Assembly (NCBI GenBank): GCA_015061945.1
Contig: SUVP01000003.1
Span: 248,001 to 312,000, forward strand
Source of the DNA: Opitutales bacterium
Lineage (GTDB): Bacteria; Verrucomicrobiota; Verrucomicrobiia; Opitutales; Intestinicryptomonadaceae
Length of the DNA stretch: 64,000 nt
Direction of reading: 5' to 3'
In this document: one piece after another, positions 1-64,000 of the stretch
How the letters are laid out: every line of letters starts with the position of its first letter
Numbering within the stretch: position 1 is the stretch's first letter
Notes under the pieces: generated by a model
What the model saw: only the letters and a program-made list of their open reading frames with translations
What the model was told of the DNA's origin: nothing
The model's database searches: none
Made by a program: the position numbers and the translations under genes

Positions 1-479
1 TGAATATGGAAATCGCCACGGAGCGGAATGAGCGAAAGCATATCGGCATTGAGTGCGTACGCATGCAGAACGGCGAGTGTCTTGGGGTAGAGGTGCGATG
101 GCGTATCTTTGGGGATTTTCTTTTCAAATATTCTGAAGCAATAGCATTGTTCTCTGCCAAATTTTACTTTGAAAACGATTCTATTTTGTTCGAGTTTAAA
201 ATTTAGTGGAGTTCCGAAGGCTCGGTTAAAAAGTGTTCCGTCTATTTCAGACGCACCGTCGTCGCCAACAACTGTCAAAAATCCTTTTGCGACTTTGTCT
301 TTTAGGTTTGACGGGAAATTTATTGATACATCGTATTCTTTGCCTACTTCAAAAATTTTTTTCGACAAATTGAATCCAGCGACAACCGATTTATTTTCTG
401 CACCTGATAGGGATGTCGGTGAGAATGTAGCAATCGCACCAGCGGAGGCAATCTTCAATAAAAATGTTTTTCTGTTCAT
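1..479 (-). CDS. Exported PHP-domain (CehA/McbA-like) metallohydrolase, N-terminal part
   Basis: An open frame runs on the minus strand from an ATG at 479 to the window edge without a stop, giving about 159 residues. The start MNRKTFLLKIASAGA is a signal peptide with a twin-arginine-like character. It is followed by a beta-rich region of about 125 residues. The visible part ends in LRGDFHI at the very edge. RGDFHIH is the usual opening of a PHP metal-binding domain in CehA/McbA-type hydrolases, where the histidines bind metal. The catalytic domain itself lies outside the window, so the family call rests on this one motif. The gene diverges from rpsO across a 360-base spacer. A possible minus-strand promoter is TTGAAA, a 16-base spacer and TATTCT around 517-545. 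Confidence 0.6.
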   Translation of the reverse strand, partial: MNRKTFLLKIASAGAIATFSPTSLSGAENKSVVAGFNLSKKIFEVGKEYDVSINFPSNLKDKVAKGFLTVVGDDGASEIDGTLFNRAFGTPLNFKLEQNRIVFKVKFGREQCYCFRIFEKKIPKDTPSHLYPKTLAVLHAYALNADMLSLIPLRGDFHI

Positions 480-597
480 ATCTTAAAAAAATTATATAAA
501 AAGTAGGTAAAAACAAGAATATAAAACGTTAGATTTTTTTCAAAAAAAGCTTGCACACGCAATTTAAACCTACACTATATCTAAAAATAGGCGTTAG

Positions 598-839
598 AGT
601 ATCGAACGATATTTCGGGGTCGGGCTACCAAAAACCATAGGAACCATAATTAGCCGTGGGGGTTGTTAGTTTAATTTTCCCTTGTTTTTATTAGGGTGAA
701 ATACGATTTCTGGGGCATTTGCGAGATATTCCGCAATTCCTTCAAACGAAGGTTTAACGGTGTTTTCGGCGACGGGCTGAGAATTCGGATTACAAAGTTG
801 TATTCCCCAAAAAATTGCGAAAAATAGAAAGATAAAAAA
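598..839 (+). promoter_or_regulatory. Structured rpsO leader (candidate S15 autoregulatory region)
   Basis: The 360-base gap before rpsO holds no convincing gene. It contains several short inverted repeats: TATC/GATA around 600-611, GGCTA (623-627) with TAGCC (651-655), CCCT (679-682) with AGGG (693-696), CCTTC (739-743) with GAAGG (748-752), and an outer CCG/CGG at 731 and 760. S15 represses its own mRNA through leader structures in several unrelated bacterial groups, so such a role is plausible here. I do not recognise a named riboswitch or RNA family. A weak promoter (TTGCAC near 551, CTATAT near 575) may start the transcript. Confidence 0.4.
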
Positions 840-1112
840 ATGTCAAAACACAATACAATCGATAAAGCTGCTATCATCAAGGAATATCAGCTCTCTGACA
901 AAGATACAGGTTCATGCGAAGTTCAAATCGCAATTTTGAGTGCTCGCATTGCACACCTCACAAACCACTTGGCTTCAAATAAGAAAGACTTCCACTCACG
1001 TCGTGGTCTTATCGCTATGACAAGCCTCCGCAGAAAGCTCTTGAACTACCTCAAGGCTAACTCGCTCGATCGTTATAACAACATCATTCAACGTCTCAAG
1101 CTCCGTAAATAA
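840..1112 (+). CDS. rpsO: 30S ribosomal protein S15
   Basis: The 90-residue product has the full length of bacterial S15. It shows the family signature from [16 protein letters not shown] through [18 protein letters not shown] to the basic C-terminus [16 protein letters not shown]15 binds 16S rRNA early in assembly of the small-subunit platform. The ATG at 840 follows a weak purine-rich GAAAGA. A long structured leader precedes it. The rpsO-pnp order is widely conserved in bacteria, but here a strong terminator separates the two genes, so pnp probably also has its own promoter or depends on read-through. Confidence 0.97.
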
Positions 1113-1140
1113 TGGTGCAAATGTTGAAATAATTTTTCAG

Positions 1141-1176
1141 AGGGCAAGCTTATTATTTGATAGGCTTGTCCTTTTT
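1141..1176 (+). terminator. Intrinsic terminator after rpsO
   Basis: AGGGCAAGC at 1141-1149 pairs with GCTTGTCCT at 1164-1172, with one G-U pair, and is followed directly by a run of T. Confidence 0.8.
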
Positions 1177-1296
1177 GATTTTTAGCAAAAATAATCTCGT
1201 ATTTTTGTTAAATTTTCGGGTTATCCGAACAAAAGAAAATCGCTGTAAAATCAGAACGTCCGATCCGTTCAACAGCACAAATAGGAAAGAATAAAA

Positions 1297-3429
1297 ATGG
1301 AACAACAATATAGCGTAGAGGTAAAAGACCTCGGCATAAAAATCTCGACAGGTACAATCGCAAAACAAGCGAATGGTTCTGTCACAATCTCACTCGGCGA
1401 AACTACTTTGTTAGTTAACGCCACAGCAGCTGGTGCACTCAGAGACGGGCAAGACTTCTTCCCATTGACAGTTGACTACCGCGAAACATACTCGGCTGCT
1501 GGTAAATTCCCTGGAGGCTATTTCAAGCGTGAAGGTCGTCCAAGCGAAAAGGAAATTCTTACATCGCGTCTTTGCGACCGTCCACTTCGTCCACTTTTCC
1601 CAAAAGGCTTTATGAACGAAGTTCAAGTTATCGGTTTGCTTCTCTCAGCCGATATGGTCAATGAGCCAGACATCCTTATGGTTAACGGTGCGTCTGCTGC
1701 TATGCTCATTTCTGATATTCCGTGGAACGGACCAGTTGGTTGCGTACGTCTCGGTGAAATCGACGGACAATTTGTTGTAAACCCAACTCACGAGCAAATG
1801 CTCGATTCAACTCTCGACCTCATTTACGTCGGTAACGAACGTGAAATGATGATGATTGAAGGTTCGGCTGAACAAATCCCAGTTGACCGTTTTGTTGAAG
1901 CCTTGGAATTTGCTCAAAACGAAATCCAAAAGATTATCGAAGCACAAAAGGAACTCGCAAGACTTTGTGGAAAACAAAAACGTGAATTCCCGCTTATCGT
2001 TTGCAAACCAGAAATCCTCGATATGTGCAAAGAATATGTCGGTGGACGTTTGCTCGACGCAGTATTCCAAGACAAGAAACTTCAACGCCAAGCAGATATC
2101 GATGCTTTGATGAACGAAACTGCTGAAGTTGTTAAGGAAAAAGTTGGCGAAGAAAACTTCGATATGGCACAAATCAAGATGGCTTTTGAAGTCTTGCAAG
2201 AAGAAGTTTATCGTGAAAATATCCTCGATGCAGGTAAGCGTTGCGACGGCAGAACTTATACAGATCTCCGCAAAATTTGGTGCAAAACAAATGTTCTCCC
2301 ACGTGTACACGGTAGTGCACTCTTCACTCGTGGCGAAACTCAAGCACTTGTAATGACGACTCTCGGCACAACTAAAGATGTTCAAGAACTCGATGGTTTG
2401 ACAGGTGGCACAAAACAAAAATCGTTCATCTTGCACTATAACTTCCCACCATACTCGGTTGGCGAAACTGGCCGTTTCGGTTCTCCAGGACGTCGTGAAA
2501 TCGGACACGGGAACCTTGCAGAACGTTCGCTCTTGCCAGTACTTCCATCAGAAGATGAATTCCCATACGCAATTCGTCTCGTATCTGAAATTATGGAATC
2601 GAACGGATCGACATCTATGGCATCTGTTTGCGGTGGTTGCTTGAGCCTTATGGACGCAGGCGTTCCGATTGAAACTCCTGTTGCTGGTATCAGCTGTGGC
2701 TTGGTAACTCGTTTCGACGAAAACGGAAAACTCCTCAAGCACGTTGTTCTCACCGACATCATCGGTGCTGAAGACCACTATGGCGATATGGACTTCAAAA
2801 TTTGCGGTACAAAAAATGGTATCACAGGCTTCCAGCTCGACCTCAAAATTCAAGGTTTGCCAATGGATATCGCAAAAGAAGCAATCTATCGCAACCGTGA
2901 TACGAGAATGCAAATTCTCGAAATTATGCAGTCTGAAATCGAAAAGCCAAATACAGATCTTAAGCCAACAGCTCCACGCATCAAGACAATGCAAATCGAT
3001 CCAGATAAAGTTGGTATGCTTATCGGACCAGGAGGAAAGAATATCCGCCGTATCGTCGAAGTGTCGGGAGCACAAATCGATATTGATGACGAAAACCCAG
3101 GTCGCGTACTCGTCTATGCAACAAGCTCGGCAAGTATGGATAGAGCAGTTTCTGAAATCGAACTTGTTACAGGCGAAATCGAAGTTGGTAAAACATATCG
3201 TGGTATCGTTCGTTCGATTAAAGAATTTGGTGCATTTGTTGAATGTCTCCCTGGAAAAGAAGGCTTGGTACACATTTCTGAACTTGCAGATTTCCGTGTA
3301 AACAAGACTGAAGACGTTTGCAAACTCGGCGACGAAATCAAAGTAAAGTGCATTGGTATCGACGATAAGGGTAGAGTGAAACTCTCACGTCGTGCAGCAC
3401 TTTTCGACGAACAAAACGCAAATAAATAA
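1297..3429 (+). CDS. pnp: Polyribonucleotide nucleotidyltransferase (PNPase)
   Basis: The 710-residue protein has the complete PNPase layout: two RNase PH-like halves joined by a helical linker, a KH domain from about residue 565 with the RNA-binding loop [11 protein letters not shown], and an S1 domain from about 627 to 701 ([19 protein letters not shown]). The second core carries [13 protein letters not shown] and the phosphorolytic-site region [20 protein letters not shown]. PNPase degrades mRNA from the 3' end by phosphorolysis and usually works with RNase E or a helicase. The ATG at 1297 is preceded by AGGAAAG at good spacing. It lies directly downstream of rpsO, the classical arrangement, and ends at its own terminator. 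Confidence 0.98.
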
Positions 3430-3474
3430 GCGAGATTAAACATCGAGCGTCGCTAAAACCCGACGCAAAAACAA

Positions 3475-3510
3475 AGAGACAAGCCGAGATAAGCTTGTCT
3501 CTTTTGTTTT
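3475..3510 (+). terminator. Intrinsic terminator after pnp
   Basis: AGAGACAAGC and GCTTGTCTCT form a perfect 10-bp stem around an 8-base loop, followed by a T-rich tail. Confidence 0.9.
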
Positions 3511-3530
3511 GAAGTTTTTTAATAAAAAGA

Positions 3531-3559
3531 TTGCATTAGTAATAGTGTTTTGAGATTAT
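3531..3559 (+). promoter_or_regulatory. Possible sigma-70 promoter for the lpxA operon
   Basis: TTGCAT at 3531-3536 and GATTAT at 3554-3559 are 17 bases apart, just after the pnp terminator and about 25 bases before the first ATG of the operon. The match is moderate. Confidence 0.35.
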
Positions 3560-3583
3560 TTTTTTGGAATTTTGCGGGAGATA

Positions 3584-5242
3584 ATGCAGTTTTTTGTCAA
3601 TTTTGTAATATCATTTTTGCGTCTTGTTGCGGGAGTTTTTGTTTTGATTCTTGCATCGGGAATACCTGCGTATTTTGTTGCAGTCGATAAAGAGGCAGTT
3701 GTTTCGGCTGGTAAGAAAACTTCTATGCCCATTGATGTTGCACGGATTTATTTTGATGGTGCAAAACTCTCAACTGCTATGCTTATTGCCAACGCTTCGG
3801 CAGAATCAGACGAGCTAAAATCGGCAGTGGATTCTTTATATAAATTGCATCCAAATTGGAAGATTGCAGGTGGCGATGAACCATTTTTTGATGCGTTTCA
3901 ATCGAGCCTATTTTCAAAAGATTCGCCACAACAAAATGGATATTCAGTTTACTCGATTTTGTCGCTTGGGGAAAATCGCAAAAAAATGTTAGATTTTTTG
4001 TCGCAATCGCAAACTGGGCTTGTCGCAAAATTTCTTGCGTTGCGTAAAATGACATCTGTCATTCTTCCGCCAGTTTACACATCGGCAGGTGCTCCGCTTG
4101 AATCGGCTTTGTTGACAAGTGCATTGCTTGCACAAACAGGCGACTTCACGCCAGCGTTTCTCAAAGACGTTTCTTATACCTTGAATTTGATGAAGGGCGA
4201 CTCGGCATCGAAAGAGCGATTCGAAAAATACTGCGTTGGGTTATTGACTCTTATGCGAGATATGGATTGGACACTTTTGCGTTCTTTCTTCCCGCATTTT
4301 AACTCGCTTGATGATGTATATGATTTTGCACGTGTGTATAAATCGGCAAAGACTGAAAGTTTGCGTAATGTATTTGCATCGGGCGTTTTGATGTGTGGCG
4401 ATGTCCGATTAACTTGCGATTATTTGCGTTCGGCAGACGAAGAAAAATGGCGAGACTTCGCATTTGCATTTCTCAATGGCGAGGGTGGTCTGAAATTTTT
4501 AATCGAACAAAATAAACCGATATATCGCACGAGTTGGGGGACATCTTGTATAGAGCCGATTGTGGAGCCTATCAAAGAATATTTTGGTGCGTTGGCGGTT
4601 GAATATCCACACGGACTCTTAACGTTAAAAGTAATCTTAAGCATATTTGGTGGATACCTTTTTATACGTGGATTATTGCGTTTGTTCGTGCCGAATAGAG
4701 ACACGCCGTCGTGGGCGTCTCCACTTGCGTTGGCTCGTGGATTTTTCCAAGGTGCGATAGTTTCGTTAGTATTTTTTATCTTGGTTGAACCTAACGCATT
4801 TAAGATAAAAGTAGACGATAATCCGCAACCAGAATTAAAATTTTCATTTGAAAAAATCGCAAACACAATACAGGAAGAAACTATGAAGTTTGAAACAGAT
4901 ACTGCAACTTTGTCGGCTATCGGACTATTTTTTGTCCTTCAGTTGACCGTCTATATTCTTGGCGTAATTCGCATTTGGTCGATTCGCAGAATAAATGCAC
5001 CTGCAAAGCTCAAACTAAAACTACTCGAAAACGAAGACAATTTGTTCGACCTCGGGCTTTATATCGGCTTGGCTGGGACAGTCGTGTCGCTCATATTGTT
5101 GTCGATTGGTATCGTTACAGCAAGTTTGATGGCGGCGTATGCGTCTACTCTCTTTGGGATTTTATTTACATCGATGATAAAAATCATACACGTCAGAAAA
5201 TATAAACGTCAGCTCATAATCGAAGCAGAAAAGGATAACTAA
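3584..5242 (+). CDS. Membrane protein of unknown function with ExbB/MotA-like C-terminus
   Basis: About 552 residues. An N-terminal membrane segment (FVISFLRLVAGVFVLILASG) leads to a region of about 300 residues that looks extracytoplasmic. Helices follow near 340-360 (LKVILSIFGGYLFIRGLLRL) and 385-400, and a last pair spans about 440-520. The final stretch, LYIGLAGTVVSLILLSIG and ASLMAAYASTLFGILF, resembles the paired helices of MotA/TolQ/ExbB proton-channel subunits, with a basic cytoplasmic tail. That resemblance is my inference, and no clear channel acid is obvious. I chose the ATG at 3584, with GGGAG just upstream, over an in-frame TTG at 3572 that lacks a ribosome-binding site. It lies 4 bases before lpxA, so it is probably co-transcribed with it and may serve the envelope. 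Confidence 0.75.
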   Translation: MQFFVNFVISFLRLVAGVFVLILASGIPAYFVAVDKEAVVSAGKKTSMPIDVARIYFDGAKLSTAMLIANASAESDELKSAVDSLYKLHPNWKIAGGDEPFFDAFQSSLFSKDSPQQNGYSVYSILSLGENRKKMLDFLSQSQTGLVAKFLALRKMTSVILPPVYTSAGAPLESALLTSALLAQTGDFTPAFLKDVSYTLNLMKGDSASKERFEKYCVGLLTLMRDMDWTLLRSFFPHFNSLDDVYDFARVYKSAKTESLRNVFASGVLMCGDVRLTCDYLRSADEEKWRDFAFAFLNGEGGLKFLIEQNKPIYRTSWGTSCIEPIVEPIKEYFGALAVEYPHGLLTLKVILSIFGGYLFIRGLLRLFVPNRDTPSWASPLALARGFFQGAIVSLVFFILVEPNAFKIKVDDNPQPELKFSFEKIANTIQEETMKFETDTATLSAIGLFFVLQLTVYILGVIRIWSIRRINAPAKLKLKLLENEDNLFDLGLYIGLAGTVVSLILLSIGIVTASLMAAYASTLFGILFTSMIKIIHVRKYKRQLIIEAEKDN

Positions 5243-5246
5243 TAAT

Positions 5247-6029
5247 ATGATTCATCCAACAGCAGTAATTGAAGATGGTGTTCAACTCGGCGAAAATGTA
5301 AAAGTTGGTGCTTATGCAGTGATTGAAAGCGGTGCAGTTATCGGCAATAATTGCGTAATCGAACATCACGCAAGCATCCGTGGATATGCGAGAATTGGCG
5401 ATAATTGCAAGATTGCATCGTTTGCGGTAATCGCTGGCGAGCCTCAAGATTTACACTTCGATTCTTCGATAAAATCGTACGTTGAAATTGGAGAAGGCTC
5501 GGTAATTCGTGAAGGCTCGACTATCCACCGTGCGACATTCCCAGAGATGTCGACTAAAATCGGTAAGAACGCACTCCTTATGGCAAACTCGCACATTGGG
5601 CACGATTGCGTTGTGGGCGACAATTACATTCAAGCGTGTTTTTCTGCTCTCGGCGGACACGTTCACGTTGGTAATGATGTTTTTGTAAGTGGTGGCGTTA
5701 TGATTCACCAACGTTGTCGCGTTGGCGAGGGCGTTATTATCAGTGGGAATGCCGCAATTTCAATGGATGTTCCACCGTACACAATGTCGTATGAACGCAA
5801 TTATTCGGCTGGATTAAATCTTATCGGTATGAATCGTCGCAAGATGCCACGCGAAGAAATTGCTGAAGTAAAATCGCTTTATATGCAGGTCTACAAGACG
5901 ACATCAGCTCGCAAAAATGCACTCGCTTTACTTGAAGCAGGTGTTGCAAAAACTCCAGCTGGAATAAAATTCCTCGAGTTCTTCAAAGAAGAAAAGCGTT
6001 ATATCGCACCACGCGAACGCAAGCAATAA
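5247..6029 (+). CDS. lpxA: UDP-N-acetylglucosamine O-acyltransferase
   Basis: The 260-residue protein is a left-handed beta-helix built of hexapeptide repeats (for example IGNNCVIEHHASI and VGDNYIQACFSALGG), followed by a helical C-terminal domain. The motif NSHIGHDCVVG places the expected catalytic base at His119, equivalent to His125 of the E. coli enzyme. LpxA transfers an R-3-hydroxyacyl chain from acyl carrier protein to the 3-OH of UDP-GlcNAc, the first step of lipid A synthesis in the cytoplasm. Its length matches the family. It sits between the membrane protein (4-base gap) and pdxA, whose ATG follows the lpxA stop directly. Confidence 0.96.
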   Translation: MIHPTAVIEDGVQLGENVKVGAYAVIESGAVIGNNCVIEHHASIRGYARIGDNCKIASFAVIAGEPQDLHFDSSIKSYVEIGEGSVIREGSTIHRATFPEMSTKIGKNALLMANSHIGHDCVVGDNYIQACFSALGGHVHVGNDVFVSGGVMIHQRCRVGEGVIISGNAAISMDVPPYTMSYERNYSAGLNLIGMNRRKMPREEIAEVKSLYMQVYKTTSARKNALALLEAGVAKTPAGIKFLEFFKEEKRYIAPRERKQ

Positions 6030-6950
6030 ATGGAAACGCAAAGAAAAAAACTTGCAATAACAATCGGCGATACTGCTGGTGTGGGGGCAGAGATAATCTT
6101 GAAGTGGGCAACCGAAAACCCCCATTTGCACGATGTTGTTGAGGTTATTGCCCACAAAGATTTTCTCGATAAATTGCCCGATTCAATCTCGAAAGTAAAA
6201 GTCGGTGCCGACGATTACAAAGCAGTTGCAGGTTCTCCAGATGCAGAAGGTGCAAAGATTGCCTTTGACGCACTCGAGCTTTCTGCAAAAGGTTGCAAAG
6301 ATGGGAAATATCGTGCTGTGATAACTGCACCAATCTCGAAATTTCAAATGAAAAAAGTCGGTTTTGACTTTGCTGGGCAAACCGAGTTTTTCGCAGACAG
6401 ATGGGGCGGTACACCTGTTATGGCGTTTGCTGGAAAAAAACTTTTGCTATCGCTTGTAACTTGGCACGAGCCTTTGCGAGATGTCCCAAACTCGATTGAC
6501 GAGGCAAAAATTACAAGGGCAGTTGAGTCGGCAAATGAGCTTGCTAAAAAAATTCGCAATGTAGAAAATCCACGCATAGCTGTTTGTGGACTCAATCCGC
6601 ACGCTGGCGAAGACGGTATTTTGGGAACAGAAGAACGCGATGTAATCGACCCAATTCTCGATAAACTCCGTGCTGAAAAATATCCGAATCTTTCAAAAGC
6701 ACTCCCTCCCGATACTGTTTTTGAGCGTACATTAAAAGGCGAGTTTGATAGCATTGTGTCGATGTATCACGACCAAGGGCTTGCTCCGCTGAAAGCATTA
6801 GAGTTTGATTGTGCGGTAAACGTTTCGATGAATTTAAAATTTTTGCGAACAAGTCCCGATCATGGAACAGGTTTTTCTATTGCGGGTAAGGGTATAGCGT
6901 CGGCAAATAGTTTTGCGTCGGCAGTCGAGTTGGCGTTAAAGTTGACGTAA
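6030..6950 (+). CDS. pdxA: 4-hydroxythreonine-4-phosphate dehydrogenase (PdxA family)
   Basis: The 306-residue protein starts with ITIGDTAGVGAEI, the PdxA N-terminal signature. It carries NPHAGEDGILGTEE and the metal and substrate motif MYHDQGLAPLKAL, then TSPDHGTGF near the C-terminus. PdxA oxidises 4-phosphohydroxy-threonine with NAD and a divalent metal in pyridoxal phosphate synthesis. PdxA2 homologues act on other four-carbon acid phosphates, but the lpxA-linked position and the motifs fit the vitamin B6 enzyme. Translation is probably coupled to lpxA because there is no space between the genes. A bidirectional terminator follows. Confidence 0.93.
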   Translation: METQRKKLAITIGDTAGVGAEIILKWATENPHLHDVVEVIAHKDFLDKLPDSISKVKVGADDYKAVAGSPDAEGAKIAFDALELSAKGCKDGKYRAVITAPISKFQMKKVGFDFAGQTEFFADRWGGTPVMAFAGKKLLLSLVTWHEPLRDVPNSIDEAKITRAVESANELAKKIRNVENPRIAVCGLNPHAGEDGILGTEERDVIDPILDKLRAEKYPNLSKALPPDTVFERTLKGEFDSIVSMYHDQGLAPLKALEFDCAVNVSMNLKFLRTSPDHGTGFSIAGKGIASANSFASAVELALKLT

Positions 6951-6966
6951 ACCAAATTTATCTCGC

Positions 6967-7005
6967 AAAAAAAAGATGACTTCGGTTATGAAGTCATCTT
7001 TTTTT
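6967..7005. terminator. Bidirectional terminator between pdxA and guaB
   Basis: GATGACTTC and GAAGTCATC form a perfect stem with GGTTAT as loop, flanked by A8 on the left and T-rich sequence on the right. It can stop both convergent genes. Confidence 0.9.
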
Positions 7006-7017
7006 GTCTTTTAGAAA

Positions 7018-8574
7018 TTATTTTGCTGGATTTTTTATTTCGATAATATCGTGTGGAGCCGATTCTTTTTGACCTGCACCAGTCAAGCGTGTGAAGCGTG
7101 CATTCTTGCGAAGGTCTTCAAGTGTGCGAGCTCCGAGATAACCCATACCACTTTGAATACCACCGACAAATGTGCGAAGTGTATCGTCAAGCGATGAGGA
7201 AACTTCTTTGAGAGCTTCAACACCTTCAGCAGTAACTTTATCTGTCTTAACTTTGAAATCGTGTCCATAGCGAGCAGCACTACCAGCCTTCATTGCTGCA
7301 AGGCTACCCATACCACGATATTGCTTATACATCTTGCCGTTAATTTCCATTACTTGACCAGGTGCTTCTGGGCAACCTGCAAGCAAACCACCACAAATCA
7401 TAGCATCAGCAAGAGTGAGAGCCTTAACCATATCGCCACTCTTTGTGATACCACCATCGGCGATTGTTCTTACGCCGAGTTTGCGAGCAGTTTTTGAGCA
7501 AACGTAAAGGGCAGTGAGCTGTGGAATACCAACGCCAGCTACTATACGAGTTGAACAAATCGAACCAGGACCTTGACCGATTTTGATAGCGTCGGCACCG
7601 CATTCAGCCAAGTATTCAACGCCAGCACCATTTGTTACGTTGCCACCGATAAGAGTCAAATCAGGGAATGCTTTGCGAAGTGCTTTTACTGTTGAACCAA
7701 CGCCTTCTGTGAAGCCGTGAGCTGTCGAAACTGCGGCGACATCAAGACCTTCGTCGACGAGTGCACCAACGTGTTCAATGATATTATTAAAGTCGAGCTT
7801 GCCGTCAGGTGTTCTCATCATTGCGATTGACGCACCGCAGAGCAAACGGAACTTCGAGTCGCGTGCATTTGTGCGTGGCGACGAACGTTCTTCAGAAATT
7901 CTTTCGATATCGCTGAGTGTGAAAAGACCACGGAGTTTATCGTCATCATCAACAACAAGGAGCTTATGTACGCCGAAGTGTTCGTCGAAGAAAGCGTCGG
8001 CAACTGCGATAGGGTCTGCACCGAGTTGGCTTTGCGAAACTGTGAATACGTCTTTGCGAGGTGTCATTGCCTTTTCGACACTCATAGATGCGTATCTATC
8101 TTTGACGATTGCACCAGGGAGCAAGCCGACAAGCTTGTTGTCTTTGTCTACAACAGGGAATGTACGGAATCTAAAATTGCGATCTGAAACGAGCTTGAGG
8201 ACATCGCCAATGAGCATTTCAGGAGCAACTTTAATTGGGTCTTGAATAAGACCATGTATATAATTTTTTACACGCGAAACTTCGAGGAGTTGTTCTTGTT
8301 GGCTCATATTGCAGTGGATAAGCCCCAAACCACCATTGCGTGCCATACCGATTGCCATTTGCGATTCCGTAACAGTATCCATATCTGACGAAATCATTGG
8401 GAGCGACAATGAAATAGAGTCGGAAAGAGTTGTGTCTGGGCGAGTGTCGCGTGGGAGTACATCGGAGTACTGCGTAGCGAGAGATACGTCGTCATAAGTG
8501 AGCCCGAAAGCTGCGTTTTGAGTGAAGAACGCATCAGCGTCCAAAAAGAATGTATCGTCTATATTATTACTCAT
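7018..8574 (-). CDS. guaB: Inosine-5'-monophosphate dehydrogenase
   Basis: About 518 residues with the IMPDH layout: a TIM barrel interrupted by a pair of CBS domains at about residues 115-235. The active-site loop is [17 protein letters not shown], with catalytic Cys near residue 340. Most family members read ICTTR here, so ICSTR is a conservative change. The flap RGMGSLAAM is present. The enzyme oxidises IMP to XMP with NAD, the committed step of GMP synthesis. I use the ATG at 8574 ([10 protein letters not shown]) rather than an upstream in-frame TTG at 8610, because GGGAAAA lies before the ATG. The gene diverges from the GH28-like gene. Confidence 0.95.
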
Positions 8575-8684
8575 AGTTGGTTGATTTTCCCTTATTTTAG
8601 GTAGAATCAATTTGCGAGGTTGTCAAACAAATTTTCAAATTTTTATTGTTGAAGCGCTCTCGTAAAAGACTTAACGTTTCTTTT

Positions 8685-10094
8685 ATGAAAACTAAATTAT
8701 ATTCTATATTGGTCGGTGGGTTATTATTTGTTTCAACGCTTTTTGCTCAAAGCAAAGTTATAACATATCCAGCTCCTATAACTGAGAAAATCTCATCTTT
8801 GTACACTCTCACTGTAAACGGAAAGCAGATCGACTTGTACAAAGCGTCATCGCCACTTTTTGAAGGTGGAGAATATTTCTTTGGTTATTTTGATTTTGAA
8901 GGAAAGGTCGATGTTGTTGTTAATATAAAACCGAGAAATTATCCCGATGATAGAAATCCACGCTACAAAACGGAATTGTTATCGAGAACAATCAAGAATG
9001 CAAAAGTCTTGCCCACAAAAGTATCATTTTCAGCCGACAAGCCATTTGATGCTACAGTCCTTTATGAAGAACGTTATATGCCGTTGGTGATTTTCGGGAA
9101 TCCAATCGAAAAAAATAAACCATCGAAAAATGATCCTAATGTAATTTATTTTGGTGCAGGGGTACACGTTCAAGACGAAGTGCAAATTAAAGAAGGTCAA
9201 ACATTGTATCTTGAAGGCGGAGCTGTTTTGAAGTCAAAAATCAAAGGCAGTGGTAATAACATCAGCATACGTGGACGAGGTATTGTCAGTGGAGACCTTA
9301 TTCAACGCAGAAAAATTCCACAATTAGTCTATTTGCGAAAATGTGAAAATCTTTATATCGAAGGCGTTATCTTTAAAGATTCTCCTCACTGGACTTTCAC
9401 AATGCAAGATTGCAACAAGGTTGAAATCGACAATATGAAAATTTGTTGTTCGCGTATGATTAACGACGACGCAATCGATATTTGCAATACATCAAATTTA
9501 ACACTTCGCAACGTGTTTGCGAGAGCTCAAGACGATATTATCGCAATAAAGGGTTTCACTGGCTTGCCATGTGAAAATATACTCATCGAGGATTCAACAT
9601 TTTGGACAGATCGTGCAAACGTGTTCCGTATCGGCTATGAATGTAAGGCAGAAGCGATGCGAAATATAAAAGTTCGCAATATATTTGTTCCATACTATTC
9701 ATCGAACTATCGCGGACCCGAAGAATACTGGGCAAAGGGCATTATTTGGCTCCAAGCTACTTGTGATATGCCGATGTTTAATATTCACTTTGAAAACATA
9801 AATATTCGTTCAAATGGCGATAATCAATGCGTGTTGTTGGCAAACCCTCGTGTAGTCAACTGGCGTGATTGTAAGACGGCTGGCAAAGTGTATGATTGCT
9901 CGATTAAAAACTTAAATGTGTGGGGTAAAAAAGGTGGTTTTAAAGGGTTGTTGTATTTTAAAGGGGCAGATGAAACTCGCTCTGTGAAAAATATCACGCT
10001 TGAAAATATAACATACTTTGGTGAAAAAATTGACGCAAAATATCCACACTTCCAAGATACAAAGCACTACACGTCTGGGGTATCGATAAAGTAA
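8685..10094 (+). CDS. Exported GH28-like right-handed beta-helix glycosidase
   Basis: About 469 residues. The start MKTKLYSILVGGLLFVSTLFAQ is a clear signal peptide. An N-terminal beta-sandwich of about 130 residues is followed by a parallel beta-helix (ISIRGRGIVSGD, LYIEGVIFKDSP, VEIDNMKIC, LTLRNVFARAQDD). The segments NDDAIDI and AQDDIIAIKG supply the clustered Asp residues of GH28 and GH49-type active sites. GH28 enzymes hydrolyse galacturonan-type or related glycosidic bonds by inversion, but the true substrate cannot be read from sequence. I chose the ATG at 8685 because it begins the signal peptide. It is monocistronic, between guaB and a bidirectional terminator. Confidence 0.78.
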   Translation: MKTKLYSILVGGLLFVSTLFAQSKVITYPAPITEKISSLYTLTVNGKQIDLYKASSPLFEGGEYFFGYFDFEGKVDVVVNIKPRNYPDDRNPRYKTELLSRTIKNAKVLPTKVSFSADKPFDATVLYEERYMPLVIFGNPIEKNKPSKNDPNVIYFGAGVHVQDEVQIKEGQTLYLEGGAVLKSKIKGSGNNISIRGRGIVSGDLIQRRKIPQLVYLRKCENLYIEGVIFKDSPHWTFTMQDCNKVEIDNMKICCSRMINDDAIDICNTSNLTLRNVFARAQDDIIAIKGFTGLPCENILIEDSTFWTDRANVFRIGYECKAEAMRNIKVRNIFVPYYSSNYRGPEEYWAKGIIWLQATCDMPMFNIHFENINIRSNGDNQCVLLANPRVVNWRDCKTAGKVYDCSIKNLNVWGKKGGFKGLLYFKGADETRSVKNITLENITYFGEKIDAKYPHFQDTKHYTSGVSIK

Positions 10095-10103
10095 GGATAA
10101 CAC

Positions 10104-10137
10104 AAAAAAAGCATTCCAAATGGAATGCTTTTTTTTG
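10104..10137. terminator. Bidirectional terminator
   Basis: GCATTCC and GGAATGC pair around AAAT, flanked by A-rich and T8 tracts. It serves the GH28-like gene and the convergent PEP-CTERM gene. Confidence 0.88.
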
Positions 10138-10150
10138 CGATGTTTAAATA

Positions 10151-11089
10151 TTATTTTCTTCTGCGATAAATAACAAGTCCAAGAGCGAGGCTACCTAAAA
10201 TCATTGCCCATTCTGCTGGTTCAGGAACTGCAACTAATGCAGAATCATAAACCCAATATCCCGATACGCCGTTATTTATACCAGATTCAAGTATGATTGA
10301 TTCAAACGCTACGTCTTTCCCGTCAACCAAATTGTAAAAAGAGTATGTTTGGTTTCTAACCGCCGAATTTGATGGATCTGTAAATGTTACATAAAGTTTT
10401 GTATCATTTTCTGTCAATGAGAATACACTATGATTTCCTGTTTCAAGAAAGAAACTACGAGTATCAAAGTTTTCAAGTGTAAATGATGCCGATGTATTAT
10501 TTACAGCTCCGTTTATATAAGTGTCGCTAATAGTCAAAATAGCATCATTTCCAGCTTCTTTTTTGAAAGTGAGCTTTGAATCTGCTCTCATATCGGCAAC
10601 AAAACCTTGAGAAGCATTCAATTTGACAATTCCATTTTTTGTAACAGGACAAATAAACGCATGTTTGTAAGAGGAACCAATCATTCCAGCGATACCATTT
10701 TCTTGATTGATTGTCAAAGTTCCACTTTGCATACCTATTTTACCATTTTGTACATATCCACCTTCTTCAACAATTAAGTTGCCTTGGCTAAGAACAAAAT
10801 TATCTGCTGTACTTGAGTACACACCGATTGATGTTGGTGCAATTAATTTTCCACCATTTGCAACAATTACCGAAGAATTATAATTGATAGACAACGCATA
10901 TTGTACGTTTGTATCGAAAGAGAGTGTTCCGTTAACTGTAAGTGTTGATGTCTTTGCAAACTCACACTTCGATGTAACATTTTCCGTTTCTCCTGCTTTT
11001 ACTGTATAATCAGAATCAATTGCTGTGGGAAATGCAAATGATGTAGATGTCAATGATGCTAAAAATATTGAAGTTATTATCTTTTTCAT
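10151..11089 (-). CDS. PEP-CTERM sorted autotransporter-like surface protein
   Basis: The 312-residue protein has a signal peptide (MKKIITSIFLASLTSTSFAF), a beta-rich passenger with repeating strand-turn segments (LTVNGTLSF, VVANGGKL, LIVEEGGYV, LTINQENG), and the C-terminal tail VPEPAEWAMILGSLALG followed by a short helix and YRRRK. This is a textbook PEP-CTERM sorting signal, recognised by exosortase for surface or matrix anchoring. No exosortase gene lies in this window. The passenger resembles autotransporter-repeat proteins common in Verrucomicrobiota. Its role (adhesion, matrix) is unknown. It stands alone, with a 186-base spacer before hppA. Confidence 0.85.
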   Translation of the reverse strand: MKKIITSIFLASLTSTSFAFPTAIDSDYTVKAGETENVTSKCEFAKTSTLTVNGTLSFDTNVQYALSINYNSSVIVANGGKLIAPTSIGVYSSTADNFVLSQGNLIVEEGGYVQNGKIGMQSGTLTINQENGIAGMIGSSYKHAFICPVTKNGIVKLNASQGFVADMRADSKLTFKKEAGNDAILTISDTYINGAVNNTSASFTLENFDTRSFFLETGNHSVFSLTENDTKLYVTFTDPSNSAVRNQTYSFYNLVDGKDVAFESIILESGINNGVSGYWVYDSALVAVPEPAEWAMILGSLALGLVIYRRRK

Positions 11090-11275
11090 AGAGATATTAT
11101 AGAAATTTAAATGCTAAATTTAGTCAAGGATTTTATGTAAGAAAAATATTCAAAAAAAGAGTGGATATTTTAAAATATATCGCCAATATGTTATTTCGTG
11201 CGAATTTTTGTTTCTGCAATTTTGGATTTTTGCTGATTCAAATTTTTGACACAAAATTTTTACTATCGCAGCAGT

Positions 11276-13549
11276 ATGAATACAGAGTATATAAATATCT
11301 TGGCGACCGCTACAAGTGGAACGTCAACATCTATTAATCCGGTTTTCTGGCTCGTTCCAGTTGCCTCTATGATCGCACTTATCTTCGCATTCAAGTTCTA
11401 TTGCGGAATGAAAAAAGAAGATGAAGGTACAGATGTGATGAAAAAGATTGCTGGACACGTCCGTCAAGGTGCTCTCGCATATCTTAAGCAACAATACAAG
11501 ATTGTGGGCGTAGTGTTTGCTCTCTTGTTTGTGTTCTTCGCATTCCTTGCGTACGGACTTAATGTACAAAACGAATGGGTGCCATTTGCGTTTATCACAG
11601 GTGGTTTCTTTTCGGGGTTGGCTGGTTTCTTCGGAATGAAGACTGCAACGTACGCATCTAATCGTGCAGCTTACGCAGCGAAGAACTCGCTCGACCACGG
11701 GTTGCGTGTTGCATTCCGTTCAGGTGCAGTTATGGGCTTAGTCGTCGTAGGTTTGGCTCTCTTGGATATTTCAATTTGGTTCTTGGTTCTCAATTATTTT
11801 ATCGATGGAATGGACCAAGCACATAAGATGGTTATCATCACAACTACTATGTTGACTTTCGGTATGGGTGCAAGTTTGCAAGCACTCTTTGCTCGTGTAG
11901 GTGGTGGTATTTTCACAAAGGCAGCAGACGTTGGTGCTGACCTCGTAGGTAAGGTAGAAGCAGGTATCCCTGAAGACGACCCACGCAATCCAGCTACTAT
12001 TGCAGATAACGTTGGCGATAACGTCGGCGACGTTGCTGGTATGGGGGCAGACCTTTACGAATCTTATTGCGGTTCGATTCTCGCAACTGCAGCACTCGGT
12101 GCAGCCGCATATATGACAACTCCAGTTATGCAGATGAAAGCAGTTTTGGCACCAATGGTTATCGGTGCAATCGGTGTAGCACTTTCGATTATCGGCATCT
12201 ACTTCGTACGTGTAAAAGCTGGTGCAAGTAGCAAAGAACTTTTAGGTGCACTCTCAAAAGGCGTAAACGTAAGCTCGGTTTTGATTGCACTCGTATCGGC
12301 TGGAATCCTCTATTTCTTGGGTCTCGAAAATTGGCTCGGCAACTGGGGCTCGATTATGGTCGGTTTGGGAACTGGTATTTTCATCGGTAAGATTACAGAA
12401 TACTACACATCTGAAGCATACTCGCCTACAAAGGATATTGCTTCGCAAGCAAAGACAGGTCCGGCAACTGTTATTATTGCAGGTATGGGTACTGGTATGA
12501 TTTCTACATTCTATCCAGTTATCGCTATTGTTGTCGGTACTGCATTGGCATACATTTTCTCGGCTGGTGGCGACTTTGCAAATCTTTCACAAGGCTTGTA
12601 TGGTATCGGTATTGCAGCTGTCGGTATGCTCTCGACACTCGGTATCACTTTGGCTACTGACGCATACGGACCTATTGCCGATAACGCTGGCGGAAATGCT
12701 GAAATGGCTGGCTTGGGCAAAGAAGTTCGCCAACGCACTGATATGCTCGACTCGCTCGGCAACACTACAGCAGCAACAGGTAAGGGCTTTGCTATCGGTT
12801 CAGCAGCACTCACTGCTTTGGCTCTCTTGGCTTCGTATGTTGAAGAATTGCGTATCGGATTGGTTCGTATCAAGGGCAATGCAAATATCACAGATTATGC
12901 AAAGGATGCAATCGACGGCTTGACAAAGCTCGGTGGTTCGCTCGAAACAGCAAGCTTGGTTGACTTTATGAATGTATATCAAGTCAATTTGATGAATCCA
13001 AAAGTATTGCTTGGTATGTTTGTCGGCTCGATGATGTCTTTCCTTTTCTGTGGTCTTACAATGAATGCAGTAGGTAGAGCAGCAAACCAAATGGTAAACG
13101 AAGTACGCCGTCAATTCCGTGAAAATACTGGGATTATGGAAGGTAAATCTGACCCTGATTACGCACGTTGCGTTGAAATCTCGACAAAGGCAGCACAAAA
13201 AGAAATGCTATTCCCATCGCTTTTGGCAGTGGCAGCTCCAGTCGTTATGGGCTTGCTCTTTGGTGTAACTGGTGTTCTCGGATTGCTCGGTGGCTCACTC
13301 GCGTCGGGCTTTGTTCTCGCAGTATTTATGGCAAATAGTGGTGGTGCATGGGACAACGCTAAAAAATATATCGAACAAGGTAATTTTGGCGGTAAAGGTT
13401 CAGACGCTCACAAGGCTGCTGTTATCGGCGATACAGTTGGCGACCCATTCAAAGATACATCAGGTCCATCTTTGAACATTCTCATTAAATTGATGAGTAT
13501 GGTTGCTATCGTTATGGCAGGCTTTACAGTCAGCTACTCATTGTTCTAA
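11276..13549 (+). CDS. hppA: Membrane-bound cation-translocating pyrophosphatase
   Basis: About 757 residues with roughly 16 membrane helices. The substrate-binding signature [18 protein letters not shown] is near residue 219 and is followed by [25 protein letters not shown]. The C-terminal mirror site reads [17 protein letters not shown]. It hydrolyses pyrophosphate and pumps H+, Na+ or both. At the position that separates potassium-dependent from independent enzymes, the sequence [10 protein letters not shown] (near 495) has Ala rather than Lys, which points to a K+-dependent type. Na+ versus H+ transport cannot be decided by eye. The ATG at 11276 was preferred to an in-frame TTG at 11246. 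It is monocistronic. Confidence 0.96.
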
Positions 13550-13574
13550 TCCCGACAATAGCTTATTTTTGGGG

Positions 13575-13612
13575 AGCTTGCGGAAGATGTCTTTCGCAAG
13601 CTTTTTGTTTTT
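13575..13612 (+). terminator. Intrinsic terminator after hppA
   Basis: AGCTTGCGGAAG pairs with CTTTCGCAAGCT around ATGT, with one G-U pair, and is followed by T-rich sequence. Confidence 0.88.
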
Positions 13613-13653
13613 TGTTGTTGACTTATTTATTGTTGAAATTTTACTTCTGAATT

Positions 13654-13678
13654 GTTCGCGGGAGGTTTGATTGCGAAC
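13654..13678 (+). repeat. Inverted repeat in the GH16 leader
   Basis: GTTCGC at 13654-13659 and GCGAAC at 13673-13678 flank a 13-base loop containing GGGAGG, 26 bases before the GH16 start codon. It could be an operator or a leader hairpin. Nothing else in the window matches it. Confidence 0.4.
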
Positions 13679-13703
13679 ACTAACAATTAAAATCTAAAAA
13701 AAT

Positions 13704-14594
13704 ATGATAAAGATAATTGCTCTATTGACTCTATGCTCAATCAGTTTTGGTTGTGCGTCAACTGCTCCTAAAAAATGTACAACTCCACCAAAGCCAGATG
13801 CTCCAGCAGGGCTTCTGCAAGGCGAGTACAAATTGAATCCAACCTTTAGCGATGAATTTGAAAATGGTTATGATGCATCGCGTTGGAATAAATTTTATAA
13901 AAATTGGGACGGGCGTATCGGAATGTTCCACTTTGCCCAAAAAAATGTAGATGTACGCGATGGGAAACTTGTTTTGACAGCTCGTGCAGAAGACCCTGCA
14001 AAAGTAGATCCAAAGCTTGTTGCAGAAGGTAAGGGTAGATATTCTACTGCTATTTCCCGTAGTAAAACTCGTGTACATTACGGATATTTTGAAGTTAAAT
14101 TTAAGTCGATGAACGCTTGTGTTTGCAACGCATTTTGGCTCAATGACCCACTCGATCCACCAAAAAAATATCGCCCTGGAGATAAGATTGAAGAAATCGA
14201 TATTTTTGAAGTTTTCGGAAAGTGCAATAAAAAGCCAAAGAAACCAAATGATCCGCCAATAGATAGAACATATTTCACAACAACACACGTCGCAGATACG
14301 CCATATGTAGAATCAAAAGTTTGGTTGGGTAGAGAAGTGGAAGGCAAGAAACTTCGCGTGAATGAATCGTTCTCTGAACGTTATCACACTGGTGGATTGT
14401 TGTGGACACCTGAAAAACTAATTTGGATTCTCGACGGCAAAGTTGTCGATGAACGTCCAAATAAATCATTCCATCGCCCAATGTATCTCAATATAAATTG
14501 CGAGGTTATGATTCCATGGGGTGGCGAGCCAGACCACAAAGATTTGCCTGCTGAATTCAAAATTGAATATGTCAGAGTGTGGCAGAAAAAATAG
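13704..14594 (+). CDS. GH16 beta-agarase/porphyranase-like lipoprotein
   Basis: The 296-residue protein begins with a lipoprotein signal peptide (CSISFGCAS, lipobox Cys about residue 17). Next comes a GH16 jelly roll from about residue 45 (LNPTFSDEFENGYDASRWN). The catalytic motif EIDIFE puts the nucleophile at Glu164, the helper at Asp166 and the acid/base at Glu169. The preceding NAFWLNDP resembles the agarase and porphyranase branch of GH16 rather than laminarinases. Such enzymes cut beta-1,4 galactose links in agar-type galactans. The subfamily call is by eye. It is probably anchored to the outer membrane. The gene is monocistronic with a strong terminator. Confidence 0.85.
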   Translation: MIKIIALLTLCSISFGCASTAPKKCTTPPKPDAPAGLLQGEYKLNPTFSDEFENGYDASRWNKFYKNWDGRIGMFHFAQKNVDVRDGKLVLTARAEDPAKVDPKLVAEGKGRYSTAISRSKTRVHYGYFEVKFKSMNACVCNAFWLNDPLDPPKKYRPGDKIEEIDIFEVFGKCNKKPKKPNDPPIDRTYFTTTHVADTPYVESKVWLGREVEGKKLRVNESFSERYHTGGLLWTPEKLIWILDGKVVDERPNKSFHRPMYLNINCEVMIPWGGEPDHKDLPAEFKIEYVRVWQKK

Positions 14595-14608
14595 TTAGTA
14601 TGTCTTAC

Positions 14609-14644
14609 AAAAAAAACGACCTCTTACAAGAGGTCGTTTTTTTT
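14609..14644. terminator. Bidirectional terminator
   Basis: CGACCTCT and AGAGGTCG pair around TACA, with A8 before and T8 after. It lies between convergent genes. Confidence 0.92.
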
Positions 14645-14645
14645 A

Positions 14646-15857
14646 TTAGATTTTTTCCAGAGTTGCGACGTTTTCGATGTGTCGTGTCTGTGGGAATAAA
14701 TCGAAAGGTTGTAGCTTGAGAAGTTTGTATCCGTGTGTTGTTAGGAACGCCAAATCTCGAGCTTGCGTGTCAGGTCCACACGAAACATAAACTAATTTTT
14801 TAGGAGAAAACTCGATGAGTTGTTCGAGGAATTTCGTATCGCAACCGGCTCTGGGAGGGTCGATAATCATCGATGTATTTTCGCCTTCAAATTTTTTCGA
14901 GACATCGGCAAAAATAGTTTCAGCCTTGCCAATGAGAAACTCGCAGTTGTCGATATTATTTATTTTCGCATTTGCGTTAGCACAAACGATAGCCTTCGAG
15001 CTAATTTCTACTCCGGCGACTTTCTCGAATTTCTTTGCCGATGCCAACGCAAACACGCCAACACCGCAGTATGCGTCGACAAGATATTTTGTGCCTTGTG
15101 CTTCCGATATTGCGTAGTCGATAAGTTCAGGGAGGATAAATGGATTGTTTTGGAAAAACTCACCAGCACAGAATTGATATGCAATATCACCAACACGTTC
15201 TGTTTGAATAGCGTTGTTATCTTGGCAAACGCCTTCCATACAATCACGTAAAAGCAGAGTTCCTCCACGGCGTGGATTAGAATTTTTGATTCTTGCACGA
15301 GCGTCAGGTAGGGCTTTGTTGATTGCTTGTGATGCAATCGGGCATTGTTCGACATCAACAAGAGTGTTGCGTCTGCCTTGCATAATAAAGCCTACTGGCA
15401 TATTGCCATTGCGTGGACGTTCGTAGTGTGGTGTTAATTTTGAGCGATAACCATATTGCTTTGGGGAAGGATGAGTAGGGCTAACTTCAAAATCAATTCC
15501 GCCAATACGTTTCATTAAATCGGCAACTTGCTTGCGTTTCCATTCGAGCTGTCCAGCGTACGACAAATGTTGATATTGGCAACCTCCGCAGACGCCAAAA
15601 AGAGAGCATTGTGGTTCGACTCGGTCGGGCGACGGACGCACAACTTCGACCAAATCGGCTTCAGAATAATTTTTATGATTTCTGTAAATTCTTGCTTTCA
15701 CACGCTCGCCACCGAGAGCGTAAGGCACCATAACAACCCAGCCATCGATACGTCCGACACCTGAACCGAGATTAGTTAAATCGTCAATTTCAAGTTCGAC
15801 AATTTGATGATATTCAAACGGAGTTGGTACAAAATTCTTTGGAGCTTTTTCCTGCAT
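14646..15857 (-). CDS. 23S rRNA (uracil-5-)-methyltransferase, RlmD/RumA family
   Basis: The 403-residue protein has an N-terminal TRAM domain (IVELEIDDLTNLGSGVGR). A 4Fe-4S cysteine set follows in CSLFGVCGGCQYQH, with a fourth Cys in VDVEQCPIA. The C-terminal half is a Rossmann methyltransferase (VDAYCGVGVFALASA). IIDPPRAGCD and VYVSCGPDTQARD carry the catalytic Cys, where most relatives have SCNP. These enzymes methylate C5 of uridine in 23S rRNA or tRNA using SAM. Whether the target is U1939, U747 or U54 of tRNA is not decidable here. It diverges from the TrmH-family gene across 132 bases. Confidence 0.9.
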   Translation of the reverse strand: MQEKAPKNFVPTPFEYHQIVELEIDDLTNLGSGVGRIDGWVVMVPYALGGERVKARIYRNHKNYSEADLVEVVRPSPDRVEPQCSLFGVCGGCQYQHLSYAGQLEWKRKQVADLMKRIGGIDFEVSPTHPSPKQYGYRSKLTPHYERPRNGNMPVGFIMQGRRNTLVDVEQCPIASQAINKALPDARARIKNSNPRRGGTLLLRDCMEGVCQDNNAIQTERVGDIAYQFCAGEFFQNNPFILPELIDYAISEAQGTKYLVDAYCGVGVFALASAKKFEKVAGVEISSKAIVCANANAKINNIDNCEFLIGKAETIFADVSKKFEGENTSMIIDPPRAGCDTKFLEQLIEFSPKKLVYVSCGPDTQARDLAFLTTHGYKLLKLQPFDLFPQTRHIENVATLEKI

Positions 15858-15989
15858 AATCGATAAAAAAATTTAACACATTATTGTAGAATTTATTTTT
15901 TTGTGCGAACATATTTTTTCAGAAATATTAAATAGATTAAAAAATTCGATTGCGAGAAGTGAGTTTTTTTGTTTTCATTGCGTCTTTAA

Positions 15990-16799
15990 ATGGAAGAAGA
16001 ATTTATACAGAGCAGACAAAATCCACGTGTAAAACTTTTGAGTAAATTGCGTGATAGGTCTGGACGCCGTAAGCTTGGGCTTTTTGTGGTCGAGGGCTTG
16101 CGTGAGCTTTCACGTTGTGTTGAAGCTGTGGGCGTTGAAGAAATTTATTTTTGTCCGGAATTTTTTAAGAGTGCCGAACACTCGCAGTTTATCGATAAAA
16201 TTAGGGCAGAGTGCGAAATCCCCATTTGTAGACTTTCGGAAGGTGCGTTTGAAAAAGTGTCGAATCGAGAAGGTTGCGATGGTCTTTTGGGCGTTGCAAA
16301 ACAATGGGGTTGTCTGCTTTCTGATATCGATTTATCGGCTTATAAAAATCCAACAATTCTGGTTGCCGATTCAATCGAAAAACCTGGTAATTTGGGTGCG
16401 TTAATCCGTAGTGCCGATTCACTCGGAGCAGGTGCGATAATTCTGACAAATTCAGTTAGCGACATTTTTAATCCAGCAGTTGTGAGAGCGTCGCAAGGGG
16501 CAGTATTTTCGGCACAAATTGCGTTATCGACACCACAAGAAGCATCGCAGTGGCTCAAAGAACGAGGAATAAAAACTTTTGGTGCGCACTTGGGAGCATC
16601 AGATTTTCTATGGGATGCAGATATGTCGATTCCGTCGGCAATCGTTGTCGGTAGCGAAAAAGACGGACTTGGCGAAGACTGGAACGCTCTGTTGGATTGC
16701 AAAGTAAAAATCCCAATGAGTGGACTTTCCGATAGTATGAATGTAAATGTCGCAGGTGCGATTTTCTTGTACGAAGCATTGCGTCAAAAGTCAGAATAA
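15990..16799 (+). CDS. TrmH/SpoU-family RNA 2'-O-methyltransferase
   Basis: The 269-residue protein has the N-terminal substrate-binding domain (IQSRQNPRVKLLSKLRDRS, FVVEGLRELSR) and a C-terminal SPOUT knot domain. The knot carries the three motifs: EKPGNLGALIRSADS, IVVGSEKDGLGEDW and IPMSGLSDSMNVNVAGAI. SPOUT enzymes of this group methylate the ribose 2'-OH of rRNA or tRNA with SAM. The exact nucleotide is unknown. The ATG at 15990 begins MEEEFIQS. It appears monocistronic. Confidence 0.92.
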   Translation: MEEEFIQSRQNPRVKLLSKLRDRSGRRKLGLFVVEGLRELSRCVEAVGVEEIYFCPEFFKSAEHSQFIDKIRAECEIPICRLSEGAFEKVSNREGCDGLLGVAKQWGCLLSDIDLSAYKNPTILVADSIEKPGNLGALIRSADSLGAGAIILTNSVSDIFNPAVVRASQGAVFSAQIALSTPQEASQWLKERGIKTFGAHLGASDFLWDADMSIPSAIVVGSEKDGLGEDWNALLDCKVKIPMSGLSDSMNVNVAGAIFLYEALRQKSE

Positions 16800-16809
16800 A
16801 ATATCTGAA

Positions 16810-16849
16810 AAAGTCAAAATTTTACAAGAAACTTGTTTGTAGATTACAA
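16810..16849 (+). promoter_or_regulatory. Conserved 40-base upstream element, copy 1
   Basis: This 40-base block matches the block at 19087-19126 at 32 of 40 positions without gaps. Each holds TACAA twice, 22 bases apart (16823 and 16845 here), about two helical turns, as in sites for AraC-type or similar dimeric activators. It lies about 75-115 bases before the DUF6259-like start codon. Confidence 0.55.
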
Positions 16850-16925
16850 CCAGTTTTTTTTTAATCGTTGCAATCGAATTAGCAATTTGATTAACTATTT
16901 TGCGAAAAACAAATACATTGTATAT

Positions 16926-19031
16926 ATGAAACTAAGAAATATATTATTCGTGTTGGCTATGGGGTTGTCGCTTTTGGCGTCGGCACAAACTTATAAATTA
17001 GAAAACTCAAAAGTTCGTTTCGAGATTGATTCAAAAGGTCGCCTTGTATCGCTGAAAAATCTTGTGGCAGATAGAGAATATACCAAAGGCGGAAAGGGGC
17101 TTTGGCAGATAATTTATCAGGAAGGCTCGTCGCTTGAAGAAATTATCACAAGTGAAGATGTGCCTGTTGAAGTCAAAAAAGAAGGCGAAAAACTTATTAT
17201 CAATTACGGCGGTGAGTTCCCTGTAAAAGTAGAGTGTACGCTCGATGATGATGATATTAAGTTTGTGCCTGAAATCAAAAATAACTCGAAAGATAAAATC
17301 TTGCGTGAGTTTCAATTCCCAAATATTCAAGAGTTGATTCTCACAAAAGATAGCCAGTATTACACTTCGGCAACAGGCGGACAAGCCCATGATTTGCGGT
17401 CTTATGCGATGAGTGGTTTTACTCATTACAAGTGGCAAGACGCAAAATATGTTCAAAAATATATCCTTTACCCTGGTGTTGCATCGCTAAATTGCTTTCT
17501 CATTAACGAGCCAAATACAGCACTTTATTTTGCAAATTACGACACCAACTTTAGCAAGACATTGCATATGGCAAGACTCCCAAATATCTCGAAAACTGGA
17601 GCAAAAGAATATGGTCTGCCAGCACTTTGTATGATAAAATACCCGTTTTTGAAATCGGGCGAATCAAAGAAATTTCCAGTGTATGTCGTTTCTCCGCAAA
17701 TGGGCGATTGGCACGTTGCAATGAAAAAATATCGCAAGTGGGCTGAATCAACTTGGTATAAAAAAGGACCACTCGCAGAAGATTATAGAAAATCGAATGG
17801 CTGGCAAAGAGTAATTCTCCGCCACCAACACGGAAAAATTCTATACAAATATAGTCAACTTCCCGATATCTACACAGCAGCTGAACAAGCCGACTTAAAA
17901 CATTTGCGTCTGTACGGCTGGTGGAAAGAAGGTATGGATTCAGGTAATCCACAATATTCTGAAGATTTAGAACAAGGTGGCGATGCGGAACTCCGCAAGC
18001 AAATTAAAGCAATCCAAAAACGTGGTGGTAGCGTAACTTTATACTTCAACGGACAACTTATCGATACAAGCACAGAATATTACAGTAAGATTGGTAAAGA
18101 TATTTGCGTGAAACGTTTTGAAGGTTTCCCCGACATCGAAACGTACCCATTCGGAGGAAATGGAACAGCGTTGCGAGTCTTCCCATACAAGACTTTTGCA
18201 GTTGCTTGCCCATACACAAAAGAATGGTTGGAACGAATGAAGTGGATGGCAGATAGAGCAATCAGCTTGGGCGCAGACGGAATCTATTACGACCAAATGG
18301 GACACGACGTTTATCCATGTTGCGATAAATCGCACGGACACCCCGTTCCATTTATGGATATCAACAAAGCAAAACGTGAGATGTTCCAAAAAGTTTGCGA
18401 ATATGTACGCTCGAAAAAACCAGATATGCCAATCGGGGTAGAAATCGTTTGCGAGCAAATATCGTCTCTTGCCGATTATGTACACAATTCTGCATGGGCA
18501 AATAGAATAGTAAGAATGGACAAAAATGGTAAGCCATATATGGGATTTGTCCCAATGTACCAATATGTGTATCCTGAATTTTCCACTTGCGACTTGGGCT
18601 TTTACGATGAACAAGATATTGACAAGCACTTGAACAATTCACTTATGCGTTCGTGGCGAAGCGACGTTTCTGTATTCCGTTGCAGAGGTACATTGCACGA
18701 TACTCCAAACTACAAAGCATATCTGAAAAAGATAAATGGCTTGCGTGAACGTTATCGCGACTTGATTCTCAATGGCAAATTCCGCGATACAGATTTAGCC
18801 GAATGCTCGAGCAAAAAATTGCCATATTATACATACGAAAATGGAAATAAAATGGCGATAGTATCAACCCAAGCACACTTGAAAAAGATAGATGCAGAGT
18901 TTGTCGCAAAAGGCTATAAATACGTCGAACATTCAGGCTTGGGTAACTTCAAAGTTGAAGGTGAGGGCGACACTGTGAAAACATCGATTGGCGAACGCAG
19001 TGTTGTTGTGATACTTTTTGAAAAGAAATAA
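16926..19031 (+). CDS. Exported DUF6259-like putative glycoside hydrolase, copy 1
   Basis: About 701 residues. The signal peptide is MKLRNILFVLAMGLSLLASAQ. An N-terminal beta-sandwich of about 280 residues (YKLENSKVRFEIDSKGRLVSLKN) is followed by a barrel-like catalytic region. The block GADGIYYDQMGHD holds Asp451 and Asp456, reminiscent of the catalytic Asp region of clan GH-D and related alpha-glycosidases. These families attack alpha-linked sugars, but the substrate is unknown. It is a close tandem paralogue of the gene at 19211, with long identical stretches such as RKWA and the segment around LRLYGWWKEGMD. I chose the ATG at 16926, which begins the signal peptide, over an upstream frame extension. 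Confidence 0.72.
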   Translation: MKLRNILFVLAMGLSLLASAQTYKLENSKVRFEIDSKGRLVSLKNLVADREYTKGGKGLWQIIYQEGSSLEEIITSEDVPVEVKKEGEKLIINYGGEFPVKVECTLDDDDIKFVPEIKNNSKDKILREFQFPNIQELILTKDSQYYTSATGGQAHDLRSYAMSGFTHYKWQDAKYVQKYILYPGVASLNCFLINEPNTALYFANYDTNFSKTLHMARLPNISKTGAKEYGLPALCMIKYPFLKSGESKKFPVYVVSPQMGDWHVAMKKYRKWAESTWYKKGPLAEDYRKSNGWQRVILRHQHGKILYKYSQLPDIYTAAEQADLKHLRLYGWWKEGMDSGNPQYSEDLEQGGDAELRKQIKAIQKRGGSVTLYFNGQLIDTSTEYYSKIGKDICVKRFEGFPDIETYPFGGNGTALRVFPYKTFAVACPYTKEWLERMKWMADRAISLGADGIYYDQMGHDVYPCCDKSHGHPVPFMDINKAKREMFQKVCEYVRSKKPDMPIGVEIVCEQISSLADYVHNSAWANRIVRMDKNGKPYMGFVPMYQYVYPEFSTCDLGFYDEQDIDKHLNNSLMRSWRSDVSVFRCRGTLHDTPNYKAYLKKINGLRERYRDLILNGKFRDTDLAECSSKKLPYYTYENGNKMAIVSTQAHLKKIDAEFVAKGYKYVEHSGLGNFKVEGEGDTVKTSIGERSVVVILFEKK

Positions 19032-19053
19032 AATATCAAATTTGCACTTCAAG

Positions 19054-19081
19054 GTCTGTGAGATTACTCACAGACTTTTTT
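19054..19081 (+). terminator. Intrinsic terminator between the DUF6259-like paralogues
   Basis: GTCTGTGAG and CTCACAGAC form a perfect 9-bp stem around ATTA, followed by T6. It separates the two paralogues into independent transcripts. Confidence 0.9.
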
Positions 19082-19086
19082 GTTAT

Positions 19087-19126
19087 AAAGTCAACATAGT
19101 ACAAGAAACATTTATATAGAGTACAA
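19087..19126 (+). promoter_or_regulatory. Conserved 40-base upstream element, copy 2
   Basis: Second copy of the block at 16810-16849. TACAA occurs at 19100 and 19122, the same 22-base spacing. It follows the terminator of the first paralogue directly and lies about 85-125 bases before the second start codon. Confidence 0.55.
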
Positions 19127-19210
19127 AAATAATTCATTATATTGTTGCATAAACAGAAGGATTTTAATTATCCTCTCATTCTCTTATAACTTATACAAAT
19201 TATCAGAAAT

Positions 19211-21316
19211 ATGAAAATGGGAAAATTACTAATAACACTCGGTTTGTTTGTCGCATCGGTATCTTTTGCCGAAACATACAAACTTGAAAATTCAAAAATA
19301 CGTTTTGAAATTGACGACAAGGGGAGTGTCGTATCTTTGAAAAATTTTGAAACAAACAGAGAATATGCAGGCGGAGGCGGTCTTTGGCGAATCATCTATC
19401 AAGACGGACTTTCTCTCGAAGAAAAGCTTGAGAGTGAAGACGTACCAGTTGATGTCAAAAAAGAAGGCGAAAAGTTGATTATCAACTATGGCGGAGAATT
19501 CCCTGTAAAAGTAGAATGTACTCTCGACGGCGATGATGTTCGCTTTGTGCCAACTCTTAAGAACAACTCGAAAGATAAAATCTTACGAGAGTTTCAATTC
19601 CCACTCATCAAGAATATTCCAAATATTGCTGATTGCGAGTTTATGACAACTCACTCAGGTGGCGAACGTTACAATAGCGTACATGGATATATCCGTGGTG
19701 GCTACACATCGTATATGGGGCAAGATAACAAGGAAGTTCAACGTTATATTCTTTATCCAGGAAGAGCCGCTATGAATTGCTTTCTTGTTAACGAACCAAA
19801 CTCGGCTCTCTACTTTGCACACTACGATTCAAACTTTGGCAAAACATTGCATATTGGTCGCTTGCCGAATATATCAAAAGTAGGTTTGCATGAATTTGGT
19901 TTACCAACGTTGGGTATGGTAAGATACCTCTATTTGAAAGAAGGAGAATCAAAGACTCTCCCAGTGTTTGTCGTTTCACCACAAACTGGCGATTGGCGTA
20001 CATCGATGAAAAAATATCGCAAGTGGGCTGATTCATCGTGGTATCAAAAACGTCCAGCAACAAAAGATTTCAAAGAATCGAATGGTTGGCAACGTGTAAT
20101 TTTCCGTCACCAATATGGAAAACTTCTTTGGGGTTATGATAAACTTCCAGAAATTTATACATCGGCAGAAGAAGCAGGCTTGCATACACTCCGTCTCTAC
20201 GGATGGTGGAAAGAAGGTATGGACGCTGGCAACCCTCACTATTCGGAAGATGATACACAAGGTGGCGATGCAGAACTTCGCAAACAAATTAAGGCAATCC
20301 AAAAGCGTGGTGGTAAAGTAAATCTTTACTTCAATGGTCAGCTTATCGATACCGATACTGAATTCTATAAGACAATCGGTAAAGATATTTGCATTAAGCG
20401 TATGGACGGTACTCCACACCTCGAACGCTATCCTTTCGGTGGCGACGGCACAGCACTTCGTGTGTTCGGAAACAAGACTTTTGGCGTAGCTTGCCCATAC
20501 ACAAAAGAATGGCTCAAAAAACTTATTGAAATCGCAGACAGAGCAATCAGCTTGGGGGCAGACGGAATCTATTACGACCAAATGGGCCACGATATTCTCC
20601 CATGTGCAGACCCAACACACGGACACCCTGTTCCATATATGGAAATCAACCGTTGCAAACACGAAATGTTCAAGAAAGTTTGTGAATATATCCGTGCAAA
20701 GAAACCTGGTATGACTATCGGTGTTGAATGGGTTTGCGACCCAATCGCTCCATTGGTTGACTATGTTCACAATTGTCTTTTTGCAACAAATTATGTCGGC
20801 AAAGATAAGTTTGGTAAGCCGTTGACTGCTTATGCTCCATTGTATCAATACGCATTCCCAGAATACGCAACATGCGATGCTGGTTTGTATGACGACCGCG
20901 ATATTATTCGTCGTGTAAATATCACACTTCTTCGTTCATGGCGAAGCGACGTTTCTATCTTCCGTTGCCGTGAAACAATCAACGCAACACCAGTTTATAA
21001 GGCATATTTGAAAGAAGCAAATAAGCTCCGCGATCGTTTCCGCGACTTGATTCTCAACGGAAAATTCCGTGATATCGACTTGGCAAAATGCACAAACCCA
21101 CAAATAGATTACTACACATACGAAAATGGAAATCGTATGGCAGTTATCACAACACAAGCACACTTGGATATGGCAAAGGCAAACTTTATTGCCGACGGCT
21201 ACAAGTATGTTGAACATGGTGGTTTGGGCGATTACACTGTTGAAGTCGATGGCGATGTCGTGAAAACTTCGATGAAGAAGAATGCACTCATTGTGATTGT
21301 CTTCGAGAAGAAATAA
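19211..21316 (+). CDS. Exported DUF6259-like putative glycoside hydrolase, copy 2
   Basis: The 701-residue paralogue of the preceding gene is collinear over its whole length. It has its own signal peptide (MKMGKLLITLGLFVASVSFAE). GADGIYYDQMGHD again falls at residues 449-461 with Asp451 and Asp456, so there are almost no net indels before it. Differences cluster in substrate-side regions such as the segment after GVEWVCDPIAPL and the MDGTPHLERYPFGGDG loop. The two probably act on related alpha-glycosides outside the cytoplasm. It has its own upstream element and terminator. A ROK sugar kinase follows and may phosphorylate the released sugar. Confidence 0.72.
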   Translation: MKMGKLLITLGLFVASVSFAETYKLENSKIRFEIDDKGSVVSLKNFETNREYAGGGGLWRIIYQDGLSLEEKLESEDVPVDVKKEGEKLIINYGGEFPVKVECTLDGDDVRFVPTLKNNSKDKILREFQFPLIKNIPNIADCEFMTTHSGGERYNSVHGYIRGGYTSYMGQDNKEVQRYILYPGRAAMNCFLVNEPNSALYFAHYDSNFGKTLHIGRLPNISKVGLHEFGLPTLGMVRYLYLKEGESKTLPVFVVSPQTGDWRTSMKKYRKWADSSWYQKRPATKDFKESNGWQRVIFRHQYGKLLWGYDKLPEIYTSAEEAGLHTLRLYGWWKEGMDAGNPHYSEDDTQGGDAELRKQIKAIQKRGGKVNLYFNGQLIDTDTEFYKTIGKDICIKRMDGTPHLERYPFGGDGTALRVFGNKTFGVACPYTKEWLKKLIEIADRAISLGADGIYYDQMGHDILPCADPTHGHPVPYMEINRCKHEMFKKVCEYIRAKKPGMTIGVEWVCDPIAPLVDYVHNCLFATNYVGKDKFGKPLTAYAPLYQYAFPEYATCDAGLYDDRDIIRRVNITLLRSWRSDVSIFRCRETINATPVYKAYLKEANKLRDRFRDLILNGKFRDIDLAKCTNPQIDYYTYENGNRMAVITTQAHLDMAKANFIADGYKYVEHGGLGDYTVEVDGDVVKTSMKKNALIVIVFEKK

Positions 21317-21336
21317 AACCAACATTTAGAAAAACA

Positions 21337-21366
21337 AAAGGCGTGCAGTTTTGTACGCCTTTTTTA
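21337..21366 (+). terminator. Intrinsic terminator
   Basis: AAGGCGT and ACGCCTT pair around a 10-base loop and are followed by T-rich sequence. It closes the second DUF6259-like gene. Confidence 0.85.
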
Positions 21367-21456
21367 TTTGCAAATTTTTGAAATTTTAAATTGTGATTTT
21401 TTCAAAAATATTCAAACTAATGTTCTATAACTTATAACTAACTAAAATTATTTATT

Positions 21457-22410
21457 ATGAAATACGCAATCGGAGTAGATATTGGTGGAACAGGCACAAA
21501 ACTCGGCGTTGTCGACGAAAAGGGCAACGTACTAAAACATCACGAATTTAAAACGACAGATTATAAGGATTTTCCTACATACGTCGACGGTCTTGTCGAA
21601 GCAATTACAATGCTTACATCAAGCACAGAAGGGGAATGTCAAGGCGTTGGTATTGGGGCTCCGAATGGAAATTATTATTCTGGTAGAATCGAATTTGCTC
21701 CAAATCTCCCATTTGGTGATGGTGCACCAATCGTCGACGCATTGAAAGAAAAGCTCGGCTATAATATCGTATGCTTGAGCAATGACGCAAACGCTGCAGC
21801 AATCGGCGAAAAAATCTATGGTGGCGGACGCAACCTCAATCACTTTATTCTTATCACTCTCGGAACAGGTTTGGGTTCGGGTATTATTTGCGACGGCAAA
21901 ATTGTTCTCGGTGAAGACGGCAACGCTGGCGAACTCGGACACGTTTGTGCAGTGCCAAACGGACGCATTTGTGGTTGCGGAAAGCGTGGTTGCCTTGAAG
22001 CATACGCATCGGCAACAGGTATCAAACGTACATTTATGGAAATGGTCGCAAAATATAATGGCGACTCTATTATAGCAAATACGCCTTGGGATAAGCTCGA
22101 CGCACGTGTTGTGGAAGACGCTGCAAAACAAGGCGACAAGGCGGCAATCGAAACATATAATGTAACAGGTGCGATATTGGGTAGATGCTTGGCAGACTTT
22201 GTACACTTTTCTCGCCCATCAGCGATATTCCTTTTTGGAGGACCAGTTAAGAGTGGCGAGATGATTCTCGAGCCGACACGCATAGCAATGGAAAAAAATC
22301 TGATGCCAGTTTTCAAAGGAAAAATCAGAGTATTAGCATCGGAACTTCCACTTGGCGATGCCGCAATTTTGGGAGCATCGGCAATGGTCTGGGACGCAAT
22401 CGCAAAATAA
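21457..22410 (+). CDS. ROK-family sugar kinase (glucokinase-like)
   Basis: The 317-residue protein opens with the phosphate-binding loop IGVDIGGTGTKLGVVD. It has the sugar-binding LSNDANAAAIGE, the ATP loop LGTGLGSG, and the ROK zinc motif CGCGKRGCLE (Cys172, 174 and 179, with the conserved upstream GELGHVCAVP His). No N-terminal helix-turn-helix is present, so it is a kinase and not a ROK repressor. It phosphorylates a hexose, probably glucose or a derivative, with ATP in the cytoplasm. It follows the two DUF6259-like enzymes but has a terminator before it, so it is a separate unit. Confidence 0.92.
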   Translation: MKYAIGVDIGGTGTKLGVVDEKGNVLKHHEFKTTDYKDFPTYVDGLVEAITMLTSSTEGECQGVGIGAPNGNYYSGRIEFAPNLPFGDGAPIVDALKEKLGYNIVCLSNDANAAAIGEKIYGGGRNLNHFILITLGTGLGSGIICDGKIVLGEDGNAGELGHVCAVPNGRICGCGKRGCLEAYASATGIKRTFMEMVAKYNGDSIIANTPWDKLDARVVEDAAKQGDKAAIETYNVTGAILGRCLADFVHFSRPSAIFLFGGPVKSGEMILEPTRIAMEKNLMPVFKGKIRVLASELPLGDAAILGASAMVWDAIAK

Positions 22411-22437
22411 AAAAATAAAGAACTAACCTGATATCAG

Positions 22438-22468
22438 AAAACTGCCAAAAAAATTGGCAGTTTTTTTA
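22438..22468. terminator. Intrinsic terminator after the ROK kinase
   Basis: AAACTGCCAA and TTGGCAGTTT form a perfect stem around a short A-rich loop, followed by T-rich sequence. It may also serve the convergent gene, with a weaker tail. Confidence 0.85.
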
Positions 22469-22515
22469 TATGAAATAATAAAATAGTTTTAAAATTTTTA
22501 ACGATTATAGTCTTG

Positions 22516-23100
22516 TTATTTCTTTGCATAGATAAAAGCAAATGGATATGCGACAACTTTCCCTGATTGCTCTCCGTCCGTTTTTATGACGATAGTTATA
22601 TATTCTTCTGCTTTTTTTGTAAATTTGAGCTTGTATCTTAAAATAACGTATTGGCTATCGGGCATCGATGGCATTGTTTCACTTATCGATTGCGATACTA
22701 ATTCTCTTGATATAAAATCGCCATAATTTTTGTATTTATCTATTTCAAATTGTATTTTATATTTAGATACTTTGTAATAATATTTTTTTCTGCCGAAAAT
22801 ACTTTTTTCTCTTTTCTTGTATGACATCATTTCAGCAGATTTGACATTTTTTCGTTCCACAAAACCGAGGAATCTTTCGGCGACAGAAATTGCCTTTGAT
22901 ATTGAGTTGTTCTCAGAAGTTTTACTCGTAACTTCTATGTTTTGTAGTGGCGATTTTTTGAGAACATTTACAGGTTTGGGAAGTGTTGCCTTGGGAAGCG
23001 ATGCTTGAGGCATTGATACTTGTGGAATACTCGACGAGTTTTGTGCAATACTACTTATCGAGATAATTACAATGATAATTACAGAAAAATATTTTTTCAT
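22516..23100 (-). CDS. Exported protein of unknown function
   Basis: The 194-residue protein has a signal peptide (MKKYFSVIIIVIISISSIAQ). A low-complexity proline and serine linker follows (PQVSMPQASLPKATLPKP). A folded part runs from about residue 65 (SISKAISVAERFLGFVERKNVKSAEMM) to a beta-rich end (YVILRYKLKFTKKAEEYITIVIK). The pattern of a helix, then a lysine-rich loop, then paired strands vaguely resembles DUF4019-type periplasmic proteins, but I cannot support that assignment. It is monocistronic, divergent from the fatty-acid-type operon across 164 bases. Confidence 0.7.
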   Translation of the reverse strand: MKKYFSVIIIVIISISSIAQNSSSIPQVSMPQASLPKATLPKPVNVLKKSPLQNIEVTSKTSENNSISKAISVAERFLGFVERKNVKSAEMMSYKKREKSIFGRKKYYYKVSKYKIQFEIDKYKNYGDFISRELVSQSISETMPSMPDSQYVILRYKLKFTKKAEEYITIVIKTDGEQSGKVVAYPFAFIYAKK

Positions 23101-23264
23101 AATGTCAGAATGATTCTTGAATGTTAAAATAAAGCAGAAAAACGAATGCTATACTTGGATTTATTTTTTTCAAGATAATTTATTGTAAGAAGTAGTACAG
23201 TTATGCAAAAAGTCAAAAAAAAGGTTGAGAGAGTGAAAATATAGTGTCAATATGTAAAGTGATA

Positions 23265-23732
23265 ATGGAAAGTTCTACAAAAAAATTTAGCAAAGAAGAT
23301 ATACTTGCGGTGATGCCACAACAACCTCCGTTTCTTTTTGTCGATGAAGCTGAAGTTTTAGATGGCGAAATTATCGGGAAGTATAAGATAAAAGATCCGG
23401 AAGTTTTTGCCGACGGACACTTTAAAGGTAATCCAGTTTTCCCTGGAACTTTGATGTTTGAATCGCTCGGGCAACTTTGTGTTCTCGGCTTGATTAAAGG
23501 CGTTTTTGAGGGTATGGAGCGTCCTGCCGATTCATCAAAAATCTTTTTCACTTCAAGCGAGTCATCACGTTGTATGCGTATTTGCCGTCCAAATGAAGTT
23601 TTGGAATTGCGTGCAAAACCGACAAGAATACGTCGCCCAATAGCGAGCTTTGAAGCCTCGATAAGATGCGGTGGCGAACGCACTGCGTTTATCGAAAAAC
23701 TAACATTAACTTTTGATTATATACCACAATAA
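23265..23732 (+). CDS. FabZ/FabA-like 3-hydroxyacyl-ACP dehydratase
   Basis: About 155 residues with a hot-dog fold. PQQPPFLFVDEAEVL and the active-site segment DGHFKGNPVFPGTLMFESL carry the catalytic His and the Glu expected for FabZ. The enzyme dehydrates 3-hydroxyacyl-ACP. I prefer the ATG at 23265. An in-frame GTG at 23244 would add seven residues, and neither has a strong ribosome-binding site. It lies 2 bases before the ketoacyl synthase gene, with waaA following, so the operon probably makes or modifies an envelope acyl chain. Housekeeping FabZ in this phylum is often fused to LpxC, so this may be a specialised copy. Confidence 0.85.
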   Translation: MESSTKKFSKEDILAVMPQQPPFLFVDEAEVLDGEIIGKYKIKDPEVFADGHFKGNPVFPGTLMFESLGQLCVLGLIKGVFEGMERPADSSKIFFTSSESSRCMRICRPNEVLELRAKPTRIRRPIASFEASIRCGGERTAFIEKLTLTFDYIPQ

Positions 23733-23734
23733 TT

Positions 23735-24997
23735 ATGCAAAATAATGTAGTAATCACAGGCTTGGGTTTTATCACAAGCATAGGCAATAGCGTAGAACAG
23801 GTTATTGATAGCCTCGTAAATCTCAAAAATGGAATCGAACTTTACGAGCCATTTGCAGATGAGAAAATTCCAGTGAAATGTGTCGGCACTGTGAAAGATT
23901 TTGACGTGTCGAGTACTGACCCTGAAGATTGGGTGTATCCGTCGGAATATCAAGTACGTCGAGATGTCTTGCGTGGATTAGCTCCGCACGGCTTGTACGC
24001 ATATTGTGCAATGAAACAAGCTATTGCCGACGCAAAACTTTCTGACGCAGAAGTGTCGAATGTATCGACTGGCTTGTACACAGCTTCGGCTGGTTCAACT
24101 GGTATGCTTTATCACAATATGCAACGCCTTGATAAGCATGGTGTGTTGCGTGCTAATCCTCTCGGTATTGTGTGTTCGATTGCGGGGACATTGTCGTTCA
24201 ATCTCGTATCGGCATTTAAAATTAAGGGTTCGAGTTGTGGCTTTGTATCGGCTTGTGCAAGTAGCTCGCATGCGACAGGTTTTGCGTTTGACGAAATTGC
24301 ATCGGGTCGCCAAGACAGAATGTTTGTCGTTGGTGGCGAAGATGGAGACTATCGCACACTCTTGCCATTTGCCGGTATGCGTGCTTTGAGTACATCGAAA
24401 GATCCAAACACAGCGTCTCGCCCATTTGATAAAAATCGCGACGGATTTGTCGGTTGTGGCGGTGGTGTCGTTATGGTTTTGGAAAATGAAAAAGTTGCAC
24501 GTGAACGTGGTGCAAAAATTTATGCGAGAATACGAGGTTGGGGACAAGCGAGCGACGGCTACAACGTTGCAATTCCACATCCGTCTGGCGAAGGTGTTAT
24601 AAATGCATCGAATATGGCACTCAAGAGTGCAGGTATCACAGCAGATGATGTCGATTACATCAACGCTCACGCAACATCAACTCCGATTGGCGACGCTGCC
24701 GAAACAAAGGCGATTGTCGCAGTCTTTGGGGAAAATAAAAAATTGAAAGTAAGTAGCACAAAGGCAATCACAGGGCACGGGTTATCGCTCGCTGGCGTTA
24801 TGGAAGCTGGTTTCTGTGCGTTGGCGATTGACCGTGGGTTTACTCCAGGTTCGGCACACATCGAAAATCTCGATGAACGTATGCAAGCTTTGAATATCCC
24901 GACAGAGACAAAATTTGATTCTCCAAAAATTGTGATGTCGCTCAGCAGTGGATTTGGTGGAGCAAACACTGCAATAGTAATGGAAAAAGTCGATTAA
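23735..24997 (+). CDS. Beta-ketoacyl-ACP synthase (FabB/FabF-like)
   Basis: The 420-residue thiolase-fold enzyme starts NVVITGLGFITSIGNS. The catalytic Cys is in VSACASSSHA, and the two His are in NAHATSTPIGD and KAITGHGLSLAG. These make the Cys-His-His triad of elongating KAS I/II enzymes. It condenses malonyl-ACP with an acyl-ACP. It is tightly coupled to the dehydratase before it (2 bases) and to waaA after it (1 base). The linkage to an LPS gene suggests a role in envelope lipids, but housekeeping fatty acid synthesis is not excluded. Confidence 0.92.
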   Translation: MQNNVVITGLGFITSIGNSVEQVIDSLVNLKNGIELYEPFADEKIPVKCVGTVKDFDVSSTDPEDWVYPSEYQVRRDVLRGLAPHGLYAYCAMKQAIADAKLSDAEVSNVSTGLYTASAGSTGMLYHNMQRLDKHGVLRANPLGIVCSIAGTLSFNLVSAFKIKGSSCGFVSACASSSHATGFAFDEIASGRQDRMFVVGGEDGDYRTLLPFAGMRALSTSKDPNTASRPFDKNRDGFVGCGGGVVMVLENEKVARERGAKIYARIRGWGQASDGYNVAIPHPSGEGVINASNMALKSAGITADDVDYINAHATSTPIGDAAETKAIVAVFGENKKLKVSSTKAITGHGLSLAGVMEAGFCALAIDRGFTPGSAHIENLDERMQALNIPTETKFDSPKIVMSLSSGFGGANTAIVMEKVD

Positions 24998-24998
24998 A

Positions 24999-26279
24999 AT
25001 GATTTGGTTTTATCGCCTTTTATTTATTCCCGCATTCTTGATTGCTATTCCGTATTACGCAATGAGAATGATTCGTCGAGGTGGATATGCGAAAGATTTT
25101 TCGCATCGCTTCGGCGGACAAAAGAACTTACCAAAAGTCGCAAAAGGTAAGACACGTTTTTGGATTCAAGCAGTTAGCGTTGGTGAGGTTGAAGCAATTT
25201 CTACACTTGTAGATAAATTTGCATTGCGTGATGATGTCGAGCTTGTCATTACAACGACGACAAGCACAGGCTATAAAATTCTTCGTGAAAAATATGCTCC
25301 AAAATGTTTTTATGTTGGCGTGTTTCCAATGGATTTTTGGCTGTTTAGCCGACGGGCATGGAATAAAATTAAGCCCGATGTCTGCATTCTAATGGAGGGA
25401 GAACTTTGGCCAGAGCATATGCACCAAGCAAAAGTCAGAGGTGCAAAATTACTTTTGTTGAATGCGAGAATTTCAGATAAATCGTTCAAACGATATTTGA
25501 AAATTCCGTATTTTGCACGTCGTTTGTTCGATAAATTTTCAGCAATTTGCGTGTCGAACGAAATAGATGTCGAACGATTCATAGCCTTGGGTGCATCGCA
25601 GTCGAGACTTCATTTAACAGGCAATATGAAGTTCGATTCAAAACCGTCAAAATATTTAGACGATGCCGAAAAATTGGGACTTCGCAAAGAGCTTGGGTTT
25701 GCTCCCGATTCTTTTGTTTTGCTCGGTTCGTCAACGTGGGCGGGCGAAGAAGATATGCTTTTGAAAGCGTTAGATAAAATCCGTGCAAAAGGTATAGATT
25801 GCAGATTGTTGCTTGTTCCACGCCACGCAGAACGCAGAGAACAAATAAAGAAAATTATTGCCGATTATCCACATTGCGTCAGAAGCGAATCTAAACAAGC
25901 AGACGACGGGACACTCGTATATTTGGCAGATACCACAGGTGAGTTGCGAATGTTTACACAAGTTGGGGACTTGGCTTTTGTTGGCAAAAGTTTGTCGCCA
26001 AATGTGGGTGGGCAAACCCCGATTGATTGTGCGTCGCTTGGCACGCCGATTGTTTATGGACCAAATATGACGAACTTTCGTCGAGCTTGCGAAACACTCG
26101 AACGCGACGGTGCAGTTGTAAAAGTGCAAGACGCCCAAACGGCAATATCGGAAATTGTCCGACTTGCTGAAAATCAACAAATCCGTGAGACGCTCGCCGT
26201 GAAAGCAAAGAAATGGCACGAATCGAATGTCGGTGCAACGGACAGAACTTTTGAAATAATCGAAAAATCGATAGCATAA
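24999..26279 (+). CDS. waaA: 3-deoxy-D-manno-octulosonic acid transferase
   Basis: The 426-residue GT30 enzyme has an N-terminal membrane anchor (FYRLLFIPAFLIAIPYYA), then RRGGYAKDFSHRFGG, close to the Kdo-transferase pattern. Later come WIQAVSVGEVEA, containing the expected catalytic Glu, then LMEGELWPE, STWAGEED and VGKSLSPNVGGQTPIDCAS. WaaA moves Kdo from CMP-Kdo to lipid IVA at the inner membrane's cytoplasmic face. Whether it adds one or more Kdo units cannot be told. It is the last gene of the operon and is followed by a terminator. Confidence 0.93.
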   Translation: MIWFYRLLFIPAFLIAIPYYAMRMIRRGGYAKDFSHRFGGQKNLPKVAKGKTRFWIQAVSVGEVEAISTLVDKFALRDDVELVITTTTSTGYKILREKYAPKCFYVGVFPMDFWLFSRRAWNKIKPDVCILMEGELWPEHMHQAKVRGAKLLLLNARISDKSFKRYLKIPYFARRLFDKFSAICVSNEIDVERFIALGASQSRLHLTGNMKFDSKPSKYLDDAEKLGLRKELGFAPDSFVLLGSSTWAGEEDMLLKALDKIRAKGIDCRLLLVPRHAERREQIKKIIADYPHCVRSESKQADDGTLVYLADTTGELRMFTQVGDLAFVGKSLSPNVGGQTPIDCASLGTPIVYGPNMTNFRRACETLERDGAVVKVQDAQTAISEIVRLAENQQIRETLAVKAKKWHESNVGATDRTFEIIEKSIA

Positions 26280-26296
26280 ATTTTCAAAAAAACAAA

Positions 26297-26330
26297 AGCC
26301 GTTCGGGGATTTTCTCGAACGGTTTTTTGT
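26297..26330 (+). terminator. Intrinsic terminator after waaA
   Basis: GCCGTTCG and CGAACGGT pair, with a G-U closure, around a 10-base loop, followed by T6. Confidence 0.88.
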
Positions 26331-26373
26331 TTATAAATAATTGTAAAAAATTTTATTTGATAAAAGTTTTAGC

Positions 26374-26402
26374 TTGACTGTTCAAATTCTTAATCCTATT
26401 CT
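26374..26402 (+). promoter_or_regulatory. Sigma-70-type promoter
   Basis: TTGACT at 26374-26379 and TATTCT at 26397-26402 are separated by 17 bases. It lies 26 bases before the start codon of the ADP-ribosylglycohydrolase-like gene and is one of the best promoter matches in the window. Confidence 0.6.
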
Positions 26403-26428
26403 AACTTCGTTAACAGAAAGGCTATACG

Positions 26429-27466
26429 ATGAATTCAAGAGAGTTTTTTGATAGATTTTATGGTGCTTGGTGGGGAGCGTTTATCGGTGATGCTATGGCA
26501 ACACCTTCGCATGGGTACTCGTCCGAAAAAATGCTCGCAAACGATTATGGGCAAATATCGGGGTATCTCAAACCTCAGCCATTGCATCCAGAAAGTGTGT
26601 TGCACACCTTGCCTACTGGAGAACTCCCACCTGAATTTGATTACATCGGTAAAGATAGACGCAAGTTATGGGCGAGTCGTGGAACTCATCCGCATTGTAC
26701 GTTAGAGGCTGGCGAAAATACATTGCCACTGTTTCTCGCATTGCACCTTGCAGTCTCGATTGCGTCGTCAGGGAAGTTCGATATCGACGCATGGTTTGAA
26801 CGCTACAAAGCTGTAATGACAACCGAAGGTGTCAATCGGGACACTTTTATTCCGTCAGTACACAGACGCTATTTTGAAAACTTGGCATCGGGAAAAACTC
26901 CCGAAAAGAACGGCGTTGCTGACGCCCATATGAGCGACATCGCAATATTTATTCCGCTTATGTTCTTCACGTTTAAAAAGGACATCGGCAACAAAATGGA
27001 TATCGTGCGTGCACTCGGAAAATTCACAATCGGCGAAGGTGCATCGTCGGGGGCATTCTTCTTGTCCGAGCTACTTGCGAGAATTTTAAAAGGCGACTCG
27101 CTCGAAGACGCAATCTATAAAAATATGACTCCCGATAAACACGTTAGCCTCGCATTCCCATATCGCAGATGGATTAAAAATCGGGACGATAATCAAGCGA
27201 TTGAGTCAATTGGTCGATACGCAGCGATTGAAGAGGGCATTCCGCTCAGTTTGTATATCACGCTTAAATACGGCAACGATGTCGCCAAAGCAGTTTGCGT
27301 AAATGCCAATATTGGCGGAGAAACGACGGGCAGAGGTGCGATTATCGGTATGCTCGCAGGTGCACAGTGCGGTATTTCCCGCATCCCACGTAAGTATATC
27401 GACTCGCTAAAATATGCGTCGGAAATTCAAGGGGTCGGTGAAATGTTGTACAATTTGATTCGTTGA
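26429..27466 (+). CDS. ADP-ribosylglycohydrolase-superfamily protein with altered metal site
   Basis: The 345-residue all-helical protein opens with GAWWGAFIGDAMATPSHGY, the ADP-ribosylglycohydrolase (DraG) signature. Its late motif reads NIGGETTGRGAIIGMLAGA (Glu298, Thr299, Thr300), where canonical enzymes have GGDTDT with the Asp ligands of two Mg ions. The N-terminal TDDT motif is also not visible. Around its expected place the sequence is TLEAGENTLP. The fold call is good, but classical ADP-ribose hydrolysis is doubtful, and another N- or O-glycosidic substrate is possible. AGAAAGG gives a good ribosome-binding site before the ATG at 26429. It is monocistronic. Confidence 0.75.
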   Translation: MNSREFFDRFYGAWWGAFIGDAMATPSHGYSSEKMLANDYGQISGYLKPQPLHPESVLHTLPTGELPPEFDYIGKDRRKLWASRGTHPHCTLEAGENTLPLFLALHLAVSIASSGKFDIDAWFERYKAVMTTEGVNRDTFIPSVHRRYFENLASGKTPEKNGVADAHMSDIAIFIPLMFFTFKKDIGNKMDIVRALGKFTIGEGASSGAFFLSELLARILKGDSLEDAIYKNMTPDKHVSLAFPYRRWIKNRDDNQAIESIGRYAAIEEGIPLSLYITLKYGNDVAKAVCVNANIGGETTGRGAIIGMLAGAQCGISRIPRKYIDSLKYASEIQGVGEMLYNLIR

Positions 27467-27482
27467 TTTTCTTGAAAAAAAC

Positions 27483-27510
27483 TTGACGAAATTTTCAAAA
27501 GTCTTACGTT
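27483..27510 (+). promoter_or_regulatory. Possible promoter for the ferredoxin gene
   Basis: TTGACG at 27483 and TACGTT at 27505 are 16 bases apart. The -10 ends only 10 bases before the ATG at 27521, so the mRNA leader would be very short. Confidence 0.4.
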
Positions 27511-27520
27511 GTTTTTCATT

Positions 27521-27751
27521 ATGGCAGAAAAATCAGATAAAAACGAATTTAATGTAGCGGGCAAATTCTATGTTGACTCGCAATGCATCGGTTGCGCTCT
27601 TTGCGCATCAACAGCGGACGGTTTGTTCGCAATGAGCGACGAAGGTTGTGCTTACGTTTGCAAGCAACCAGCTGATGACGCAGAAACAGCTCTCTGCACA
27701 GAAGCTATGGAATCTTGCCCAGTTCAAGCTATCGGTGACGACGGCGAATAA
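27521..27751 (+). CDS. Single-cluster 4Fe-4S ferredoxin
   Basis: The 76-residue acidic protein has Cys22, 25 and 28 in CIGCALC and Cys66 in the final CP motif (ESCPVQAIG). This is the ligand set for one 4Fe-4S cluster, as in Thermotoga-type ferredoxins. Cys43, 47 and 59 are extra and could form a disulphide. It would carry low-potential electrons in the cytoplasm, possibly for the QueG-like proteins about 12 kb away, although nothing links them directly. I chose the ATG at 27521 over the in-frame TTG at 27509. It stands alone with its own terminator. Confidence 0.93.
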   Translation: MAEKSDKNEFNVAGKFYVDSQCIGCALCASTADGLFAMSDEGCAYVCKQPADDAETALCTEAMESCPVQAIGDDGE

Positions 27752-27773
27752 TTGAGCAACAATTCAATTTTTA

Positions 27774-27810
27774 AGGGCTAAAAGCATTACGCTTTTAGCT
27801 CTTTTCTTTT
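27774..27810 (+). terminator. Intrinsic terminator after the ferredoxin gene
   Basis: GGCTAAAAGC and GCTTTTAGCT pair over at least 9 bp around ATTAC, followed by T-rich sequence. Confidence 0.88.
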
Positions 27811-27866
27811 TTGTATCTTGCGTTTTTTTCTTGTCTGTAAATTTTGAAATTTTAGTTTTCTAAAGT

Positions 27867-28676
27867 ATGTCAAAAAAGATGAGATTATATTTTGCTGTCG
27901 TGATGTCGGCAGTGATTTTAGTTTTCGCGTACTGGAATTTTGGACGTGCTCCACGCATTGTACACAATTTTAATCAAGATTGGGAATTCCACTTGGGCGA
28001 TATAGGTGCTGGCGACTTTGCATCGTTGGAATTTGAGAAAATATCAATGCCACACGAGTTCACAAAAAATGACGTCGGGGTGTATCGCAAAGAATTTGAT
28101 GTGTCGGCATCGTGGGAAGGCAGGAGTGTTGTTCTCGATTTTTCAAAGCATTCAGGGAATGTCGATTTTTGGATTAACGGGGCAAAAGCAAATCCGAATA
28201 TGTCGAGTGGAGCAGGGTTTGAAATTGAATTGTCGCCTTATTTGCGATATGGTGAAGTCAACGCTATTGCTATGCGACTCGGTAAAGACGCAAAAGTAAA
28301 AACATCGGCTGGTATAGATGGACCTGTTTCTTTGGTTGTTAAAAATAAGCTTTCTATTGTTCGCAACGGCATAAACATTTCTGTTTCTAATGAAGATAAT
28401 TTGTCGAAGATTTTTGCGAGAGTTCGCATCATAAATAAATTGACTACACGTGAGGTTGTTAGCGTGCATTTTAAGTTGAAGGATTCTCAAGGCAACAATG
28501 TTGCAGAGCGAGAACTAAAAACTGGTATCGACGGTGGAGCTCTTGCGATGTTGTCGCTCGAAATGAAAGTTGAAAATCCGATTATTTCAACTAATCAAAC
28601 GCCCAAGCATTATACGTTGCAAGTTTCGATTACAAAAGGGCAGAAAGTTTTGGACGAGCTTTCCTCGAAATTTTAA
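27867..28676 (+). CDS. Membrane-anchored GH2-type beta-sandwich protein without catalytic domain
   Basis: The 269-residue protein has one N-terminal membrane segment (LYFAVVMSAVILVFAYWNF). It then shows the sugar-binding jelly roll that opens GH2 enzymes: FNQDWEFHLGD, ISMPHEFTKNDVGVYRKEFDV and VDFWINGAKA. A second immunoglobulin-like domain lies at about residues 165-265. In GH2 glycosidases a TIM barrel should follow, but the gene stops and a terminator comes 14 bases later. It is therefore a short protein and not an obvious recent truncation. It may bind a sugar or another envelope protein. I cannot name a function. Confidence 0.75.
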   Translation: MSKKMRLYFAVVMSAVILVFAYWNFGRAPRIVHNFNQDWEFHLGDIGAGDFASLEFEKISMPHEFTKNDVGVYRKEFDVSASWEGRSVVLDFSKHSGNVDFWINGAKANPNMSSGAGFEIELSPYLRYGEVNAIAMRLGKDAKVKTSAGIDGPVSLVVKNKLSIVRNGINISVSNEDNLSKIFARVRIINKLTTREVVSVHFKLKDSQGNNVAERELKTGIDGGALAMLSLEMKVENPIISTNQTPKHYTLQVSITKGQKVLDELSSKF

Positions 28677-28689
28677 ATTACAAAGAAAT

Positions 28690-28732
28690 AAAAAAATTGC
28701 ACATCTAAAGTTTTAGATGTGCATTTTTTTTT
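28690..28732. terminator. Bidirectional terminator
   Basis: TGCACATCTAAA and TTTAGATGTGCA form a perfect 12-bp stem with loop GT, flanked by A6 and T9. It is shared by convergent genes. Confidence 0.92.
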
Positions 28733-29402
28733 AACGTGTTGAAAAGATTCTTTTGTGTCGGGGTAGCAGTACGATTCCGCCACGCTTTTCAATTTCTTTT
28801 TCGGTTTGCATTTGAGCTTCACGTGCCAGTGCATTCATAGCTTCTAACTCTGCTTGGCGTTTTTTCAAACGTTCAATTTCAGCTTCTCTATCTTTCAAAA
28901 GTTTTTGCATTGCCAATATGCGTTGGCTCGACGACTTATCGTTAACCGAACCTTGCAAATCTTTTAATTTTTGCAAATCACTTTTTGTTTGGGCGACTGC
29001 CTTTGTGAGAACATCACGTTGTTTTGCAAGTTCAGCCGATGCTTTTTCAGCAGACAAGCGTGCGTCGGCTTCACGTTCGAGTTGTGCGTTGAGCTTATCT
29101 ACAATTTCCTTTTGAGTAAGAGCACTTGTACGTTTCGACTTCTCGAGCATTTCACGTGCGATGCGTGCTTTTTCCATATTACTTTCAGCACTCTTTTGAG
29201 CGATTCTACTCAAGCGTTCGGCTTCAGCAGTTTCGAGATTCGCTTTCTTTTCGATATCGTGAACTTTGTTTTGCACGATTTCTGTTTCGGCTTCGAGACG
29301 TATTGTTTCGGCACGTTCTTGTCCGTATTTGAAAAAGAAAACGACTGCAGTTAGTGCCAAAAGGCACATCGCAAAAATTAAACTACCTTGAAAATCTTTC
29401 AT
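28731..29402 (-). CDS. Single-pass membrane coiled-coil protein
   Basis: The 223-residue protein has one membrane helix near the N-terminus (GSLIFAMCLLALTAVVFFF) and then a nearly continuous charged coiled coil to about residue 205 (ERAETIRLEAETEIVQNKV, KASAELAKQRDVLTKAV). A short basic tail, LLPRHKRIFSTR, ends it. I do not recognise a family. It is the last gene of the pyrF-ispD-ispF operon, 12 bases after ispF. A structural role at the inner membrane is possible but is only inference. Confidence 0.75.
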   Translation of the reverse strand: MKDFQGSLIFAMCLLALTAVVFFFKYGQERAETIRLEAETEIVQNKVHDIEKKANLETAEAERLSRIAQKSAESNMEKARIAREMLEKSKRTSALTQKEIVDKLNAQLEREADARLSAEKASAELAKQRDVLTKAVAQTKSDLQKLKDLQGSVNDKSSSQRILAMQKLLKDREAEIERLKKRQAELEAMNALAREAQMQTEKEIEKRGGIVLLPRHKRIFSTR

Positions 29403-29414
29403 AATTTTTTGATT

Positions 29415-29900
29415 TTATTTTTTTGCAACAAGACAAACAGCGTGAACACCTATTCCTTCTTTAGAACCTTCCCAGCCCATTTTTTCGTTGGTTGTGGCTT
29501 TTATACCGATGTTCTCAACTGGAATACCAAGCGATTTTGAAAGTACTTCTTTCATCGCTTTGACGTGTGGAAGAATCTTTGGAGTTTCAGCGATAATCGA
29601 GCAATCTACATTTACAACTTCATAACCGAGCTTGCCGATTTCTTCAACTGCACGCTTAACTATCTCTTGCGAATTTATACCTTCGCACGAGTCATCATTT
29701 GGTGGGAAATAAAATCCGATATCGGGCAGGGCGAGCGAGCCGAGAATTGAATCGGCAAGTGCGTGGCTGAGGACATCAGCGTCGGAGTGTCCGAGTAGTC
29801 CGAGCTTTGATGGAATCTCTACTCCACCGATAATACATTTGCGACCTTCCACGAGTCTGTGGACATCGTAGCCATGTCCTATTCTGAAATTGCAATTCAT
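29415..29900 (-). CDS. ispF: 2-C-methyl-D-erythritol 2,4-cyclodiphosphate synthase
   Basis: The 161-residue protein has the zinc site in RIGHGYDVHRL (Asp12, His14), the signature GLLGHSDADVLSHALADSI, the FYFPP loop, and IGIKATTNEKMGWEGSKEG near the end. It converts CDP-ME 2-phosphate to the cyclodiphosphate in the MEP isoprenoid pathway and usually forms trimers. Its start overlaps the ispD stop by 4 bases, so translation is coupled. With ispD next to it and ispE about 1.5 kb away on the other strand, three consecutive MEP steps lie together. Confidence 0.96.
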   Translation of the reverse strand: MNCNFRIGHGYDVHRLVEGRKCIIGGVEIPSKLGLLGHSDADVLSHALADSILGSLALPDIGFYFPPNDDSCEGINSQEIVKRAVEEIGKLGYEVVNVDCSIIAETPKILPHVKAMKEVLSKSLGIPVENIGIKATTNEKMGWEGSKEGIGVHAVCLVAKK

Positions 29901-30652
29901 TTTATACCTTTCGAGTTTAAAAATTCAATGTAAGCGATATCTTGTGGGACTGTTATTTTTGGGTTGGGATAGATGTTTTCAACTATCGAAACTTTTTTTC
30001 CAAAAGCTGTGTATGCAGCGACATCGTCTGTGATTTTCAGCTTATTTTTTTTGACGAATTTGTATGCTGAAAGAATCTCCGAGGCTTTGAAAACTTGTGG
30101 CGTTTGCATTGCCCAAAGACGTGAGCGATCGAGGTCGTCGAGCTTGACATTTTCAGTCTTTTTATTTGCAGGAATGCGTTTGATTGTATCGACAACTTTC
30201 GATGCAAGAACCGATGCTCCGTCGCGTTGAGCCGATACAGAAAGCAACACAATATTTTCTGCTCCGACAAGTGGACGAGCTCCGTCGTGGATAAATGCCA
30301 AGCCATCGGAGTCGGAAACTTCAGAGAGACCGTTCAGAACGCTGTCTTGGCGTTCAGCTCCACCGTTGGCAAATTTTATCGAGATATGTTTTGAAACGTT
30401 GGGGAAGTATTCTTTAAGTGCCGAGCGAATTGCCTTTTTTTGTGCATTGTCTCTGCAAACAAAAACAGCTTCTGCAACTTGTCCGCTTTCGAGAAACGCT
30501 TTGAACGAGTGCATAATCACAGGCAACCCCAAAAGTTCTTCGAGAACTTTGTCTTTCACAACACCACGCATTCTCGATCCACTTCCGCCAGCGAGCAAAA
30601 TTGCCGAATTCTTCGGAGTTTGCTTTTTATTTTTTGTCGGAGATTTTTTCAT
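29897..30652 (-). CDS. ispD: 2-C-methyl-D-erythritol 4-phosphate cytidylyltransferase
   Basis: About 251 residues. The nucleotide-binding start is AILLAGGSGSRMRG, followed by KVLEELLGLPVIMHS. FIHDGARPLV and the late segment LWAMQTPQVFK and DDVAAYTAFGKKV are typical. It couples MEP with CTP to give CDP-ME. A long in-frame extension upstream would run into pyrF, so I use the ATG at 30652, which follows the pyrF stop by one base. The start is rich in Lys (MKKSPTKNKKQ). Order in the operon: pyrF, ispD, ispF, coiled-coil protein. Confidence 0.94.
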   Translation of the reverse strand: MKKSPTKNKKQTPKNSAILLAGGSGSRMRGVVKDKVLEELLGLPVIMHSFKAFLESGQVAEAVFVCRDNAQKKAIRSALKEYFPNVSKHISIKFANGGAERQDSVLNGLSEVSDSDGLAFIHDGARPLVGAENIVLLSVSAQRDGASVLASKVVDTIKRIPANKKTENVKLDDLDRSRLWAMQTPQVFKASEILSAYKFVKKNKLKITDDVAAYTAFGKKVSIVENIYPNPKITVPQDIAYIEFLNSKGIK

Positions 30653-30653
30653 C

Positions 30654-31352
30654 TTATTTAAGTTCGTCGATAATTGCTCGTGCCGCTTCTGCTGGATTTT
30701 CAGCCTTGAGAATTGGGCGACCCACAACGATATAGCTCGAGCCAATTTCAGATGCGAGGGCAGGTGTCATAATACGCTTTTGTTCGTTTGCGTCGCTACC
30801 AGCTGGGCGAATTCCTGGTGTAACAAGCTTTACATCGTCGGGAAGAATTTTTCGCAATGCCTCGATTTCAAGAGGAGAGCAAACAAGACCTTTCATTCCG
30901 CAATCAACAGCAAGCTTTGCGAGATGTTCAACTTGTTTTGCAGGAGGGAGCGATACGCCAGTTTCAGCGAGTCCGTCCTCGTTGAACGATGTGAGAACTG
31001 TAACGCCCAACAAGAGCAAGTCGGGATTTGTTTCTTTTGCGGCATCGAGTGCGAACTTCATCATTTCGCGACCACCGCTTGTATGGATTGTAAGCATCGA
31101 AATCGGCAAGCCCTTCAAGCTTTTAATTGCTGATGCGACTGTGTTCGGGATATCGTAGAGCTTTAAATCGAGAAAGATTTTAAAGCCCATATCGGCAACT
31201 TCGCGTACAAAATCGGATCCGTATGCGAGATACATCTGCAATCCAATCTTTACCCATTCTAAGTTTCCTCGCAACTTTGTGAGCATATCCAACGCCGACT
31301 CTCTGTTTGGGAGGTCGAGTGCGAGCATCAATTTGCAATCGTGTTTTGACAT
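30654..31352 (-). CDS. pyrF: Orotidine 5'-phosphate decarboxylase
   Basis: The 232-residue TIM barrel has LMLALDLP at the start, the catalytic stretch FLDLKLYDIPNTV with Asp62, Lys64 and Asp67, and phosphate-binding segments VTPGIRP and YIVVGRPI. It makes UMP from OMP, the last step of pyrimidine synthesis. It is the first gene of the minus-strand operon and diverges from ispE over 47 bases, which must hold both promoters. Confidence 0.96.
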   Translation of the reverse strand: MSKHDCKLMLALDLPNRESALDMLTKLRGNLEWVKIGLQMYLAYGSDFVREVADMGFKIFLDLKLYDIPNTVASAIKSLKGLPISMLTIHTSGGREMMKFALDAAKETNPDLLLLGVTVLTSFNEDGLAETGVSLPPAKQVEHLAKLAVDCGMKGLVCSPLEIEALRKILPDDVKLVTPGIRPAGSDANEQKRIMTPALASEIGSSYIVVGRPILKAENPAEAARAIIDELK

Positions 31353-31399
31353 ATTGACGCGTTTATGGCATACTACTTTAAATTTTTCAAATATTTAAT

Positions 31400-32281
31400 A
31401 TGAAAGTACAAAAGTTTTCTCCAGCAAAAGTAAACCTTATGCTCGCAATAACAGGTGTTCGCGAGGATGGTTTTCACAACTTGGTAAGCATCGTAAGCCC
31501 AGTAAAATTCGGCGATGAGCTGACTGTCGAACTTCTCGAAGGTGCGTCAAAAGACGAGCTAAAATGCAATATGGAGGGCGTCCCTTGCGATGAGTCGAAT
31601 TTGGTGGTAAAAGGTGCTATCCTTTTCCGAAAGGCGATTGGAAAGGATTGTTATTTCAAATTTGACTTGGTGAAAAAAGTTCCACATGGTGCTGGTCTTG
31701 GCGGTGGAAGCTCGAACGGAGCAGTCGCATTAAAGGCGATGAACGAGCTTTGTGGGAATCCGCTTACGATGAAGCAACTCGAGGATATTGCGTCGGAGCT
31801 GGGTAGCGATTGTCCTTTGTTTCTTTCCGAAACGCCAGTTGTTATGCGTGGTCGTGGCGAGCTTGTCTATCCACTTTTTGGCGATGCGCAAGATTACATT
31901 TCTCGACTGAAACTATTTTTGTTTAAGCCCGAATTTTCGATAAATACAGGTTGGGCATATTCACAAATGAAAGCAAATCCGTCGGATTATATCGACGCTG
32001 ACGAAGCAGAGTCGTTAATTTCTGTATGGCTTGAAAACCCCAGTATTACTGGACTTCCACTTGTTAATAATATGCAGATTGAAGCATTTAAAAAATATCC
32101 AGCTCTTGAACTCGCAGTGGAAAGCGTGAGAGAAAAATTCCAAATTCCCGCAATGATGAGTGGATCGGGAAGTGCATGTTTTGCAATTGTAAATAATTTA
32201 ACTGACGACCAAATCGATGAGCTTGAAGCTCACATAAAATCGATGTTGGGCGATTCTTGTTTCACAGCCAGAGCATACTAA
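31400..32281 (+). CDS. ispE: 4-diphosphocytidyl-2-C-methyl-D-erythritol kinase
   Basis: The 293-residue GHMP kinase has catalytic Lys10 in FSPAKVNLML, the ATP loop VPHGAGLGGGSSNGA near 94-108, Asp137 in ELGSDCPLF, and the GHMP C-terminal motif MMSGSGSACFA. It phosphorylates CDP-ME at the 2-hydroxyl, the step between IspD and IspF. A nitrilase-like gene follows after 1 base, suggesting co-transcription, though that protein has a signal peptide and no obvious pathway link. Confidence 0.95.
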   Translation: MKVQKFSPAKVNLMLAITGVREDGFHNLVSIVSPVKFGDELTVELLEGASKDELKCNMEGVPCDESNLVVKGAILFRKAIGKDCYFKFDLVKKVPHGAGLGGGSSNGAVALKAMNELCGNPLTMKQLEDIASELGSDCPLFLSETPVVMRGRGELVYPLFGDAQDYISRLKLFLFKPEFSINTGWAYSQMKANPSDYIDADEAESLISVWLENPSITGLPLVNNMQIEAFKKYPALELAVESVREKFQIPAMMSGSGSACFAIVNNLTDDQIDELEAHIKSMLGDSCFTARAY

Positions 32282-32282
32282 T

Positions 32283-33332
32283 ATGAGATTACTTGCTTTA
32301 ATATTTTCAATTATTGTCTTTTCGGTTTTTTCTTATGCAAAACCACTCGAGCCAGTTGTTGTTAAGAAAAATGTCGATGTTGTAAAACGTCAAATACGCG
32401 TTGCTGTGTTGGGTTTCCCGATGTTGTCGAGAGTTCCTCCAAAGAATTTTTCGACCGACAAAATGATAGCATATTTGAAAAGCAAAATGGACGTTGTTGT
32501 TGCCGATAAGCCCGACATTATCGTAACTCCAGAGCATGCTGACGATTACGCATGGCTTCCACTCGATCAAAAACTTCAGTGGATGAATCAACGTGGCGAA
32601 ATCATTTATAATTTTATGCGCGATTACGCAAAAAAACATCGTTGTTATATTGTGTTTGCGACATATCGTTATAGAGGTGATGTCGGTAAAAATAGTTGGT
32701 CGAACTGTGCAATTCTTATCGACCGCGATGGCGATTGCGTGGGTGTTTACGACAAAAATTATCTTACAATAGGCGAAATGGAAAACGGACTTATTCCAGG
32801 CAAAGACGCTGTTGTCGTAGATACCGACTTTGGTAGAGTAGGAATGGTCATTTGTTTTGACCTGAATTTTTGGGACTTGATGAAACGCTATGCCGATTTA
32901 AAGCCAGATATTTTAACGTTTAGTTCGTTCTATCACGGCGCTTATATGCAAAATACTTGGGCGCATCGTTGCGAAAGTTATTTGCTTGGTGCAACTATCG
33001 GAAATACGATTGACAAAAATGTTGTTGGTCCAGCAGGCGAAGTTCTCGCACGCGAACATAGTGGACTTAACTGGATTTCAATCGACATCAATACAAATTT
33101 CAAAGTTTTGCACTGGGATAATAATCGCGAAAAAATTATGGAAGCAAAGAAGAAATATGGACGCGTTCTCGATGTTCATACGCCAAATGAGTGTGGGCTT
33201 TTGCCAGTTTTTTCAAACGATCCTAAAATTCCAATCGAAAAAATTTTGAAAGAATTTGAAATAGAAAGTTGGTCGGAGTATTACCAACGCAGTGTGAAAA
33301 TGCGTTCCGACATTTTGAAGAAAATCAATTAA
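32283..33332 (+). CDS. Exported carbon-nitrogen hydrolase (nitrilase superfamily)
   Basis: The 349-residue protein starts with a signal peptide (MRLLALIFSIIVFSVFSYA). It shows the nitrilase triad: Glu84 in VTPEHADDY, Lys158 in VYDKNYL and Cys191 in MVICFDLNF. These enzymes hydrolyse amides or nitriles through a cysteine thioester. An exported form is less common than the cytoplasmic ones and suggests an amide released outside the inner membrane, perhaps from an N-acyl sugar or peptide. It sits 1 base after ispE. Its 3' end overlaps the convergent patatin gene by 4 bases, with no terminator between. Confidence 0.85.
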   Translation: MRLLALIFSIIVFSVFSYAKPLEPVVVKKNVDVVKRQIRVAVLGFPMLSRVPPKNFSTDKMIAYLKSKMDVVVADKPDIIVTPEHADDYAWLPLDQKLQWMNQRGEIIYNFMRDYAKKHRCYIVFATYRYRGDVGKNSWSNCAILIDRDGDCVGVYDKNYLTIGEMENGLIPGKDAVVVDTDFGRVGMVICFDLNFWDLMKRYADLKPDILTFSSFYHGAYMQNTWAHRCESYLLGATIGNTIDKNVVGPAGEVLAREHSGLNWISIDINTNFKVLHWDNNREKIMEAKKKYGRVLDVHTPNECGLLPVFSNDPKIPIEKILKEFEIESWSEYYQRSVKMRSDILKKIN

Positions 33333-34171
33333 GCAAAATATTTTTCGATTACTTGTTTTGCACACTTATAGCCCTCGTCATAGAGGGCTGTTAGTTTTTC
33401 TGGATTGCTTTCGAGTCGGCTTACTGTCAGGGGATTTTGGGGACGGATAATTATTGTGTCGCCGTTGCGTTCGCATTGTTCGGCAAAGGTGAGTGAGTCG
33501 TTATAATTTTCGTGTGCGTGTTTTAATGCCTCTATTAATTTTGGATATTTTCTATACAAAATTTTTGCCAAAAAATTATACATCGAACTTTTTTTGTATC
33601 CGACATTTCTCGTTAGAACAACGATGTTCTTCTTGTATCCGTCGGCTATTGCACGTCGAATCGGGATAGGGTCTCCAATTCCGCCGTCGAGGTATGGTAC
33701 GCCTTCAAAATGTGTTATCGGCGAAACGTACGGCAATGAACACGATGCTTTGCACGACATCAAAACTGCGTCAGGCGTTTGAGGTTTTACAAAATATTGA
33801 GCTTTGCCGGTCAGACAATTTGTTGCAACAACTGTCATTTGTCCACCTTGCATATATGTATCAAAATCGAATGGATAAATTTTTAAGGGTAAGTCGCCAA
33901 AAAGAAATTTGTAATCCATTATGCAACCTTGCGTGAACATATATTTTAGCCCAATATAATTGTGATGTTCAAATGCACCAATGTTGCAATATTTCGCACG
34001 TCCACGTTGCTTGGCTGTATATGATAATCCGTTTGAGCTTCCTGCCGAAACGCCAATCGTGTAGGGAAAATATAGGTTGTTATCCATAAAGCAATCGAGT
34101 ACGCCCGATGTGAAAACACCACGCATACCACCACCCTCAAGCACAAGCCCTATATTTGAAATATCTTTCAT
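33329..34171 (-). CDS. Patatin-like phospholipase
   Basis: The 280-residue protein has the oxyanion loop GLVLEGGGMRGVFTSGVLD, nucleophile Ser42 in GVSAGSSNG, and the dyad Asp162 in LDGGIGDP. This is a complete Ser-Asp patatin active site of the bacterial YjeY/RssA-like cytoplasmic type without a signal peptide. It would hydrolyse acyl esters of lipids. The substrate is unknown. It diverges from the GH42-like gene and overlaps the nitrilase-like gene tail-to-tail. Confidence 0.88.
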   Translation of the reverse strand: MKDISNIGLVLEGGGMRGVFTSGVLDCFMDNNLYFPYTIGVSAGSSNGLSYTAKQRGRAKYCNIGAFEHHNYIGLKYMFTQGCIMDYKFLFGDLPLKIYPFDFDTYMQGGQMTVVATNCLTGKAQYFVKPQTPDAVLMSCKASCSLPYVSPITHFEGVPYLDGGIGDPIPIRRAIADGYKKNIVVLTRNVGYKKSSMYNFLAKILYRKYPKLIEALKHAHENYNDSLTFAEQCERNGDTIIIRPQNPLTVSRLESNPEKLTALYDEGYKCAKQVIEKYFA

Positions 34172-34306
34172 TTTGATAAAAATGTATTTTCTTAAATTAA
34201 CTTTATTTTTTCAACAACATAAATTGTTTCCAAGGAAAAACAAAATAGTCAAAAAAAATCCAAAAAAATATTGCAATGCAGTTGGTAAATATTTAACGAT
34301 TTAGTC

Positions 34307-36223
34307 ATGAAATTAAAATTACTATATAAATACGCAATTTTAATCGCATGCACGCTTACTTTGGGTTTGTCGTGCAATGCGAAAGACAACACACAATTAG
34401 AAAGATTTTTTTCATATCGTTCGTTCCTTGCCGAGTTCGACGCAATGAAAGATTTTGCAAAACAAGGCGTCAATACGATTTGTATAATGCCGTCGAATAC
34501 GATAAACTCACTTGGTGAGCCGTACTGCGAGTATCCGCCATTTTGGCGAGGAAAAGGTCAGTACGATTGGGAAACGCTCGACAAACAATTTACAGACGTG
34601 TTGAAGGCAAATCCAAATGCAAAAATTATTTGTATTGTAGATTTAAATTCACCACCGTGGCTTATGCGAAAAATGTCGTTCGGGCACTCGATGGATTCAG
34701 ATAGTTTTTCGATGCTTTCAAACTCGCTAACTTGTCCATTTTGGCGTTCAGAAACGACAAGATTTTTGAAAGATTATTTATCGCACCTCGAAGAAAAATT
34801 TGGCGACAAAATTAAGGCATATATGCTCGCATGCGGACATACTGACGAATGGTTCAGTTATGATTATGGCGTTGCATCGCTCTGTAAAATCAACGCCTTC
34901 CAAAAATGGCAAAAAAAGAAAAATATGAAAATTCGCGATGTCCCGCCAATTTCGCGTCTTTACAAAGCATCGTTTGAAAACACATTGCGAGACCCGCAAA
35001 CAGAACAAGATTGTGTCGATTTTGTACACTTCATAAATGATGTCGTAGCCGATTCAATGATTGATTTTGCAAAGATTGCGAAAGGGCTTATTTCGAAAGA
35101 TAAACAGTTAGGTGCGTTCTTCGGATATATCCACCGCAACGCAATGGATGGGCATCTTGAGTACGAACGTGTTTTTGCGTGCAAAGATTTTGATTTCATC
35201 GTATCGCCAGCAGTCTATTCAACACGACGTATGGGCGAATCGAGCGGAACGCAATCGGCAGACGGCACACGCAAGCGTTATGGCAAAGGTTGGTTGCATG
35301 AAATCGACCACGACACACACACATTTAATCACAAGCTCTCGCCATATGTAAGCATCCAAAACCGTTGGAGTTGGCAGAATCAAGCAGAAACTGACGCTGG
35401 TTTGAAACGTGAATTCGCAGTAGCAACAATCGAGCACTCGTCGCTGTGGTGCTTCGATATGTGGGGCGATGTTTTCAAAACTCCCGAAACATTAGCTGTT
35501 GTCAAACGTGGTCGAGAAGTGTGGGATAAATTTAGTGCGGACAATTCAAAGTCGGTTGCTGAAATTGCAATTTTTGCTGACCCTCAAAGTATGCGTTATG
35601 TAAACCAAATGCGTAAGGGCAATGTAAATCACGTCGCAAAAGTACGCGACCAAATATCGTCGATGGGAGCACCAACAGAAATTTTCTCGTTCAACGATAT
35701 CGGTAATGTCGACTTCTCGAAATACAAATTGTTTGTTTTCCCACAAATGCACTTGCTTACGCCAGAGCGTCGTGAATTGCTCGAAAAGTACATACTCAAA
35801 GACGGAAAGACTGTTTTGACAACTTACGCACCTTCGATTATCGACGGCAAAAAACTCGATGTTGAAAATGTCAAAAAGTTTACTGGTTTCGACTACGGCT
35901 CTAAAGGTATCTGCAAGAAAGATATGGACGGCTGGAAGAGCGTTTATATCTACGATTACAAAGACGCTACGGCTGAAGTTGTCCGTAAAATTGCGGAAGA
36001 AGCGGGCGTTCATTTCTATGTGGAAGAGTTGTCGCCAATCCGTGCAACTGAAAATCTTTTGATGGCACACGTCAAAGATGGCGGAAAGAAAAAGATTACT
36101 CTCAAGAAAAAGTATTCAAAAATTACAGAGCTTTATACGAACAAAATCGTCGCCACAAATGCATCTGAATTTGAGTACGATTTTGCAAGCCCCGACACAG
36201 CATTGTTCTTCTTGGAAGAATAA
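34307..36223 (+). CDS. GH42-like clan GH-A glycosidase lipoprotein
   Basis: The 638-residue lipoprotein has the lipobox LGLSC (Cys about residue 23). A TIM barrel then follows the GH42 style: FAKQGVNTICIMP, YDWETLDKQFTDVLKANP, and VDLNSPPWLM. Glu181 in ACGHTDEWF is the likely acid/base, and Glu332 in WLHEIDHDT the likely nucleophile. The region from about 415 (VAEIAIFADPQSMRYV) resembles the trimerisation domain of beta-galactosidases. Substrate is uncertain, with a beta-galactoside most likely. It is convergent with the LacI-linked operon and shares its terminator. Confidence 0.75.
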   Translation: MKLKLLYKYAILIACTLTLGLSCNAKDNTQLERFFSYRSFLAEFDAMKDFAKQGVNTICIMPSNTINSLGEPYCEYPPFWRGKGQYDWETLDKQFTDVLKANPNAKIICIVDLNSPPWLMRKMSFGHSMDSDSFSMLSNSLTCPFWRSETTRFLKDYLSHLEEKFGDKIKAYMLACGHTDEWFSYDYGVASLCKINAFQKWQKKKNMKIRDVPPISRLYKASFENTLRDPQTEQDCVDFVHFINDVVADSMIDFAKIAKGLISKDKQLGAFFGYIHRNAMDGHLEYERVFACKDFDFIVSPAVYSTRRMGESSGTQSADGTRKRYGKGWLHEIDHDTHTFNHKLSPYVSIQNRWSWQNQAETDAGLKREFAVATIEHSSLWCFDMWGDVFKTPETLAVVKRGREVWDKFSADNSKSVAEIAIFADPQSMRYVNQMRKGNVNHVAKVRDQISSMGAPTEIFSFNDIGNVDFSKYKLFVFPQMHLLTPERRELLEKYILKDGKTVLTTYAPSIIDGKKLDVENVKKFTGFDYGSKGICKKDMDGWKSVYIYDYKDATAEVVRKIAEEAGVHFYVEELSPIRATENLLMAHVKDGGKKKITLKKKYSKITELYTNKIVATNASEFEYDFASPDTALFFLEE

Positions 36224-36240
36224 ACTAAAAGGCGATTACA

Positions 36241-36275
36241 AAAAATGGTGGATAAATTTATCCACCATTTTTTTA
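36241..36275. terminator. Bidirectional terminator
   Basis: AAATGGTGGATAAATTTATC with its mirror forms a long perfect palindrome ending in T8. It closes both the GH42-like gene and the convergent LacI-linked operon. Confidence 0.92.
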
Positions 36276-37175
36276 TTTAAAATCGTAATAAATATTCCAT
36301 ATAAACAAATCGTTTGGTTGAATATTTATATCGGTAAATGGCTCTGGGCAGACGCACGTCGGCGATGTCCAAAAGTTCATTTTTGAATTTGGCTTATCCG
36401 ATGTAATGCGAACTTGGCAGAGCTTTTTATCAACTTTGCTTTCGGCTAAAATATCGTATGCATCGATCGTATTTGGCGTTTGGATATTTTTCAAAAGTAC
36501 AAATTCACCTTCTGGGATTTCTGATTTTAACGCAATTTTATTTGCGTTAATTTCGGCTAATTGGTTAAACCCCGCAATCTGTTCGCCATTCCAATCAAAT
36601 GTAGACTTTATGTTTGTTGAAGCATTGATGTTGTCTGAAAATGTCAAAAAATTATGATTGTAAACGGCTGTACAAATGGGAGAAACACCTGTATTTTTCA
36701 GCTCGTGTGAGATTGTCATTCTCGAACGGCTTGCATCAAAAGTTATAGTTTTTTTGTAAACGTAAGCATATTTTGTGTCTTGCAGAGTGTGTAGAAATCT
36801 TACCCCATTTTCGATTTCTTCAACAATACGTTCCCCACTATTTATAACAGGGTAGGTATATCGAAAGTTGTATGGTTGGTCAGAATCTTTTTGTAAAATC
36901 CCAACGCCAATTTTCAGAAAACTATCGCCAACTTTTGCGGAATCGTAGCCGATTTGCGAGAATTCTTCGACTGCACCTGATATTGCGTCGTGAAAAGTTT
37001 TGTCGCTTTGGTCGGTCCATTTTCCGAAGTATTCAACATTGTCGAATTTTATCGAAGCCGATACGCCAGCACGATCGAATCGAGTGCCTAAATAGGACAT
37101 CGTGGAATCGTCGGCACCAGCGTAAAATACGGCTTCAAATTTGCCCGTTAAAATTTTTATTTTTGGCAAGTTCAT
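36273..37175 (-). CDS. Aldose 1-epimerase (mutarotase)-like protein
   Basis: The 300-residue protein has the galactose-mutarotase beta-sandwich pattern. TFDASRSRMTISHELKNTG is the central strand pair, YNHNFL carries a conserved His, and TSPTCVCPEPFTDINIQPND ends with the PEPF motif common in mutarotase-like proteins. It would interconvert sugar anomers in the cytoplasm or simply bind sugar. There is no signal peptide. It is the last gene of the LacI-linked operon, 1 base after the MFS gene, which supports a sugar as the operon's substrate. Confidence 0.82.
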   Translation of the reverse strand: MNLPKIKILTGKFEAVFYAGADDSTMSYLGTRFDRAGVSASIKFDNVEYFGKWTDQSDKTFHDAISGAVEEFSQIGYDSAKVGDSFLKIGVGILQKDSDQPYNFRYTYPVINSGERIVEEIENGVRFLHTLQDTKYAYVYKKTITFDASRSRMTISHELKNTGVSPICTAVYNHNFLTFSDNINASTNIKSTFDWNGEQIAGFNQLAEINANKIALKSEIPEGEFVLLKNIQTPNTIDAYDILAESKVDKKLCQVRITSDKPNSKMNFWTSPTCVCPEPFTDINIQPNDLFIWNIYYDFK

Positions 37176-37176
37176 C

Positions 37177-38508
37177 TTATGGATTGTAATAGTTGTCGCG
37201 ATTACGGATTACACTCGGCAAGAGGATTACCAACGCCAAACCGAAAAATCCGAGCGATGCACAGATGAGGAAAATTGTCTGATAATTGTTGAATGTGAAT
37301 CCACCATAGTTCCACGAGGTCGAGAGAATTCCACCTAAAAGTAGGAAAGACGACGCCACTCGTGAAAAGCCCATCCCCATCATCTGATAAGTTTGGCAAA
37401 GTGCTGTCGACATCGGGACATTCCCTGGCTTTGCAAGCGAGAGTGTTTCTTGCGAGAATGCACAATAGAAGCATGCGAATGCAAAGTTGCCAAAGAATAA
37501 CAATACGCCTGCAATTTCTGCAACGTACGGTGTTTTTTCTCCGCAGAAGAAGAAACTGAGAGGAATGAGAATAAACAATGTATGAATCATAAACTGCATA
37601 TTTCTGATTCCAATTTGACGCACGAGTTTTCCGTAAACGAAGAAGCCCAAAACGTATCCGAAAATTCCGACCGAAGAAATAATCTGTACGATATTGTCGC
37701 CACAATGCAGACCTTTTTTAAGGTAGAGCATCGGGAGTGGGAGAACTGTCATATACGCAAAACTTATAAAGCAGATATAAATGCAAAATCCCACAAGCGA
37801 GCTGTTCGAGAGTGCTTCTTTGACCGATTTCCCAATGTTGCGTTTTACTTCAACGTGATCGGGAATTTTAATTTTCGATATGAAAATAATTCTGCCGATA
37901 ACTAAAATACCAGTCATTGCGATAACCGTCTGCAAGACCCACGCAGGTGGCTTTTCTCCCATCGCAAAGCCGACGAGCGAGAGAATCGACGCACTCAAAA
38001 TGTAGTATGAAAAACGCATAAACCCGAAGAAGTCGCCACGTTCTTTGGGTAGCAAAATGTTCGAGAGTAGGGGCATCCACGCACCCATCCAAAGTGGTTT
38101 TGAAATGCAGAAAATAAAGCATCCGGTAAATGCGACATATTTTCCCATTCCACCAAAAAATGCTCCCGACGCCATCATCAAATACGAAGCTAACGCAATA
38201 TAACAAGAAATGTTGATAACACGTTTAGCTCCCAATTTATCGACGATTCTGGCTGTCGGGATTAGCAGGAACATCGAGACCATACCAACCAAACTTGTCG
38301 AAAGCATAATCATAGATTCGCTACCACCAAGCATAGCCAAGTACAGAATTATGATTGCACTATTGTCCATTACAACGTCGGTAAAACATCCGAACCAAGT
38401 AGACGCATACGCAAACATTCTGTATTTTTTTCTTGTATCTGCACCGAGCGATTCTGCGTAAACTTGTGGATCGATTGGTGCAATATTTGAAGTCTGATTT
38501 TCCTGCAT
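37177..38508 (-). CDS. MFS transporter
   Basis: The 443-residue protein has about 12 membrane helices, with the major facilitator loop motif IPTARIVDKLGAKRVI between helices 2 and 3, and a related loop later (VYGKLVRQIGIRN). The N-terminal 30 residues are cytoplasmic. Family knowledge allows import of sugars or other small solutes; the substrate cannot be read directly. It lies 23 bases after the third QueG-like gene and 1 base before the mutarotase-like gene, so it most likely imports the compound handled by the operon. Confidence 0.88.
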   Translation of the reverse strand: MQENQTSNIAPIDPQVYAESLGADTRKKYRMFAYASTWFGCFTDVVMDNSAIIILYLAMLGGSESMIMLSTSLVGMVSMFLLIPTARIVDKLGAKRVINISCYIALASYLMMASGAFFGGMGKYVAFTGCFIFCISKPLWMGAWMPLLSNILLPKERGDFFGFMRFSYYILSASILSLVGFAMGEKPPAWVLQTVIAMTGILVIGRIIFISKIKIPDHVEVKRNIGKSVKEALSNSSLVGFCIYICFISFAYMTVLPLPMLYLKKGLHCGDNIVQIISSVGIFGYVLGFFVYGKLVRQIGIRNMQFMIHTLFILIPLSFFFCGEKTPYVAEIAGVLLFFGNFAFACFYCAFSQETLSLAKPGNVPMSTALCQTYQMMGMGFSRVASSFLLLGGILSTSWNYGGFTFNNYQTIFLICASLGFFGLALVILLPSVIRNRDNYYNP

Positions 38509-38531
38509 AATTTTATTTTTTTGGAATTATT

Positions 38532-39470
38532 TTATTGTCCGTCGATTGAGAGCGACCATTGTGGACGCTTTCTGAATGGCGTCTTGAATTTTCTGTTCAA
38601 CACGCCTTTTTCTTCGAGGTGAACATAACATTCGGTATCGCACGCTTTACCACATATACTTGCACAGTATGCGTGTTTAATTGGTGGATAGAAGTGTGTG
38701 CGATCAATAATATCTTTTGCACGTTCTGGCGAAAGTTTTGCTTCGCCCGATATCACTGCGAGCTTTTCTTCGATATCATCGTATGCGTCAGTTGGCATAA
38801 ATGGATTTTTAGTTCTGTTTGCACCCATATAATACGCCGCACATTGCCATACGTCGAGCTTGCCGTCGGCACTCAAAGCTTTTCCAGGGCAGGCTTTGAC
38901 GCACTTGCCACATTTGTCGCAAAGGTGTGGTTCGACAATCGGATCGGCTTCAAGTTCTGCATCGGTCAAGATGAAAACATAGCGTTGGCACGGACCGAAA
39001 TCATCGGTAAGAATCGAGCCAGAAAGCCCACGTTCACCGAGTCCACAATCGACAGCACATTGCTCGAAATTCATTTGATTTTCTGCAACTTTGCCATGAT
39101 AAATTTCAGCGTAATCAACTTCTGGATTTGTCGAGCCTTCGCCATTCATAATGAGTTGGTTTCTACGTTGTGGCAAAGCGTCGAAACCAGCTTCTTCGAG
39201 AACTTCGCATGCACGCAAGAGTGCCAACGGCATAACAGTTTCTTCGAGCGTTTCGACTGCATTTGTCGTGTATTGGTAGTATGTAGAACCTTCTTCGATT
39301 CCACGTCTTGCTCCACGAAGTTGACGGAATGCCGCACAGATAACAGTTTTTGTTTCTGGCATAATTTTCAAGATAGCACTGTCGCTCATTCTTTCAATAT
39401 TGCCAAAACGCACGATATCGGCTCCGTCCTTTTTGAGACGTTCAATTATTTGTTCTTTTAAATTTTTCAT
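38532..39470 (-). CDS. QueG-like double-cluster 4Fe-4S protein, paralogue 1
   Basis: About 312 residues of the COG1600/QueG-like group. The N-terminal domain has FGNIERMSD and the shared segment RRGIEEGSTYYQYTT. CDKCGKCVKACPGKALS is a classical 4Fe-4S motif, and CASICGKACDTECYVHLEE provides further Cys for a second cluster. True QueG reduces epoxyqueuosine in tRNA using cobalamin and two clusters. Three divergent copies in one sugar-type operon are unlikely all to serve queuosine. I start at the ATG at 39470, which overlaps the preceding stop by 4 bases. Function is unassigned. Confidence 0.82.
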   Translation of the reverse strand: MKNLKEQIIERLKKDGADIVRFGNIERMSDSAILKIMPETKTVICAAFRQLRGARRGIEEGSTYYQYTTNAVETLEETVMPLALLRACEVLEEAGFDALPQRRNQLIMNGEGSTNPEVDYAEIYHGKVAENQMNFEQCAVDCGLGERGLSGSILTDDFGPCQRYVFILTDAELEADPIVEPHLCDKCGKCVKACPGKALSADGKLDVWQCAAYYMGANRTKNPFMPTDAYDDIEEKLAVISGEAKLSPERAKDIIDRTHFYPPIKHAYCASICGKACDTECYVHLEEKGVLNRKFKTPFRKRPQWSLSIDGQ

Positions 39471-40369
39471 AATGCGTTGATTTCTTTGAGGTGTTTGTAG
39501 CATACCATATCACACTTTCTTCCGCACAAGCATGGCGAGTAGCCCGTTTGGCTTGGAAGGAAGTCGAGTTTAGGATAGATTGCACGAGCAGATTCACGGT
39601 CGAAAACTTTGTCGCCGTTGATGATTGCTTCACGTTCAGGATCGCCTTTGAGGAAGTCGTCTGTCATAAACGGATTCGACTTGTGTGCTCCACGATAGTA
39701 AACAGCACACTGCCAAGTGTTGACATCGTTTTCGCCGATTGCTTTTCCGGGGCAACCTTTGATACATTCATCGCAACCTTCGCAGAAATTTTTTGTGAAA
39801 GGTTCGTCGCATTCAAGTGGAGCGTCTGTAACGATGAATACCAAACGAACAAATGGTCCAATCTTTGGAACAATCAAGTGTCCAGAGCGACCGACTGAAC
39901 CGAGTCCACAAATTTGTGCGGCTTGATTGAAGTCCATAATGATGTCTGGCGGTGGCTTGCTTGCGTTGATTGGTTCGGCGTGAACAAGCTCATAAGTGTC
40001 GATAAGTTCGGGGTTCGTCGTCTTATCGCCTTTGATTCGCAAATTTGAAATATTGCGTTGTAAGCATGCATCATAACCTTCGTTTTCAATGAGACCGCCC
40101 ATTTTCAAAAGGAAAATTTCGGCGAGGTCTTCGTCGATATACTTCACACCAACTTGTGTGTAGTTGAAGTATTGGCGTTGTGCGTCCATTGTTTTATAGA
40201 AAGCACGAGGTACACGGAATCCAAAACCGATAACACATTTTGCATTTGGCAAAATCTGTTTTGGGTCTCGTTGTGGAATAGTGCCTTCAAAATATTTGAT
40301 GTCGCCAATGCCGACTACTGATGCACCAAATTCAATTGCTTTTTCTTTAATAGTTTTTGCGTCTAACAT
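39467..40369 (-). CDS. QueG-like double-cluster 4Fe-4S protein, paralogue 2
   Basis: The 300-residue paralogue carries the same layout. FGASVVGIGDIKYF and LPNAKCVIGFGFRVPRA open the fold, CEGCDECIKGCPGKAIG binds one cluster, and CLCGRKCDMVCYKHLKE near the end supplies the second. It is closest in layout to paralogue 1, sharing the WQCAxYYxGA segment, but lacks the RGIEEG block and has KTMDAQRQYFNYTQV there instead. A strong ribosome-binding site (AAGGAGG) precedes the ATG at 40369. It lies 9 bases after paralogue 3 and overlaps paralogue 1 by 4 bases. Confidence 0.82.
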   Translation of the reverse strand: MLDAKTIKEKAIEFGASVVGIGDIKYFEGTIPQRDPKQILPNAKCVIGFGFRVPRAFYKTMDAQRQYFNYTQVGVKYIDEDLAEIFLLKMGGLIENEGYDACLQRNISNLRIKGDKTTNPELIDTYELVHAEPINASKPPPDIIMDFNQAAQICGLGSVGRSGHLIVPKIGPFVRLVFIVTDAPLECDEPFTKNFCEGCDECIKGCPGKAIGENDVNTWQCAVYYRGAHKSNPFMTDDFLKGDPEREAIINGDKVFDRESARAIYPKLDFLPSQTGYSPCLCGRKCDMVCYKHLKEINAL

Positions 40370-40378
40370 AGTGCCTCC

Positions 40379-41446
40379 TTATCTATCCATTGCCCATGCT
40401 TTGCCGGTACGCAGTGGTTTTTCAAAACGCTCAGCCATACAGCCACCTTTCTTTTCGAGCATACTTACGCATGCACGAATACATCCACCGCACTTTGCCA
40501 TATTGTAGCCGACCCATGTCGGAAAATATTTTTCCAACGCTGAATAAACTTTGAGAATTTCTTGTTCGTTTGCTTGACACTTTCCTTCGAGCAAATCGAG
40601 ATCGCCATTTTCGTTTTTGTCCCAAACTTCCTTTGGTACAAATGGATTATATTTGCGTCCGCCGTGAGTATAGAATGCGTAGCACTTCCATTCATCGAGT
40701 TTGCCCCACTCGCAGACTTTTCCACCGATTGAAACTTTAATACTTTCAGTCGTGCTAAGGCATCCTCCTGGGCATTCTTTCGCACACATCATACAACGAC
40801 GGCAAAGTGGTTTGCCCGAGTAGAGTGGATCTGGCTCAAGTTCAGCATCTGTAAAAATGAAAGCTAATCTTTGCAACGGACCAAATTCTGGCGTGAGGAA
40901 CATTTTGCTCCAGCCCATTTCACCGAGTCCGCAAGCTACACCTGCCAAGCGGAAGTGGAATTGCAAATCGGGCGGAACTTGACCTTCTCGCGCGGCACGT
41001 GTAAATTGTACTGTTCTGTGGTGGTCGGTCTTTTTCTTTGCTTGCTCCATCACTTGAATTTGTTCTTCAGGCGAAAGAGTATTCCCTGGGGTAGCGTCCA
41101 TATCTGATACGCAACCACGAGCCCCTGTGTTGCGGTAAACTGCAGCTTCGTATCCGTAGTCTTCAATGAGTTTCCCAACGTGGTAAAGTACGGCAGGTGC
41201 GTAAATTTCGTTAATACCGCCGTATGCCATTGACGGATATTGATAGAATTGCGTTCCTTCTTCAATTCCACGTTGAACTCCGCGTGGAATACGGAACACC
41301 ATTCCGATTACTGATTTTGCTTCTGGAAATATGTAGCGAGGGTCCATTTCTTTCGGAGCACCGTCGAACCTATCCATACTTCCGATTCCGCATAGATCCG
41401 CTCCTGCGGCTAATGCGGCGTCTTTGACCATTTGGCTGGTTAGCAT
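40379..41446 (-). CDS. QueG-like double-cluster 4Fe-4S protein, paralogue 3
   Basis: The 355-residue paralogue is the longest of the three. It has AAGADLCGIGSMDRFDGAPK and RGVQRGIEEGTQFYQYPS at the N-terminus. An extra central segment (about residues 120-160, GARGCVSDMDATPGNTL) is absent from the other two. Cluster motifs are CRRCMMCAKECPGGC and, near the end, AKCGGCIRACVSMLEKKGGC. The last differs from the pattern of the other copies, so the second cluster may be bound differently. Its start overlaps the U32-like stop by 7 bases. It is the first Fe-S paralogue transcribed. Confidence 0.82.
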   Translation of the reverse strand: MLTSQMVKDAALAAGADLCGIGSMDRFDGAPKEMDPRYIFPEAKSVIGMVFRIPRGVQRGIEEGTQFYQYPSMAYGGINEIYAPAVLYHVGKLIEDYGYEAAVYRNTGARGCVSDMDATPGNTLSPEEQIQVMEQAKKKTDHHRTVQFTRAAREGQVPPDLQFHFRLAGVACGLGEMGWSKMFLTPEFGPLQRLAFIFTDAELEPDPLYSGKPLCRRCMMCAKECPGGCLSTTESIKVSIGGKVCEWGKLDEWKCYAFYTHGGRKYNPFVPKEVWDKNENGDLDLLEGKCQANEQEILKVYSALEKYFPTWVGYNMAKCGGCIRACVSMLEKKGGCMAERFEKPLRTGKAWAMDR

Positions 41447-42453
41447 TGTTTTATTCCTTCCGTTTTATCTAATGTTATTGTTGCGTTTTTTTGAATTAAA
41501 TTGCAGTATCCGCAAGCTTCGCAATTCTTGGTGCAGTTGAGGCGATTCTGTGCGTACTCTTGTGGGATTTTCGAGTTGTCGATAATCGACGGGTACAAAT
41601 GTCCTGAATGCGACGGCTCCGTTAAATCGAGAATATTTCCGCCAAATTTTTTTGAACAATATGCTTCGATTATTGCAGATGGATTTCTCGATGTTCGTGT
41701 CGCCAATTTTATGCCGTCGCATAAGTCTTCAAATAAATATGTATCTTCTGGACGGATAAAATTCAATCTTCGCAAAAGAGTCAAATGCGATTCTTTATTT
41801 TTGAGAAAATCGTGGCACATTCCGTGGAACTCAAAAGCGTTGTCCATTTCGGCAATCTCGTGTTGATGGGCGACAAGATTGTCGTGGAAAGTGCGGGCAG
41901 GGCAGAAATTCAAACATCCACTATTTGCGAGAATATAAAGCTTCTTGCCGTTTTGCTCGCACCATTTTTTCATAGATTGAAGTCGAGATATGCTCCAATT
42001 AAATTCTCTTTTTGCGTAGAATCCGTCGAAGTGTTCGGCGAGGTATGCCATTGATTCAGCCGAGCCAATTTCCATATTTACCGATGCACGAACTTCGATG
42101 TCTGGAAAATTCATCTTCACAAACTTTGCGATAATGGGCGATGTTGTAGTAATTGACGATAACGCAAATTTTTCTATCGAGTGGTCGATAGCGTCGCCTA
42201 TTTTATTAAAGAGCGAGCGTGCTTGGGCTCTTGCACCATAGCAGTTGCCGTTGAGGAGCAAGTTGCCTTTTAAGCCTGCTTGTATATATTCAACAAGGTC
42301 GGCTTCCATTTTGGCTTGTTGTTCGATTGTTGGCGTGCCACGCCCAGTTGTAAATCCATAATATGGAAAATACACTTCGCCGATATGTTCTATCAAACGC
42401 AGGGCTGTGCGTTTCATAATGTCATCGGCTTGGTATCCTATTGTAAATTTCAT
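41440..42453 (-). CDS. U32-like / UbiU-like Fe-S protein
   Basis: The 337-residue protein has a TIM-barrel-like N-terminus (IGYQADDIMKRTALRLIEHI, VEYIQAGLKGNLLLNGN). The segment LYILANSGCLNFCPART (Cys180, Cys184) strongly recalls the first Cys pair of the peptidase U32/UbiU/UbiV group. A terminal CTKNCEACGYC (Cys307, 311, 314, 317) could ligate a 4Fe-4S cluster. Relatives UbiU and UbiV take part in oxygen-independent hydroxylation, and others in RNA hydroxylation, so a redox role is more likely than proteolysis. It is first after lacI, with a perfect operator 14 bases before its ATG. Confidence 0.7.
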   Translation of the reverse strand: MKFTIGYQADDIMKRTALRLIEHIGEVYFPYYGFTTGRGTPTIEQQAKMEADLVEYIQAGLKGNLLLNGNCYGARAQARSLFNKIGDAIDHSIEKFALSSITTTSPIIAKFVKMNFPDIEVRASVNMEIGSAESMAYLAEHFDGFYAKREFNWSISRLQSMKKWCEQNGKKLYILANSGCLNFCPARTFHDNLVAHQHEIAEMDNAFEFHGMCHDFLKNKESHLTLLRRLNFIRPEDTYLFEDLCDGIKLATRTSRNPSAIIEAYCSKKFGGNILDLTEPSHSGHLYPSIIDNSKIPQEYAQNRLNCTKNCEACGYCNLIQKNATITLDKTEGIKQC

Positions 42454-42466
42454 ATTCTAAATTTTG

Positions 42467-42482
42467 TTCTAACGTTAGAGCA
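42467..42482 (-). promoter_or_regulatory. LacI-type operator before the U32-like gene
   Basis: TTCTAACGTTAGAGCA contains the perfect palindrome TCTAACGTTAGA with central CG, typical of LacI-family sites. The same 16 bases recur at 43491-43506. It lies between lacI and the U32-like gene, where it would block transcription of the operon. Confidence 0.75.
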
Positions 42483-42513
42483 GTTTAGTGTGATTTTCTT
42501 ATTTTTATTATAA

Positions 42514-43485
42514 TTATGTCAACGAAAATTCTTTTGTTATAAGTTTTGCAAAGTCTGGTGAGTTTGCGTCGATATAAATTGTAGGGTTTTTTAGCTTTCT
42601 TGCAGTAGGCGTTGCCGACTCTATCTCAGTAATGATTGCTTGGCAGGTTTTGCAGATTAGTTCAGTAGTCGAAGAATGGATTACTCCGACAATATTTTTA
42701 TCTTTAAAGAATTCACCTTTACAATTTGCTTGGAGAACGATTTTTGGCGAATAGCCTTTGAATTCTTTTTTGATTAGATCGCTCAAAATTAAAAAAGTAC
42801 GCCAACCGCTTGCGACAATTCCGTCAGGCTTTTTTTGACAAATTTTACGGAGCTCTTCACGACGTTGCGTTTGGTTAAATGGCAAGATTACTTTAAATGT
42901 ATTTTTTTTACCAATACGTTTTATGGCAGAGTCAAATTCTTTACTCCATGTTGACGATTCAAAAAACAGACCAGCAATTTTGCCTTTGAGATTTTTTAAC
43001 GCACAATCGAGCGAATCGGATAAATCGGGGTTTATTTCGATGGCACCTCGAACATTTGTATCATTCACAGCCACAGGACAGGGGATTTTTGAAGTATCGG
43101 GAGCTTTTTTGCCAAGGTGAATTATGCCGTCTACTTCTCGCATTACGAGCGATTTTACTGCGTTTTCATCATCATCAAGTGCGATAAGAAGTTGATAACC
43201 TTTTTGACGAAGTTCTCGCAATGCAGTATCTGCGATATGAGCAAAGTACGAATTTGTTAAATCTCGCACGACCAATCCTATCGTTTTACTTTTGCCATTG
43301 CGTAAGGCACGAGCCGATGCCGACGGGCGATAATCGAGCTTTTTGACTGCGAGTTCGATTCTCTTTCGGGTATCATCTGTCATGCGTGCTTGTGGGTTGC
43401 CCGTAAGGAATTTCGACACGAGTGTAAAATTAACTCGTGCCTCTTTTGCGACGTCTTTTAAAGTTGCCTTACGTTTTTTCGTCAT
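42514..43485 (-). CDS. LacI-family transcriptional repressor
   Basis: The 323-residue protein has an N-terminal helix-turn-helix (ATLKDVAKEARVNFTLVSKFL), a hinge region (DYRPSASARALRNGKSKTIGL), and a periplasmic-binding-protein-like effector domain. The reading helix has NFTLVSKFL where many relatives have VSRVLN. It most likely binds the two TCTAACGTTAGA sites beside it, one before its own gene (autoregulation) and one before the U32-like operon. The inducer is unknown but should be a sugar or sugar derivative. It is the first gene in the minus-strand set and diverges from the large GH-A pair. Confidence 0.92.
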   Translation of the reverse strand: MTKKRKATLKDVAKEARVNFTLVSKFLTGNPQARMTDDTRKRIELAVKKLDYRPSASARALRNGKSKTIGLVVRDLTNSYFAHIADTALRELRQKGYQLLIALDDDENAVKSLVMREVDGIIHLGKKAPDTSKIPCPVAVNDTNVRGAIEINPDLSDSLDCALKNLKGKIAGLFFESSTWSKEFDSAIKRIGKKNTFKVILPFNQTQRREELRKICQKKPDGIVASGWRTFLILSDLIKKEFKGYSPKIVLQANCKGEFFKDKNIVGVIHSSTTELICKTCQAIITEIESATPTARKLKNPTIYIDANSPDFAKLITKEFSLT

Positions 43486-43490
43486 ACAAG

Positions 43491-43506
43491 TTCTAACGTT
43501 AGAGCA
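43491..43506. promoter_or_regulatory. LacI-type operator between lacI and the GH-A pair
   Basis: TTCTAACGTTAGAGCA is identical to the site at 42467-42482. It covers the predicted start of lacI transcription and lies 82 bases before the GH-A start codon, so it may control both directions. Confidence 0.75.
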
Positions 43507-43508
43507 AA

Positions 43509-43537
43509 ATTATTTTTCATCTGCCCATTAAAGTCAA
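43509..43537 (-). promoter_or_regulatory. lacI promoter
   Basis: On the minus strand TTGACT and AATAAT are separated by 17 bases. The expected start of transcription falls inside the operator at 43491-43506. Confidence 0.65.
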
Positions 43538-43588
43538 GGTATTTATTTTTATCTTGAAGGATTTTTTGTTTCTAATAGTTGTTTTGAT

Positions 43589-46500
43589 ATGAAGTTTTCT
43601 CGCATATTTTCATTGAGTATTTTTTTGTTGTTTGCATCTGCAACAAGTACTTTTGCTCAAAATTTAAAAAATTGCCATTGTTATGTAAATTTAATGGCAA
43701 AGTCGAAAATTGAATTTGTTTCAGAGGTCAAGGGAGCGTCTGCCCAAACGGGTACTATTGGTGAAGATTATCGCAAGAAAAACGTTTTGCGATTCTTCTA
43801 TAAATCTGACGCACCAAATGAGTGGAAAAATGTATCGATAAAATTCAAGGCTCATTCATCGGATACGGTTAATATCTGTCTTTCATCGTCGGAACAAAAA
43901 GGCAAAGACGGAAAAATTCTACCTATTGCAACGTATTACGATGATGTGAAAGTTAACGGGAAACTTTTGCCTAATGGAGATTTCTCGAAAGACTTTTTAG
44001 ATTGGCATATTTCTTTCGCTGGTAATGAAAAACTTTTGCCTAAAATAATTCAAACAAAAGAGATTGTCAAAGACGGCAAATGTGCACGCATAACTCGCAA
44101 AGGGCAGATTTCTCAAACTATAAAAGTTAAAGCTGGCGAGGTTTACGAGCTGTCTTTTTCAATGCGTTATGCTGGAATTTTTAATCCACTCGATGACGAT
44201 ATGGCATTGGATTTTTCGGATAGTTTTAACGACAATTCTGCTACGATGAAAAAAATAAAAGTAGCTTTGCCCAATCCAAAAATTTCAGAGGAAGGTACAC
44301 TCATTAACGGAATCAGATTTAAATCTACCAAGGTAAAAGGGAGAAGTGCGTTGATTTTACGCAACAAACTTTTGCCGTCGGTAAAGAGTAGGGTTGATGT
44401 AAAAGTAAATGAAAATCAAGCAAGGGCTCGATATTTTTATTTTGTGCATACAGCATCGAGTGCGATGCCTAAAAACACTCATTCAATCGGCAGAGTGCTT
44501 ATGACGACAAAGTCGGGTAAGCTCATTAAAAATGACGTTAATTATAAGCATGCGTATGGGTACCAAGACGAAAAAATCAATGGTTTAAATGCAAAGCCAT
44601 ATAAAGTTGATGGCGGAACTGTTTATTTTTCGCGGTTTGCGATGCCTGAAAATGATCTTGTTGATACGATTTCATTTGTAAGTTTTTATAAGTCGCCATG
44701 GGTTATTTACGCAGGAACTTTTTCTGATACGAATGTTTATCCGTTTGAAATTTTTCAACCAAATGCAGATGAGTGGTCGTATGCAGATGTTCCAAATACA
44801 TATTACGATGTTGAGAAAAAATCGGCACTCGATTTATCTGAAATGGTCTTTACGCCTACTCCAGCTGGGGCGACTGGCAGAGCGATTGTGTCGCCACGTG
44901 GGACTATCGCATTTGAAAAAACTCCAGAGACGGATGCAAAGTTCAAATCATTTTCTCTTTGGCAAGCAAGTTTATTCAGACACATTCCAGCAGAGGAACG
45001 CAAAGATTTTATCCGTAAGTTTGCTGTAAATGTTCGCAAGCAAGGTTACAATCTTGTGAGAATTAAATTAGATTTCTTGAAGGATTTTTGCGACAAGCCA
45101 CACAAGCCAGAATTATTTGATATGACCGATTTCCTTCTGTCTGAATTCAAAAAGAATGGTATATATTATCAGATAATTTTTGGAACGTATGCAGATGGTC
45201 GCAAGGATTATAAATTTGGCGTGCATAACGATGTCAAAATGGAAATTATTATCGGCGAAGAAAAGTCGTGGCAACGCTGGAAAGATAGTGCAATAGAATT
45301 CCTCGAACACATAAATCCGTACACTGGGTATGCGTGGAAAGATGAGCCATCGTTGCTTTGCGTTGAATATTACAACGAACTCACAAATTCATTAGGGCGT
45401 TTGTATCAACTTACGCCAGCTTTACGTGATGCGACTATCGCAAAGTTTTTGACATATTTGAAAGCAAAATACAAAACTATCGACGATTTAAACAAAGCTT
45501 GGAATGACGCTAATTTTATATCGACAAAATTTGATTTCAAAAGTTTTGATGACCTAAAAAAATATAACATATATGCTCGCAACTGCGATTGGCTCGCATT
45601 TGGTTGGGAACATATCAACAAGTTTGGCAAGTTTGCCGAAGATGTCGTGAAATCGACAGGCTACAAAGGGCTTGTCTGCGAGTGCAATACCGCTGCGACA
45701 TTTACAGCACTCGAGTATGCTAATCGTTTTGCAGATGTTGCGATTGTTAATCGGTATTTTTCACATCCGAGTGGCTTTGGTGGCACTAATGTTTCTTGCT
45801 CCCAAGATAGTGCAGTTGCGGGATATTGGATTAATGATTTAGTTTCTCGTGGATTTAATAATCGCCCATATTCAATCACCGAATACAACTATTGTTTTTG
45901 GAATAAGCATCGCTACGAGGCGTTAGTTTTGATTGCACCTTACTGTGCGTATCAAAATATGTCGGCAATGACAATTCACCAAGATCCTTTCCCAATTAGG
46001 AAAAAAGTAAATCCACGTATGGGAACATTTACAGTAGGAGGTTCTCCGCTTATGCGTGCGAGCGAATTGTTGATGTCGTGCTTCTTTATGCGGGGCGATG
46101 TAAAGCCCGCAAAGCACAGAGTTGATATGACAATTACCGATGATTTCTTGCGTACGCTTTCTGCAAATAAAGCGAGAAATCCGTTGCAAACATCTATTTC
46201 ATCTTTGACTGGATTCAGAATGAAATACGAAAAAATGGATTACCTTTCGGCATTGAAAAATGTTAAGACAAAGCACGCAGATATCGAAATAGCTCCGATT
46301 GGTTCGGCTATACTCAAGCAAGAAGAGTGGTTTCAAGAAGTTCTTGCTGACAAAAGTTCTGACTCTTTTAATCTCGAAAAGTTTGTAGGTCAGTTGCGTG
46401 AAAAGGGTATTCTTGCAGAATCAAACAAGACCGATATAAAGCGAGGGATTTTCCAAACCGATACCGAACAAATTACTCGTGATATCAAAAATATCTCGAT

Positions 46501-46939
46501 GAGTGTTATAACAGATTACTCCGAAGCAGTTGCGATGAAAACTCCCAAGCAGATGCGTTTGTCAAAGTTGAAAGTACTTTCGAGTACAGAGCCAGCGACA
46601 ATCGGTGTATGTTCTATCGACGGCAAAAAGCTCGGTGAAAGTTTGCGTATGGTTTTCATTTATGCGACACGAGAAGTAAACGAAGATATGAAAACATCGT
46701 TCGATAATTCTTATGCAATCACAATCGGAACAAAAAATATTATGCTTAAAAATGGGATTGTGAAAGCGGAGTTGCGTGTTGACGACTCTAAAAAATATAC
46801 AGTGTATCCGCTGTCGTTAAATGGTGTGCGACGTGAAAAACTTCAGATGCCAGTTGTGGATGGCGTAATGAAAATTTCGATAGATAATTCAAAACTTAAA
46901 TATGGAGCAACGACAATGTTTGAAATTGTCGCAGAGTAA
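43589..46939 (+). CDS. Large exported clan GH-A glycosidase, copy 1
   Basis: The 1116-residue protein has a signal peptide (MKFSRIFSLSIFLLFASATSTFAQ). A carbohydrate-binding-like beta-sandwich follows at about residues 30-200. A second beta region leads to a TIM barrel from about 430. EYYNEL places the acid/base at Glu597, and SITEYNY the nucleophile at Glu765, the two-Glu pattern of retaining clan GH-A enzymes. The C-terminal third holds beta-rich domains (VITDYSEAVAMKTPKQ). I cannot assign a numbered family or substrate. It forms an operon with the paralogue 18 bases downstream and faces the LacI-linked operon across a shared operator. Confidence 0.78.
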   Translation: MKFSRIFSLSIFLLFASATSTFAQNLKNCHCYVNLMAKSKIEFVSEVKGASAQTGTIGEDYRKKNVLRFFYKSDAPNEWKNVSIKFKAHSSDTVNICLSSSEQKGKDGKILPIATYYDDVKVNGKLLPNGDFSKDFLDWHISFAGNEKLLPKIIQTKEIVKDGKCARITRKGQISQTIKVKAGEVYELSFSMRYAGIFNPLDDDMALDFSDSFNDNSATMKKIKVALPNPKISEEGTLINGIRFKSTKVKGRSALILRNKLLPSVKSRVDVKVNENQARARYFYFVHTASSAMPKNTHSIGRVLMTTKSGKLIKNDVNYKHAYGYQDEKINGLNAKPYKVDGGTVYFSRFAMPENDLVDTISFVSFYKSPWVIYAGTFSDTNVYPFEIFQPNADEWSYADVPNTYYDVEKKSALDLSEMVFTPTPAGATGRAIVSPRGTIAFEKTPETDAKFKSFSLWQASLFRHIPAEERKDFIRKFAVNVRKQGYNLVRIKLDFLKDFCDKPHKPELFDMTDFLLSEFKKNGIYYQIIFGTYADGRKDYKFGVHNDVKMEIIIGEEKSWQRWKDSAIEFLEHINPYTGYAWKDEPSLLCVEYYNELTNSLGRLYQLTPALRDATIAKFLTYLKAKYKTIDDLNKAWNDANFISTKFDFKSFDDLKKYNIYARNCDWLAFGWEHINKFGKFAEDVVKSTGYKGLVCECNTAATFTALEYANRFADVAIVNRYFSHPSGFGGTNVSCSQDSAVAGYWINDLVSRGFNNRPYSITEYNYCFWNKHRYEALVLIAPYCAYQNMSAMTIHQDPFPIRKKVNPRMGTFTVGGSPLMRASELLMSCFFMRGDVKPAKHRVDMTITDDFLRTLSANKARNPLQTSISSLTGFRMKYEKMDYLSALKNVKTKHADIEIAPIGSAILKQEEWFQEVLADKSSDSFNLEKFVGQLREKGILAESNKTDIKRGIFQTDTEQITRDIKNISMSVITDYSEAVAMKTPKQMRLSKLKVLSSTEPATIGVCSIDGKKLGESLRMVFIYATREVNEDMKTSFDNSYAITIGTKNIMLKNGIVKAELRVDDSKKYTVYPLSLNGVRREKLQMPVVDGVMKISIDNSKLKYGATTMFEIVAE

Positions 46940-46957
46940 AATTTTAAATAAAATATT

Positions 46958-49900
46958 ATGAAAAAATCGATGTTAAAATTATTGTGTTTGTGTGTTTGTT
47001 TTCTTGCGTCGCTGACGATGTTTGCACAAGAAAAGAAACTGAATTCAGATGTACATTTGAGAATCATATCTCGCATAAAGCTTGAATTTATCGAGGATGC
47101 AGGGGGGCGTATTGTCGTTCAACCATTGCCCGAGAAAGGCGAAAATGGCTGTATGATAAAATATTTAAAACCACTAAAAAATAATAAATGGCAAAAAGTG
47201 TCTTTAAAATTCAAGGCATTGCAATCGGGCAACACTCACTTTAGTTTTTATATGAGAGATAAGCGTGGCTTGAAAAACGCAATGGCTGGTTATTTGGACG
47301 ATGTGAAAATCGACGGAGTGCTTGTCGAAAATGGCGATTTTAGCAGACGATTTGTACATTGGTCGCCAGAAAAATCAAATGAGTTTCCAATTAAATACAT
47401 ATCAAAAAAGAAATCTAAATATGTTCGTATAAATTCAAAAAAGGGCATATCGAGAACCTTTGTTTTTGAAGCAGGCAAAACTTATGAATTTTCTTTCAGA
47501 GTAAAATCTATTGGCGAACTCAAAGCACACAGCGACGACATATCTGTTAATTTGTCGGATATTGTTAACGTAAATCTTGCTGACAAAAATACTCCGTTTA
47601 TTTCCGATACGTTTGCAAAATTTAATTCTCCAAAATTGTATAACGGAGTTGTGTTTGCTCCGTCGGTATCGGGCGAAAACAATGCGGTAATTTTCCGTAG
47701 TTCAAAATATCTAAATGGATTGCCGTTTACAACTATCAAGCCCGAAAAACCAGCACTTGAAGAACAGTTTATCTATATATTGCACACTGCATGCAACGAC
47801 GCAAAAAGTAATGAAAAAGTTGGGTCGATAACTCTTGTTACCGATCAAGGCAACAAGTATTATCGTGAAATTAAATTCGCAAAAGATGTCGGGTTTTTTG
47901 GCAAGCGTGGTAGTTATAACAACGCTGTTCCGATTGAAATTAGCAAGGGAAAGTTTGTTTATTTTTCGAGAATCGAAATGCCAAATTTTGAAAACGTTGT
48001 CTCGATGTTTGTTTCTGCAGATGAAAAGACAACGTGGGCACTTTTAGGTATAACGATTAGCGACAAGAAAATTTATCCGTTTGAAGTTGCGACTCCTTCA
48101 CCACAAGAATGGACAAAAGCAGACATTCCAGAAGTTTCAAAAATTGTCAAAGGTTCGGCACTCGACTTCTCCGATATGCTGGGAACGCCTATTCCAGCTG
48201 GCTCGGCAGGCAGAGTTATTATATCGGAACGAGGAACTTTGGCATTTGAAAATTCACCTGAAAAAGATGTGCGTTTCCGTTCATACTCATTTTGGAGTCC
48301 ATCGCGATTTGTTATGCTTCCGAAAGAAGAACGTTATGAAAAGATAAAAGATTACGCGTCGAGAGTCCGTGAACAAGGCTACAATCTTGTCAGAATAAAG
48401 CTCGATTATTTGAAGTCGCACATGTACGAAGCGCAACGTGAAGAATTGTATGAATCGACCGATTTCCTCTTGAATGAACTTCGCAAAAATGGTGTGTATT
48501 ATCACTTAATTTTGGGTACTTACGATGACGGCAGAGTCGGCTATAAATACGGAGATCACAACGATGTCAAAATGTACACAATGTTGGGCGATGAGCAAAC
48601 TTTGCAGTTCTGGAAAAAGAATACAATCGAGCTACTTACTCATATAAATAAATATACAGGCGTTGCATACAAAGATGATACAGCACTTCTTTGTGTCGAA
48701 TATTACAACGAACTTACAAATAGTATTGCACGTTTGAATCGCCAAAAACCAGAAACACGCAAAATGGCACTCGAAAGATTTGTAGCGTATCTCAAGACGA
48801 AATACAGCTCGATTGACGAACTCAAAAAAGCGTGGACAGACGCAAAATTCCTAAAACACCCAAAGTTTGATTACAATAGTTTTGACGATATCAATTACAT
48901 TTACACATCATCGCCAGATTGGCAGGAACTTTGTTGGAATGGGATAAATAAATTTGGCGAGTTTGCGGAAAAGGTCGTCAAGGAGGTTGGTTATAAGGGG
49001 ATTATTGGCGAGTGCAACACAGGTGCAACATATGCTGGAATGGACTACGAAAACCGATTCACCGATATGATGATTGTCAATTCTTACTACTCGCATCCGA
49101 GTGGTTTTGGCGGGCAAGATATATCGTGCAATCAAGCGTCAATCTTGAACAAATTTTGGATAAATGGCGTGATTGGCGGACGTGTCAATAATGCACCTTC
49201 GGCAGTTACCGAATACAACTATTGCTTCTGGAACCCTCATAGATACGAGATTTGTGCACTTGTTGCACCATATTGTGCTTTCCAAAATTTCTCGCTGATT
49301 ACTGTTCACCAAGACCCGATTGCATACGACGGAAAATATATACAAGCTGTTGGTGCGTTTTCTGTCGGCAATTCGCCAGTACTTCGTGCGAGTGAATTGT
49401 TAAATATGTGTTTCTTCCAACGTGGCGATGTCAAGCCATCGGCACATCGTGTGAATATGAAAATCACAAACAAGTATCTCAAAACGCCATCGGCTCAAAA
49501 GGCGAGAAACCAAGAACAGACGAAAATAGCGTTGCTTTCGGGCTATACTACTGTTTTTGAAAAAGGTGTATTTCGTGAAAAACTTCAAAATGTAAAAGCT
49601 AAAAAAGCTGATATGGAACTCTATCCGAGTGGCTCGTCTGACTTGCGAAGCGAGGAGTGGTTCCAAGAAATTCTCAACGACAACAATGGCGGTTTCGATT
49701 TAGAAAAGTTTGTGAAAAAAATGCGTGAGAAAGGTATTTTACGCCCGACAAACAAGACTGATATCAAGAATGGAATCTTCCAAACTGATACTGAACAAAT
49801 CACGCTCGATTCACTCAATCGTTCGTTGAGCGTTATAACCGATTGTTCTGAAATCGTCGCAATGGCAAATCCAAAAACAATTCAACTTGGTGCATTGAAA

Positions 49901-50266
49901 GTCATATCGTCGACCGAACCAGCGTCAATCGGCATATGTTCTCTCGACGGCAAGAAGATTCCCGATAGCTCGCGAATGGTCTTTGTGTATGCAACTCGAG
50001 AAGGCAATGCGACAATGAAGATGTCGCCAAACTACGTATTTGCAGTAAGCTTAGGCAAAGGGGTAATCCTCAAAAATGGGATTGTGAAGGCGGAATTGAA
50101 AGTTGACGCATCGAAAAAATACGCAGTTTATCCGTTGTCGTTAAATGGTGATAGACGTGAACGCCTCGAAATGCCAGTCGAAAATGGTGTGATGAAAATC
50201 ACTATCGACAATTCAAAACTCAAATATGGTTCGACTACAATGTTCGAGATTGTCGCAGAGAAATAG
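46958..50266 (+). CDS. Large exported clan GH-A glycosidase, copy 2
   Basis: The 1102-residue tandem paralogue of the preceding gene is collinear from signal peptide (LLCLCVCFLASLTMFAQ) to the C-terminus, both ending near KYGxTTMFEIVAE. The acid/base is Glu585 in EYYNEL and the nucleophile Glu752 in AVTEYNY. The barrel surroundings (YSHPSGFGG, VAPYCAFQN, LITVHQDP) are strongly conserved between the two, while the N-terminal sandwiches differ more, suggesting different binding preferences. No gene follows in the operon; a terminator comes soon after. Confidence 0.78.
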   Translation: MKKSMLKLLCLCVCFLASLTMFAQEKKLNSDVHLRIISRIKLEFIEDAGGRIVVQPLPEKGENGCMIKYLKPLKNNKWQKVSLKFKALQSGNTHFSFYMRDKRGLKNAMAGYLDDVKIDGVLVENGDFSRRFVHWSPEKSNEFPIKYISKKKSKYVRINSKKGISRTFVFEAGKTYEFSFRVKSIGELKAHSDDISVNLSDIVNVNLADKNTPFISDTFAKFNSPKLYNGVVFAPSVSGENNAVIFRSSKYLNGLPFTTIKPEKPALEEQFIYILHTACNDAKSNEKVGSITLVTDQGNKYYREIKFAKDVGFFGKRGSYNNAVPIEISKGKFVYFSRIEMPNFENVVSMFVSADEKTTWALLGITISDKKIYPFEVATPSPQEWTKADIPEVSKIVKGSALDFSDMLGTPIPAGSAGRVIISERGTLAFENSPEKDVRFRSYSFWSPSRFVMLPKEERYEKIKDYASRVREQGYNLVRIKLDYLKSHMYEAQREELYESTDFLLNELRKNGVYYHLILGTYDDGRVGYKYGDHNDVKMYTMLGDEQTLQFWKKNTIELLTHINKYTGVAYKDDTALLCVEYYNELTNSIARLNRQKPETRKMALERFVAYLKTKYSSIDELKKAWTDAKFLKHPKFDYNSFDDINYIYTSSPDWQELCWNGINKFGEFAEKVVKEVGYKGIIGECNTGATYAGMDYENRFTDMMIVNSYYSHPSGFGGQDISCNQASILNKFWINGVIGGRVNNAPSAVTEYNYCFWNPHRYEICALVAPYCAFQNFSLITVHQDPIAYDGKYIQAVGAFSVGNSPVLRASELLNMCFFQRGDVKPSAHRVNMKITNKYLKTPSAQKARNQEQTKIALLSGYTTVFEKGVFREKLQNVKAKKADMELYPSGSSDLRSEEWFQEILNDNNGGFDLEKFVKKMREKGILRPTNKTDIKNGIFQTDTEQITLDSLNRSLSVITDCSEIVAMANPKTIQLGALKVISSTEPASIGICSLDGKKIPDSSRMVFVYATREGNATMKMSPNYVFAVSLGKGVILKNGIVKAELKVDASKKYAVYPLSLNGDRRERLEMPVENGVMKITIDNSKLKYGSTTMFEIVAEK

Positions 50267-50283
50267 TTTGTAAATTTGAACAA

Positions 50284-50316
50284 GGCTTGCGATAAAAACG
50301 TCGCAAGCTTTTTTTA
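50284..50316 (+). terminator. Intrinsic terminator after the GH-A pair
   Basis: GCTTGCGA and TCGCAAGC form a perfect stem around TAAAAACG, followed by T7. Confidence 0.9.
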
Positions 50317-50359
50317 TATCGACTTGCAAAAATTCTATTTTTTTACAAAAATTAAACAG

Positions 50360-51292
50360 ATGAAATTTTTTATATCCATTTTGATTTTAATGGCGACATC
50401 GCTGTCATTTGCAGAACAACAACGTGATTCTCGTGTGTCTGATATCGGGGCAAAACTCGTGTTGAACAAAGCGTACAACGGCGATGCAGAGTCGATGCTT
50501 TCGGTCGCTTTAAGTTATGCACAGGGCAAAAAAGGTTTTCCAAAAGATTTTCCCGAAGCGATAAAATGGTTTTCTCGTTCGGCTGAATTAGGCAATGCGT
50601 ATGCACAGAATTTCTTGGCATCGGCGTATTCAAAGGGTGAAGGTGTGCCACAAGATAAAAAGCTCGCATTCGAGTGGTGGAGCAGGGCGTCGGAACTCGG
50701 TTATCCTGAAGCGATGTACAACTTGGCAACATGTTATTCAAAAGGAATAGGTACAAAACTTAATTACAAGGAAGCTGTCAAATGGTGGCAAAAATCTGCT
50801 GATTGTGGGCATGCAAAATCTCAACTCAATATTGCGGCACTCTATCTAAATGGTAGCTATTTGAAAAAATCGGTCAAAGACGGGATGCTTTGGCTACAAC
50901 GTTCCGCTGACGGTGGTAATGCTGATGCAAAAACTGCTCTTGCGGGATTTTATTATCATGGTCAGGGTGTTCCTCAAAACAAGGCTGAAGCTTGTCGATT
51001 GTGGACGGAAGCTGCCGAACAGGGTGTTTTGTTCGCTCAACGCAATGTCGCAATTATGTATTTAAAAGGCGATGGCGTGAAAGCCGACAAAAAGAAATTT
51101 TTTCGCTACACATCTATGGCATCGGAACAAGGCGATGTTGATTCGCTCTACAATATGGGTGTGATTTACGAAGTTGGCGATGGCGTTGAACGCAATCTTA
51201 ATACTGCTCTTGATTACTACAAATGTGCGTTAGAAAAAGGTCATCCCAATGCGTCAAAGAAAATAAAAATGATAGAGCAAGCCAAGAAATAA
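50360..51292 (+). CDS. Exported Sel1-repeat protein
   Basis: About 310 residues with a signal peptide (MKFFISILILMATSLSFAEQ) and then roughly seven Sel1-type helical repeats of about 36 residues, each with the pattern A-x-x-W-x-x-x-A-x-x-G and a YxxGxGVxxD turn (AIKWFSRSAELGNAYAQNF, AVKWWQKSADCGHAKSQ). Such repeats bind other proteins. The partner is unknown. I take the ATG at 50360, which begins the signal peptide and follows the terminator, instead of an earlier in-frame start. It is related to the Sel1 protein at 57948. Confidence 0.85.
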   Translation: MKFFISILILMATSLSFAEQQRDSRVSDIGAKLVLNKAYNGDAESMLSVALSYAQGKKGFPKDFPEAIKWFSRSAELGNAYAQNFLASAYSKGEGVPQDKKLAFEWWSRASELGYPEAMYNLATCYSKGIGTKLNYKEAVKWWQKSADCGHAKSQLNIAALYLNGSYLKKSVKDGMLWLQRSADGGNADAKTALAGFYYHGQGVPQNKAEACRLWTEAAEQGVLFAQRNVAIMYLKGDGVKADKKKFFRYTSMASEQGDVDSLYNMGVIYEVGDGVERNLNTALDYYKCALEKGHPNASKKIKMIEQAKK

Positions 51293-51360
51293 TTTCAACA
51301 ATGAATGGAATGTGTCGGGTTTGATTAGCTGATTTCTTGTTTTTACAAATTTAATGGACA

Positions 51361-51398
51361 CAAAAAAAACGGCGACTTTTGGTCGCCGTTCTTATTTG
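51361..51398. terminator. Terminator between the Sel1 gene and rplT
   Basis: AACGGCGAC and GTCGCCGTT form a strong GC-rich stem. On the minus strand it ends in T8, so it is ideal for rplT. The plus-strand tail is weaker. Confidence 0.88.
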
Positions 51399-51409
51399 TT
51401 TAAGAAATG

Positions 51410-51769
51410 TTATTTCTTAACTGAATCAATAACCTTCTTGATGAGTACTGCGAATGCAGCGTCATCATTGATAGCGAGTTCTGAAAGCTGTTTTCTGTCA
51501 ACTTGAACGTTGAGAGCTTTCAAGCCAGCCATAAATACGCTATATTTGAGACCAGCTGCTCTGCAAGCCGCATTGATGCGGGTAATCCAGAGGCTACGGA
51601 ACTCACGGCGACGTACACGACGGTCGCGATAAGCATATTTGCCAGCGTGTTGAACTGCGTCCTTTGCATAACGGAAGAGGCGTGATTTGTTTCCAAAATA
51701 ACCTCTTGCCGCCTTGAGAGTACGCTGTCTGCGTTTGCGAGACGCTACTGAACTTCTAACTTTGGGCAT
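51410..51769 (-). CDS. rplT: 50S ribosomal protein L20
   Basis: The 119-residue protein has the standard L20 sequence (MPKVRSSVASRKRRQRTLKA, GYFGNKSRLFRYAKDAV, WITRINAACRAAGLKYS). L20 is an early assembly protein of the large subunit and represses its own operon in several bacteria. AGGAGAA lies before its ATG. It follows rpmI after 82 bases. No pheS gene follows. Confidence 0.97.
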   Translation of the reverse strand: MPKVRSSVASRKRRQRTLKAARGYFGNKSRLFRYAKDAVQHAGKYAYRDRRVRRREFRSLWITRINAACRAAGLKYSVFMAGLKALNVQVDRKQLSELAINDDAAFAVLIKKVIDSVKK

Positions 51770-51851
51770 GTTTTATTCTCCTGTATTTTTTTAATTAGCT
51801 TGGGGGTCGCCTTCACCCTTGCAGCTTGTTTTTGTCTGTGCTTTAAGATTA

Positions 51852-52043
51852 TTACGCAAAAGGCATAGCCTTCTTAACGTTAGCGGCAACGCCTGGAGTT
51901 ACGACTTTGTCGTGACCCATGTTGCGCTTCTGCTTCACAGTTTTAGCACTGAGAAGGTGGCGTTTGCCAGGGCTTCTGCGGAGTACTTTACCTGAAGCAG
52001 TAATCTTGAAGCGTTTAGCTACTGATTTCTTTGTTTTTTGCAT
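51852..52043 (-). CDS. rpmI: 50S ribosomal protein L35
   Basis: The 63-residue protein (MQKTKKSVAKRFKITASGKV, RRSPGKRHLLSAKTVKQKR) is a typical L35. I start at the ATG at 52043, since an upstream extension would add residues not found in L35. The usual infC gene does not precede it. Instead a sugar-isomerase-like gene with its own terminator lies upstream, so rpmI-rplT forms a separate two-gene unit. Confidence 0.95.
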   Translation of the reverse strand: MQKTKKSVAKRFKITASGKVLRRSPGKRHLLSAKTVKQKRNMGHDKVVTPGVAANVKKAMPFA

Positions 52044-52132
52044 TTCTCGTTTTGTAAGAAAATTAAAGCTCAATATTCAATACGATTTCTTTCGCCTGTA
52101 AAGTAAAAAAAATCGAAATTCTGCATTTTTTT

Positions 52133-52166
52133 GAAAAAAATACGGCAGATAGAATTTATCCGCCGT
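52133..52166 (-). terminator. Intrinsic terminator after the sugar-isomerase-like gene
   Basis: On the minus strand ACGGCGGATA and TATCTGCCGT pair, with a G-U, around AATTC and run into T7. Confidence 0.85.
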
Positions 52167-52187
52167 GATTTTCTGCAAATCAACTTG

Positions 52188-53150
52188 TTATGCAACGTCG
52201 ATTTCGCGATATGCTTGGATAAGCTTTTGGTCGCCAGCTGGCGATTTATCGCTTTGTCTGTGTTCCATACCATAGATTCCACGATAGCCCTTATCGTGAA
52301 TATGTTTGATTAGTTGCTTATAATTAATTTCACCAGAAAGTGGTTCTGTGCGGTTTGGACAATCACCGAGGTGGAAGTATGCAATTTCGTCCCATGCATA
52401 GTCGATATTGCGGATGAGTGTACCTTCGGTATGTTGTTGGTGGTAAACATCGTAAAGAATTTTGCACGATGGGCTATTTACTGCCTTGCAAATCATATAT
52501 GCGTCGGAAGTTCTTTGCAACCAGATTCCAGGGTGATTTACAAAGCAGAGCGGTTCAAGCACCATAATCAGACCAGCTTTTTCGCACATTTCCGATGCGT
52601 ACTTCAACTGCTCGACTGCATTTGCCATTTGGTAGGTATGTTCCAATGTCAAATCATCTTTTCCGAGAACAACTGTTGTCCATTTTGCGTTGACTCGTTT
52701 TGCCGTTTCGATTGTCTTTGCGGTTTCGATTTTTATTCTTTCGATAGCTGCTTTTTTGTCTGGACGTTGTCTTTCGTTTTCACGACACGATGTCAACCAG
52801 CATGATTTAGAACCACAGCCTATCGACGCAGTGAACACACCAAAATCCATTCCCAATGATTGCATTTTCTTCGACAAAGCGACTTGTTTTTCGAGAGGGT
52901 ATCTCATCATTTCATTGTCTTCCATTGCTCGAAAACCTTGGTCGTACCACCACTGGATTTTATCGACATCAGAAAGCCCTTTTACGCTATTTGCACAAAT
53001 ATTTGTCCACTTATAAATATTTGGAGCAAATTTGCAGTTGAAAGGTTTGCCCGTTTTTGATTCCTGTGCAACGGCTGTTGAAGCTCCGGCGAGTGTTGTT
53101 GCTCCGAGGATTGCACCTAACGCATTTTTTGAGAATGTTCTTCTATTCAT
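52188..53150 (-). CDS. Tat-exported sugar phosphate isomerase/epimerase-like TIM-barrel protein
   Basis: The 320-residue protein starts with a twin-arginine-like signal (MNRRTFSKNALGAILGATTL). It continues as a xylose-isomerase-like barrel of the hydroxypyruvate isomerase type. Metal ligands appear as Glu in VLEPLCFVNHPG, Asp and His in LYDVYHQQ, His in AYFHLGDCPNR and Glu in YGMEHRQS. Relatives isomerise or epimerise sugars and hydroxypyruvate. Exported forms are common in PVC and Bacteroidota genomes but their substrates are mostly unknown. It lies 33 bases after mnmA on the same strand and is followed by a terminator. Confidence 0.85.
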   Translation of the reverse strand: MNRRTFSKNALGAILGATTLAGASTAVAQESKTGKPFNCKFAPNIYKWTNICANSVKGLSDVDKIQWWYDQGFRAMEDNEMMRYPLEKQVALSKKMQSLGMDFGVFTASIGCGSKSCWLTSCRENERQRPDKKAAIERIKIETAKTIETAKRVNAKWTTVVLGKDDLTLEHTYQMANAVEQLKYASEMCEKAGLIMVLEPLCFVNHPGIWLQRTSDAYMICKAVNSPSCKILYDVYHQQHTEGTLIRNIDYAWDEIAYFHLGDCPNRTEPLSGEINYKQLIKHIHDKGYRGIYGMEHRQSDKSPAGDQKLIQAYREIDVA

Positions 53151-53183
53151 AATCGTTTGTAGTGTTTCTGTAAAAATGATGTT

Positions 53184-54287
53184 TTAGCGATTGAGAAAGT
53201 CAACATAAAAGCCTCCACCGAGTACGACATTGGGGTCTGTATCGTGAATAGCCAAAACTTGACCACTTGCGATTGCACGTTGTGGTGTTTCAAACTCAAC
53301 TTTTGCTCGACCACTTTCGAGTGGAGTAAAACGTACCTTTGTGAGATTATCTCGATAGCGAACTCTTGCCCAAATTTCACGAGGTTCGAGAATCGGTTTG
53401 TTAATCCAGTTGATTTCATCGATAAAAACTTCGTTTTTCCAAAGGTATGGGGCATTGGGTTCATCGAATGCAATTATCAGTTGATTTTTTTGATAATCTT
53501 TTGCGACCACCACATAACATTTTCCGTCGGTGTTTGACGGCACTCCGATTCCTTTGCGTTGCCCGATTGTATAATTGTGCAGACCTTTGTGTGTTCCCAA
53601 AACTTTGCCTTGCGGATTGACAATATCGCCAGTCGATTCAGGGATGTAGTGTTTGAGGAAATCTTGAATTCTAATTTTGCCGAGAAAGCAAATACCTTGA
53701 CTATCTTTTTTTTCGGCGTTTGGCAGATTATTTATGCGTGCGATATCGCGGACATCGCTTTTCAAAAGCGAACCGATTGGGAATTCTGCACATTGAATTT
53801 GTGCTTGTGTAATCATCGCCAAGAAGTACGACTGATCTTTGCTTGGGTCGGCACCCATAAGTAAATCTCGAGAGCCGTCGTCATTTTCTCGCATCGAGCA
53901 ATAGTGTCCTGTTGCGACTTTTGCAAAGCCACGTTCTTTTGCATAATCGAGAAATTTACCGAACTTCATTCTTCGGTTGCACATTACATCTGGGTTTGGA
54001 GTGAGTCCACGTCTGTATCCGTCGACGAGATATTCTACAATTTCTTGACGATATTGTTCGATAAAATCGACCACTTGAAAATCGACCTTCAGATGTTCTG
54101 CTACTGCTTGGCAATCGAGGATATCTTGGTGCCAAGGGCAATCACCGAAAACGTCGATACCTTCTTCGTTCATCCACGTTTTCATATATGTTGCCGAGAC
54201 ATCTTCGCCCGATTGCTTGAGGAGGGTAAGAGCAACCGAACTATCTACACCGCCCGAAAGGGCTACCATTATTTTTTCTTTACTCAT
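53184..54287 (-). CDS. mnmA: tRNA-specific 2-thiouridylase
   Basis: The 367-residue enzyme has the PP-loop ALSGGVDSSVAL, the tRNA-binding region TGHYCS and GADPSKDQSYFLAM, catalytic Cys103 in DVMCNRRMKFG, and the second catalytic Cys200 in SQGICFLG. It thiolates U34 of tRNA for Lys, Glu and Gln. Its ATG overlaps the stop of the regulator gene upstream by 4 bases, so the two are translationally coupled, an unusual partner for mnmA. Confidence 0.96.
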   Translation of the reverse strand: MSKEKIMVALSGGVDSSVALTLLKQSGEDVSATYMKTWMNEEGIDVFGDCPWHQDILDCQAVAEHLKVDFQVVDFIEQYRQEIVEYLVDGYRRGLTPNPDVMCNRRMKFGKFLDYAKERGFAKVATGHYCSMRENDDGSRDLLMGADPSKDQSYFLAMITQAQIQCAEFPIGSLLKSDVRDIARINNLPNAEKKDSQGICFLGKIRIQDFLKHYIPESTGDIVNPQGKVLGTHKGLHNYTIGQRKGIGVPSNTDGKCYVVVAKDYQKNQLIIAFDEPNAPYLWKNEVFIDEINWINKPILEPREIWARVRYRDNLTKVRFTPLESGRAKVEFETPQRAIASGQVLAIHDTDPNVVLGGGFYVDFLNR

Positions 54288-55852
54288 TTTGAATTTTTAA
54301 ACCACGCAGTTGTTATAGAGTACTGCTTTATTTTGTAATTGATTACACGTTCTGTGATGTTGAGCTTTCGTGCGGCAGCGGCGGCATTGCCCTTGTTTGC
54401 TTTCAAAGCTTCGGTGATAAGCTCGCGTTCAAAAGACACAATCATAGAGCGGAAGTCGGCATCGTCGCCGTATGGGGTCGATTTATTCATATATCCGGCA
54501 CGCACAGCTGGCGTCAAATTGTAGCCCGATATCGCAGAATCGTTTGACGACATCACCGCACGTTCGATACAATTTTCAAGCTCACGAACATTACCTGGCC
54601 ATGCGTAAACAGTCAGCATATTGATTGCTGGTGTTGATATACGCTTTATATTTTTTCCGTAAATTTTGTTATACTTTTCGAGGAAGTGTTCTGCCAAAAG
54701 TACGATATCGGTTTTTCTATCTCGCAGAGCAGGCAAGTGGAGAGTGTTTTTTGAAATTAGCAAATACAAATCTTTGTCGAAATGGTTTTGTTCAACGAGT
54801 TTTTCTATATCCGAGCTTGTCGCAAAAATGATTCTTGCTTTTGACGCAACTTCGGTTGTGCCATTGATACGTTTGAAACGTCCTGTCGAAATATATTGTG
54901 CGAGCATCTGTTGGGCAGGGAGCGATGTTTCTGCAATTTCATCGAGAAAAATTGTTCCGCCTTTTTCAAGGAGTCCTTCCTTACCAAAGTGTGCGTGTGC
55001 GAAAGAGTCTTTTTCAAATCCGAAAATTTCTCCGACAAGTGCGTAATCGGGCAGGGCTGCACAGTTTATTGTGCGAAATGTTTTATCGAAACCAACGGTT
55101 GAACGCCCGATTGCACGAGCGACAAGTTCTTTGCCTGTTCCAGATTTTCCACGAATCAAAACAGGTGCAGAATGTCGGGAATATCGTGCGATAGATTCAT
55201 AGACAATTTGCATTGCTCCGCAGTTGCCGAGAATATCGGCTGGTCGCATCAGGGTCGAGCTAAGTTCGAGTTTTAAGCGTCGGTTTTCGTCGAGAAGTTT
55301 GTTGCGTTCTTCGTGTCTTAAATACACGAGTGCGACAGCGTCAGCCAAGATATTTGCGACAGTTTCGAGGAGAATGACGTCGCGTTCGAGGTCTGCTTTT
55401 TGTGGGAGTCGGCGGTCGATACTAAGTGTGCCGATAACTTGTTCCATATAGATAATTGGCACGCAAACAAATGCTATTCCTTTCAGCGACTCTCCACGAG
55501 TCTTTGTGCGATCGAGAAATTCTTTGCTTTTGGATATATCTTTTATGACAATAGATTTCCCTTCAGATGCGACACGTCCAGTAACGCCTTCGCCCATTTT
55601 ATAAACTCCACGTTTTATGGATTCATCGTCCATACCGTGCGAGGCTTCGATAAACAAGTAATCGCCATCACGCAAAGTGATAGTTCCACGCAAAAGTCCC
55701 ATTTCTCGATTGAGAATTTCGAGCGTTTCGGCGATTAGTTCGGACACGTTTTTTCTGCACACGACAGCTCTACTAATCTTGTGCAATACAGACATCTCGA
55801 GGTCATCGTATAACGCCTCTGCGTCAGTTTGTGTTGTCCGTTGTTCTCGCAT
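54284..55852 (-). CDS. GAF-AAA-HTH enhancer-binding-protein-like regulator with degenerate GAFTGA loop
   Basis: The 522-residue protein has a GAF sensor domain at about residues 35-180, a short helical linker, an AAA+ domain and a Fis-type helix-turn-helix at the C-terminus (NAAAAARKLNITERVINYKI). Walker A is GKSGTGKE (235-242) and Walker B is IFLDE (301-305). At the loop that contacts sigma-54, where family members read GAFTGA, this protein has DSFAHA (282-287). ATP binding may be intact, but sigma-54 activation is doubtful, and it may act with sigma-70 or as a repressor. It overlaps mnmA by 4 bases and is divergent from the metallophosphoesterase pair. Confidence 0.88.
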   Translation of the reverse strand: MREQRTTQTDAEALYDDLEMSVLHKISRAVVCRKNVSELIAETLEILNREMGLLRGTITLRDGDYLFIEASHGMDDESIKRGVYKMGEGVTGRVASEGKSIVIKDISKSKEFLDRTKTRGESLKGIAFVCVPIIYMEQVIGTLSIDRRLPQKADLERDVILLETVANILADAVALVYLRHEERNKLLDENRRLKLELSSTLMRPADILGNCGAMQIVYESIARYSRHSAPVLIRGKSGTGKELVARAIGRSTVGFDKTFRTINCAALPDYALVGEIFGFEKDSFAHAHFGKEGLLEKGGTIFLDEIAETSLPAQQMLAQYISTGRFKRINGTTEVASKARIIFATSSDIEKLVEQNHFDKDLYLLISKNTLHLPALRDRKTDIVLLAEHFLEKYNKIYGKNIKRISTPAINMLTVYAWPGNVRELENCIERAVMSSNDSAISGYNLTPAVRAGYMNKSTPYGDDADFRSMIVSFERELITEALKANKGNAAAAARKLNITERVINYKIKQYSITTAWFKNSK

Positions 55853-55947
55853 ACTTGTTCTATATAATTTTACATTACATCTCTTATTTCAACAATATTT
55901 TCCCAAAAAAGCTTGTCTACTTCTTCGGAGATTGTAATGTAATATTT

Positions 55948-56901
55948 ATGAACAGAAGAAAGTTTTTATATAAGTTGGCAATGGGGGCTTCATTGATGTC
56001 GCCTGTGGCTGTCTTGGTAAGCAAGGCCGATGCCAACTCGCCCGATTATAATGTAAAAGTTGTAAAGACAGAAATTAAATTTGGGCTGAAAAAAACTTTG
56101 CATTTCTTACATGTGTCTGACTCGCACAAAGTGCCATGGGATGAACGTTCGCCATCGCAACGCAAACTCGCAAAGATACGCAGAAAATTGTTTTCAAATT
56201 CAGATAAATATTGGCAGTTAGTTTTAGAATATTCAAAAAATAAAAATTTGCCAATCTTGCATACGGGCGATGTCTTCGACTTTTATAATCCAGCGTCTTT
56301 GGATTTTTTGAAAACTCAAGTTATGCCAAACGTTTTTGCGTACGCAGTTGGCAATCACGAATTGAGTAAGAAATATGGAACTATCAAAGACGGTTTGCCG
56401 ACTAAGGAAATGAAAAAAACAGTCGCTGATAGTGTCGGATATGATATCGAGTTTTCGTCGCGTATCGTCGATGGCTTGAACATAATCGCAATGGATAATG
56501 GATACTACCAATTCAGCGAAAAACAACTCGCATTGCTCAAGACTGAATTAAAACGTGGTTTGCCAATTTTACTACTTTGCCATATTCCAATTTACGATAG
56601 AGATTTTGCCGAAAAAGATCTCGCATACAAGAGAAGTAAAAGTAAAAAAATAAAACTCGCAAGCACGGTTGGTGCTCCAGTTGAAACTTTGCAAAATGTA
56701 GGCGGATTTCTGAAACAAGCCAGAACTCCAACACCAATAACGGCTGAAGTCGTAGATATTTTGCAGAACAATCCGCTCATCAAAGGCATATTGTGCGGAC
56801 ACGTTCATCACACACTTTCGAGTGTAATGCCAAATGGTGCAATCCAAGCGTGTATCGGTGGTGGATATTCAGGTTGGGCTCAAGAAATAACAATTAGCTA
56901 A
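55948..56901 (+). CDS. Exported metallophosphoesterase, copy 1
   Basis: About 317 residues with a Tat-like signal (MNRRKFLYKLAMGASLM). All calcineurin-like motifs are present: VSDSH, GDVFD, GNHE, CHIPIY and GHVHH. These bind two metals and hydrolyse phosphomonoesters or diesters. I start at the ATG at 55948, which begins the Tat signal, because an earlier frame would extend into the regulator's promoter region. The paralogue follows 9 bases later, so the two form an operon. The substrate is unknown. Confidence 0.88.
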   Translation: MNRRKFLYKLAMGASLMSPVAVLVSKADANSPDYNVKVVKTEIKFGLKKTLHFLHVSDSHKVPWDERSPSQRKLAKIRRKLFSNSDKYWQLVLEYSKNKNLPILHTGDVFDFYNPASLDFLKTQVMPNVFAYAVGNHELSKKYGTIKDGLPTKEMKKTVADSVGYDIEFSSRIVDGLNIIAMDNGYYQFSEKQLALLKTELKRGLPILLLCHIPIYDRDFAEKDLAYKRSKSKKIKLASTVGAPVETLQNVGGFLKQARTPTPITAEVVDILQNNPLIKGILCGHVHHTLSSVMPNGAIQACIGGGYSGWAQEITIS

Positions 56902-56910
56902 AATAAATTT

Positions 56911-57855
56911 ATGAAAAGAAGAACGTTTATATACACAATATCACTTGGATTGGCAACATCGCCACTTCTCGCTCAAAAGGCGAAGAAAGATATTCCCGAA
57001 AAATTAAATATTACAAAGGTTGAAATAAAAGCAGGTGCTAAAAAACCTTTGAAATTCTTGCATGTAACCGACTCGCACGTTATCACATGGGATAAGCGTT
57101 CGCCAAATCAAGAAGATATATATAAGAAAAGAATCAAGGTATTTTTCCGCTCGAGAAAACGTTGGGATATGACGTTGGCATACGCAAAAGAAAATAATTT
57201 GCCAATTTTGAATACAGGCGATGTTTTCGATTTCACAACACCTGCAAGTATCGAATTTTTGAAGAACGAGGTTATGCCAAACTCGTGCATTTACGCAGTC
57301 GGTAATCACGAATTCAGCAGATATTGTGGAAGTCAAAAAGAAGTTGAACACGACGCTGAAACTGTCAACGCAATGCAATCGGCAGTTAACTATGATATCG
57401 GATTTTCATCGCACATAATCGAGGGTGTGAATTTTATAGCGATAGATAATGTGGTTTATCAATTCAATCAATCGCAACTCGAAAAGCTCGAAGCCGAGAT
57501 AAAGAAAGGTTTGCCGATTATTGCGATGTTCCATATCCCGATTTATTCTGAAAAATTCTTTAACTATCTTTTTAAAATAAATACAAGCAATCCACGTCGA
57601 CCACGCAAGTGTACTTCTCTTATCGGACTACCCGACGACAAAGTAGCTATGTGCGACCAACGTATGATGCGTCGACAAAAGCCAAATGAAATCACTAAAA
57701 AAGTAGTAGAGTTGCTTTCGACAAATAAATTGATAAAAGGAATTATTTGCGGACACGTTCACAAAAATATTACCGACACTTTGCCAAACGGAGCTGTAAT
57801 GACATGCTCCGAGGGTGGATACAAAGGTTGGGCACAAGAAATAACAATTAGTTAG
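56911..57855 (+). CDS. Exported metallophosphoesterase, copy 2
   Basis: The 314-residue paralogue of the preceding gene has its own signal (MKRRTFIYTISLGLATSPLLAQ) and the same motifs: VTDSH, GDVFD, GNHE, FHIPIY and GHVH. The last motif lacks the final His of copy 1 (GHVHK). Both end in GWAQEITIS, showing recent common descent. It is the second gene of the pair and is followed by a terminator. Confidence 0.88.
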   Translation: MKRRTFIYTISLGLATSPLLAQKAKKDIPEKLNITKVEIKAGAKKPLKFLHVTDSHVITWDKRSPNQEDIYKKRIKVFFRSRKRWDMTLAYAKENNLPILNTGDVFDFTTPASIEFLKNEVMPNSCIYAVGNHEFSRYCGSQKEVEHDAETVNAMQSAVNYDIGFSSHIIEGVNFIAIDNVVYQFNQSQLEKLEAEIKKGLPIIAMFHIPIYSEKFFNYLFKINTSNPRRPRKCTSLIGLPDDKVAMCDQRMMRRQKPNEITKKVVELLSTNKLIKGIICGHVHKNITDTLPNGAVMTCSEGGYKGWAQEITIS

Positions 57856-57870
57856 AAAAGAATTTTGTAT

Positions 57871-57908
57871 CCATTGCCATATTCAGAGTAAAATATGGCA
57901 ATGTTTTT
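57871..57908 (+). terminator. Intrinsic terminator after the metallophosphoesterase pair
   Basis: CATTGCCATAT and ATATGGCAATG form an 11-bp stem around a 10-base loop, followed by T5. Confidence 0.88.
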
Positions 57909-57947
57909 CTGCTTGTAAATGCTATCAATATTTAAAAAAATAAAGTG

Positions 57948-58784
57948 ATGAAAAAATTTCTGACATTTATTTTACTCCTTGCTGTCGTGCCGAGTTTGTT
58001 AGCTCAAGGTTTTGATTTTGAGGGCAAAATGAAACTCGCACAAAAAGGCGACGCAAATGCACAAAATGAAATTGGCGAATATTTCGCTGACGGCGGGCAA
58101 GGTAAATTTCCACCCGATTATATGAGTGCTGTGAAATGGTGGGAGGCTGCCTCAAAAAATGGTTCGGCTCGTGCTATCACAAATATCGGAGTTCTTTGGT
58201 ATATGGGGAAAGGCGTGCCAGCTAATCGCCATAAGGCTGTGCAAATTTGGACAGAAGCTGCAAAGTTGGGCGACGCAGAAGCTCAATATTTGTTGGGGCA
58301 AGCTTATAGCGGGGGCTTAGGTGTTCTGCCTGATATCGTAACAGCGGTATTTTGGTGGGACAAAGCGGCACAGCAAAATCACGCAAAGGCACAGTGTAAT
58401 TTAGCTTTCGCATACGCAAATGGTAAAGGCGTTGATAAACGTGATTTGAAAAAAGCATTTGAACTTTGGAAAGCGTCGGCAGAACAAGGCAATACGACAT
58501 CGCAAACCTATTTGGGCTTGTGCTATTTTTCTGGCGATGGCGTCGCACCAGACTTGAAAAAAGCCATTGCAATTTGGACAAACGCATCCGATTTTAATAA
58601 TCGTGAAGCACGCAGATATTTAGGGATTATCTATGCAACGGGGAAAGGCGTAAAGAAAGACATCAAAAAAGCTATGGAATATTTTAGGCTTTCAGCATCG
58701 CAAGGCGATGAGGAAGCAAAAAAATATTACGAACAGTTGCGTCTTGATAATGCGTCGAATGTAAATCTAAAAATCAAAAAATAA
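57948..58784 (+). CDS. Exported Sel1-repeat protein
   Basis: About 278 residues: a signal peptide (MKKFLTFILLLAVVPSLLAQ), then about six Sel1 repeats (AVKWWEAASKNGSARAITN, AVFWWDKAAQQNHAKAQCN, AFELWKASAEQGNTTSQ). It is a relative of the protein at 50360. I use the ATG at 57948 rather than the overlapping GTG at 57945. It is followed after 8 bases by the GH5-like gene, so the two are probably co-transcribed. Confidence 0.85.
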   Translation: MKKFLTFILLLAVVPSLLAQGFDFEGKMKLAQKGDANAQNEIGEYFADGGQGKFPPDYMSAVKWWEAASKNGSARAITNIGVLWYMGKGVPANRHKAVQIWTEAAKLGDAEAQYLLGQAYSGGLGVLPDIVTAVFWWDKAAQQNHAKAQCNLAFAYANGKGVDKRDLKKAFELWKASAEQGNTTSQTYLGLCYFSGDGVAPDLKKAIAIWTNASDFNNREARRYLGIIYATGKGVKKDIKKAMEYFRLSASQGDEEAKKYYEQLRLDNASNVNLKIKK

Positions 58785-58792
58785 AACTATAT

Positions 58793-60262
58793 ATGATTAT
58801 GAAAATCTCAAAATTGATAAGCGTACTTTCGCTTTGTACACTTGCAGTTGCGATAACTGGTTGCGATGATTCAAAATCGGCTTGCAACGGATATGTTTGC
58901 AGAAGCGAAAAATCAAATAAGTATTTAGAAACAACCGACGGCAAAACATACATTCCAGTCGGGATGAATATTTGCTTTCCACGCTTTTTGACTGAAGAAG
59001 AAGCAGTCTTGGCAGATTATGAAAAGAAATTTGCCGAGTTGCAAAAGAATGGTGCAAACTGGGTTCGCATTTGGCTCTCGCACCAATTCTTTGAAATTGA
59101 AGATGAAAAAGAAGGTGTTTACAACCCAAAGAAAATCGCACGCATCGACCGAATTTTCGACCTTGCCGATAAGTACGGAATCCGTTTGAAGCTTTGCTTT
59201 GAACATTTTATTCATCTTGTCGATAAAAAGCCATTCCTAAAATTCAGTACAGCTCCAGCATTTGACAAACGCATCTATCATAAAGATTATGGTGGTTCGT
59301 TCTCAAAGCTCGAAGAATTTTTCACAACAGAAAAAGGTAAACAAGTTTATCTTAACAGAGCACGTGTTTTTGCAGAACGCTATAAGAATCGCAAATGCGT
59401 TTTTGCTTGGGAAGTTTGGAATGAATCGAATTGCATATCCTTGAAAGAACGTGTCAAGATTATCTCGAAGTGGAATTCTGAAATTCTTCCAGAACTCAAA
59501 AAGATGTTCCCAAATCATATGGTTGTAATGAATCTTTCAAGCTATGACAAAGCATTAGTTCACAAGCATTACGACGCTATGAATATCGACCCCAATAACG
59601 ATGTAACGCAAATTCACAATTACATTAACGAGGGGCATTCTATCGTAGAATGTAAGTCGTCAGTAGATATTATGGCTCACCACGGCATATCGCATATGCT
59701 CAAGCTTACGCCTAATAAACCAATCTTGTTCGACGAAATCGGTGCGGCATCGCCAAACCACGTTAGTGGTCCACACAAAGGTTACGAAACAGACAAAGAC
59801 GGCATATTTATTCTCGACCAAACGTTTGTTCCATTCTTCTGTGGAGCATGCGGAACGGGGATGTCGTGGCACTGGGAATATTACATTCAAAAGCACAATT
59901 TGTTCTATATTTACGCTCGATTCAACAAGGCGATTGAAGGTTTAGACCCAATCAAAGAAGACTTTAAACCACACTATTTTGAAACAGCAAATATGCGTGT
60001 ATATGTTCTCGATGGCAAAGATACAATGATTGCATATTGCCGTGATAAAAATAATTGGTGGAAGACTGAATTGACTTTGAAACAAAAAGCAAAAGAACTT
60101 TCGGGCGAAAAAGTGTCGTTTGCAAAATTTGTTCCAAATGTAAAATCGGTTGAAATTTATCAGCCAGTTGCAGACAAGTCGATGTCGGCAAACGTAGCAA
60201 CCGACGGCAATATCGTATTGCCCGACTTCTTGCGTGCAACAGTAGTAAGAATCAAGAAATAG
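58793..60262 (+). CDS. GH5-like clan GH-A glycosidase lipoprotein
   Basis: The 489-residue lipoprotein has the lipobox AITGC (Cys about residue 24). A TIM barrel follows: FAELQKNGANWVRIWLSHQF, FDLADKYGIRLKLCFEHF. The acid/base is Glu211 in WEVWNESN and the nucleophile Glu315 in ILFDEIGA, as in GH5 and related mannanase or cellulase-type enzymes. A small beta domain of about 80 residues ends it. The substrate is unknown. A second ATG two codons on is equally possible as start. It lies 8 bases after the Sel1 gene and has a strong terminator. Confidence 0.82.
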   Translation: MIMKISKLISVLSLCTLAVAITGCDDSKSACNGYVCRSEKSNKYLETTDGKTYIPVGMNICFPRFLTEEEAVLADYEKKFAELQKNGANWVRIWLSHQFFEIEDEKEGVYNPKKIARIDRIFDLADKYGIRLKLCFEHFIHLVDKKPFLKFSTAPAFDKRIYHKDYGGSFSKLEEFFTTEKGKQVYLNRARVFAERYKNRKCVFAWEVWNESNCISLKERVKIISKWNSEILPELKKMFPNHMVVMNLSSYDKALVHKHYDAMNIDPNNDVTQIHNYINEGHSIVECKSSVDIMAHHGISHMLKLTPNKPILFDEIGAASPNHVSGPHKGYETDKDGIFILDQTFVPFFCGACGTGMSWHWEYYIQKHNLFYIYARFNKAIEGLDPIKEDFKPHYFETANMRVYVLDGKDTMIAYCRDKNNWWKTELTLKQKAKELSGEKVSFAKFVPNVKSVEIYQPVADKSMSANVATDGNIVLPDFLRATVVRIKK

Positions 60263-60280
60263 TCTTGCAAGAAATCAAAG

Positions 60281-60315
60281 AAAACGGAACGCCTATGCGG
60301 TTGTTCCGTTTTTTT
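60281..60315 (+). terminator. Intrinsic terminator after the GH5-like gene
   Basis: AACGGAAC and GTTCCGTT pair around a 12-base loop and are followed by T5. Confidence 0.88.
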
Positions 60316-60410
60316 GTGAGTAATAACTTGAAAACATCGAAATAAAAAGAGACCTCTTACAAAGAGGAAAGGTTTTTATCCGATTAAACAAAAAATCTAT
60401 TTGGAATAAC

Positions 60411-60442
60411 AAAAAAAGGAGACTCAAATAGAGTCTCCTTTT
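60411..60442 (-). terminator. Intrinsic terminator after hpf
   Basis: On the minus strand GGAGACTC and GAGTCTCC pair around TATTT and run into T7. A second weaker hairpin, CCTCTT with AAGAGG, lies at 60353-60367. Confidence 0.88.
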
Positions 60443-60455
60443 CTTTGAAATTTTC

Positions 60456-60788
60456 TTAAGCTGCCTTTTCAGTCTTACGCTTGATTCTTTCAAGGCGATG
60501 ACGTCGGCGTATCTTTCTTGCGAGCTTTACGATAAGTTCATCAATCGACTTATACATATCATCGCTTTCGACACTAACTACCATATCAGGACCTTGAATT
60601 TCAATGTGGCCTTTCGCAGAGAACTCGTTGTGCTTGCTCTTATTCGGCTTGTACGCAAGTTCTATTCGTAGCCTAATGATTCTGTCATCGTGAGTGAACA
60701 ATTTGGACATTTTGTTGACGACGCTTTGCTTGAGTGCGTCTGTGAGTTCCAAGTTTTGTCCAGATATGATGATGTCGTTGTCGTTCAT
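60456..60788 (-). CDS. hpf: Ribosome hibernation-promoting factor (short form)
   Basis: The 110-residue protein matches the short HPF/RaiA family: IIISGQNLELTDALKQSVVNK, AKGHIEIQGPDMVVSVES, DDMYKSIDELIVKLARKI and a basic tail RRRHRLERIKRK. There is no C-terminal dimerisation domain of the long form. It binds the decoding centre of idle ribosomes in stationary phase. CGAAAGGA before the ATG at 60788 is a good ribosome-binding site. It is monocistronic. The spacer to the SDR gene holds no clear gene. Confidence 0.93.
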   Translation of the reverse strand: MNDNDIIISGQNLELTDALKQSVVNKMSKLFTHDDRIIRLRIELAYKPNKSKHNEFSAKGHIEIQGPDMVVSVESDDMYKSIDELIVKLARKIRRRHRLERIKRKTEKAA

Positions 60789-61061
60789 TTTTTCCTTTCG
60801 GGTTAATTGGCTGTGCGTGATTCTCGAAGTTTATCGAGTCGCACTTCGCCGGTTAAAGTATATTTTGCTTATCGGAAAAATTCCGAGTTGGCAAAGTTGA
60901 GATTTTTTTCAAAGAACAAATTTTTTGTCGAGCTACTTGATGAATTTCTGATTGAAATTTCTCAAAACTTCTTCCTAATAGAGAGTCTTAAATCGCTAAA
61001 GGAATGAGTCGCTTTGACGTTCTACAATGTAGAAAAAAACGCAGAAATAATCAAGAAAAAA

Positions 61062-61892
61062 ATGCAAAAGAACGAAATTAATTCTAACTGTGCAATAGCT
61101 CGAGAATTGCGAAAATACGACGCTGTAATCATCACTGGTGCTTCGTCTGGCATAGGTCGTGGATTTGTAGAATTTATCGACCTATATGCCGATGTGAAGT
61201 TGTGTAATTTGTCGCGTACTTTCCCGACATATTTAAAAGACCGCAAAAACTTCTTAAATGTTCCATGTGATTTGCAAAATGATGAAGAAATTATTTCTGC
61301 AATCCCGAAAATCCTTGAATTTATCGGGGCAAACGGGGAATCGTCTCCGAAAATTTTATTGATAAATAATTCTGGTTTTGGTGCGTATGGCGAGTTTCCC
61401 GCACCAACAACATCGCGAAATTGCGATATGGTTGATTTAAACGTGCGTGCCATTGTACGTCTATGTGGCGAGCTTTTGCCTGTGATAAAAGCGGGCAAGG
61501 GTAGTGTGATAAACATCGCAAGTACGGCATCGTTTCAGGCTTGTCCACAACTTGCAGTTTATGCAGGGACAAAATCGTTTGTGAAAAATTTTACACTCGG
61601 CATATCGTATGAGTTGAAAAAAGCTGGGTGCAAATGTCTTTGCGTTTGCCCTGGTCCGACATCGAGCAACTTCTTTAAATCGGCTGGATTCGATTCTCCT
61701 CCATTGCCGTCGGGTTTTGGACACAAACCAAACGACGTCGCAAAGGCGACTTTTAAAGCGTTGGCAAAAAATCGTACATTGATTACGGTTGGTTTTATCA
61801 ATACTTGCCAAGCAATATTAACACGATTTATCCCGACAAATTTGTTGGTGAATTTATCGGGAAGAGTGCTCGAAAAAATTCGTTCAGTTTAG
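61062..61892 (+). CDS. Short-chain dehydrogenase/reductase
   Basis: About 276 residues with the Rossmann motif VIITGASSGIGRGF, the NNSGFG motif, catalytic Ser in INIASTASF and YAGTK in place of YxxxK. A C-terminal hydrophobic stretch (VGFINTCQAILTRFIP) suggests membrane association, as in several lipid-modifying SDRs. The cofactor is probably NADP. Start uncertain: I prefer the ATG at 61062, while an in-frame TTG at 61014 would add 16 residues. An ATG at 61003 with a good AAAGGA is out of frame. The 3' end overlaps ftsK by 4 bases. Confidence 0.85.
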   Translation: MQKNEINSNCAIARELRKYDAVIITGASSGIGRGFVEFIDLYADVKLCNLSRTFPTYLKDRKNFLNVPCDLQNDEEIISAIPKILEFIGANGESSPKILLINNSGFGAYGEFPAPTTSRNCDMVDLNVRAIVRLCGELLPVIKAGKGSVINIASTASFQACPQLAVYAGTKSFVKNFTLGISYELKKAGCKCLCVCPGPTSSNFFKSAGFDSPPLPSGFGHKPNDVAKATFKALAKNRTLITVGFINTCQAILTRFIPTNLLVNLSGRVLEKIRSV

Positions 61893-64000
61893 TCGATAAA
61901 AATATCGCGTTGACCTTGTCCTTTGTCGGGACCGATATACCCTAATTCTTCGAGTTCATCGATAATCTTTGCGGCACGACCATAGCCGACTGAAAGCTTG
62001 CGTTGCAGTAGCGATGTACTTGCTTTTCCACTGGCTTTGATAACGCCGATAGCCCTTGCAGTCATTGGATCTCTGAATTTTCCGCCACCTTCAATTTCAT
62101 CGCTTTCTTCTTCGTCAGATGCGTCGATTTGTGCTTGTACATCTTCAGCGTATTGTGGTTCGCCATTAACTTTCAACGCTTCTACAATCGCTTCAATTTC
62201 GGGGTCGTCAAGGAATGCACCTTGTGCGCGAACAGGATCAGATGTGCCGTTGTTGAGGAAGAGCATATCGCCCCAACCGATGAGAGTTTCTGCACCTTTT
62301 CTATCGAGAATTGTGCGAGAGTCTATTTGCGATGTAACTTTAAATGCAATACGAGTCGGCAAGTTATTTTTGATAAGACCAGTGATAACTTTTACGTCAG
62401 GACGTTGCGTAGCGATAATCATATGGATACCAGCCGCACGAGCAAGTTGTGTGATTCTTGCAATGTATATTTCAACTTCTTTTCCGACAACATTCATAAG
62501 GTCGGCAAGCTCATCGATGATACAGACGATATATGGGAGCTTTTCAGTCGGCATATCAAAATCGTTTGAATTTTCCGATACTTCAGCACTTGCCATTGCC
62601 ATAGCTTGACGTTCTTCTGGCGACATCTCGGCAAAGTCTTCTTCAGCACGTTTCATCTGTTCTTTATCTTTGAGAATTTTTGCGTTGAATCCGTCGATAT
62701 TGCGTACGCCAGCTTTTTGGAAAATTTCGTATCGGTGCATCATTTCCGAGACGAGCCACTTGAGTGCAGCCGATGCTTTCTTTACATCGCTAACAACTGG
62801 AATGAGCATATGTGGAATCGAGTTGTAAACTTGCAATTCGACCATTTTGGGATCAATCAAAATGAGACGCAAATCGTCTGGAGTCATTTTGTAAAGCATA
62901 GACACGATAATCGTATTTATACAAACACTCTTACCCGAGTTTGTTGAACCAGCGATAAGTGCGTGTGTCATCTTTTTCATATTCGCTACAATCGGCACGC
63001 CAGTTGCGTCTTTACCAAGTGCGATAGGCAATTCAAATTTTGTTTCACGCCATTGTTTTGATTGCAAAATTTCACGCATTGTAACGTTTTGTCGGTTGAT
63101 ATTTGGAACTTCAATACCGACTGTCCCACGCCCTGGGACTGGTGCAATAATACGAACTTTCTGTGCTTTGATGCCAGCAGTGATGTCATCTTCGAGGTTT
63201 GCAATTCTGCTGATTTTTACGCCCGAAGCTGGTTTAACTTCGTATCGAGTAATTACTGGACCTGGAAAAGCTTGGTCGGGCAAAACTTTTACACCGAAAG
63301 AGCCGATAACATTTACAATTTCAGTTATACGAGAATTGTAATCTTCTTCCACAATATCTTCTTGCTTTGTCGGTTCGGCGAGAAGCTCGAGCGAAGGGAA
63401 GATGTAATCGCCTTTTTTTTGTGGAGTTGTTGGGGCATCGTCAATTTCTTCAACATCTATTTTTGAAATTTTTATTGTAGAGCCCGATTCTGTGTCATCG
63501 GTTTGCTTTACATTCTTGGGCTTATTTAATTTTAGAGGAATTGAGCGAGGCGTGTCGTCTTCATCGTCATCATCATTAAATCTATCGCCGAAGTCAGTGA
63601 TAGGCTTTTGTTGGAATTGTTGTGGAATTTCGACATTGCTTAAATCTATCGACTGTGGGGTTTCTTCAACTGGTTCACTTTCTGTTTCCGGTGCGAGAGT
63701 TTCAGCTGTTGGCGTTTCTGGTTGTTCTATTTGAGTTGCGAGATTTTGTTTTATACGCAGTCTTTTACGACGTGGCGATGCGACAATTTCGCCTTCGAGT
63801 TCTTCGTCTTCTGTTTTTCGTGAACGAGCATTCCACAATGTTTTTGGTAGCCAAGTCAGAATTACCCAGCAGAGTTTGAGTGCTCGCACAAATAGCGATG
63901 GAGATTTTTTCGCAACCGATGTAATTTCTTTTACTGCTTCAATCGGGCTATCGACAAACACAATAACTAAACAGAAAAAGTAGAGTGGGGCAATGAGCAA
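61889..64000 (-). CDS. ftsK: DNA translocase FtsK/SpoIIIE, N-terminus outside window
   Basis: About 703 residues are visible and the frame stays open at the window edge, so the N-terminal membrane domain is cut. The remaining membrane segment (LIAPLYFFCLVIVFV) is followed by an acidic and proline-rich linker. The FtsK AAA+ motor has Walker A in AGSTNSGKSVCI and Walker B in IVCIIDELADLMN. The gamma winged-helix domain at the end (SLLQRKLSVGYGRAAKIIDEL) reads chromosome polarity. FtsK moves DNA at the septum and helps dimer resolution. It converges on the SDR gene without a terminator. Confidence 0.95.
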   Translation of the reverse strand: MLIAPLYFFCLVIVFVDSPIEAVKEITSVAKKSPSLFVRALKLCWVILTWLPKTLWNARSRKTEDEELEGEIVASPRRKRLRIKQNLATQIEQPETPTAETLAPETESEPVEETPQSIDLSNVEIPQQFQQKPITDFGDRFNDDDDEDDTPRSIPLKLNKPKNVKQTDDTESGSTIKISKIDVEEIDDAPTTPQKKGDYIFPSLELLAEPTKQEDIVEEDYNSRITEIVNVIGSFGVKVLPDQAFPGPVITRYEVKPASGVKISRIANLEDDITAGIKAQKVRIIAPVPGRGTVGIEVPNINRQNVTMREILQSKQWRETKFELPIALGKDATGVPIVANMKKMTHALIAGSTNSGKSVCINTIIVSMLYKMTPDDLRLILIDPKMVELQVYNSIPHMLIPVVSDVKKASAALKWLVSEMMHRYEIFQKAGVRNIDGFNAKILKDKEQMKRAEEDFAEMSPEERQAMAMASAEVSENSNDFDMPTEKLPYIVCIIDELADLMNVVGKEVEIYIARITQLARAAGIHMIIATQRPDVKVITGLIKNNLPTRIAFKVTSQIDSRTILDRKGAETLIGWGDMLFLNNGTSDPVRAQGAFLDDPEIEAIVEALKVNGEPQYAEDVQAQIDASDEEESDEIEGGGKFRDPMTARAIGVIKASGKASTSLLQRKLSVGYGRAAKIIDELEELGYIGPDKGQGQRDIFID

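Follow-up and report, generated by a model that had tools for sequence, protein, structure and literature searches.

A shared element upstream of two DUF6259 genes as a candidate AraC-type operator in a family of uncultured Opitutales

In this study, which was based on a stretch of 64,000 nucleotides from an Opitutales bacterium (hereafter, the window) and on comparisons with related genomes, we asked why the spacers ahead of two adjacent DUF6259 genes share a 40-base block. The initial annotation had described this resemblance, the poorly matching surroundings and a TACAA that is repeated at a 22-base spacing in both blocks, and all of these observations held. The blocks are identical at 32 of the 40 positions without gaps, while in 3000 dinucleotide-shuffled spacer pairs no gapless 40-mer exceeded 28 identities. 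Extending the diagonal into the flanks gives 32/76 identical positions downstream and 4/10 upstream. The block is better conserved than its surroundings, given that the spacer below it matches at the former rate and the fourfold-degenerate sites of the two genes at 93/175. A match of this size is noteworthy for a spacer only, since 390 of the 2060 40-base segments in the aligned coding sequences of the two genes (W1 and W2) also reach 32/40. The TACAA pair alone is likewise weak evidence because a third exact TACAA-N17-TACAA lies within the window (22750-22776, minus strand). When up to three mismatches were permitted, the long block pattern was found in its own genome (G000) only twice, as blocks 1 and 2.

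The features of the locus are collected in Table 1. Both genes, which had been called DUF6259-like, scored well over the cutoff of the family, and the terminator that had been placed ahead of the second block was recovered. The N-terminus of W1 appeared signal-peptide-like by eye. For DUF6259, a sequence search of the PDB gave a best E-value of 0.14, and the AlphaFold model had a mean pLDDT of 43.8. An Rfam scan of the window returned nothing at the gathering score. The lower half of block 1 (16829-16862, plus strand) contains a weak hairpin that is followed by nine T and that may double as the terminator of the SpoU gene; its fold was no better than chance (z -0.87).

Table 1. Coordinates of the genes and of the candidate regulatory features; positions are those of the window.
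Feature	Position	Strand	Basis
Operator 1 (candidate), full site and half-site	16810..16849	-	32/40 with operator 2
Operator 1 core, TTGTAAAATTTTGACTTT on the minus strand	16810..16827	-	Exact match to TTGNANNATNTTGACTTT; 25.8 bits, matrix of 44 other sites
Operator 1 second half-site (candidate), TTGTA	16845..16849	-	22 bp from the first TTGTA; sequence, TTG at -21/-22 statistics
Candidate -35 box TTGCAA, weak	16868..16873	+	18 bp below operator 1
DUF6259 gene 1 (W1)	16926..19031	+	PF19773, 111.4 bits, gathering cutoff 28.7
Intrinsic terminator of gene 1	19051..19078	+	12-pair stem, then T run; -16.8 kcal/mol, z -5.73
Operator 2 (candidate), whole	19087..19126	-	32/40 with operator 1
Operator 2 core, TTGTACTATGTTGACTTT on the minus strand	19087..19104	-	Exact match; 24.3 bits
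Operator 2 second half-site (candidate), TTGTA	19122..19126	-	Sequence, TTG at -21/-22 statistics
Candidate promoter TTGCAT-N18-TATCCT, weak	19145..19174	+	18 bp below operator 2
DUF6259 gene 2 (W2)	19211..21316	+	PF19773, 116.8 bits, gathering cutoff 28.7

W1 and W2 are tandem paralogs (65% identical), and the blocks might therefore be nothing but a functionless residue of the duplication, for which the initial annotation had named the absence of the element from orthologous loci as the telling sign. The sole close ortholog that was found, a DUF6259 gene that is 56% identical and has different neighbours in a related uncultured Opitutales MAG (G004), has the element, while the upstream regions of 10 more distant DUF6259 genes lack it. 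A tree of 13 DUF6259 proteins resolved the ortholog (O) as (O,(W1,W2)) with a support of 100/100, and it therefore diverged before W1 and W2 were duplicated. At fourfold sites, its identity is down to 31% with W1 and 24% with W2, yet its spacer reads AAAGTCAAAAT, TACAA, AAAC, TACAA and then TTGACA-N18-TATAAC. The two TACAA words are 18 bp apart in the ortholog compared to 22 bp in W1 and W2, and this spacing, as well as the third exact pair in the window, led us to reject TACAA-N17-TACAA alone as the element. Aligning the ortholog on its TTGACTTT box places the second TTGTA 21 bp away, and the apparent clash between 18 and 22 bp thus disappears; in MAFFT alignments of the three spacers, the ortholog is misaligned beyond AAAGTCAAAAT.

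The pattern GTCAAN{5,8}TACAAN{13,17}TACAA had four matches in 14 genomes of the genus and none in a reversed control. Three of them are the spacers of W1, W2 and the ortholog, and the fourth lies over a reading frame of 271 aa that is nitrilase-like by eye. With the 44-site matrix, the ortholog site, which misses two of the 14 fixed positions, scored 14.8 bits (for W1 and W2, see Table 1), and the ten other DUF6259 regions scored at most 7.6. Of 1000 shuffled versions of its spacer, 4 reached the score of the ortholog. Since five places in 220 kb of the window's own genome score higher, the ortholog site is credible mainly by its position. A profile that was built from W1 and W2 only did not return it genome-wide among the matches to E 5; when confined to 11 DUF6259 loci, the same profile ranked it as the best of 13 matches (E 0.15).

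Read on the minus strand, the core of the element is TTGnAnnATnTTGACTTT. The TACAA of the initial annotation is part of this core but forms only one end of it, and the core itself lies on the minus strand. Searching the genus with a profile of both blocks (to E 5) yielded 10 additional weak matches, eight of which were inspected; five lay between genes and three within reading frames. The intergenic ones, together with an earlier match (L002), carry TTGnAnnATnTTGACTTT with at most one mismatch on the strand opposite to that of W1 and W2, and those with a gene below them carry it on the strand of that gene. The motif search across the genome and its relatives that had been proposed initially found TTGnAnnATnTTGACTTT, with at most one mismatch, 20 times in the window's own genome compared to 4 for the reversed-pattern control, and 55 compared to 12 times in the other 13 genomes of the genus, where three of the 55 had helped to suggest the motif. 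Within the window, W1 and W2 are the sole matches with up to two mismatches, and both are exact, with 2.1 matches expected by chance. All 75 matches of the 14 genomes were placed on genes using an ORF rule. In the eight genomes that bear the candidate regulator described below, 46 of 63 were intergenic (16 of 17 among the exact ones), compared to 3 of 12 in the six genomes without it; the site of the regulator gene itself in G008 was scored as coding owing to a reverse-strand open frame. With the core recurring before unrelated genes and the element retained in an ortholog that predates the duplication, it is scarcely credible that the blocks are a mere residue. A site at L046:6914 (G000:C1), which reads TATAACTATTTTGACTTT (19.5 bits) with TTGAACTATATTTG 22 bp upstream of it and precedes a gene for a secreted repeat-like protein, is likely a further tandem site that the one-mismatch pattern missed.

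A protein whose occurrence accompanies that of the motif is encoded outside the window. It is an AraC-family protein of 298 aa (G000:C12:63233-64126, hereafter the C12 protein) with a C-terminal HTH_18 domain (60.3 bits, curated cutoff 33.6) and an N-terminal AraC_binding domain (PF02311) that is barely over the cutoff (22.1 compared to 21.1 bits). Its best NCBIfam relative is ChbR (NF007633, residues 13-276), although at 68.6 bits it is below the cutoff of 264 for a ChbR equivalog. Among 88 genomes, nine others have an ortholog with an identity of 63-81%, and the next protein by E-value is 29% identical. In the ten regulator genomes, the motif with at most one mismatch occurs 79 times compared to 9 in the control; in the other 78 genomes, the figures are 112 and 82. 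The 16 matches of G014 and G016 enter these counts but not the placement on genes. Two genomes of another genus, which had no part in deriving the motif, gave 9 compared to 1 and 7 compared to 1. The association between motif and regulator had a Mann-Whitney p of 2.4e-7 for the 88 genomes and 1.8e-4 for the 19 genomes of the family, values in which the shared history of related genomes is counted. Moreover, six of the ten genomes have a site immediately ahead of the gene for the regulator itself (in the five measured cases, 158-172 bp upstream of the conserved VVHGK codons), which agrees well with the AraC-type control that had been suggested at the outset. In G002 and G013, no site within one mismatch precedes the regulator gene, the best having three mismatches, and in G014 and G016 there is none within one mismatch on the contig of that gene. 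Judging from these comparisons of sequences, each block would be an operator of an AraC/XylS-family regulator, most likely of the C12 protein, and we put the probability of this reading at roughly 0.7.

It is also conceivable that the regulon is the same but that its binder is another protein, an AraC paralog or a different direct-repeat binder such as an OmpR-type response regulator, whose occurrence merely tracks that of the C12 protein. The window's own genome encodes seven AraC-type (HTH_18) proteins, and G001, which has no C12 ortholog, has three matches compared to none in the control, which counts against the C12 protein; in G012, a second AraC-type gene has an exact site 62 bp before it. 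However, the C12 protein and the one encoded at C2:237926 are the only two of the seven with an ortholog of at least 50% identity in G004, the genome that carries the element of the ortholog. The C2:237926 protein was rejected as the regulator; at this identity it is shared with G004 and G008 only and is thus distributed more narrowly than the motif, whose excess extends over eight genomes of the genus, and no motif match precedes its gene. Given also that six C12 orthologs have the site before their own gene, we regard a different binder as unlikely.

Three further observations concern these AraC-type genes and G001. In G001, an intergenic site with one mismatch (L136, G001:C1:261111-261128, minus strand), one of the three intergenic matches in genus genomes without the regulator, is followed 25 bp below by TTGACA and then by a gene whose start is Tat-signal-like by eye; in this genome, the same sites may be used by a diverged regulator. 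The exact site in G012 (L199, G012:C86:18918-18935, minus strand) makes a cross-control between AraC proteins possible. The C2:237926 gene (L048 near 9210, G000:C2:237 kb) and its G008 ortholog (L084) share an upstream motif of their own, AGGTATnTnGGnAAAACAG with an 18-bp repeat of AGnTAT, which is probably the operator of the C2:237926 protein itself.

The architecture of the sites was analysed using two properties that had not been used in finding them, namely, the half-site spacing and a -35-like TTGA. Of the 46 intergenic sites, 18 have a second TTG 21 or 22 bp ahead of them (9 at each distance, compared to an average of 1.3 per offset); without the seed sites, the count is 13 of 37 (mean of 0.84 at other offsets). 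The strict word is present at W1 and W2 and absent from the other 28 of the 46 sites. The two-turn direct repeat of the AraC type that the initial annotation had proposed is supported by this half-site and by the excess of the motif alongside one AraC ortholog. Among the sites that point in the same direction as their gene, 15 of 35 have TTG 24 or 25 bp after the motif and 13 of 35 have TTGA there, the latter in 11 of 29 without the seed sites (mean of 0.24 per other offset). In those 15 sites, an A at +23 and a T at +27 were each found in 11, which suggests a -10 box. An EM promoter model that reached two spacings gives only a hint. In the window's own genome, glmS is preceded by two sites in tandem at a distance of 22 bp, and the upper one matches at 12 of 14 positions.

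At W1, W2 and the ortholog, the site points against the direction of its gene. Of 23 sites with this orientation, which include those of W1 and W2, eight have a TTG at 39 (3) or 40 (5) bp, against which it counts that the offsets 5, 37 and 47 also have three TTG each. W1 and W2 have only weak -35-like boxes 18 bp below the half-site, and the offset of the W1 box is the same as that of the W2 box and of TTGACA in the ortholog. This shared offset arose in 4 of 2000 full shuffles and in 98 of 2000 in which the ortholog was kept and W1 and W2 were shuffled; a promoter at these positions of W1 and W2 is thus only weakly indicated by the sequence. A reverse-strand sigma-70 promoter starting from TTGACT was rejected, as neither W1 nor W2 nor the ortholog has a -10 above 3/6 at a spacing of 15-19 bp.

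Another alternative is that the block is itself the core promoter, in which case an A-rich stretch would lie upstream, the first TACA would be covered by the -35 and the second TACAA would hold the -10. The best consensus promoter in the W1 spacer is indeed TTTACA-N18-TACAAC (9/12), and TTCATA-N16-TACAAT of the ortholog also scores 9, but W2 has no such match among its best and the best promoter of the ortholog, TTGACA-N18-TATAAC, lies further down. Moreover, the regions upstream of genes show no enrichment of TACAAC, TACAAA or TACAAT, the clear promoters of this genome read CTTGAC with A and T at a -10-like spacing, and the motif recurs in both orientations, all of which makes a core promoter very unlikely.

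For the operator reading, the following mechanism can be proposed. One monomer of the regulator would contact the TTG and TTGAC boxes of TTGnAnnATnTTGACTTT, which are 10 bp apart on the minus strand, and a second monomer would contact the partial copy (TTGTA) 21-22 bp away. As the pair lies 18 bp above the weak -35-like box, the bound regulator could recruit the polymerase to each DUF6259 gene, and the terminator would prevent read-through from gene 1 into gene 2. In this genome and its relatives, the same regulator would also sit upstream of its own gene and of genes for glycans and amino sugars. From the motif, its conservation, the spacings of the half-site and of the -35-like box, the co-occurrence with the regulator and the gene contexts, all of which were computed, we infer the identity of the binding protein, its dimer geometry, the activation and an amino sugar as the inducer. 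The comparative evidence points to what the initial annotation had surmised, a separate control of both genes by the same factor.

The genes beside the sites were characterised using a Pfam scan of 30 of the 58 neighbours, and the list is therefore partial. Xylose-isomerase-like TIM barrels (6 sites in 5 genomes) and Gfo/Idh/MocA proteins (5 sites in 4 genomes) recurred, as did glmS, which was found at two sites and, recognised by its N-terminus only, at a third; in two genomes, the distance from the glmS site to the start codon is 33-35 bp. BadF-like kinases were found at two sites, below the cutoff. Single sites were accompanied by N-acetylmuramic acid 6-phosphate etherase (murQ), GH123, a GH42-like protein and a DUF4838/GH67-N protein. 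Other neighbours had no evident link to sugars (RuvX, an alanine dehydrogenase/PNT protein, an SBF-like transporter and DUF3485), and 6 of the 30 scanned had no Pfam match. The amino-sugar label for the regulon is consequently an impression from the majority rather than a proof. A NagB-like gene (by eye) on G006:C103 was rejected as a target because the site falls in the preceding reading frame. In the window, the third-best site (21368-21385, plus strand; 15.4 bits with the 44-site matrix, four mismatches to the core) lies in the spacer between W2 and a ROK sugar-kinase-like gene at 21457 and may be a chance match.

With these results, the resemblance of two copies becomes a proposed regulon that comprises a candidate regulator, its operator and a list of targets in a family of uncultured Verrucomicrobiota. 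For Opitutales, Opitutaceae, Verrucomicrobia and Akkermansia, no study of such a regulon was found in those parts of the open-licence literature that were accessible, and the word DUF6259 was found in no paper of that literature. The control that DUF6259 would share with murQ, glmS, GH123 and glycoside-processing families is the first functional context found for it, and membership in the regulon would be a first hint at the role of two unknown secreted proteins, W1 and W2. More tentatively, a ChbR-like AraC protein might be the master switch of the use of host glycans and amino sugars in this Opitutales family and use one operator in both orientations; the DUF6259 proteins of this clade might then be secreted enzymes that act on glycans with GlcNAc or GalNAc, and the protein that activates the catabolic genes might also be the repressor of glmS.

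Three known systems invite comparison. In AraC at araI1-I2 and in other AraC/XylS activators, the sites are two-turn direct repeats, and the sites described here are similar in that their direct half-sites are separated by 21 or 22 bp and, in some of the same-direction sites, are followed by a -35-like box. They differ in their sequence, in the position of that box, which is 24-25 bp below, and in occurring in both orientations. The amino-sugar regulon of E. coli is controlled by NagC, a ROK repressor, and has a similar metabolic scope, glmS included, whereas the protein that is linked to the sites here is of the AraC type. For the ROK protein beside W2, the match to ROK spans residues 5-311 of 317, and the NagC score is 120.9, with a cutoff of 650. 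ChbR, which belongs to the AraC family and regulates the chitobiose (chb) operon of E. coli, is the best NCBIfam match of the C12 protein over nearly its full length, and amino-sugar genes lie beside the sites. In contrast to ChbR, the C12 protein scores far under the cutoff of that family, and its candidate sites are found at many loci, among them murQ, glmS and genes for secreted glycan enzymes, rather than at one operon.

Follow-up and report, generated by a model that had tools for sequence, protein, structure and literature searches.

Three adjacent genes on the minus strand of the window, i.e. the whole stretch of 64,000 nucleotides that was analysed, encode proteins (hereafter Q1, Q2 and Q3) that very probably belong to the superfamily of epoxyqueuosine reductases (QueG) and reductive dehalogenases (RDHs), and form a new branch of it. 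What is known is the fold and the cofactors; what is new is the clade and its partners. To our knowledge, epoxyqueuosine reduction and dehalogenation are the only two functions so far established for this B12/Fe-S superfamily. The reading that we put first, with a probability of about 45%, takes the locus for an inducible catabolic module in which a Q1/Q2/Q3 cobamide reductase and a U32-type protein act on a sugar- or glycoside-derived substrate.

The first-pass annotation described three diverged QueG-like paralogues in a row at positions 38532-41446, and the three open reading frames are indeed there, on the minus strand. It did not mention the U32 partner, and a description of the system that leaves this out is incomplete: the array continues past 41446, and a U32-like gene at 41440-42453 is part of the set. 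The genes of the locus and its flanks are the following.

36273..37175, minus strand, mutarotase-like protein (weak match), encoded by the last gene of the same-strand run, a possible operon member
37177..38508, minus strand, MFS transporter directly downstream of Q1, found downstream in related loci too
38532..39470, minus strand, Q1, QueG/RDH-superfamily protein of beta type, about 312 aa (open reading frame as listed, 38532-39503)
39467..40369, minus strand, Q2, QueG/RDH-superfamily protein of beta type, 300 aa
40379..41446, minus strand, Q3, QueG/RDH-superfamily protein of alpha type, 355 aa, better conserved than Q1 and Q2
41440..42453, minus strand, U32-type Fe-S protein, 337 aa
42514..43485, minus strand, LacI-family regulator, upstream of the set and kept there in five of the seven Victivallales-side loci

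Q1 probably starts at 39470, a placement made because its orthologues are mostly 309-315 aa long; its ATG would then overlap the stop codon of Q2 as ATGA, and the same junction, a Q2/Q1 overlap of 4 bases, is found in the Victivallales record L005. A GGAGG Shine-Dalgarno sequence precedes the ATG of Q2, and the U32-type gene overlaps the start of Q3 by 7 bases, in L005 as in the window. The order U32-Q3-(cupin)-Q2-Q1 was found in 21 genomes read in detail, which come from two phyla and belong to the Victivallales-like lineage of the window or to Clostridia: the genome of the window, five others of its genus, L005, the Clostridia record L006 (from a water-buffalo caecum) and 13 more of the order of L006; three contigs (L086 and L088 among them) end within or before a terminal gene of the set. 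A chance arrangement or an artefact of gene prediction was ruled out, since 20 genomes besides that of the window keep the reading frames, the order and the overlaps. In L056 the U32 gene is divergent, and on the contig of L086 none was seen, so that it need not be co-transcribed with the Q genes.

In the sample taken of the window's order, this gene set (module A) was present in 6 of 273 genomes, all of one genus. Orthologues of Q3 were found in further families of the phylum (80-87% identity) and in the class Clostridia (mostly 73-78%). The Q3 protein of the window is 74-77% identical to those of L054, L055 and L056, which are of the same genus, and mostly 74-80% identical to those of Clostridia; when the same genomes are compared, the identity is 74-82% for Q3 versus 53-55% for true QueG, the latter figure being within the genus. 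Such identities would fit strong constraint together with horizontal spread of the module. A plasmid search for related proteins returned only a true RDH, and viral contigs held no relative of Q3 and a single orphan copy of the U32 gene. The latter (L137, 5001-6026), carried by an IMG/VR 'viral' contig whose surroundings look bacterial, is of this subfamily and adjoins a rubrerythrin-like gene. Tandem pairs of Q3-like genes were also observed in other families of the phylum (G1287:C93, G1299:C87, G1315:C73, G1365:C192 and G1346:C75).

Pfam recognised only ferredoxin motifs in Q1, Q2 and Q3, and scores against the family models stayed far below the curated cut-offs, which are 200 bits for TIGR00276 (QueG) and 160 bits for TIGR02486 (RDH): 41, 47 and 24 bits, respectively, with the former and 41-54 bits with the latter. 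Profile searches of the PDB with the Q proteins retrieved QueG and RDHs, and beyond those only ferredoxins; comparison with QueG by hhalign gave a probability of 99%. The AlphaFold models of Q3 and of the U32 protein reached only medium to low confidence (pLDDT of 66 and 56), being built on thin alignments of 11 and 4 sequences, without templates in the case of Q3. QueG was the best structural match of the Q3 model, with a Z of 17.2 over 210 residues (rmsd 3.5), and PceA gave a Z of 15.9 over 216 residues (rmsd 3.0); the top 22 rows were all QueG or RDH, followed by the B12 proteins CblC/CblD (Z 8-10) and then by flavin nitroreductases. CblC and CblD (MMACHC, MMADHC) have a B12-binding fold related to that of the Q3 model, but they are without the Fe-S module and their match is far weaker than those of QueG and RDHs. 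Together with the HMM comparisons and the invariant cysteines, its model places Q3 in the superfamily, where Q1 and Q2 are placed by their sequences. A B12-binding nitroreductase-type fold with a two-cluster module is a well-supported prediction for Q3, and by homology for Q1 and Q2; we infer that the three proteins bind the corresponding cofactors. Thirteen of the 14 carrier genomes tested hold other B12-domain proteins, and no cobalamin riboswitch was found near the locus.

The three proteins align over their full length, with 63 invariant columns in common and pairwise identities of 35% (Q1-Q2), 32% (Q1-Q3) and 29% (Q2-Q3). As first described, they have in common the cluster motif CxxCxxCxxxCP. 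Eight cysteines, which fits two [4Fe-4S] clusters, are invariant in every orthologue of Q1, Q2 and Q3 (in Q1, with the 323-aa numbering, residues 195, 198, 201, 205, 221, 284, 288 and 292); Q2 has nine within its Fe-S module. The second cysteine sets had been given as CGGCIRAC for Q3 and as CxCGxxC or CxxxCGxxC for the others. The window does read so, but the first cysteine of the CxxxCGxxC of Q1 (C280) occurs in 6 of 19 orthologues, and the sets conserved in the orthologue alignments are CxxxCxxxC for Q1 and Q2 and CxxCxxxC for Q3. The extra central segment attributed to Q3 is in fact two segments, at about residues 107-160 and 232-247. The RGIEEG block, reported absent from Q2, is missing from it and from 21 of 21 Q2 orthologues; it is present in the Q1 of the window, and the form G[IV]EEG is found in 18 of 19 Q1, 21 of 21 Q3 and all the sister-family members scanned. 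Since G[IV]EEG is common to the alpha and beta types and lost in all Q2, the latter is the specialised member of the trio.

Whether long-branch rows were included in the trees or left out, Q1, Q2 and Q3 each formed one clade with 100% bootstrap, separate from the QueG clade (100/100) and from the RDH clade (100/99). A recent tandem duplication was ruled out, each copy being an old separate clade. The phylogeny with true QueG and RDHs, which the first-pass annotation had proposed as a test, thus leaves the three proteins outside QueG, and they lack its catalytic motifs: all 12 QueG rows have DYH and VD[TA][SG]P, whereas the 61 module A proteins have neither. Its view that the copies are not redundant also holds, in that three separate orthologous clades are kept together and in order in the 21 genomes of two phyla. 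With QueG (TIGR00276; PDB 5d6s, 5d08, 5t8y) the Q proteins would share the B12-binding nitroreductase-type fold, the two [4Fe-4S] clusters with their eight cysteines and an acid near the cobalt; besides the two motifs, they differ from it by their identity (22-34%, over parts of the length), by their separate clade and by being a trio co-inherited with a U32 protein. With PceA and NpRdhA (TIGR02486; PDB 4ur3, 8q4h, 4ras) they would share the fold and the cluster arrangement (Z about 15-16). By profile scores RDHs are as near as QueG, and the proteins might be RDHs that work in the cytosol on natural organohalides. We find this decidedly improbable: they lie far under the RDH cut-off and in a clade of their own, have no Tat signal (0 of 61 module A proteins) and carry Asp or Glu instead of the PceA-type Asn at the position discussed below, and sugar-type regulators and glycosidases are nearby. 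No RDH above the cut-off was found in 141 genomes of the class.

Asp130 of QueG has been equated with Asn272 of PceA, and Tyr101 with Tyr246 (PMC4646009). Equivalences in the Q proteins were derived from sequence spacing anchored on these published positions, not from superposed coordinates: counted back from the conserved GLG, PceA Asn272 stands at -13 and QueG Asp130 at -14. An acid occupies position -13 in 61 of 61 proteins, being Asp in 21 of 21 Q3 (Asp160 in the window), Asp or Glu in 21 of 21 Q2 (Asp142) and Glu in 19 of 19 Q1 (Glu141); it sits one residue off QueG Asp130, in a different motif context. At the spacing of Tyr246 there is an invariant Glu (E80 in Q3, E80 in Q2, E88 in Q1), another difference from PceA, the comparison being with the PceA-type site. 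Such a pattern speaks for acid-assisted, QueG-like chemistry in a different pocket. The ferredoxin module, together with a match to the model of corrinoid reductive activases that is weak and covers the ferredoxin part only, might also suggest electron-transfer or corrinoid-activating proteins devoid of catalysis of their own, for example proteins that activate a corrinoid methyltransferase or supply the U32 protein with electrons; the predicted B12-type fold and the acid conserved beside the position of the cobalt make this improbable, and no corrinoid methyltransferase was present among the neighbouring proteins scanned.

The U32 protein of the window had no Pfam match. PF01136 was matched weakly by 10 of the 26 family members (best E 7e-4), hhalign gave an E of 5e-4 with a probability of only 32%, and the best PDB profile match was 5d88 (E 0.02). 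This U32 structure was also the top Foldseek match of the model (E 4e-5), in which the N-terminal half is alpha/beta and confident and the C-terminal half of low confidence; the product of gene 41440-42453 is thus predicted to be a U32 protein by family and fold. Four cysteines (C71, C180, C184 and C213) are invariant in 26 of 26 members, with a spacing of C71-X108-C-X3-C-X28-C; the published U32 patterns are CX6CX15CX3/4C and those of UbiU and UbiV (PMC6747719). The 5d88 fold match, the weak PF01136 matches and the four invariant cysteines liken the protein to UbiU/UbiV, RlhA and TrhP (PF01136; PDB 5d88); it differs from them in its cysteine spacing, in a C-terminal CxxxCxxCxxC that most members have in addition, and in having B12-type proteins as partners. 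The C-terminal motif is missing in L090, L092, L097 and L098 (alignment A2), and the second putative cluster is therefore optional. U32 proteins of known function are O2-independent hydroxylases, and their mechanism is an open question (PMC11574389). As RNA modification is the task of QueG and of several U32 proteins (PMC4646009; PMC11574389), the locus could be thought to serve queuosine or some other RNA modification through extra QueG-type and U32-type (RlhA/TrhP-like) enzymes. This is very hard to reconcile with the presence, elsewhere in the genome of the window, of a separate true QueG (L004; TIGR00276 236 bits, above the cut-off), and with the want of DYH and VD[TA][SG]P in Q1-Q3; the patchy distribution, the inducible-type regulators and the carrier fit catabolism better.

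As to whether the three proteins are subunits or successive steps, both of which had been suggested, the pairs and fusions of sister families favour subunits. Pairs of an alpha and a beta with no U32 gene nearby (module C) were found in L104-L113, and a form of only two genes, for a U32 protein and one alpha, in L099, L101-L103, L114 and L115. In L118 a 597-aa alpha/beta fusion (1882-3675), placed directly behind a 308-aa unit of the same superfamily, has its N half in the module C alpha clade (98/97) and its C half in the module C beta clade (100/99). The deep alpha/beta split is moderately supported (85/88 and 82/79 in one tree, 80/89 in the other). Because sister families occur as alpha/beta pairs and fusions, module A looks like one alpha (Q3) with two betas (Q1, Q2), and by the same analogy we lean towards a hetero-oligomer of Q3, Q1 and Q2 rather than separate enzymes. 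A series of three independent B12-dependent reductases, which would convert different intermediates of a single pathway one after the other, would be compatible with the fact that all three keep both cluster sets and the acid at the catalytic position, so that each could be a full enzyme, and with the divergence of Q2 around the RGIEEG loop, a region that could determine substrate specificity. This is nevertheless unlikely in view of the strict co-occurrence of Q1, Q2 and Q3 and of the alpha-beta pairs and fusions, which are the usual signature of subunits. Two-unit QueG/RDH-like proteins of 738-790 aa were also encountered (L116 6056-8428, L117 9851-12169, L120 4249-6465 and L121 3871-6090); some of these double-headed proteins have an extra degenerate N-domain between the units, and AraC regulators adjoin those of L116 and L117.

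Regulators, carriers and glycosidases point to inducible catabolism of a sugar or glycoside. Besides the LacI gene of the Victivallales side, AraC-type regulators are neighbours of the module at 9 of the 14 module A loci of Clostridia, where contig ends truncate several of the remaining loci, and at 6 of 7 module B loci and 9 of 10 module C loci. An MFS carrier follows Q1 in the window and in L053, L054 and L055, and a protein of the nucleoside-H+ symporter family does so in L056. In four loci of Clostridia (L094 12201-13931, L095 11029-12717, L087 1-453 and L088 3987-5918) a glycosidase-like DUF5696 gene abuts the module, and in L055 one lies further off; the domain is uncharacterised, the literature on it held nothing relevant, and we note it as a substrate lead. 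A GH3 gene is found just upstream of the module in L097, and that of an FAD oxidoreductase upstream in L054. Glycosidases are abundant in the carrier genomes, and their adjacency is therefore a soft clue. In the window, two adjacent GH42-like paralogues (43589-46939, 1116 aa, and 46958-50266, 1102 aa) are divergent from the LacI gene. Tentatively, the substrate could be a carbohydrate-derived compound with a C-O bond.

In the inducible catabolic module that we put first, a sugar- or glycoside-derived small molecule would enter via the MFS carrier and be sensed by the LacI or AraC regulator. Q3 (alpha) and Q1/Q2 (beta) would assemble as a hetero-oligomer in the cytosol, each unit binding a base-off cobamide and two [4Fe-4S] clusters from which electrons would pass to the cobamide. 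The cob(I)amide would then attack or reductively open a C-O bond of the substrate, and the conserved Asp/Glu near the cobalt would protonate the leaving oxygen, as proposed for QueG. The U32 protein might activate or rearrange the substrate, by hydroxylation or dehydration chemistry, before or after reduction; module C, with no U32 gene nearby, counts against the proposal. Its most far-reaching form, in which anaerobic gut bacteria would possess a hetero-oligomeric cobamide enzyme of three different B12/2[4Fe-4S] units that, with a U32 Fe-S protein of a new subtype, removes or moves oxygen on a compound derived from a sugar or glycoside, as a third functional branch of the superfamily, is rather unlikely. 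The literature searched, which leaves out most subscription journals, held no report pairing QueG/RDH-like with U32 proteins.

To conclude, caution is called for in naming such genes epoxyqueuosine reductase. If the proposal is true, a third functional branch would stand beside QueG and RDH, and U32 proteins would be tied to catabolism. A widespread third branch, usually multi-component and U32-coupled, would widen the known cobamide chemistry in the gut and would give U32 proteins a metabolic setting.
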